Translations under genes and position numbers: made by a program
In this document: one piece after another, positions 1-24,498 of the stretch
Position numbering within the stretch: position 1 is the stretch's first letter
Layout of the letters: every line of letters starts with the position of its first letter
Virus record (IMG/VR): IMGVR_UViG_3300021373_001301
Location: 1-24,498 of that record
Reading direction: 5' to 3' (one strand)
Origin: a virus
DNA: 24,498 nt
The notes under the pieces: generated by a model
The model's database searches: none
What the model was told of the DNA's origin: nothing
Seen by the model: only the letters and a program-made list of their open reading frames with translations

Positions 1-1109
1 CAAAGCAGGCACGTAAGTTTATTGACTTCTATGAAAAACGTGCTAAAGATGAACAACAACTTATGCAAAAAGCATTAACAAGTGTTAACAATGCAAAAGG
101 ATTGTTTAACAACTTAGGTATACAAGTTGACATTACTTTGCCTAACAATCCAGATGCTGACATACCACAAAGTCCAATAGACAAATTAAAAAAGAATTTA
201 GACAAAGATACAAACGAAGGTGATCTTATTCCGTTACCAAAGAACAGTGTATCAGTAGATAGTGATGCAACAGACTATGACTTTATGAAGTTAGGTCGTA
301 ACATGGCTAACATAAAAACTACAAATCCAGATGATGCTAATATGGGCGATCAAGATATTATGTTAAACTTCTTTGGTGGAGCAGATGAAGCAAAACATAT
401 GATTAAAAACTTAAAACGTTTAGGTTATAAAGTTGGTGACGTAAGTGGATATCAAGATCATAATTTTGACCCTGAGCCTACAGATGGAGAAGCACCTCCG
501 CAAATTAAAGGCAAAGATGTAGATGGTAAAAAAGGTATGATGAAGTTATCAAACATGAAGCCTGTACAAAAGGAAAGAGATTTCATTAAACTTACAAAAC
601 AATACAAAAAAGTACGTGAAGATACATACGAACCAATCGTAGTAGATCGTAGAGGCAGAATAGTAAATGGACATCATAGATATGATGCTCTTGCTACACA
701 AGGTAAAGAAATGGCTCGTGTTGTTATGCTTGACGACTATGTACAAAACTTACATGAAAAAAGATTAAGCAAGGGTAAAGATGACGAGGGAGAAGTAATT
801 AAGGGTTTTGATCCTGAAACAATGCAGGCGTTAGCAGATCTAAGAGCAAAGTATCCACATGCAAGTGATCCTTTAGATGCATTACTTAAATCAGTTGTTG
901 ATACTGATCAAGATAACGATAAAGTAGATGATGAACAAAACGATAAACTTAAAACAGTACTAAAAAAATTTAAAGAACTTGAACCAAAAATTGATGCAAT
1001 AAATGCCAGACTTGCTGGTGTTGAAGTACAAGCAAACGACTTTATTAAAAAGAATAGTCCAGACAAAGCATTTTTAAAGAAAAAAGATAAAAGTTTAATC
1101 AAAAGATGA
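1..1109 (+). CDS. ParB/sulfiredoxin-like domain phage protein, 5'-truncated
   Basis: The frame is open from base 3, so this is the C-terminal part of a longer protein. The Met at 63 is only the first one visible. A ParB-like signature lies at about 190-225 counted from that Met: 'YEPIVVDRRGRIVNGHHRYD' followed by a variable tail. This is the GHHR-type motif of ParB/sulfiredoxin-like folds, which bind nucleotides or cut nucleic acid. The flanks are hydrophilic and Lys/Asp-rich, and the C-terminal 90 residues look coiled-coil. It overlaps the next gene by four bases (ATGA). The following genes look like late virion-associated genes, so this may be virion-associated too, but that is inference. 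Whether the domain is an active nuclease cannot be told from sequence. Confidence 0.7.
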   Translation, partial: KQARKFIDFYEKRAKDEQQLMQKALTSVNNAKGLFNNLGIQVDITLPNNPDADIPQSPIDKLKKNLDKDTNEGDLIPLPKNSVSVDSDATDYDFMKLGRNMANIKTTNPDDANMGDQDIMLNFFGGADEAKHMIKNLKRLGYKVGDVSGYQDHNFDPEPTDGEAPPQIKGKDVDGKKGMMKLSNMKPVQKERDFIKLTKQYKKVREDTYEPIVVDRRGRIVNGHHRYDALATQGKEMARVVMLDDYVQNLHEKRLSKGKDDEGEVIKGFDPETMQALADLRAKYPHASDPLDALLKSVVDTDQDNDKVDDEQNDKLKTVLKKFKELEPKIDAINARLAGVEVQANDFIKKNSPDKAFLKKKDKSLIKR

Positions 1110-1312
1110 GAGTATTAGAAATAGTTGAAAATTTTGCTGATGGCAAAAAGAAGGGCAAAAGTAGGCCTGGAAGGGTTAAAAAAGCGGGTGCAAGTTGCAA
1201 TGGTAGTGTAACATCATTGCGTAAGAAGGCTAAAAACGCATCTGGAGAGAAGGCTAAAATGTATCATTGGTGCGCCAACATGAAGGGTGGACGAAAGAAA
1301 AAAGGTAAATAG
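1106..1312 (+). CDS. Small Lys-rich two-cysteine protein, possible internal head protein
   Basis: This 68-residue, very basic protein (Lys/Arg/Gly-rich ends) has single Cys residues in 'GASCNGS' and 'YHWCANM'. The motif SLRKKAKNASGEKAKMYHWC resembles short conserved proteins or C-terminal modules of T4-like marine phages, from memory only. It starts MRVLEIVEN, so Ile-X-Glu occurs in the first eight residues, like T4 capsid-targeting peptides cut by the gp21 protease. The charge would suit nucleic-acid binding inside the capsid. The start overlaps the previous stop (ATGA), suggesting translational coupling. No enzymatic motif is seen. Confidence 0.7.
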   Translation: MRVLEIVENFADGKKKGKSRPGRVKKAGASCNGSVTSLRKKAKNASGEKAKMYHWCANMKGGRKKKGK

Positions 1313-1319
1313 TAGTATG
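1300..1319 (+). promoter_or_regulatory. Junction element with TAAATA core, candidate late promoter/RBS (copy 1)
   Basis: AAAAGG followed by TAAATA ends five bases before the ATG at 1317. It matches the element at 2178-2197 at 18 of 20 positions. T4 late promoters have TATAAATA at -10, so GGTAAATA is a plausible variant. AAAAGG could equally be a ribosome-binding site with long spacing. Confidence 0.4.
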
Positions 1320-2186
1320 AAACTGAGAGAAATTACAGAATCAAAAATAGTAACTGAGAACCCTTTAGCACAACAGCAAGAGCCTGCAACAAAGGCGGCT
1401 GGTGCTGTTAAACAAGCGGCAACTCCTCCAGCAGGAGTACCAACAAGTTCTGGGGCAAAGATAGATATGAAGAAACAATCTAAAGCGGCCCAAGGTTCTA
1501 AGATGGCGGCAAACGCTATGGGAGCAAAAGGCGGATCAGGCGCAATGATGGCAAAGGGTTTAGATAAACTTGCATCAGGTGGCGCAATGACAGGTGCACT
1601 TTCTAAACAGATTGCTCCATTTGCAAAACAGTTAACTACTATCTTAAGTAATCAACAACTAAGACAAAAATTTATGATGCTTGTTAAACAAGCAGAAAAA
1701 GGTGCTACAGAAGATGTTGCACAAGAGGATATGGCTAAAAATAAAGATGATTATCAAGAAAAGAAAAAAGCACTACAAGATATTCAAATGGATCCTAACA
1801 CGCACAAAGACGACGAACTTAAAAAAGAGTTAATGAAAAAGAAGTACGAGTTAGATAAAGAAGGAAAAGAAAAAGGATACAAGGAAGATGCTGAAGTAGA
1901 TGCTATTAAGCAACTTGCAGGTATAGTTTCCAAAGCAGTTACTCCACAAACAGCATATTCACAAGAACTTAAAAAACTTGCAGGTATTAACGAATTTGCA
2001 ACAGCAGGAGCAACTTCCGCTGGTAATATTGCATCAGTAGCCAACCCTGCTCAAGCAAAAGGTCAAAGACCTAAAGATAGCAAAGGATTACCTAAAGCAC
2101 CACAAAAGAAAAAGGCAGACGGTACAGCAGAGAACGCTCTTGATATCAAAGATAATTTGATGGGCGGAGCAACAGTTAAAAGGTAA
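1317..2186 (+). CDS. Ala/Gly/Lys-rich virion-associated protein, unknown function
   Basis: I place the start at ATG 1317 (289 residues), because it begins MKLREITES like its neighbours and sits at the same distance from the AAAAGGTAAATA element as the next gene. A GTG at 1287 would add ten residues inside the previous gene. The first third is low-complexity Ala/Gly/Met/Lys. It is followed by a helix-forming stretch (about 100-150), a highly charged Lys/Asp/Glu coiled-coil region (about 145-200), and a C-terminal part with GATSAGNIASVANPAQ, a pattern I associate with marine T4-like phage proteins. ITE and VTE near the N terminus resemble prohead-protease sites. No catalytic motif is seen. A scaffold or internal head protein is plausible but unproven. 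Confidence 0.65.
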   Translation: MKLREITESKIVTENPLAQQQEPATKAAGAVKQAATPPAGVPTSSGAKIDMKKQSKAAQGSKMAANAMGAKGGSGAMMAKGLDKLASGGAMTGALSKQIAPFAKQLTTILSNQQLRQKFMMLVKQAEKGATEDVAQEDMAKNKDDYQEKKKALQDIQMDPNTHKDDELKKELMKKKYELDKEGKEKGYKEDAEVDAIKQLAGIVSKAVTPQTAYSQELKKLAGINEFATAGATSAGNIASVANPAQAKGQRPKDSKGLPKAPQKKKADGTAENALDIKDNLMGGATVKR

Positions 2187-2197
2187 ATACTATTATG
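2178..2197 (+). promoter_or_regulatory. Junction element with TAAATA core, candidate late promoter/RBS (copy 2)
   Basis: This is the second copy of the element at 1300-1319, with identical spacing to the ATG at 2195. Here the stop codon of the upstream gene falls in a different register of the element, so conservation is at nucleotide rather than protein level. Confidence 0.4.
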
Positions 2198-2722
2198 AAA
2201 GCAAAACAACTTAAAGAAGGATTAGCAGATTTAGCATACAAGGCTGAGTCAGATCACGAAGTACAAATGGCACGTGCAGAACTGTACAAAGTTGCCAAGT
2301 ACGCAATCAAGATGCATGAGATGCTTAAAGGCGTTGAAGAGCGTGAAGGTCTTGAAGGTTGGGTGCAATCAAAAATTACTAAAGCCGCAGACTATATGAG
2401 TTCAGTTTATCACCATATGGACTACGAGCAAAAATTCGACGAAGTTCAAGTTGCAGAAAAATACAATCACGATCGCGGTAGCAAGAAGAAAAAAGAAGAT
2501 GTTCAAACTACTGAAAAATATAATCATGATCGTGGTAGCAAGAAAAAGAAAACTGAAACTTCTTACAAAGAATCTTTAGCAGATAAATTAGAAGCAGAGA
2601 AGTCCGAGTATGTATACGAAAAGCAAAAAGGCGTTGACGGCAAAGCATGTTGGAAAGGCTATAAACGTATGGGTACAAAGAAAAAGGGCGGCAAGACTGT
2701 GGACAACTGCGTTAAGATGTAG
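2195..2722 (+). CDS. Phage protein with 19-residue tandem repeat and Cys-containing C-terminal module
   Basis: This is a 175-residue, Lys-rich protein. The N terminus is MKAKQLKEGL (Leu-X-Glu|Gly, a possible prohead-protease site). Residues 15-80 are helical. Residues 84-102 and 103-121 are two exact-length tandem units, each containing EKYNHDRGSKKKK. The C-terminal 30 residues (GKACWKGYKRMGTKKKGG, then a second Cys) resemble a module I remember at the ends of several T4-like marine phage structural proteins. The gene closes the apparent late cluster, and a stem-loop overlaps its stop codon. A role as an internal or head-associated protein is inferred from neighbours and the N terminus only. 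Confidence 0.65.
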   Translation: MKAKQLKEGLADLAYKAESDHEVQMARAELYKVAKYAIKMHEMLKGVEEREGLEGWVQSKITKAADYMSSVYHHMDYEQKFDEVQVAEKYNHDRGSKKKKEDVQTTEKYNHDRGSKKKKTETSYKESLADKLEAEKSEYVYEKQKGVDGKACWKGYKRMGTKKKGGKTVDNCVKM

Positions 2723-2735
2723 TTCACTTAACTAC
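2719..2735 (+). terminator. Stem-loop overlapping the stop of the repeat protein gene
   Basis: GTAGTT and AACTAC form a perfect six-base stem with a five-base loop, at the end of the apparent late cluster. No T-run follows, so it is a weak or protein-assisted terminator at best. It may instead be an mRNA-stabilising hairpin. Confidence 0.25.
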
Positions 2736-2755
2736 CTTCCACTCTAACACTTTCA

Positions 2756-2763
2756 CATAAATA
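2756..2763 (+). promoter_or_regulatory. CATAAATA, candidate T4-type late promoter
   Basis: CATAAATA differs from the T4 late -10 consensus TATAAATA at the first base only. It lies in the 70-base intergenic gap, 29 bases before the ATG at 2793, leaving room for a leader with AGAGG (2782-2786) as ribosome-binding site. Confidence 0.45.
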
Positions 2764-2792
2764 CTCAGTAACAAATTTAACAGAGGATCCAT

Positions 2793-3443
2793 ATGGCTTT
2801 CTTAGTACATAACCTACCACCTGTAGAAGTATATGTTAAAAAAGAGTATCTATATGATCACCAGAAGGGCCACGGAGAACTTACTCCAGGTGTATGGATC
2901 TCAATAAGAAGCATTCAATCCAAAGCATTATATTTTGAAACACTGCTAACAGAGTATGGAGCATTGTATGACAAACTTCCTATCTCAGCATTTGTGTGGA
3001 AAGAAGATTTCGATCCAAAAGATCAACTTCCTTTAGACACATTACAGATATGGGATTGCTTTGATTACGATATTACACTAATTAAAAAACCTTTACTATG
3101 CGATTGTGAGTTTTTTGGCAAGGACAGAAAGATGCACAAAGGCGAATATATGTTTACACTTGATACTTGTCATGCACAACACTCAACACTTGATGTTAAT
3201 TTTAGCGAACACGACCCAGAGCATAAAACGTTTAATGTTATTAAATTAGACAACGGACAGTTCGCCGCACAACCAAATAATAGAACTGTATTCACAGACC
3301 AAAGCCTTGTAAATCCAAACAGACTAACACCAGACTTCAAAGTGTGTACTCAAAACTACACAGTTGAAAACACACCAAAATGGTCAGTAGGACACACTGA
3401 CGATTGGGCATACAAATCAAAAGACGAAACTTTGGATACGTAG
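2793..3443 (+). CDS. Conserved T4-like phage protein of unknown function
   Basis: This 216-residue protein begins MAFLVHNLPPVEVYVKKEYL, followed by GHGE and LPISAFVWK. I recall this pattern as a conserved hypothetical protein of T4-like cyanophages; no function is known to me. Six Cys are spread out (for example CDCEFFGK and DTCHAQH), with no classical zinc-finger spacing. There is no signal peptide or membrane segment. The start is supported by AGAGG at 2782-2786, six bases upstream. It stands alone between an apparent late-type box (2756) and a host-type promoter (3456), so it may be a one-gene late unit. Confidence 0.75.
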   Translation: MAFLVHNLPPVEVYVKKEYLYDHQKGHGELTPGVWISIRSIQSKALYFETLLTEYGALYDKLPISAFVWKEDFDPKDQLPLDTLQIWDCFDYDITLIKKPLLCDCEFFGKDRKMHKGEYMFTLDTCHAQHSTLDVNFSEHDPEHKTFNVIKLDNGQFAAQPNNRTVFTDQSLVNPNRLTPDFKVCTQNYTVENTPKWSVGHTDDWAYKSKDETLDT

Positions 3444-3455
3444 TCACATTAACAG

Positions 3456-3484
3456 TTGACTTCTGTATCTAACGAATATATAAT
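3456..3484 (+). promoter_or_regulatory. Consensus sigma70-type promoter for dsbA-like gene
   Basis: TTGACT (3456-3461), a 17-base spacer, and TATAAT (3479-3484) predict a start near 3491. It is intergenic, followed by AGGAG (3505-3509) and ATG at 3517. Confidence 0.8.
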
Positions 3485-3516
3485 ATAAACACAAATTTAA
3501 ACTTAGGAGATGATTT

Positions 3517-3777
3517 ATGTCAGACAGAACTTACGGTGGTGACGAAAAAGCCAAACTTGAAAGATTGGTAAATGAAGGTGCTACTGTTCTTAGAGAAGTT
3601 GAAGACTTACAAGAAGGTCTAAGAGAAACTGTAAAAGCAGTTGCTCAAGAATTAGACATTAAGCCTGCACTGATCAACAAGGCAATTAAGATTGCACACA
3701 AACAAGATTGGCATAAAGTTGCTGATGAATTTGATGATCTTGAAACACTTGTTGTCACAGTCGGAAAAGACAAGTAG
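3517..3777 (+). CDS. dsbA: DsbA-like dsDNA-binding protein, late transcription
   Basis: This 86-residue, mostly helical protein resembles T4 DsbA (about 89 residues), a small dsDNA-binding protein that binds near late promoters and modulates late transcription. The match is in size, charge pattern and the C-terminal half: a central charged helix, then KALINKAIKIAH-like and KVADEFDDLETL segments corresponding to T4's FNRLLALYHKD / EVVELYD region. This is alignment from memory without a score. Upstream are a consensus host-type promoter and a good AGGAG ribosome site. The downstream gene overlaps its stop by one base, so it heads an operon that could run towards the polymerase gene. Confidence 0.6.
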   Translation: MSDRTYGGDEKAKLERLVNEGATVLREVEDLQEGLRETVKAVAQELDIKPALINKAIKIAHKQDWHKVADEFDDLETLVVTVGKDK

Positions 3778-4058
3778 TGCAAAAAATAAAAGACTTTTGG
3801 ATTAACAGTTATAAATCTGATAAGATTGCATTTGCATTTGAACTTGTCAGTTTTATTTTTACAGTCGGTGCAAGTATGACACTGGCAATAACAGCCAAAG
3901 AACCTAATATGCTATTAGTTTACCCTGCATTTTTTGTTGGTAGTACAACACAATGTTACGCATCTTATCGTAGAGGTGCCGCTTGGGTAATGTTAATAAC
4001 AGGTTGGTTCGTATGTGTTAATGTCTTTGGATACGGAGTAGCCGCAGGTTGGTACTAA
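3777..4058 (+). CDS. Small three-helix membrane protein
   Basis: This 93-residue protein starts at GTG, overlapping the last base of the preceding stop. The next in-frame Met is residue 34, inside the first membrane segment, so GTG is the credible start. Three hydrophobic segments (about 17-38, 46-60, 68-90) are separated by short loops, including the basic turn YRRGA. No enzyme motif is seen. The layout resembles the other small membrane protein at 4844-5104. The next gene overlaps its stop (TAATG). An inner-membrane location is predicted; the role is unknown. Confidence 0.65.
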   Translation: MQKIKDFWINSYKSDKIAFAFELVSFIFTVGASMTLAITAKEPNMLLVYPAFFVGSTTQCYASYRRGAAWVMLITGWFVCVNVFGYGVAAGWY

Positions 4059-4570
4059 TGGTATTAGAAGAAGATAAAAAACGAATTGATGATTGGTTAG
4101 AGATACACCTTAAAGAATTATCTCAGCCAACAGATGGCTCAGTAGCAAGATGCCCTTGGGCATACAGTTCGAAAGTACCAGTAATTCACACAGACCAATA
4201 TATGGATATCATGAAACACATGATTAACTTTCCTTATGAAGATAACTTACACGGATTGTTAATTGTATTACATGGCGTTCAAGATAGAAATGAAGGCCAA
4301 GATTTAATTGGTTTGTGTAAAACACAATATTTTATAGACAGGGATCTGTTGTTTATTGAATATAATTATGATCATTATAAAAATGAACTAAACGATCCAA
4401 CAATTAGGCTATTCATTATACAAAAGATTACAGAAACTAAAAAGGCAAGCGAAAAACTATACCAAACGGATTATTATAAAACATATCCGCACAATATGAT
4501 ATTCAGAAAGATACGAGAAGCAATGGGTGATAAACACTTTTTTGAAGAACCTAAGGAGTCAAAATATTGA
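4058..4570 (+). CDS. Hypothetical protein with CPWA motif
   Basis: ATG 4058 overlaps the previous TAA and gives 170 residues; a TTG at 4049 would add three. The N terminus is a charged helix, followed by VARCPWAYSSKVPVIHTDQY. A Cys-Pro-aromatic-Ala motif like this also occurs in the DUF1415-type and marine phage hypothetical proteins I remember, but I cannot assign the family. The middle is a hydrophobic beta-like stretch (LHGLLIVLHG) and the C-terminal half is helical and Tyr-rich. It is coupled to the following phosphatase gene through TATTGA. Function unknown. Confidence 0.65.
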   Translation: MVLEEDKKRIDDWLEIHLKELSQPTDGSVARCPWAYSSKVPVIHTDQYMDIMKHMINFPYEDNLHGLLIVLHGVQDRNEGQDLIGLCKTQYFIDRDLLFIEYNYDHYKNELNDPTIRLFIIQKITETKKASEKLYQTDYYKTYPHNMIFRKIREAMGDKHFFEEPKESKY

Positions 4571-4878
4571 AATATATGGTTGACATCGACGGGACTATAT
4601 GTTATACTGTTAGCAGTAATTATGAAAATAGTGTTCCCAATAAAGAGCGAATTAAGTATTTTAATGAACTTTTGGCACAAGGCAATGAGGTACACTATTG
4701 GACTGCTCGGGGTGCAAACTCGCACAAAGATTGGTCACAGTTTACAGTTAGGCAATTAGAAGAGTGGGGAGTAGAATATACAAGTGTTAGATTCCACAAA
4801 CCACACTACGATATTTGGATAGATGACAAGGCACAAAACGCAGATGAGTACTTTAGAAACAAACGATATACAGGTTAA
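4567..4878 (+). CDS. Small HAD-superfamily phosphatase
   Basis: This 103-residue minimal HAD hydrolase shows VDIDGT (nucleophile D6, acid/base D8), YWTARG (motif II Thr46), a Lys near FHKPHYD (K78) and IDD (D86/D87) for Mg. There is no cap domain to speak of. The resemblance is to small phage and capsule-locus phosphatases acting on sugar or nucleotide phosphates; the substrate is unknown. I choose the TTG at 4567 because AAGGAG (4553-4558) sits eight bases upstream; the ATG at 4576 would be 17 bases away. The 3' end overlaps the next gene. Confidence 0.8.
   Translation: MKYMVDIDGTICYTVSSNYENSVPNKERIKYFNELLAQGNEVHYWTARGANSHKDWSQFTVRQLEEWGVEYTSVRFHKPHYDIWIDDKAQNADEYFRNKRYTG
4580..4608 (+). 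promoter_or_regulatory. Possible intragenic promoter
   Basis: TTGACA (4580-4585), a 17-base spacer and TATACT (4603-4608) would fire towards the polymerase gene. The -35 overlaps codons for the HAD VDID motif, so it may be a by-product of coding. Confidence 0.3.
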
Positions 4879-5104
4879 ACCATATCAATGGTTAGCATGG
4901 ACAGGGACAACAGTATTATTGATAGCCGCTACAATGGCCGCTTTCAATATGTATCCTTGGTATAGTTACGCATTTACCGTTGCAAATGGTATTTGGGTAA
5001 TCGTTGGAGTACTTTGGAAAGAAAAGTCGTTGATTATTTTAAACGCAGGACTTACAATAATATATATTGCAGGTCTTATACAAGATGGTTTTTTCGGCCA
5101 ATAA
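4844..5104 (+). CDS. Small three-helix membrane protein upstream of DNA polymerase
   Basis: About 86 residues from ATG 4844, which overlaps the phosphatase gene; an alternative ATG at 4823 adds seven residues. Three hydrophobic segments are visible: about 15-33, 40-55 and 60-78 from the later start. A positively charged WKEKS loop separates the last two. Size, order of helices and a Pro before the second helix recall the protein at 3777-4058, so they could be distant paralogues; this is weak inference. No known transporter motif is evident. It is the last gene before DNA polymerase. Confidence 0.6.
   Translation: MSTLETNDIQVKPYQWLAWTGTTVLLIAATMAAFNMYPWYSYAFTVANGIWVIVGVLWKEKSLIILNAGLTIIYIAGLIQDGFFGQ
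5030..5058 (+). promoter_or_regulatory. Weak promoter-like site ahead of DNA polymerase
   Basis: TTGATT (5030-5035), 17 bases, TACAAT (5053-5058), inside the end of the membrane-protein gene. It is an imperfect match and could be chance in AT-rich DNA. Confidence 0.2.
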
Positions 5105-5121
5105 ACGAAACAATTGGTATA

Positions 5122-5139
5122 TGTCCGCCGCAAAGGACA
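5122..5139 (+). promoter_or_regulatory. Hairpin before DNA polymerase RBS, candidate gp43 translational operator
   Basis: TGTCC (5122-5126) and GGACA (5135-5139) form a five-base-pair stem with an eight-base loop, GCCGCAAA. It directly abuts the ribosome-binding site GAGGAG (5141-5146) for ATG 5152. T4 gp43 represses its own translation by binding a short hairpin with an eight-base loop at the same location. The loop sequence differs from T4, so the function is inferred. Confidence 0.5.
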
Positions 5140-5151
5140 AGAGGAGAATGA

Positions 5152-7827
5152 ATGAGTTATGTAGACGCACACTTTGATCGCAACGCAGATATTATTCGTG
5201 TTGTAGAACGAAAAGACGGCAAACGTCAGTTTGCTGAATACCCTGTAAAATATACTTTCTATTATGAAGATCAAAAAGGTAAGTACAGAAGTATTTACGG
5301 TGATCCATTAAGTAGAATCGTATCCAAGAATACAAAAGACTTTCGTAAAGAACAAGCAATTAATAAAAACAAGAAATTGTTTGAGAGCGATATTAATCCT
5401 ATTTTCCAATGTTTGAGTGAAAACTATCTTAATCAAGATGCTCCTAAACTAAACGTAGCATTTTTTGATATTGAGACAGACTATGATCCAGAGAGAGGCT
5501 TTGCTGATCCAAGTGATCCGTTTATGCCTATTACTGCTATTTCCGTACACCTACAGTGGCTTGATACACTTGTAACACTTGCAGTACCGCCTAAGTCACT
5601 TACAATGGAACAAGCACAAGAACAATGTAAAGAATTCCCTAACACACACTTGTTTGCAGATGAAAGAGATATGTTAAAAACATTCCTTGATCTAATACAA
5701 GACAGTGATATTATTACAGGTTGGAACAGTGAAGGTTATGATATTCCATATACTGTTAACCGTGTAGCAAAAGTATTAAGCAAAGATGACACAAGACGTT
5801 TTTGTTTGTTTGATCAATTTCCTAAGAAAAGAGAATATGAAAAGTTTGGTAGGCAACAAGAAACCTATGACCTAATAGGTAGAGTGCATTTAGATAGTTT
5901 GGAATTATATCGTAAATATACGTATGAAGAAAGACACACTTACAGACTTGATGCCATTGGTGAAATGGAAGTTGGCGAAAAGAAAACTGTGTATGAAGGT
6001 ACACTTGACGCCCTTTATAACAATGACTTCAGAACGTTCATTGAGTACAACAGACAAGACGTTGCACTACTGGACAAGTTGGACAAAAAACTAAGGTTCA
6101 TTGATCTTAGTAACGAACTTGCTCATGCAAATACTGTTTTGCTACAGACCACTATGGGTGCTGTCGCAGTTACAGAACAAGCAATTATCAACGAAGCACA
6201 TAGACGTGGACAACAAGTTCCTAATAGAATAAAACGTGAGCCTGGATCAGAACCAGCGGCGGGTGCCTATGTTGCATATCCTAAAGTAGGCGTACATGAA
6301 TGGATTGGATCAATGGATTTGAATTCACTGTATCCATCTGTTATTAGAAGTTTGAATATGGATCCTGCAACTGTTGTAGGACAACTTCGTCCTGAACACA
6401 CTAACAAATATGTTGGTGAACAAATGGGCCTAAAGAAAAAGAGTTTTGCCGCGGCATGGGAAGGTAGATTCGGTACTATTGAGTTTGATGCTGTCATGGA
6501 AAAACGTAGAGACATCAGTATTACAGTTGACTGGGAGAATGGTGAGTCAGATGTAATGAGTGGTGCACAAATACATGATGTTATTTTCAATAGCAACAAA
6601 CCGTGGATGATCAGTGCTAACGGTACAATCTTTACAACAGAATTTGAAGGTGTTATTCCTGGACTACTAAAACGTTGGTACAGTGAACGTAAAGAAATGC
6701 AGGCTATGAAGAAGAAGGCATTGGCCGCAGAAAACAAAGCAGAAATAGAGTTTTGGGATAAGCGACAACTTGTTAAGAAGATTAACCTAAATAGTTTGTA
6801 TGGTGCTATTCTTAATCCTGGTTGTAGATTCTTTGATGGACGTATTGGTCAAAGTACAACACTAACTGGTAGACAAATTGTTAAGCACATGAGTGCAGAA
6901 GTAAACAAAGTTATTACAGGTGAATACAATTACGTAGGTAAGAGTATAATTTACGGAGACACAGACTCTGTGTACTTTAGTGCATATCCAATACTAAAAG
7001 ATGAAATAGAAAAAGGTAGTATTCCTTGGACTAAAGAAAGTGTAGTACAACTATATGAACAAGTTTGTGATGAAGCAAACAAATCATTTGGTAAGTTTAT
7101 GTTAGATACTTTCCATTGTCCAAAGAGCAGATCAGATGTTATCGCGGCAGGTAGAGAGATTGTTGGCGAAAGCGGATTGTTTATTACAAAGAAACGTTAT
7201 GCAATTCTTGTGTATGATGATGAAGGTACAAGACGTGATGTAGATGGTAAGCCAGGCAAAGTAAAAGCAATGGGTCTTGATCTAAAACGTTCTGATACTC
7301 CTGTGTTTATGCAAGACTTCTTGAGCGAAGTACTGCTTAAAGTATTACAAAAAGGCACAGAAGATGAAATACTTGATAGCATTGCAGAATTTAGAACAGA
7401 CTTTAAGAGTCGTCCAGGACATGAAAAAGGTAGTCCGAAACGTGCAAATAAGATTGGACATTATCAAAAACTTGAACAGAAACAAGGCAAAGCAAATATG
7501 CCCGGACACGTTCGAGCAAGTATTAACTGGAACACATTAAAACGTATGAACAGTGACAAATACAGTCAAGAGATTGTTGACGGTATGAAAGTTATTGTTT
7601 GTAAACTAAAACAGAATCCAATGGGTTATACAAGTGTAGCATATCCTGTAGATGAATTACACTTGCCAGAATGGTTTAAAGAATTGCCATTCGATGGTGA
7701 TGCTATGGAAGAAACAATCATTGATAACAAGTTGGGTAACTTGATTGGTCCGCTAAACTATGACTTAGAAAGTACAAAACAAAAGAATACATTTAACAAC
7801 TTGTTTGACTTTGGAGGTGAAGAATAA
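5152..7827 (+). CDS. 43: Family B DNA polymerase, T4 gp43 type
   Basis: This 891-residue protein is full length against T4 gp43 (898). It replicates phage DNA with 3'-5' proofreading. Exonuclease motifs: FFDIETD (D106, E108), TGWNSEGYD (D197) and YNRQD (D303). Polymerase motifs: A, SMDLNSLYPS (D389); B, KKINLNSLYG (about 542-551); C, YGDTDS (D603, D605). The C-terminal tail TFNNLFDFGGEE fits the clamp-binding peptide that ends gp43 proteins. The start is ATG 5152 with GAGGAG five bases upstream; an ATG at 5148 is in another frame. The stop overlaps the exonuclease gene, and the sliding clamp is encoded 2.6 kb downstream. A hairpin over the ribosome site suggests autogenous translational control. 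Confidence 0.97.
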   Translation: MSYVDAHFDRNADIIRVVERKDGKRQFAEYPVKYTFYYEDQKGKYRSIYGDPLSRIVSKNTKDFRKEQAINKNKKLFESDINPIFQCLSENYLNQDAPKLNVAFFDIETDYDPERGFADPSDPFMPITAISVHLQWLDTLVTLAVPPKSLTMEQAQEQCKEFPNTHLFADERDMLKTFLDLIQDSDIITGWNSEGYDIPYTVNRVAKVLSKDDTRRFCLFDQFPKKREYEKFGRQQETYDLIGRVHLDSLELYRKYTYEERHTYRLDAIGEMEVGEKKTVYEGTLDALYNNDFRTFIEYNRQDVALLDKLDKKLRFIDLSNELAHANTVLLQTTMGAVAVTEQAIINEAHRRGQQVPNRIKREPGSEPAAGAYVAYPKVGVHEWIGSMDLNSLYPSVIRSLNMDPATVVGQLRPEHTNKYVGEQMGLKKKSFAAAWEGRFGTIEFDAVMEKRRDISITVDWENGESDVMSGAQIHDVIFNSNKPWMISANGTIFTTEFEGVIPGLLKRWYSERKEMQAMKKKALAAENKAEIEFWDKRQLVKKINLNSLYGAILNPGCRFFDGRIGQSTTLTGRQIVKHMSAEVNKVITGEYNYVGKSIIYGDTDSVYFSAYPILKDEIEKGSIPWTKESVVQLYEQVCDEANKSFGKFMLDTFHCPKSRSDVIAAGREIVGESGLFITKKRYAILVYDDEGTRRDVDGKPGKVKAMGLDLKRSDTPVFMQDFLSEVLLKVLQKGTEDEILDSIAEFRTDFKSRPGHEKGSPKRANKIGHYQKLEQKQGKANMPGHVRASINWNTLKRMNSDKYSQEIVDGMKVIVCKLKQNPMGYTSVAYPVDELHLPEWFKELPFDGDAMEETIIDNKLGNLIGPLNYDLESTKQKNTFNNLFDFGGEE

Positions 7828-8372
7828 TGGCAACACATGGAATGATAGATTTAGAAACACTTGGTGTAGAACCAGATAGTGTAATCATAACACTTGGTGC
7901 AGTTAAGTTTGATCCTACAACTAATGCAGAACCACATCAACCTTTGTATCTAAGACTTGACATAGAAGAACAAAGTGAAAAGTATGGACGTACAATAGAT
8001 GACAATACACTTGCATGGTGGAGCAAACAAAAGCCTGAAATACGTGATGAAGCATTTGGTGACCATAAAAGAGTAAACATGGAAACACTAACAAAGCAAT
8101 TAAACAAATGGTGTGTAGGACTTGACTACTTATGGTGTCAAGGTCCTTTGTTTGATTATGCAATACTACAAAACTTGTATAAAAACATTGGCAAGCCTAC
8201 TCCATGGAACTATTGGCAAATTAGAGATAGCAGAACATTGTTTGCACTTATGCCAAGCGATCCTCGTAAAGCAATACAAGAAGAATTGCACAATGCACTT
8301 GCTGACTGTTATTATCAAGCAAAGTGTGTACAACAAACTTATAAGCATTTTAATATTACAAAGGCAAGGTAA
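7827..8372 (+). CDS. DEDDh 3'-5' exonuclease, DexA/Rv2179c-like
   Basis: 181 residues. MIDLETLG (D8, E10), LFDYAIL (D110) and HNALADCYYQ (H155, D160) form a complete DEDDh catalytic set. RDSRTL and the Trp-rich TLAWW region fit the Rv2179c/YokG-like 3'-5' exonuclease family, to which T4 DexA also shows resemblance. DexA is longer (227). It probably degrades single-stranded DNA or RNA ends. The first base of the stop-start overlap with the polymerase gene gives coupling, and the next gene overlaps its stop in the same way. A role in host DNA breakdown, repair or RNA turnover cannot be separated by sequence. Confidence 0.85.
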   Translation: MATHGMIDLETLGVEPDSVIITLGAVKFDPTTNAEPHQPLYLRLDIEEQSEKYGRTIDDNTLAWWSKQKPEIRDEAFGDHKRVNMETLTKQLNKWCVGLDYLWCQGPLFDYAILQNLYKNIGKPTPWNYWQIRDSRTLFALMPSDPRKAIQEELHNALADCYYQAKCVQQTYKHFNITKAR

Positions 8373-9064
8373 TGGCTACTACAGAAGAAAAACAAGAACT
8401 TATCGAGAATATTAAAAATCCTGATAGGTACTTTCGTGTATCACTTTATGGTTATGGTGCAGAAATGTCATGGTGTCCTATAACAAAAAAGTGTCATGAT
8501 TGGTGGAAAGCAAATAATCATGAAAATGATATCTCTGCCTCAGAGTATATGAGTGGTGCTGAAGACTTTAGACAGCAACATGATATGCCCCAAGAAGCAG
8601 ACTTTCTTTGGGATCCAGAATATGAATCGCACAGTGAATGGCATGAACCACCTAACGAACAAAGTCATTGGTATGGTGGTAGCATTGGTAATTGTAAACT
8701 AATGATTGAAGAAGTATCAGGTACAGAACATTCTGCACAAACTATAAAAGAACACTATGATGGAGAGTTTTACGATTTCTTTGATGATGTAACTTGTGAA
8801 CATGATATAGATGACAGCGGATATAATATTCCCAAAGGACATTATGCACAAATGATCAGTCATGAGAAAGGTACGTTCTATGATGGCTTTTTACATTTGA
8901 GAGGCGAAAGATTTGATATCAACAAATTTAAGTTTCATTCAAGCACAATGCCCAATGACGAAGAAATATTAGAACGTGTAACATATGGCAAACATGAACT
9001 TGATAATCAAGGTGGCGATACACGTGGCAAAGGTTATGATGTATTTTTTTATGAGGAAGAATAA
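8372..9064 (+). CDS. Acidic hypothetical protein
   Basis: This 230-residue acidic protein is rich in Asp, Glu, His, Trp and Tyr, with no recognisable family. Visible traits are WCPITKKCHDWWK near the N terminus, several His-Glu pairs in the middle (HSEWHEPPNEQSHWYGG), and an acidic tail ending EEE. No membrane segment or nucleotide-binding motif is seen. It is translationally coupled (TAATG) to the exonuclease gene and sits between replication/repair genes. A DNA-mimic or protein-inhibitor role is conceivable from acidity, but that is speculation. Confidence 0.65.
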   Translation: MATTEEKQELIENIKNPDRYFRVSLYGYGAEMSWCPITKKCHDWWKANNHENDISASEYMSGAEDFRQQHDMPQEADFLWDPEYESHSEWHEPPNEQSHWYGGSIGNCKLMIEEVSGTEHSAQTIKEHYDGEFYDFFDDVTCEHDIDDSGYNIPKGHYAQMISHEKGTFYDGFLHLRGERFDINKFKFHSSTMPNDEEILERVTYGKHELDNQGGDTRGKGYDVFFYEEE

Positions 9065-9466
9065 ATGAAAATAATGGATCCTGATTTAATGGTGCAACAA
9101 CAGGTTGCTAACTTATGGCAACACTTTGTAGGAGTCATATGTTTAAACCAAACAGGTAGGATACAAGTTAAAAGAGTACTGCCGGAGTTCTTTGACAAAT
9201 GGCCTACTCCACAAAGGTATTTAAAAAGCGATAAGAAAACTGTAATAGAAGTTATTAAGAGTTTAGGGTTTTATAATAGACGTGAAAACACAATTAGAAA
9301 AATGACTGAAGATTTTTTAACTTGGGACAGAGAAGATGCTACAAAATTATTTGGCATAGGCAAATACGGCTCAGATAGTTATGAATTATTTTATAAAAAA
9401 CGTATTCCTGAAAACGTAGGTGATCACGAATTACAAAGATACATTAAGGAAGAGTTTAAGAAATGA
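9065..9466 (+). CDS. MBD4-like HhH-GPD DNA glycosylase
   Basis: This 133-residue compact protein matches, from memory, the glycosylase domain of MBD4 across nearly its whole length. Matching segments are ICLNQT (MBD4 LLNRT), SLGFYNRRENTIRKM (PLGLYDLRAKTIVKF), LFGIGKYGSDSYELF (LHGIGKYGNDSYRIF) and GDHELQRY (EDHKLNKY). The hairpin-GPD loop is about 95-105. D120 is the expected catalytic Asp. MBD4 removes T or U opposite G. There is no iron-sulfur Cys cluster as in EndoIII. A role in removing deaminated bases from phage DNA or attacking host DNA is inferred. It overlaps the next gene by four bases. Confidence 0.8.
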   Translation: MKIMDPDLMVQQQVANLWQHFVGVICLNQTGRIQVKRVLPEFFDKWPTPQRYLKSDKKTVIEVIKSLGFYNRRENTIRKMTEDFLTWDREDATKLFGIGKYGSDSYELFYKKRIPENVGDHELQRYIKEEFKK

Positions 9467-9681
9467 AAAAATTTACAGTAGACATAAATGTTGGTGATGA
9501 AATACAGGTAGGTAGATTTCGTAATGTGTCTACAAAAATTAAAAGCATTAAGTTTGATGAGCATGGACAACCTGTGCTTGTAACATCAAAAGGCGAAAAA
9601 AAATTATTTACTTGCCGTTTGCAAAAACTTGATCCGGGCAGTTTAACGCCTAAACAAATTATGGATAGAAAAAAGAAATGA
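9463..9681 (+). CDS. Small basic beta-rich protein, unknown
   Basis: 72 residues. The order is an N-terminal VDINVGDEIQVGRFRN, a Lys-rich turn, then QPVLVTSKGEKKLFTCRLQKL and a basic tail. The pattern (GDEI.VGRF, then K.LF..R..KL) is one I recall from small conserved proteins of T4-like marine phages, with a likely KOW/SH3-like barrel. No function is known. ATGA overlaps at both ends show it is co-translated with the glycosylase and epimerase genes. The basic charge fits nucleic-acid binding, unproven. Confidence 0.7.
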   Translation: MKKFTVDINVGDEIQVGRFRNVSTKIKSIKFDEHGQPVLVTSKGEKKLFTCRLQKLDPGSLTPKQIMDRKKK

Positions 9682-10442
9682 AGATATTGTTAACAGGTAG
9701 CGAAGGAATGATTGGGTCTGAACTTAAAAAGTATTGGGCCGGAATCTACAAGTTACACTTTATAGACTTAAAGTTAGGAACTGACCTAAATACCTGTGAC
9801 TTACCAGAAGTTGATGCAGTAGTGCATTTGGCTGGTAAGAGTGGAGTACGTGAAAGTTTTGATAACCCGATGGAGTATTGGAAAAATAATGTAATGGCAA
9901 CAAAAAGATTATTTGATCATTACAAAGATGTACCTGTATATTATGCAAGTTCAAGTACGGCTAAGGAACCACATAGGAATCCTTATGCACTTACAAAATA
10001 TACTTTGGAACAAATTGCTCCTGAGAATAGTTTAGGTATGAGATTTACAACTGTATATGGAACACAAACAAGACCAAAAATGTTTATTCCAAAACTTTTA
10101 AGAAAGGAAGTTACGTACATTAATAATCATACAAGAGATTTTATACACATTTCTGATGTGTGTAGATCAATTACAATGTTTATTCAAAAACAAATAAAAG
10201 GAGTAATTGACGTAGGAACTGGTAAGTCGTACCACTTACAAGAACTGCTTGACGCATATGGCGTATATAATATACCAATGCAAGAAGGCGGCGAAGGTGA
10301 AAGAAAAGACAATAAGGCAGATATAAATCAATTAACTGCTATTGGCATGAAGCCAAGAATTGATGTCATAGATTATCTATGCCAAGAAAAAGAACTTGAC
10401 AAAAGTGAATTTTCTAAATATAATGTAACAATAGGAGACTAA
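9678..10442 (+). CDS. NAD-dependent epimerase/dehydratase
   Basis: This 254-residue extended SDR has TGSEGMIG (6-13) for NAD(P) binding, the VVHLAGKSG strand, the catalytic pair in YALTK (Y103, K107) with Ser92/Ser93, and RFTTVYG after it. It resembles UDP-sugar 4-epimerases and dehydratases but is shorter than the usual 310 or so, mainly in the C-terminal substrate domain, so the substrate cannot be named. Phage copies are usually linked to nucleotide-sugar supply for glycosylation. A glycosyltransferase at 15878 could be a consumer. The end of the gene carries the clamp promoter. Confidence 0.85.
   Translation: MKILLTGSEGMIGSELKKYWAGIYKLHFIDLKLGTDLNTCDLPEVDAVVHLAGKSGVRESFDNPMEYWKNNVMATKRLFDHYKDVPVYYASSSTAKEPHRNPYALTKYTLEQIAPENSLGMRFTTVYGTQTRPKMFIPKLLRKEVTYINNHTRDFIHISDVCRSITMFIQKQIKGVIDVGTGKSYHLQELLDAYGVYNIPMQEGGEGERKDNKADINQLTAIGMKPRIDVIDYLCQEKELDKSEFSKYNVTIGD
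10396..10424 (+). promoter_or_regulatory. Consensus sigma70-type promoter for the sliding clamp
   Basis: TTGACA (10396-10401), 17 bases, TATAAT (10419-10424) lie within the 3' end of the epimerase gene. The predicted start near 10431 leaves a leader of about 15 bases with AGGAG (10433-10437) before ATG 10446. This promoter may also serve the transglycosylase gene downstream. Confidence 0.8.
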
Positions 10443-10445
10443 AAC

Positions 10446-11174
10446 ATGAAAGACATTTTACAAGATATCGTTGCACATACACATTCGTTAGGATTTCTTA
10501 ACATTGTAAAAGTAACGAGCGAAGCAGATACTACTATCGAATCGATGGCAGAAGATAGATCTGTAATTTTAAGTTCGCAGACTAAAAACCCAGTGGCAGA
10601 ATTTGCTGGTACATTTGGTATGCCTAACTTAGACAAATTAGCATTACACCTTAAGTGTCCTGAGTATCAAACTAATGCAAAAGTTAGTGTTGAACAAGCA
10701 GAACGCAATGGTGAAACTGTTCCAACTCATATTCACTTTGAGAACGAAGCAGGTGACTTTGAAAATGATTATAGGTTTATGAATAAACAAATCATTGATG
10801 AGAAACTTAAAACTGTAAAGTTTAAAGGTGCATCGTGGGACGTTGTTGTAGAACCAAGCATGGCTTCAATTCAAAGAATGAAGTTTCAGAGCATGGCACA
10901 CGCAGAAGAAACTGTATTTACAGTAAGAACAGAAGGTACTAACCTTGTGTTTAGTTTTGGTGATGCTTCACAACACGCAGGTTCGTTTGTATTCCAAACA
11001 GATGTAACAGGTAGTTTGAAACATGCATGGGCATGGCCTGTAGCACAAGTACAAGCAATCTTGAACTTGGACGGCAAAGTAACAATGAGTATTTCAGATC
11101 AAGGTGCAATGCAATTAACTGTTGATTCTGGATTAGCAGAATATAACTATATTCTTCCAGCTCAAACAAAATAA
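10446..11174 (+). CDS. 45: Sliding clamp, T4 gp45 type
   Basis: A 242-residue protein of about the length of T4 gp45 (228). It has the long beta-strand alternation of clamp folds. Segments such as EFAGTFGMPNL, DYRFMNKQIIDEKLKTVKF and GLAEYNYILPAQ agree with my recollection of clamp sequences from cyanophage-like T4 relatives. Function: a trimeric ring that tethers gp43 to DNA and, in T4, also activates late transcription. Supporting context is the polymerase gene with a clamp-binding tail upstream and a dedicated strong promoter. Direct similarity to T4 gp45 itself is low, so the call rests on pattern and context. Confidence 0.8.
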   Translation: MKDILQDIVAHTHSLGFLNIVKVTSEADTTIESMAEDRSVILSSQTKNPVAEFAGTFGMPNLDKLALHLKCPEYQTNAKVSVEQAERNGETVPTHIHFENEAGDFENDYRFMNKQIIDEKLKTVKFKGASWDVVVEPSMASIQRMKFQSMAHAEETVFTVRTEGTNLVFSFGDASQHAGSFVFQTDVTGSLKHAWAWPVAQVQAILNLDGKVTMSISDQGAMQLTVDSGLAEYNYILPAQTK

Positions 11175-11181
11175 GGACTTT

Positions 11182-11379
11182 ATGACAAGTGTTGATATTA
11201 ATGATGATGACAAAACATTTGAAAATGAACAAAGTACAGTAACCATACCACTTAAGGAGTATGACAAGTTGAGAGAGAAACAAAAGTATATTACAGACAG
11301 AGATATGATTTCTGTAATAGACAAGATCGAAGAACTTGTTAGAGCCCTTAGAAAACATATTGTAAGGACGGACATTTAA
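11182..11379 (+). CDS. Small charged helical protein, unknown
   Basis: 65 residues. The start is acidic and disordered (DINDDDKTFENE), followed by a charged amphipathic helix or short coiled coil to the end. AAGGA lies about seven bases before ATG 11182. It sits between clamp and transglycosylase genes, whose start follows immediately after its stop. No family is recognised. Confidence 0.6.
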   Translation: MTSVDINDDDKTFENEQSTVTIPLKEYDKLREKQKYITDRDMISVIDKIEELVRALRKHIVRTDI

Positions 11380-12840
11380 TTGAATACTAATTTAACAACT
11401 GCACAAAAAGATTACGCAACTTTCTTGCCAGCACTGAGTGGCTTCTTTGCAACCTTTGTAGGTAAGCAAAGACGTGAGGAGTACGTAGAATATAATCGTA
11501 TACCTAAACACTTTACAAATGGTGTTGAGAGCATGAACTGGCTTAATCCGAGTAAGTCGTTGTTTGAGTATCAATGGAGTTTGTATTCCGCAGGTCACGC
11601 CGAACTTGATATTAACAAGGACGCACCTAAAGAAGATATGATACGAGATAGAGATCGTAACACTTCTTGGTTGTTAGGTGACTCAGGTGGTTTCCAGATT
11701 GGTAAAGGTGTGTGGGAAGGCGATTGGAAGAATCCTAATTGCCCTAAGGCACAAAAGAAACGTGAACAAGTTCTTAGATGGATGGACGCATATATGGACT
11801 ATGGCATGATACTTGATATTCCGGCTTGGGTAGCACGGTCTCCCGAAGGTGCTAAAGCAACTGGAATTGACAACTATCAAGATGCCGTTAATGCTACACG
11901 TATTAACAATGACTACTTTATGAAACATAGAAGTGGTGCTTGTAAATTCTTAAATGTATTGCAAGGTGAAAATCATGCTGACGCAGAAGATTGGTATCAG
12001 CAAATGAAAGATTACTGTGATCCAGTTAAGTATCCAGGCACACACTTTAATGGTTGGAGTATGGGTGGTCAGAATATGTGTGATATTCATCTTGTTCTTA
12101 AAAGACTTGTTGCACTTAGATTTGATGGACTACTTGAGAAAGGCGTACATGATGTAATGCACTTCTTAGGTACAAGTAAATTAGAGTGGGCAACACTGCT
12201 TACAGATATACAAAGAGCAGTACGTAAGTATCATAATCCAAACTTTATGATTACGTTTGATTGTGCAAGTCCGTTCTTAGCAACTGCTAATGGACAAATT
12301 TATTGCGAACTTGAAACATTAGATCGTAAGAAATGGGTTTATAGAATGGTGCCAAGCATTGATGATAAAGCATTGGCAACTGACACAACACCATTCAGTC
12401 AAGCATTTGTTAGAGAAGGTAAGCATACAAGTTTTAAAGATTCGCCTATTACAACAGGACTAACTGCACAAGACATTTGTAAGTATGCACAAGGTGACTT
12501 GAACAAAATAGGTAAAGAAGGAAAAACATCTTGGGATAGTTTTTCTTATGCGATCCAAATGGGTCATAATGTATGGAGTCATATTAATGCAGTACAAGAA
12601 GCAAACAGACAATACGACAATGGAATCATTCCGAACATGCTTGTGGAGGAACGGTTCGACAGGTTATTTTTTAGAGATGTTGTGGAGGCAATATTTGCAA
12701 CAGACAAAAGAGATGAAGCAAACGCAGTAATTGAACATTATAGTAAGTTCTGGATGTCAATTATTGGAACACGTGGTGCAACAGGAAAGAAAACAGTAAA
12801 CGCACAAACACAGTTTGGCAATTTATTTACAGAGGAATAA
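11380..12840 (+). CDS. dpdA: TGT-fold DNA 7-deazaguanine transglycosylase, DpdA-like
   Basis: 486 residues with the TGT catalytic landmarks. LLGDSGGFQIG (D101) corresponds to the base Asp of tRNA-guanine transglycosylase SDSGG(F/Y)Q. VLQGE (194-197) matches VQG and FNGWSMGG (223-230) matches GLAVGE. ITFDCASPFLATANGQIY (D294) matches the nucleophile motif FDCVxPTRxxRxG. The C-terminal CxCxxC zinc site of tRNA enzymes is absent, as expected for a divergent DNA-acting member. DpdA exchanges guanine in DNA for preQ0 or related bases, protecting phage DNA from restriction. YhhQ, QueD-like, FolE and QueE genes nearby support this. TTG 11380 is preceded by AAGGACGG (11364-11371); the next Met is residue 52. 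Confidence 0.85.
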   Translation: MNTNLTTAQKDYATFLPALSGFFATFVGKQRREEYVEYNRIPKHFTNGVESMNWLNPSKSLFEYQWSLYSAGHAELDINKDAPKEDMIRDRDRNTSWLLGDSGGFQIGKGVWEGDWKNPNCPKAQKKREQVLRWMDAYMDYGMILDIPAWVARSPEGAKATGIDNYQDAVNATRINNDYFMKHRSGACKFLNVLQGENHADAEDWYQQMKDYCDPVKYPGTHFNGWSMGGQNMCDIHLVLKRLVALRFDGLLEKGVHDVMHFLGTSKLEWATLLTDIQRAVRKYHNPNFMITFDCASPFLATANGQIYCELETLDRKKWVYRMVPSIDDKALATDTTPFSQAFVREGKHTSFKDSPITTGLTAQDICKYAQGDLNKIGKEGKTSWDSFSYAIQMGHNVWSHINAVQEANRQYDNGIIPNMLVEERFDRLFFRDVVEAIFATDKRDEANAVIEHYSKFWMSIIGTRGATGKKTVNAQTQFGNLFTEE

Positions 12841-12841
12841 T

Positions 12842-13348
12842 ATGGAAAGACAATATGCAGATGGTGTAAAAGATGATGTAATCTACTTTACAGGTTATGA
12901 AGTTGAAAAAACTCCTGCTGAAGGTATGGACACATTATTTGTTACAGGTTGTCAACCATTAGAAGATGTATTAGCACAAGCAAAGAAGCACGTAGTAGAT
13001 CATATTTACTTAGGTGCTAATCACAGTTTTGTTCCTAAAGAAAGTTGGGACGATCTTGTGTTTGGATTGCTTGACAAGAAGTATCTTGTAACACTTGACT
13101 ATGACGTAAAATATCATGACTGGGTACTTGAAACAGGATATAACGAAAGACATAATTTTATTAGTATGATTAGTGTTAAACTACCATACGTAAACCAACT
13201 TAACTACAATGCTTGTATTAAGATTGACGATGCTGATTTTGATCATTCTAATCCAGGTGTATGGGTACACAACGTTCACCCGCTACTACAAAGAGATAAA
13301 TTCACAGACTGGTCAAAGTACGGCGACGATAGCCCTTCGGAGGACTAA
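12842..13348 (+). CDS. Unknown protein between dpdA and aminotransferase
   Basis: The chosen ATG 12842 (168 residues) has GAGG (12832-12835) six bases upstream. An ATG at 12815 would extend it inside dpdA. Beta/alpha alternation is visible: VIYFTGYEVEKT, DTLFVTGCQPL, HIYLGANHSF, KYLVTLDYDVKYHDWVL, and a conserved-looking HNFISMISVKLPY. No motif I can name. Two-base spacing after dpdA and direct abutment to the aminotransferase gene suggest it belongs to the same modification pathway, by position only. Confidence 0.65.
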   Translation: MERQYADGVKDDVIYFTGYEVEKTPAEGMDTLFVTGCQPLEDVLAQAKKHVVDHIYLGANHSFVPKESWDDLVFGLLDKKYLVTLDYDVKYHDWVLETGYNERHNFISMISVKLPYVNQLNYNACIKIDDADFDHSNPGVWVHNVHPLLQRDKFTDWSKYGDDSPSED

Positions 13349-14581
13349 ATGAAACTACTGCATAGTTTTTGTGATCCAACTGACACAATGCCTACTGTTA
13401 CGAGTTTTAACGGAAGGTTTATTGATTCGGAAGGAAAGAACTACTATGACATTAGTGCAGGTAAAGGTTGCAACGTATTAGGCTTTAACAACGAATACAT
13501 ACAATATCATATTGCTCATGCACATAGAGTTTGGCCAAGCAACGATTGGAATGCTAAACCTGAGATATGGACAAAGTTAGAAGATATATTACAAAAGAAA
13601 CTTCCAGATTATTTTGCATTTATTCCAGCACATAGCGGAAGTGATGCAACAGACAATGCACTAAAATTTTGTTTTCAATACTACAGTAACAAAAAGAAAA
13701 ACAAGGTACTTGTACGTAAAGGTAGTTTCCATAGCGGAAGTTTAAGTGGTTGGGCAATGAGTGATTACAGAGGTTGGAGTAAACACTTTCCTGATATAGA
13801 GTATGTAGACTTTTATGATGAGGACTTTACAACTGTATTAGAAAAACACCAAGGAAACATTTGTGCCGTATTGTGTGATACTGTAAGTTGGTTTAACGGT
13901 GTTGATGAAATGTCCGATGACCTTATTAAGAAAATTAAACAAGGCAAATTCAAATACGATTATAAAATTATTGCTGACGAAGTATTTACAGGTATGTATA
14001 GATTTGGTAGTTTCGCACATAGCATGGAACGTAATCTACAACCTGACATTGCTTGTTTTGGTAAAGCACTTGCAGGTGGATTTAGTTCTTTTGCAATCAC
14101 TTGCCTTTCAAAAGAAATGTATGACAAGATTTCAAAGCCAACAGACACTGGTTGGGCATTACCTATAGCAATTGGCAACTCACGTAGCCAAGATCCTGTA
14201 GGAGCAACTGCGGTAGTGGCCGCACTTGAATACTGTGATAAAAATAAATTGATGTTTAACGTAACAAATCAAGTTACAAAATTTTTGGTGGAACTTGCAG
14301 ACATACTACAAAAGGTAGAAACTTTTGATGTAACACATAAAAACAGTTTCTTAAACTGTAAAATGGACAAAGGTAGAGACGTAAAGACACTAAACGAAAT
14401 TCGAGCATTCCTGAATAACTGCGGTATTTGGCAATACTCGACAACTACAATTAAATTTTGTAGTTTTTATGAAACTAAGAAAGTCGAAACAGATTATATT
14501 TTGAACGTATTCGATGACTTGGTAACCAAAATAAATCAAGAAAAACCATTGACAAATGAGGCGAAAGGCTTTATAATATGA
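13349..14581 (+). CDS. Class III PLP-dependent aminotransferase
   Basis: 410 residues, full length for the fold-type I class III family. AHSGSDATDNALK (94-106) is the phosphate-binding region. IIADEVFTGMYRFG carries D210 for the pyridine nitrogen, and CFGKALAGGF has the Schiff-base lysine K239. It resembles glutamate-1-semialdehyde, BioA and omega-aminotransferases; the substrate cannot be read from sequence. It sits directly between DpdA-linked genes and the QueD-like gene, so it may install an amine on a modified base or on its precursor; this is inference. The gene's last 30 bases contain a promoter and overlap the next start codon by four bases. Confidence 0.9.
   Translation: MKLLHSFCDPTDTMPTVTSFNGRFIDSEGKNYYDISAGKGCNVLGFNNEYIQYHIAHAHRVWPSNDWNAKPEIWTKLEDILQKKLPDYFAFIPAHSGSDATDNALKFCFQYYSNKKKNKVLVRKGSFHSGSLSGWAMSDYRGWSKHFPDIEYVDFYDEDFTTVLEKHQGNICAVLCDTVSWFNGVDEMSDDLIKKIKQGKFKYDYKIIADEVFTGMYRFGSFAHSMERNLQPDIACFGKALAGGFSSFAITCLSKEMYDKISKPTDTGWALPIAIGNSRSQDPVGATAVVAALEYCDKNKLMFNVTNQVTKFLVELADILQKVETFDVTHKNSFLNCKMDKGRDVKTLNEIRAFLNNCGIWQYSTTTIKFCSFYETKKVETDYILNVFDDLVTKINQEKPLTNEAKGFII
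14549..14577 (+). promoter_or_regulatory. Consensus promoter abutting a start codon, predicted leaderless
   Basis: TTGACA (14549-14554), 17 bases, TATAAT (14572-14577), immediately followed by ATG 14578. A start about seven bases past the -10 would fall at the second ATG (14584), giving a leaderless message. Read-through transcripts could instead use AAAGG (14564-14568). Confidence 0.7.
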
Positions 14582-15018
14582 GTATGACAGATCAGTTAAT
14601 TAAAGAACAATCAGATAAAGACAACAAGGCAAGAATTATGAATACAGCAAAACGAATGATTTGGGTAACTTTCCGTAAGGAAGGTATTCACAAGTATCCG
14701 GCGGCATTAGATGATCCAGCACTTGCAACAGGTGATGAGTATGATGTTAGTTTCTTAGGATATCCACACAGACACATCTTTCATTTTAAGGTAGCAATCA
14801 CAGTTACACACAATGACAGAGACATTGAATTTATACAATTTAAAAGATGGTTAGAAAAACTTTATGAGGAGAAAACATTAGAGTTAGATTATAAGAGTTG
14901 TGAAATGATGGCAGATGATCTTTATAAAGAGATCAATGCTAAACACCCAGGCCGTGAAGTCCATATTGACGTAAGTGAAGATGGAGAAAACGGTGCCCAT
15001 ATTGAGTATGCAAGATAG
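14578..15018 (+). CDS. QueD/6-pyruvoyltetrahydropterin synthase-like protein
   Basis: 146 residues. The layout of the T-fold PTPS/QueD family is visible: an early His in EGIHKYPAA (H38), GYPHRHIFHFKVAITV (H64 and H66 as the HxH zinc pair), RDIEFIQFKRWL for the DFxxLK stretch, SCEMMADDLYKEI for the PTxENLA helix, and VHIDVSEDGENGAHIEY for the Glu-containing C-terminal strand. QueD converts dihydroneopterin triphosphate to 6-carboxytetrahydropterin, the step between FolE and QueE, both encoded downstream. No Cys lies between H38 and H64, where QueD has its catalytic Cys. So it is either a divergent enzyme or a non-QueD T-fold protein. Two starts are possible, 14578 and 14584. Confidence 0.55.
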   Translation: MSMTDQLIKEQSDKDNKARIMNTAKRMIWVTFRKEGIHKYPAALDDPALATGDEYDVSFLGYPHRHIFHFKVAITVTHNDRDIEFIQFKRWLEKLYEEKTLELDYKSCEMMADDLYKEINAKHPGREVHIDVSEDGENGAHIEYAR

Positions 15019-15030
15019 AGGAAAAATGCG

Positions 15031-15264
15031 ATGTCACTCAAATTTAATCGTGAAGCCTATGAGCAGGTGTTCACTGATCTCGAGAAATTCAAGGACTTTT
15101 GTTCAAAGACTTCTTGGGTAACGGGTTACGGACGTTCTTATCGCTTTGACGAACGTGATCTTTATAACAACAAAAGCGAGGCTTGGAGAACATACGTTTT
15201 GTTCACTCAAGGCAAGAAGCCTAAGTACAAGCCAAATAAAAAGAAGATGTATAGGAGGACTTAA
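15031..15264 (+). CDS. Small basic protein, unknown
   Basis: 77 residues. KFNREAYEQVFTDLEKFKDF is helical, then comes an aromatic-rich middle (SWVTGYGRSYRFDERDLYN) and a Lys/Arg tail. GAGG follows the previous stop. It lies directly before yhhQ, whose ATG follows its stop. No family is recognised; nucleic-acid binding is possible from its charge. Confidence 0.65.
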   Translation: MSLKFNREAYEQVFTDLEKFKDFCSKTSWVTGYGRSYRFDERDLYNNKSEAWRTYVLFTQGKKPKYKPNKKKMYRRT

Positions 15265-15867
15265 ATGTTCAAAGACGTAGATAAAAGTATGCTGATGAAA
15301 CTTGTGTTACTACACGTTGTAGTGATTACTGTTTCAAATGCGTTGGTGGCAATTCCTGTAGAAATTGCAGGTGTGAAACTAACGTGGGCGGCATTTACTT
15401 TTCCATTAGTTGTAATAGCAACGGACTTGACTGTTAGACTACTTGGAAAAAATATTGCAAGATCAACAATCGCGGCGGCATATCCATTGGCAATCATTGG
15501 ATCCATTGCAGTTGTACTTGCAGAAGGAGCACCACAATCAGTAGCAATGCGTATTGGTTTTGCTTCGGCAACGGCTTATGCTATTGGTACAATGCTTGAT
15601 GTATATGTATTCCAATACATTAGAGAAGCGTTTACAAAAAATTGGTGGTTAGCACCTGCGGTATCTACTATCGCGGCGAACATCATTGATACGTATACGT
15701 TCTTTGCTGTCGCATTTAATAACTCGGCAGATGAATACATGGCGGCTAACTGGGTTGAGATTGCAGGATCACAAACTGTACTCAAAATTGCAGTAGGCTT
15801 AATTGTATTCCTACCAGCATACGGACTATTGTTGAAATCACTACAAAAGAAGTATGCACTAAAATAA
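15265..15867 (+). CDS. yhhQ: Queuosine-precursor transporter, YhhQ/VUT family
   Basis: 200 residues with about six membrane helices. Family hallmarks are TFPLVVIATDLTVRLLGK after the second helix, LDVYVFQYIREAFTKNWW in the middle and VSTIAANIIDTYTFF towards the end. E. coli YhhQ (221 residues) imports preQ0 and preQ1. In this phage it would bring host-medium 7-deazaguanine bases into the cell for DpdA, complementing or bypassing FolE/QueE synthesis. It is expected in the host inner membrane. AGGAGG-like sequence (15252-15260) precedes ATG 15265. It lies in the transcript started at 14549 and is followed ten bases later by the glycosyltransferase gene. Confidence 0.88.
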   Translation: MFKDVDKSMLMKLVLLHVVVITVSNALVAIPVEIAGVKLTWAAFTFPLVVIATDLTVRLLGKNIARSTIAAAYPLAIIGSIAVVLAEGAPQSVAMRIGFASATAYAIGTMLDVYVFQYIREAFTKNWWLAPAVSTIAANIIDTYTFFAVAFNNSADEYMAANWVEIAGSQTVLKIAVGLIVFLPAYGLLLKSLQKKYALK

Positions 15868-15877
15868 GGAGACACTA

Positions 15878-16933
15878 ATGACAATTTACATCGTAGATAT
15901 TGAAGCAGTTGATACACGTTACACAAAGCAGTGGAAGGAACATCTTCCAAAGCAAATGAAACGTGCAACTAATTCTGAGGTAGTTGTTATTAGTGGCGGA
16001 GAAGTGCCTCAGGCTACAACGCCTGGGGCATTCCTTAACTTTGCAGGGACTAATAATTATAAGTCTCAACAAATGTTAGAAATTAGCAGACTATTTGCTA
16101 ATGGTGAAATTAAAGATGGCGACTACTTCCTATACACAGATGCTTGGAATCCAACTGTAATACAATTAAAGTATATGGCTGAATTACTTGGTGTTAAGAT
16201 TAAGGTAGGTGGTATGTGGCACGCCGGTAGTTATGATCCACAAGACTTCTTAGGAAGATTGATTGGTGATGCTGATTGGTGTAGAAGTGCAGAACGTAGT
16301 ATGTATGAATGCTATGATAATAATTTTTTTGCAACAGAGTTTCATAAGAAACTGTTTATAGAAAGTTTTCCAACACTATTAACAAAGTCAAACATAGTAG
16401 GTTGGCCTATGGAGTACTTGGCAAATAGTTTTGCACAGTACAAAGGCATGACAAAGAAAAACATGATTTTGTTTCCGCATAGAATTGCTCCAGAGAAGCA
16501 AGTTGATATATTTAGAGATTTAAAAGAAAGCATGACACAATACGAATTTGTTATTTGTCAAGAACGTGAACTTACTAAAAATGAATATCATAATTTATTA
16601 GGTGAAGCAAAGGTTGTGTTTAGTGCTAACTTACAAGAAACATTAGGTATTAGTTGGTATGAAGGTGCTCTTGTAGATGCATTACCAATGATGCCAGACA
16701 GATTAAGTTACAGTGAAATGGCATTGCCAGAGTTTTTATATCCAAGTGAATGGACACAAGACTTAGATAGTTACAAAAAACATAAACAAAAAGTAATGAA
16801 TCTTATTACAGATTATGTTGAGAACTATGACAAGTACTTGCTAAAAGTACAACAACAAGTTAATAAACTGAAAGGCGAGTTCTTTTCAGGAAAAGCATTA
16901 TATAAAACTATTGGAGATAATGATGGACGATGA
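15878..16933 (+). CDS. GT-B glycosyltransferase, possibly queuosine-glycosylase-like
   Basis: 351 residues. The C-terminal half shows a retaining GT4-type donor site: ILFPHRIAPEKQ (197-208), VVFSANLQETLGISWYEG with the E-X7-E pair (E254, E262), and PMMPDRLSYSEMALPEFLYP. The last motif recalls the 'PNRLxYPE' stretch of the GTDC1/QTMAN family, which mannosylates queuosine in tRNA. This is memory-based and unscored. The N-terminal half has YTDAWNP and GGMWHAGSYDP, possible acceptor-side elements. It follows yhhQ by ten bases, so a glycosylated deazaguanine base in DNA is an attractive inference. Modification of host surface sugars is the alternative. The start is supported by AAGGAG at 15866-15871. 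Confidence 0.75.
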   Translation: MTIYIVDIEAVDTRYTKQWKEHLPKQMKRATNSEVVVISGGEVPQATTPGAFLNFAGTNNYKSQQMLEISRLFANGEIKDGDYFLYTDAWNPTVIQLKYMAELLGVKIKVGGMWHAGSYDPQDFLGRLIGDADWCRSAERSMYECYDNNFFATEFHKKLFIESFPTLLTKSNIVGWPMEYLANSFAQYKGMTKKNMILFPHRIAPEKQVDIFRDLKESMTQYEFVICQERELTKNEYHNLLGEAKVVFSANLQETLGISWYEGALVDALPMMPDRLSYSEMALPEFLYPSEWTQDLDSYKKHKQKVMNLITDYVENYDKYLLKVQQQVNKLKGEFFSGKALYKTIGDNDGR

Positions 16934-17216
16934 TAGCACTGATTATACACTTACATACAGTGGTGAAACAGTTGGTGGCGGCATAGATACACCAACATAC
17001 ACTTTTGATATTTCAGACTTAGATAGTCAGGACGGTACTACTCCATTAACAATTAATACTGATTTTGCAGGCACGTACAAAGAAGAAACATGGCCAAGCG
17101 AATACAAAGTACAAGAAATGATTAAACAATATCCTGCTTTAAAAATACAATATGAAAAATTTTTAGAAGTATACAATTTAGTGAAAGACGATTATAAAGA
17201 TGAACTTCCTTTCTAA
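16923..17216 (+). CDS. Acidic small protein, unknown
   Basis: 97 residues from ATG 16923, six bases after GGAG (16913-16916); a second ATG at 16920 adds one residue. The first half is acidic, Thr/Ser/Gly-rich and likely unstructured. The second half is a conserved-looking helix (YPALKIQYEKFLEVYNLVKD) that I recall from small proteins of T4-like cyanophages. It overlaps the glycosyltransferase gene by 11 bases and the cupin gene by 17. Function unknown. Confidence 0.65.
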   Translation: MDDDSTDYTLTYSGETVGGGIDTPTYTFDISDLDSQDGTTPLTINTDFAGTYKEETWPSEYKVQEMIKQYPALKIQYEKFLEVYNLVKDDYKDELPF

Positions 17217-17718
17217 AATAATGGACATGCTCGGAAGACGCCGAGTTATTACAGATAGAACAGGCAAGATACCATATCTTGTTCGTTACTACTTGTTTCT
17301 GAAAGATAGAAAGAACTTTCCTTTCAATATTACATTGCATAAGGTTCTTGTAAGTGATGAACCTACATTGCATGATCATCCTTGGGATTGGGGAGCATTT
17401 ATAATAAAAGGTGGCTATTGGGAACACATTCCAATACGTTCACAGGAAGGTGCTGTCGTTGGTTCAACAAAAGTATGGCGTGGTCCTGGTAGTTTACGTT
17501 TTAGAAAAGCAGATGACTTACATTGGTTAGAACTTGCTAAAGACAAAGATGGAAATGAAATACCTTGTTGGAGTATTTTCTATATGGGACGTAAACAAAA
17601 GGAATGGGGTTTTGTACGTTATGTATATGGTGAAACAGGTAAGGACTGGGCTAATGCAGGTTACAGATGGGTGCATAATGAAGAATACTTGAACGAACGG
17701 GAGAACAAAATTGGATAG
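17200..17718 (+). CDS. Cupin-fold protein
   Basis: 172 residues. TLHDHPWDWGAFIIKGGYWE (57-75) is a cupin motif 1 with H58, H60 and a downstream Glu. FRKADDLHWLEL supplies H108 for motif 2. This suggests one double-stranded beta-helix with a mononuclear metal site. The C-terminal part is aromatic-rich (RYVYGETGKDWANAGYRW). Similar single-domain cupins are frequent in marine T4-like phages, with no settled role. It overlaps the next gene, a 2OG oxygenase, by eight bases; both have Fe-type folds and may be co-regulated. Confidence 0.75.
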   Translation: MNFLSKIMDMLGRRRVITDRTGKIPYLVRYYLFLKDRKNFPFNITLHKVLVSDEPTLHDHPWDWGAFIIKGGYWEHIPIRSQEGAVVGSTKVWRGPGSLRFRKADDLHWLELAKDKDGNEIPCWSIFYMGRKQKEWGFVRYVYGETGKDWANAGYRWVHNEEYLNERENKIG

Positions 17719-18343
17719 AACATCTTACTTTGGCGGACTTATTATAACATACGATAATGTGTTTACACCTAATACCATAGGTGCTCTTGAAAAGAATATT
17801 CAAGATGTTCCGTTTAAGTGGGGTACGAGAGACAATCCAGATCAACCACCTACAGGATTACAATGCTTTGACTTTGAGCCTACTCATTCATGGCAAACTT
17901 TATGGAACGTAGTTAATGAAAAACTAAAAGACCTTGAAGGTTTAGAATACCGTAGAAGTAACTTAAACTTTTTTGCAACAGGCGAAGATGCATACTATCA
18001 CAAAGATGATTGTGATTGGACATTGCTTTATTATTGCAATACAGAATGGAAGCCTGATGATAAAGGAGAAACAAAGTTCTATATTACTACAGATGATCTT
18101 GATGGGTATAAACTTCAAGATGTACAAGGAAACGCAGATCCATTGGTGTTAAGTATCGCACCAATACCGGGCAGGTTCTGTTTCTTTAAGAGTAGCATTA
18201 ATCATAGTGCTACAGGATTTAGAAACACTGCAAGATTTGTTCCTGCACTTAAATTTGTTGAGGCAGGTAAAGGCAATGGTACTGGAATAATTGTTCAACA
18301 AGGTAATCAAGACGTATTACAAATTAGGAGAAACTATGGTTAA
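17711..18343 (+). CDS. 2OG-Fe(II) oxygenase, prolyl-hydroxylase-like
   Basis: 210 residues. YYHKDDCDW gives the H-X-D iron ligands (H97, D99), FKSSINHSATGF the distal His (H165), and RNTARF the 2-oxoglutarate Arg (R175). Together they make a complete facial triad in a P4H-like jelly-roll. The C-terminal 30 residues (after FVEAGKGN) form an extra tail. TTG 17711 is chosen because GGGAG (17699-17703) is seven bases upstream and the frame's next Met is not close. Substrate unknown: protein, nucleobase or small molecule. It overlaps the phosphoribosyltransferase gene by eight bases. Confidence 0.82.
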   Translation: MDRTSYFGGLIITYDNVFTPNTIGALEKNIQDVPFKWGTRDNPDQPPTGLQCFDFEPTHSWQTLWNVVNEKLKDLEGLEYRRSNLNFFATGEDAYYHKDDCDWTLLYYCNTEWKPDDKGETKFYITTDDLDGYKLQDVQGNADPLVLSIAPIPGRFCFFKSSINHSATGFRNTARFVPALKFVEAGKGNGTGIIVQQGNQDVLQIRRNYG

Positions 18344-18905
18344 AAAGCATTATTATACTTGGACTGACGTAGAACGTATGTGTCAGAGTATTATAAATCA
18401 GATGTACAAGGACGATTGGCGTCCTGACTATATTGTAGGTATTACACGAGGTGGTAATATTCCTGCAACTATTATTAGTAACATGACAGGAATACGTTGC
18501 GAAGCACTTAAGGTAAGTTTACGTGATGGCGAGAAAGGTGGCTTTAATGATAGTGCCGCTTGGATGGCCAGTGATGCATTTGGTTACAATGATGATACCA
18601 CAGGTGCAACAACTAAGGTTGCAGGTGCAAGGTGGGATATTAGTTTAAGAAAAAAAATACTTATTGTAGATGACATCAACGATACTGGTGCAACATTTCA
18701 ATGGATTAAGAATGATTGGCAAAGTGGTTGTTTGCCAGATGAACCTACATGGGAAACTGTATGGGGGAACAGTGTAAGATTTGCTACACTTACAGAAAAT
18801 TTAGCCAGCAACTTTAGCCAGGTGAGTTATAGTTGTCATGAAGTTAACAAAGCCGAGGAAGACGTCTGGTTAGTTTATCCTTGGGAAAACGTAGGAGAAT
18901 ACTAA
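18336..18905 (+). CDS. Type I phosphoribosyltransferase
   Basis: 189 residues from ATG 18336, with AGGAG six bases upstream; a Met at 18291 would lie inside the oxygenase gene. ILIVDDINDTGAT (108-120) is the PRPP-binding motif, and IVGITRGGNIPA (33-44) the first loop. The N-terminal YTWTDVERM and the overall size resemble xanthine/hypoxanthine-type and Gpt-like enzymes. It would join a nucleobase to PRPP. With deazaguanine genes on both sides, salvage of a purine-like base is possible, but no residue here proves that. The region at 60-100 is longer than in minimal PRTases. It abuts the HIT gene. Confidence 0.85.
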   Translation: MVKKHYYTWTDVERMCQSIINQMYKDDWRPDYIVGITRGGNIPATIISNMTGIRCEALKVSLRDGEKGGFNDSAAWMASDAFGYNDDTTGATTKVAGARWDISLRKKILIVDDINDTGATFQWIKNDWQSGCLPDEPTWETVWGNSVRFATLTENLASNFSQVSYSCHEVNKAEEDVWLVYPWENVGEY

Positions 18906-19298
18906 ATGCAATTTAACGAAACACCATGGAAAGATGTTTTACTTGATGCTAAAGGCTTTACAGTTTTTAAAGACAAGTATCCAGTAACAGAAGGACATCT
19001 TCTTTTTGTACCGAAAGAACAGTCTTGGCAAGATATTGTTAAGTGTTGGGAAGCGGCATATAAATGGGGTTACGATTGGGTTGAACGTGGTTACTGTGAT
19101 GCTTTTAACGTAGGACAGAACGTTGGCGAAGAAGCAGGACAAACTGTTATGTATCCACACGTACATTTAATTCCAAGACGCAAAGGCGACATGGACAATC
19201 CTAAAGGAGGAGTGCGTGGTGTTATTCCGCACAAACAAAAATATACAATGGGTAATCCTAAGCAACCAGATTTATTCCTTGAAGGAGATTGTGTATAA
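18906..19298 (+). CDS. HIT-family nucleotide hydrolase/transferase
   Basis: 130 residues. NVGQNVGEEAGQTVMYPHVHLIPR is represented here by its two halves: NVGQNVGEEAGQTV, then MYPHVHLIPR. It carries the HIT active site with H85 and H87. The first His of the usual H-x-H-x-H triad is Tyr83, while the catalytic middle His is kept. GGVRGVIPHK downstream is typical of bacterial HIT proteins. Members cleave adenylylated or dinucleotide substrates. The one-base overlap at 19298 couples it to the SGNH-like gene. The target in phage infection is unknown. Confidence 0.88.
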   Translation: MQFNETPWKDVLLDAKGFTVFKDKYPVTEGHLLFVPKEQSWQDIVKCWEAAYKWGYDWVERGYCDAFNVGQNVGEEAGQTVMYPHVHLIPRRKGDMDNPKGGVRGVIPHKQKYTMGNPKQPDLFLEGDCV

Positions 19299-20110
19299 TG
19301 AGAACTGCCGTTATAGGTTGTAGTCATAGTGCAGGCTATTCATATAGCCAAAAAGAAGGCACTCGCGATCGTTGGAATGACAACAACTGGGCAGAAATGT
19401 ATATTGGCAGTCAAGACAAGGACGGAGTTATATTTGCTTGTCCTGGCAGAGGCTGGTATGATTACAGTGAACGTCTTGCTTTTTTATTTAAAAAGTATGA
19501 TGACATTGATGAAGTTATTATACAACAGACATACTGGAATCGTTTTAGAATAGGATTTAGTAATCCTTGTTATTACGAAAACATTATTCCACTTGATGTT
19601 CATATGAACTTAGAAGAAACAAAAGGTCGCATAGATTGTTACAATATTAATATGTGGGACGATGAACGTAAATGTTTTGATGGAGGTAGAATTTCTATGG
19701 CTGGCGACTATGCAGTGCCGGCAACGATTAGTATGGAGTTTGAACCTTTTGATATTATTGAACCAAATTTACAAACAGAAGGATACCAAAGAACAAAAGC
19801 ATGGTATGAATTAATGACGATTGTAAATCAAAGACAGTTTTTCAAAGAAGTATATCTTTGGAATATATTGTGCAAAGAAAACAACGCGGTGTTAAAAATC
19901 TTTGCCATAAACGACCACACGTGGCTTCCTAAAGATCTAAATATGATTGGGAATGTCCAGGCGGACGTAGCAGACAAAACTGTAACACAGTTTTTATTAA
20001 CCAAGGGTGAATTACAAGACTTCGTAATAGATGATGAACATTTTAATATTAAGGCACATAGTCTTATTGCGAACGATTATATCCCTAACATGAAAGGAAG
20101 TTTATGTTGA
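19298..20110 (+). CDS. SGNH/GDSL-like hydrolase
   Basis: 270 residues from ATG 19298; a TTG at 19289 would sit inside the HIT gene. AVIGCSHSAGY carries the nucleophile Ser of block I (S9, with Cys where GDS has Asp). IDDEHFNIKAH near the C terminus gives the D-x-x-H pair (D245, H248). These suggest an esterase or deacylase fold. Intermediate blocks are less clear, so activity is not certain. Similar proteins occur in marine T4-like phages. It could act on surface polysaccharide esters or simply be an SGNH-fold binding protein. There is no signal peptide. It overlaps the next gene by seven bases. Confidence 0.65.
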   Translation: MRTAVIGCSHSAGYSYSQKEGTRDRWNDNNWAEMYIGSQDKDGVIFACPGRGWYDYSERLAFLFKKYDDIDEVIIQQTYWNRFRIGFSNPCYYENIIPLDVHMNLEETKGRIDCYNINMWDDERKCFDGGRISMAGDYAVPATISMEFEPFDIIEPNLQTEGYQRTKAWYELMTIVNQRQFFKEVYLWNILCKENNAVLKIFAINDHTWLPKDLNMIGNVQADVADKTVTQFLLTKGELQDFVIDDEHFNIKAHSLIANDYIPNMKGSLC

Positions 20111-20307
20111 AACAAGTAATGATAGATGCGGCAAGAAAACATGCAGAAGCAGAGATTGACTTGCACAAGGCTAATATTGAAGTGTACATGCAACAGGTAG
20201 TTGGAATTGGTGAACACTCAGATATTATTGAGACCATCCAAAAGGAATTGGATAAAATGGCTCAGGCGCACGATCGTTTAGAAATGCTAAACAAATACTT
20301 TGGTTAA
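20104..20307 (+). CDS. Small helical protein, conserved in T4-like phages
   Basis: 67 residues, wholly helical, with the pattern ANIEVYMQQVVGIGEHSDII followed by a heptad-like helix ending LNKYFG. I recall VGIGEHSD as a recurrent signature of a small uncharacterised protein in T4-like cyanophages. It overlaps the SGNH gene by seven bases and is the last gene before a 97-base gap with the folE promoter. Confidence 0.7.
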   Translation: MLKQVMIDAARKHAEAEIDLHKANIEVYMQQVVGIGEHSDIIETIQKELDKMAQAHDRLEMLNKYFG

Positions 20308-20324
20308 ATCCATATATAAAGTGT

Positions 20325-20353
20325 TTGACATTAATCTAAATATATCGTATAAT
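20325..20353 (+). promoter_or_regulatory. Consensus sigma70 promoter for folE-queE
   Basis: TTGACA (20325-20330), 17 bases, TATAAT (20348-20353) match consensus at all twelve positions. It is intergenic, with a start expected near 20360. Confidence 0.88.
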
Positions 20354-20371
20354 ATACAATACAACTAAGAC

Positions 20372-20387
20372 AGGCAATCCACTGCCT
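20372..20387 (+). promoter_or_regulatory. Small hairpin in the folE leader
   Basis: AGGCA and TGCCT pair around a six-base loop, 17 bases before ATG 20405 and just upstream of GGAG (20395-20398). It may affect mRNA stability or translation. It is too small for a preQ1 riboswitch call, and no CUUAAC-type aptamer was convincing. Confidence 0.3.
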
Positions 20388-20404
20388 TAACATCGGAGAA
20401 GTAA

Positions 20405-21088
20405 ATGAGTAAAGTAGAAGAAATAAAAGCAAAACTAAAAGAGCAAGGTATTCGTTACTGGGCTAATGATAATATTAGCGAAGTACTCGAAGAAGGTGAC
20501 AAACAAGCACTTATCGAAGAGGCAATTCCTGCTTTTGAAAACGTATTGCAAAAACTGTTAATTGATACAGAAACAGATCCTAACAGTATGGATACTGCAA
20601 GACGTATGGCCAAAATGTACATTAATGAGATTATGGCTGGACGTTATGACAAGATGCCAAATCCAAGTGCATTTCCAAACTACATTGAAGGTGGTTATGA
20701 AGGTATGCTCGTGGTAAGGAGTGAACTTACAAGTTTATGTTCGCATCATCACCAAACTGTTAAAGGTGTAGCATACATTGGTATCATTGCAGGTCCGAAA
20801 CTTTTAGGTCTTAGTAAGTACACAAGGATCGCACAATGGTGTGCAACACGTGGAACATTGCAAGAAGAACTTAATGTTATGATTGCAAATGCAATACAAA
20901 AAGAAACAGGTAGTGAACACGTTGGTGTTTATGTACAAGCAACACATGGTTGTTGTGAGAACAGAGGTATTAAAGCACATAGTTCTTTAACACAGACTAC
21001 TGTATTACGTGGTGCATTTAAAGACGATCCAGCAACTAAAAAAGAGTTTATTGACAATGTTAAACTGCAACAACAGTTTGCTTGTTAG
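20405..21088 (+). CDS. folE: GTP cyclohydrolase I
   Basis: 227 residues. SLCSHHHQ gives zinc ligands C112 and H115, and ATHGCCENRGI gives C183. AYIGIIAGPKLLGLSKYTRI and RGTLQEELN are family signatures. FolE opens GTP to 7,8-dihydroneopterin triphosphate, the first step of both folate and 7-deazaguanine synthesis. Because queE follows nine bases after its stop and dpdA/yhhQ lie upstream, the deazaguanine role is favoured. It has its own consensus promoter and GGAG ribosome site. Length and motifs are complete, so it should be active. Confidence 0.96.
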   Translation: MSKVEEIKAKLKEQGIRYWANDNISEVLEEGDKQALIEEAIPAFENVLQKLLIDTETDPNSMDTARRMAKMYINEIMAGRYDKMPNPSAFPNYIEGGYEGMLVVRSELTSLCSHHHQTVKGVAYIGIIAGPKLLGLSKYTRIAQWCATRGTLQEELNVMIANAIQKETGSEHVGVYVQATHGCCENRGIKAHSSLTQTTVLRGAFKDDPATKKEFIDNVKLQQQFAC

Positions 21089-21097
21089 GAGGCTCAA

Positions 21098-21997
21098 ATG
21101 ACAACTGAGAAGAAGTATTACTACAGTGAAATATTTCACTCCATTCAAGGTGAAGGACACTATACAGGTGTTCCGACTGCTTGGATTAGATTCTTCTTGT
21201 GTAACTTGCAGTGTAGCGGCTTTGGTCAAATAGATCCAACTAATCCGGATACTTACGACCTGCCGTTCCTGGATTATGACGTAAGCCAAGTAAAGAGAGT
21301 TGAAGACTTACCTGTATGGGAAAAAGGTTGTGACTCTTCTTATACTTGGGCAAAGAAGTACAAACACTTAATGGGGCAAGAAACTCCTACTGTATTAGCA
21401 AATAAGATTGTTGATATATTAAGAACAGAAAGTAATCCTGAAGGATTGTTTCTTCACCCTATGAGTAAACAAAGACAACACTTATGTTTTACTGGTGGTG
21501 AACCTTTAATGGTTACAGGACAGGCGGCAAGTGTTGGAATATATGAAGAACTTGAAAGACAAGGTAACTTGCCAAGTTCAATGACGTTTGAAACAAACGG
21601 TACACAAAAACTTAGAGATAACTTTAAGGATTGGGTAAACAGAATTGACGAAGAAGTATTCTTTAGTTGTAGTCCTAAATTGTTTACAGTTAGTGGTGAG
21701 CAATCTAAGAAAGCAATTATTCCAGAAGTAGTTGGCGAATATGCAGAACTATCTAAAGCAGGACAATTAAAGTTTGTTGTTGGTTCTGAACAAAGACAAT
21801 GGGATGAAATGGATTCTGTTATAGAGAAATTTAGAGCAGAAGGCGTTGAATGGCCTGTATGGGTTATGCCTGTAGGAGCCAGAGAAGAAGAACAAACTGC
21901 AACGGCAGGTGATGTTGCTAAGATGGCTTTTCAAAGAGGTTACAATGTGGCGGCAAGAGTACACGTTTATCTATTTGGAAATGCAATAGGTACTTAA
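21098..21997 (+). CDS. queE: 7-carboxy-7-deazaguanine synthase, radical SAM
   Basis: 299 residues. FHSIQGEGHYTGVPTAWIRF is the QueE opening. The iron-sulfur cysteines are C35 and C39 (LCNLQC), with the third apparently C78 in GCDSSYTW, so the usual C-X3-C-X2-C is stretched by an insert of about 36 residues. CFTGGEPL is the SAM-binding GGE motif. SCSPK and the C-terminal LFGN fit the family. QueE converts 6-carboxytetrahydropterin to CDG. It forms an operon with folE. Without queC in view, the end product could be CDG rather than preQ0. AGGAGG-like sequence (21088-21093) precedes the start. Confidence 0.92.
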   Translation: MTTEKKYYYSEIFHSIQGEGHYTGVPTAWIRFFLCNLQCSGFGQIDPTNPDTYDLPFLDYDVSQVKRVEDLPVWEKGCDSSYTWAKKYKHLMGQETPTVLANKIVDILRTESNPEGLFLHPMSKQRQHLCFTGGEPLMVTGQAASVGIYEELERQGNLPSSMTFETNGTQKLRDNFKDWVNRIDEEVFFSCSPKLFTVSGEQSKKAIIPEVVGEYAELSKAGQLKFVVGSEQRQWDEMDSVIEKFRAEGVEWPVWVMPVGAREEEQTATAGDVAKMAFQRGYNVAARVHVYLFGNAIGT

Positions 21998-21998
21998 T

Positions 21999-22187
21999 AT
22001 GTTTGACTTTTTTAAGAAATTGTTTAGGAAGAAGGAAGTATGGAAAGATGATGGTGAGATACACTTACACTCAGACTCCATGTATCCATATTCCGATATG
22101 CATAAAATACGTAAAGAGGCAGAGAAAAAAGAGAAACCTAAAAACAAGCAACTTGACGAAGATGCTATAAGAAAGGCAGGATGGTAA
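21999..22187 (+). CDS. Small charged protein with amphipathic N terminus, unknown
   Basis: 62 residues. MFDFFKKLFRKKEVW is a short amphipathic basic helix that could lie on a membrane. The rest is charged and probably disordered. It follows queE by one base and precedes the next start by one base, so it is part of the same transcript. No family is recognised. Confidence 0.6.
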   Translation: MFDFFKKLFRKKEVWKDDGEIHLHSDSMYPYSDMHKIRKEAEKKEKPKNKQLDEDAIRKAGW

Positions 22188-22188
22188 T

Positions 22189-22557
22189 ATGTTAGATAAA
22201 ATGAAAGATATGTTGGGTATGAAAAAGACCCCAAAAGGAGAGATGTCGCATAGAGATCTTATGTTAAAAGAAAAAGAAGCGGCAACTAAGGCTAAGAAAC
22301 CTTGGGTTGGCGTACTTGATACACAAGTAAACAAAGATAATATTAGAAATGGTTTCTTTGAACTTGATTGGAATAACGAGTTTATTGAGCAACTGCTTGA
22401 TGCTGGTTATAAAGGAGAATCAAATGAAGAGATTGTTGACCTGTGGTTTAAGGATCTTGCAAGGAATGTACTTGCTGAAGAAGGCATGGACACTACAAGA
22501 GGTGCAGGTTATATAAACACAACAAAAATAAGCGAAGATAAATCGGAGGTAAAATGA
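22189..22557 (+). CDS. Conserved hypothetical phage protein
   Basis: 122 residues. A basic helical N terminus (MLDKMKDMLGMKK) echoes that of the preceding gene. Then comes KPWVGVLDTQVNKDNIRNGF, a pattern I recall from conserved proteins of T4-like marine phages, and an acidic helical domain (FIEQLLDAGYKGES, IVDLWFKDLARNVL). Function unknown. GTAATATG places its start one base after the preceding stop, and it overlaps the 40-residue gene downstream by four bases (ATGA). Confidence 0.7.
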   Translation: MLDKMKDMLGMKKTPKGEMSHRDLMLKEKEAATKAKKPWVGVLDTQVNKDNIRNGFFELDWNNEFIEQLLDAGYKGESNEEIVDLWFKDLARNVLAEEGMDTTRGAGYINTTKISEDKSEVK

Positions 22558-22676
22558 TAATTGAATATTTAGATACCGCAATAATGATTGCTGGAGTATT
22601 TTTTCTATATAAAATTGCAAGAAATTTAAGAATGATACTAAAAGAAATGTGTCATATCGGAAAGAAAATTAAGTAA
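22554..22676 (+). CDS. 40-residue single-span membrane protein
   Basis: ATG 22554 has GGAGG (22545-22549) four bases upstream, overlaps the previous stop, and its TAA overlaps the next ATG at 22676, so it fills the gap exactly. Hydrophobic residues 8-22 (AIMIAGVFFLYKIA region) form one membrane segment. The C-terminal half is basic, predicting a cytoplasmic tail. The role is unknown; size and topology fit small lysis or membrane-modulating phage proteins, but nothing specific supports that. Confidence 0.6.
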   Translation: MIIEYLDTAIMIAGVFFLYKIARNLRMILKEMCHIGKKIK

Positions 22677-22894
22677 TGAGTACTGATGTATTAGGTTATA
22701 GTTCACATGATTGGCGTAAGAATACAGATGACGCCATTGTCATAGATGAAAAGAATATGAGTTATGCAAAGGTAAACGATTGTAAAGTAAGTTTCAAAAA
22801 TCCAAGAACACTTAAAAAAGAAGAAGTCGATATATCAAGACTAATAAGAGTTTTTGTTAATAATTTTGAAAGTCAAAAAAGGAGTGTAAAATGA
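22676..22894 (+). CDS. Small hypothetical protein
   Basis: 72 residues of mixed beta/alpha character: VLGYSSHDWRKNTDDAIVID, then KVSFKNPRTLKKEEVDISRL and a helical basic tail. No family is recognised. Its ends overlap both neighbours (TAATG at the start, ATGA at the end), supporting real translation within the operon. Confidence 0.6.
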   Translation: MSTDVLGYSSHDWRKNTDDAIVIDEKNMSYAKVNDCKVSFKNPRTLKKEEVDISRLIRVFVNNFESQKRSVK

Positions 22895-23619
22895 GTATTG
22901 TAAGAATTAAAAGTTTTCATCCATTAACGGAGTTTGCACCAAGTTGGAATATTCCTCTTTGGTTAACAAATTGGACTGACCATGAGCATGTAGATGCTAT
23001 TAAAAAATGGATAATTGATAATGAGAAAACTATCTTAGATTACGAATACACTAACACAGGTGGTACAGGTCTTGGCAAAGATCATATTACAACACGTTTT
23101 GGAAAGTACAATTTACTTTCACAGGACGATCCTGCATTTAATGAATTGCTAACGTTTTTAAGATATTCATATATTGAGTATGTGCAAACTGCACAACTTG
23201 AACTTAAAGACTTGCAGATTGTATGTTGGGCAAACATTCTTAAACAAGGTGAATCAATGGCTCCGCACTCACATGGTGCTCAACCAGATTCTTATTTGAG
23301 TGGTAATATGCATTTGGAAGATTATTCAACTGCAACATTCTACAGAAGTTGTTATGATCCTGAATCAAAACTTGGCTTACCAAATAAAAAAGGTGGCTGT
23401 GTAATGTTTCCAAGTAGTACACAACACTACACTGGAGAGCATGATTCAGCAGATCCAAGAGTTAGTGTAGCATTTGATTTAAGATTAACTGGATCATTCA
23501 ATCACGAAGAAATGAATGCTATTCCATTTATGAACAAAGAAGTGCTAACCAAAATACAAGAAAAGTATAAAGCACAAGCAGAAGCAAATAAACAGGTTGA
23601 CAACAGTAATAAAAAGTAG
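22891..23619 (+). CDS. 2OG-Fe(II) oxygenase, phage type
   Basis: 242 residues. APHSHGAQPDSYLSGNMHL holds the proximal His (H126 or H128) and D133. GGCVMFPSSTQHYTGEH holds the distal His (H179), and DPRVSVAFDL the 2-oxoglutarate Arg (R190). The order and the SYLSG strand fit the 2OG-FeII_Oxy_5-like family common in marine phages. The last 40 residues are a charged helix. The substrate is unknown. Together with the oxygenase at 17711 it is the second such enzyme in the window, and the two are not close paralogues. AGGAG precedes ATG 22891, and its 3' end carries the next promoter. Confidence 0.82.
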   Translation: MSIVRIKSFHPLTEFAPSWNIPLWLTNWTDHEHVDAIKKWIIDNEKTILDYEYTNTGGTGLGKDHITTRFGKYNLLSQDDPAFNELLTFLRYSYIEYVQTAQLELKDLQIVCWANILKQGESMAPHSHGAQPDSYLSGNMHLEDYSTATFYRSCYDPESKLGLPNKKGGCVMFPSSTQHYTGEHDSADPRVSVAFDLRLTGSFNHEEMNAIPFMNKEVLTKIQEKYKAQAEANKQVDNSNKK

Positions 23620-23625
23620 TATAAT
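23597..23625 (+). promoter_or_regulatory. Consensus sigma70 promoter for the FEN-type nuclease
   Basis: TTGACA (23597-23602), 17 bases, TATAAT (23620-23625) match consensus at all positions. The -35 lies in the end of the oxygenase gene. The start is expected near 23632, then AAGAGGA (23644-23650) and ATG 23658. Confidence 0.85.
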
Positions 23626-23657
23626 ATTATTATAATTTATTACAAGAGGACAACTTA

Positions 23658-24498
23658 ATGACATACATACTCGTCGATACTGCTAACACATTTTTTCGTG
23701 CAAGACACGTAATTCGTGGTAACCTTACAGATAAAGTTGGTATGGCTTTTCATATTACACTTGCTGGTGTAAGAAAGGCTTGGCAGGACTTTGACGGCAG
23801 TCATGTTGTATTTTGTTTAGAAGGTCGTAGTTGGCGTAAAGACTTTTATGAGCCGTACAAGCGAAATAGAAGTGATGCAAGAGCGGCGGCTACTCCACAA
23901 CAACAAGAAGAAGATGAAGTGTTCTGGGAAATGTTTGACGAGTTCAAAGATTTCGTAGGTAATAAAACTAATTGTTCTGTACTGCAACATCCTGAACTTG
24001 AAGCAGATGACTTGATTGCAGGTTGGGTACAAGCACACCCTAATGACAATCATGTTATTGTTTCAACTGATGGCGACTTTGCACAACTAATTGCACCTAA
24101 CGTAAAACAATACAATGGTATTCAAGACGTGACTATTACACATGAAGGTTACTTTGATAAGAAAGGTAATCGTGTTATAGATAAGAAAACTAAACAAGAA
24201 CGTCCTGCACCTAACCCGCAGTGGTTATTGTTTGAAAAGTGTATGCGTGGTGACACAAGTGATAATGTGTTCAGTGCATATCCAGGTGTAAGAGTAAAAG
24301 GTACAAAGAACAAGGTAGGCTTACAAGAGGCGTTTGCTGACAAAGACAGCAAAGGCTATAACTGGAATAACTTGATGTTGCAACGTTGGGTAGATCATAA
24401 TGGTGATGAACATAGAGTATTAGATGATTATACTCGTAACGTAACACTTTGTGATTTGTCTGCACAACCTGATAACATTAAAGGTATTATTGCAGATG
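23658..24498 (+). CDS. rnh: 5'-3' exonuclease, T4 RNase H/FEN-like, 3'-truncated by window
   Basis: 280 codons are visible and the frame is still open at the edge; T4 RNase H is 305 residues. YILVDTANTFFRARH gives the first acidic residue. FCLEGRSWRKDFYEPYKRNR is the flap/arch region with basic residues. LEADDLIAGW and STDGDFAQLI are the metal-binding acidic clusters, and MRGDTSDNVF the helix-turn Asp pair. The enzyme removes RNA primers and 5' flaps on the lagging strand, consistent with the replication genes upstream. It has a dedicated consensus promoter and a clear ribosome site. Confidence 0.92.
   Translation, partial: MTYILVDTANTFFRARHVIRGNLTDKVGMAFHITLAGVRKAWQDFDGSHVVFCLEGRSWRKDFYEPYKRNRSDARAAATPQQQEEDEVFWEMFDEFKDFVGNKTNCSVLQHPELEADDLIAGWVQAHPNDNHVIVSTDGDFAQLIAPNVKQYNGIQDVTITHEGYFDKKGNRVIDKKTKQERPAPNPQWLLFEKCMRGDTSDNVFSAYPGVRVKGTKNKVGLQEAFADKDSKGYNWNNLMLQRWVDHNGDEHRVLDDYTRNVTLCDLSAQPDNIKGIIAD

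Follow-up and report, generated by a model that had tools for sequence, protein, structure and literature searches.

A glycosyltransferase (GT) related to QTMAN, the mannosyltransferase for queuosine of animal tRNA, adjoins guanine-replacing genes in hundreds of phages, and the phages concerned probably attach sugar to a 7-deazaguanine in their DNA. The GT gene described here lies in a marine viral DNA of 24,498 nucleotides, referred to as the window (IMG/VR record IMGVR_UViG_3300021373_001301, positions 1 to 24,498). The enzyme likely glycosylates a 7-deazaguanine, either 7-carboxy-7-deazaguanine (CDG) or the product of a QueD-like protein, that the transglycosylase DpdA has inserted in phage DNA; substrate, sugar, acceptor and step order are those that we infer. 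With somewhat less assurance, DNA with glyco-deazaguanine, made by the QTMAN-related GT after insertion by DpdA, is expected in hundreds of aquatic phages and in the isolates PA5oct/Paride, ACP17, X1, Phosso and BUCT-ZZ01. The literature searched, which took in few subscription papers and had Cui et al. (2023) outside its scope, does not describe glycosylated 7-deazaguanine in phage DNA, an absence that is not proof.

The following features of the window are considered.

9678..10442, + strand, nucleotide-sugar epimerase (phrog_540); may supply the sugar donor, linkage weak
11380..12840, + strand, DpdA-type transglycosylase; DSGGFQ at residues 101-106, invariant Asp294; 36% identical to Paride_0115
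12842..13348, + strand, conserved protein hyp12815; partner in 66/67 long-enough window-type loci among the matches listed; weak QueE-like predicted fold
13349..14581, + strand, class-III aminotransferase; accessory, in 9/69 loci among the matches listed
14578..15018, + strand, QueD-like T-fold protein (phrog_17812); no Cys before HxH, KSCEM conserved
15265..15867, + strand, YhhQ-type queuosine-precursor transporter; accessory, limited to the window clade, directly 5′ of the GT gene
15878..16933, + strand, putative QTMAN-related GT4-type glycosyltransferase, 351 aa; R202/K207, E254-x7-E262, H115 in WHAGSYDP
18291..18905, + strand, phosphoribosyltransferase (PRT); conserved in the module
20405..21088, + strand, FolE, GTP cyclohydrolase I
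21098..21997, + strand, QueE-like radical SAM protein (phrog_2076, 5.7e-54)

Predicted structure of the glycosyltransferase

The open reading frame at 15878-16933 encodes 351 amino acids followed by a stop codon. It starts with ATG, and the sequence TAAGGAGACACTA 5′ of the start is a good ribosome-binding site. As a single sequence the window GT matched no Pfam, NCBIfam or PHROG family, and searches of the PDB with phmmer and hmmsearch matched no GT. At the family level, 8 of 15 members match PF00534 (GT4). The donor-domain residues R202, K207 and E254-x7-E262 are conserved across the family, with Asp in place of E254 in the BUCT-ZZ01 GT.

The AlphaFold2 model, based on 25 sequences, is of the GT-B type and displays two Rossmann-like domains (pLDDT 85.7, pTM 0.85). 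With this model, Foldseek places the GT4 enzymes BshA, glycogen synthase, MshA and PimA as the nearest solved folds (best E 1.2e-9, for BshA), and the nearest viral model is that of Acidovorax phage ACP17 (TM 0.88). BshA and MshA are the closest solved folds, yet show about 10-13% identity to the phage GT; their acceptors are L-malate and inositol phosphate. The predicted fold is that of a GT-B, GT4-type glycosyltransferase.

Relationship to QTMAN

An earlier note on this DNA, made from the letters alone, had proposed that a stretch of the protein recalls the GTDC1/QTMAN family and had suggested a profile comparison. The stretch is present, as MMPDRLSYSEMALPEFLYP at residues 271-289. The profile comparison (hhalign) of the phage GT family with QTMAN gives a probability of 98.4% and an E of 1e-14, the aligned region being the C-terminal donor domain, including the motif PDRLxYxE. 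On this profile evidence, the phage GT shares its putative C-terminal nucleotide-sugar domain with QTMAN.

The QTMANs are bacterial homologs that were retrieved with a consensus sequence, because PF12038 gave no match in either the virus record or any control genome. Two of them were confirmed by Pfam QTMAN_N (5e-56 and 2e-60). Ten of the genomes that encode QTMANs supplied 79 GT4 proteins as controls. Scored singly against the phage GT profile, the QTMANs (7/7 and 18/18) reach 51-96, and the 79 controls reach at most 38. An independent profile of Phosso-type GTs gives 52-108 for QTMANs versus 35 or less for controls. The BUCT-type GT is weakly QTMAN-like (28-55, versus controls up to 40). When the profile test is reversed the margin narrows, with scores of 57-92, X1 at 42 and controls up to 60.5. 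In a tree made by a quick method, and with long branches present, phage GTs and QTMANs share one side of a branch whose SH-aLRT is 98.

The N-terminal signature of the family, QTMAN_N (PF12038, DUF3524), had no match in 15 GT family members at E values up to 10; a full-length alignment of the GT with QTMAN is possible when forced. Thus, the proposed likeness is real and specific (18/18 QTMANs score above the 79 control GT4s) but extends to the C-terminal domain only. As QTMAN_N is undetected, the phage GT is considered a relative of QTMAN and not a member of the family.

Among the GT4 families tested, QTMAN/GTDC1 (tRNA-queuosine alpha-mannosyltransferase, with QTMAN_N and a GT4 domain) is the closest. 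The phage GT resembles it in its C-terminal donor domain, where both have PDRLxYxE and E-x7-E, and in its 7-deazaguanine context. It differs in having no detectable QTMAN_N and in accompanying DpdA rather than the enzymes of tRNA queuosine. In addition, the phage, lacking QueC, QueF, QueA and QueG, cannot itself produce the cyclopentenediol that QTMAN glycosylates.

Distribution and linkage to que/dpd genes

Relatives of the GT number 19 among 50,697 phage records and at least 597 in IMG/VR. The isolates that carry it are those of the PA5oct/Paride group, Phosso, ACP17, X1 and BUCT-ZZ01 and, distantly, PhiXhv and Ep032; the GT is Paride_0116 in Paride and gp124 in ACP17. Seven GT-carrying phage lineages, six of them represented by isolates, all have DpdA and FolE, and QueC is absent in all but PhiXhv. 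No viral relatives came from pattern scanning with the GTs of Paride, X1 and PhiXhv, the scan with the ACP17 GT returned only ACP17 itself, and a scan of genome contigs with the Phosso GT found nothing. One alignment, which took in the remote GT of PhiXhv, diverged too much for such scans and was set aside.

Gene neighbourhoods were compared in the closest IMG/VR matches listed: 80 window-type, 72 Phosso-type and 80 BUCT-type loci, which are relatives and not independent events. Among these listed matches, que/dpd genes are found in 232/232 GT loci, and 0/152 Phosso-type and BUCT-type loci lack them. The earlier note had named, as the finding that would speak against it, closest relatives that are surface-polysaccharide glycosyltransferases devoid of que/dpd linkage; no such case appears in the 232 loci listed.

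Among the window-type matches listed, the QueD-like gene is present in 80/80 loci, always on the same strand, and DpdA is present in 75/80; the other five loci end 1.4 kb or less upstream of the GT. Where the listed window-type loci are long enough, hyp12815 is found in 66/67, FolE in 43/45 and QueE in 40/41. DpdA is similarly present in 54/55 Phosso-type and 73/73 BUCT-type loci that have enough upstream DNA, again among the matches listed. The usual order in the listed Phosso-type and BUCT-type loci is dpdA, hyp12815, QueD-like, GT, FolE, PRT, QueE. In Paride, ACP17 and X1, the GT and DpdA reading frames overlap or abut, and two distinct DpdA groups are involved. In Phosso, DpdA is present 170 kb away from the GT. 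FolE is found in 16/16 GT records tested, versus at least 343 of 50,697 phage records by tblastn. The constant partners of the GT are DpdA, the QueD-like protein, hyp12815, FolE, PRT and QueE.

Among the matches listed, PRT is found in 73/80 window-type, 45/72 Phosso-type and 51/80 BUCT-type loci, and in BUCT-ZZ01 it is an XGPRT. Recycling of the guanine set free by DpdA is a possible role. The predicted fold of hyp12815 gives weak matches, the best being QueE (E 0.14).

Two neighbours to which the earlier note had drawn attention are not part of this constant set. The YhhQ-type transporter does directly precede the GT gene, as stated, and it matches the NCBIfam 7-cyano-7-deazaguanine/7-aminomethyl-7-deazaguanine transporter at 4.5e-57 without reaching the equivalog cut-off; its TIGR00697 match exceeds the cut-off of that family. 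The adjacency is incidental, however: the transporter is found in 8/79 loci among the matches listed and in 0/16 other records, which rules it out as a defining neighbour. The epimerase at 9678, suggested as the source of the sugar donor, is not tightly linked. It is absent in 6/58 GT-keeping loci among the matches listed and is ruled out as a dedicated donor enzyme.

The DpdA partners

The DpdA of the window is 36% identical to Paride_0115, the DpdA that directly precedes the Paride GT; Pfam and NCBIfam are silent on the window protein. By profile, its group is linked to the DpdA group of ACP17, X1 and BUCT (82%, E 1e-5). The latter group aligns with Escherichia coli Tgt by hhalign (87%, score 50 versus a shuffled maximum of 25). 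Compared directly with E. coli Tgt, the window group gives a weak match (33 versus a shuffled maximum of 19), and the window DpdA is connected to Tgt only by way of the intermediate group. A good match to the DpdA of phage 9g was found for neither group.

Proposed pathway

In the scheme favoured here, FolE, QueD and QueE would convert GTP to CDG, and the diverged QueD-like protein, possibly with hyp12815, would convert CDG further. DpdA would then swap guanines in phage DNA for the deazaguanine base, and the GT would move a sugar from a host NDP-sugar onto the inserted base. By comparison with QTMAN the donor could be GDP-mannose; a UDP-sugar is the other candidate. The acceptor atom may be the CDG carboxylate, a group derived from it, or C7. 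The outcome would be a bulky, sugar-coated DNA that is nuclease-resistant.

No QueC above the family cut-off was found in any record with a full-length GT, and therefore, unless preQ0 comes from the host, the phage pathway ends at CDG. Canonical PTPS/QueD is present in Paride, Phosso, ACP17, X1, BUCT-ZZ01 and three marine contigs; none was seen in the window, itself a fragment. The QueD-like family is also found in Cellulophaga phage phiST and in Rhizobium, Aeromonas and Vibrio que/dpd phages that have no GT; its product thus need not be the GT acceptor. A point against the proposed scheme is the lack of an obvious hydroxyl on the available base, CDG having a carboxylate. Cui et al. (2023) are reported to have described dDG and dCDG in phages, together with DpdL, a decarboxylase of CDG. 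The QueD-like protein is a candidate for a DpdL-like CDG step. Should the deazaguanine be in decarboxylated form, the sugar might even be attached as a C-glycoside.

The module resembles the DpdA-based modification systems of phages 9g, CAjan and nt-1 (Hutinet et al., 2019; PMC6884629) in having FolE, QueD and QueE together with a DpdA-type transglycosylase. It differs from them in the addition of the GT, the QueD-like protein and hyp12815, and its DpdA groups are distant from that of 9g. It also lacks QueC, so that the base would be CDG or a derivative, and not preQ0, preQ1 or G+ as in those systems.

Alternative substrates

The GT could instead glycosylate a free base or small-molecule precursor, with DpdA inserting the glycosylated base, or with the product remaining a metabolite as in huimycin. 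HuiG of huimycin biosynthesis provides a precedent: the cluster has FolE, QueD, QueE and QueC homologs along with HuiG, which is assigned the transfer of GlcNAc to a preQ0 derivative (PMC7439116). BshA, the closest solved fold, likewise glycosylates a small molecule, L-malate. HuiG and the phage GT are both encoded with a 7-deazaguanine pathway, but HuiG serves a small-molecule antibiotic, its GlcNAc is placed on the exocyclic amine, and no DpdA accompanies it. The tight coupling of the phage GT with DpdA argues against a free base, as does the action of QTMAN after base insertion; furthermore, the transglycosylase pocket would have to accept a base that bears a sugar. This route appears unlikely.

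Glycosylation of a deazaguanine in tRNA, either host queuosine or a base inserted by the phage, would alter translation during infection. Kinship with a tRNA enzyme points in this direction, QTMAN acting on tRNA-Asp (PMC12313893). The tRNA target is nevertheless disfavoured because the constant partner is DpdA, in two groups with a distant likeness to Tgt rather than a standard Tgt, and because QTMAN_N is undetected in the GT family. In addition, QueA, QueG and QueH were not found in phages by Hutinet et al. (PMC6884629). A tRNA substrate is considered quite improbable, and inserted deazaguanine in DNA is preferred.

Known phage DNA glycosyltransferases act on pyrimidines (PMC13216743, PMC13390438), which raises the question of whether the target is a modified pyrimidine in phage DNA, such as 5hmC, 5hmU or 5-hydroxycytosine. 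The T4 DNA alpha- and beta-glucosyltransferases are phage GT-B enzymes that add sugars to modified DNA bases after replication, and the GT described here is a phage GT-B protein with a proposed role on DNA; the T4 enzymes, however, act on 5hmC and not on deazaguanine, and have no recognised sequence relation to it. The linkage of the GT is to que/dpd genes. A thymidylate-synthase-fold hydroxymethylase (PF00303), of the type that makes hydroxymethylpyrimidines, is absent in the complete genomes of ACP17, X1 and BUCT-ZZ01, and for this reason a pyrimidine target is disfavoured and looks very improbable. Paride and Phosso do have this fold, perhaps as an ordinary thymidylate synthase.

GT4 enzymes are common in surface-polysaccharide and lipopolysaccharide synthesis, but such a role, with the gene near dpd genes by chance, is scarcely tenable because the QTMAN likeness is specific (the GT4 controls, drawn from QTMAN-bearing genomes, score far below QTMAN) and the GT is bound to the que/dpd cluster, with 0/232 loci lacking these genes among the matches listed and gene order conserved across unrelated phages.

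Significance

If deazaguanine in DNA is indeed glycosylated, a sugar-bearing purine would join the known phage DNA modifications. Glyco-deazaguanine would stand beside glucosyl-hydroxymethylcytosine as a parallel class of DNA hypermodification, with an enzyme ancestry in common with mannosyl-queuosine in tRNA; tRNA queuosine glycosylation and DNA glycosylation would then be joined by common ancestry. It would also suggest a route by which GT phages resist restriction. Hundreds of environmental viral contigs carry the module, and so do culturable phages that infect Pseudomonas aeruginosa, Acidovorax, Xanthomonas, Sinorhizobium and Synechococcus.

Other genes in and near the modules

In the window, two genes resembling 2OG-Fe(II) oxygenases are situated near the module, at 17711-18343 and 22891-23619. 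No tRNA genes were found in the window. Xanthomonas phage X1 has a PAPS-reductase/PP-loop protein (10332-10862) between FolE and the GT that is possibly a QueC substitute. Synechococcus phage BUCT-ZZ01 encodes a second GT4-type protein in its dpd cluster (9067-10407), which suggests a possible two-sugar decoration.

In Xanthomonas phage PhiXhv-12, a GAT-QueC fusion (its annotation reads GlmS-type aminotransferase), a PIG-L deacetylase, the distant GT and a MocA-type oxidoreductase are found in a row at 9705-13791. A variant in which GlcNAc is added to deazaguanine and then deacetylated is possible. FolE, PTPS and the DpdA match of this phage lie elsewhere than the row with the GT, GAT-QueC and PIG-L.

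Vibrio phage 2.275.O has an open reading frame (13726-14838) between DpdA and QueF. It was rejected by inspection as a GT. By eye it looks amidoligase-like, and perhaps it takes part in another deazaguanine hypermodification.
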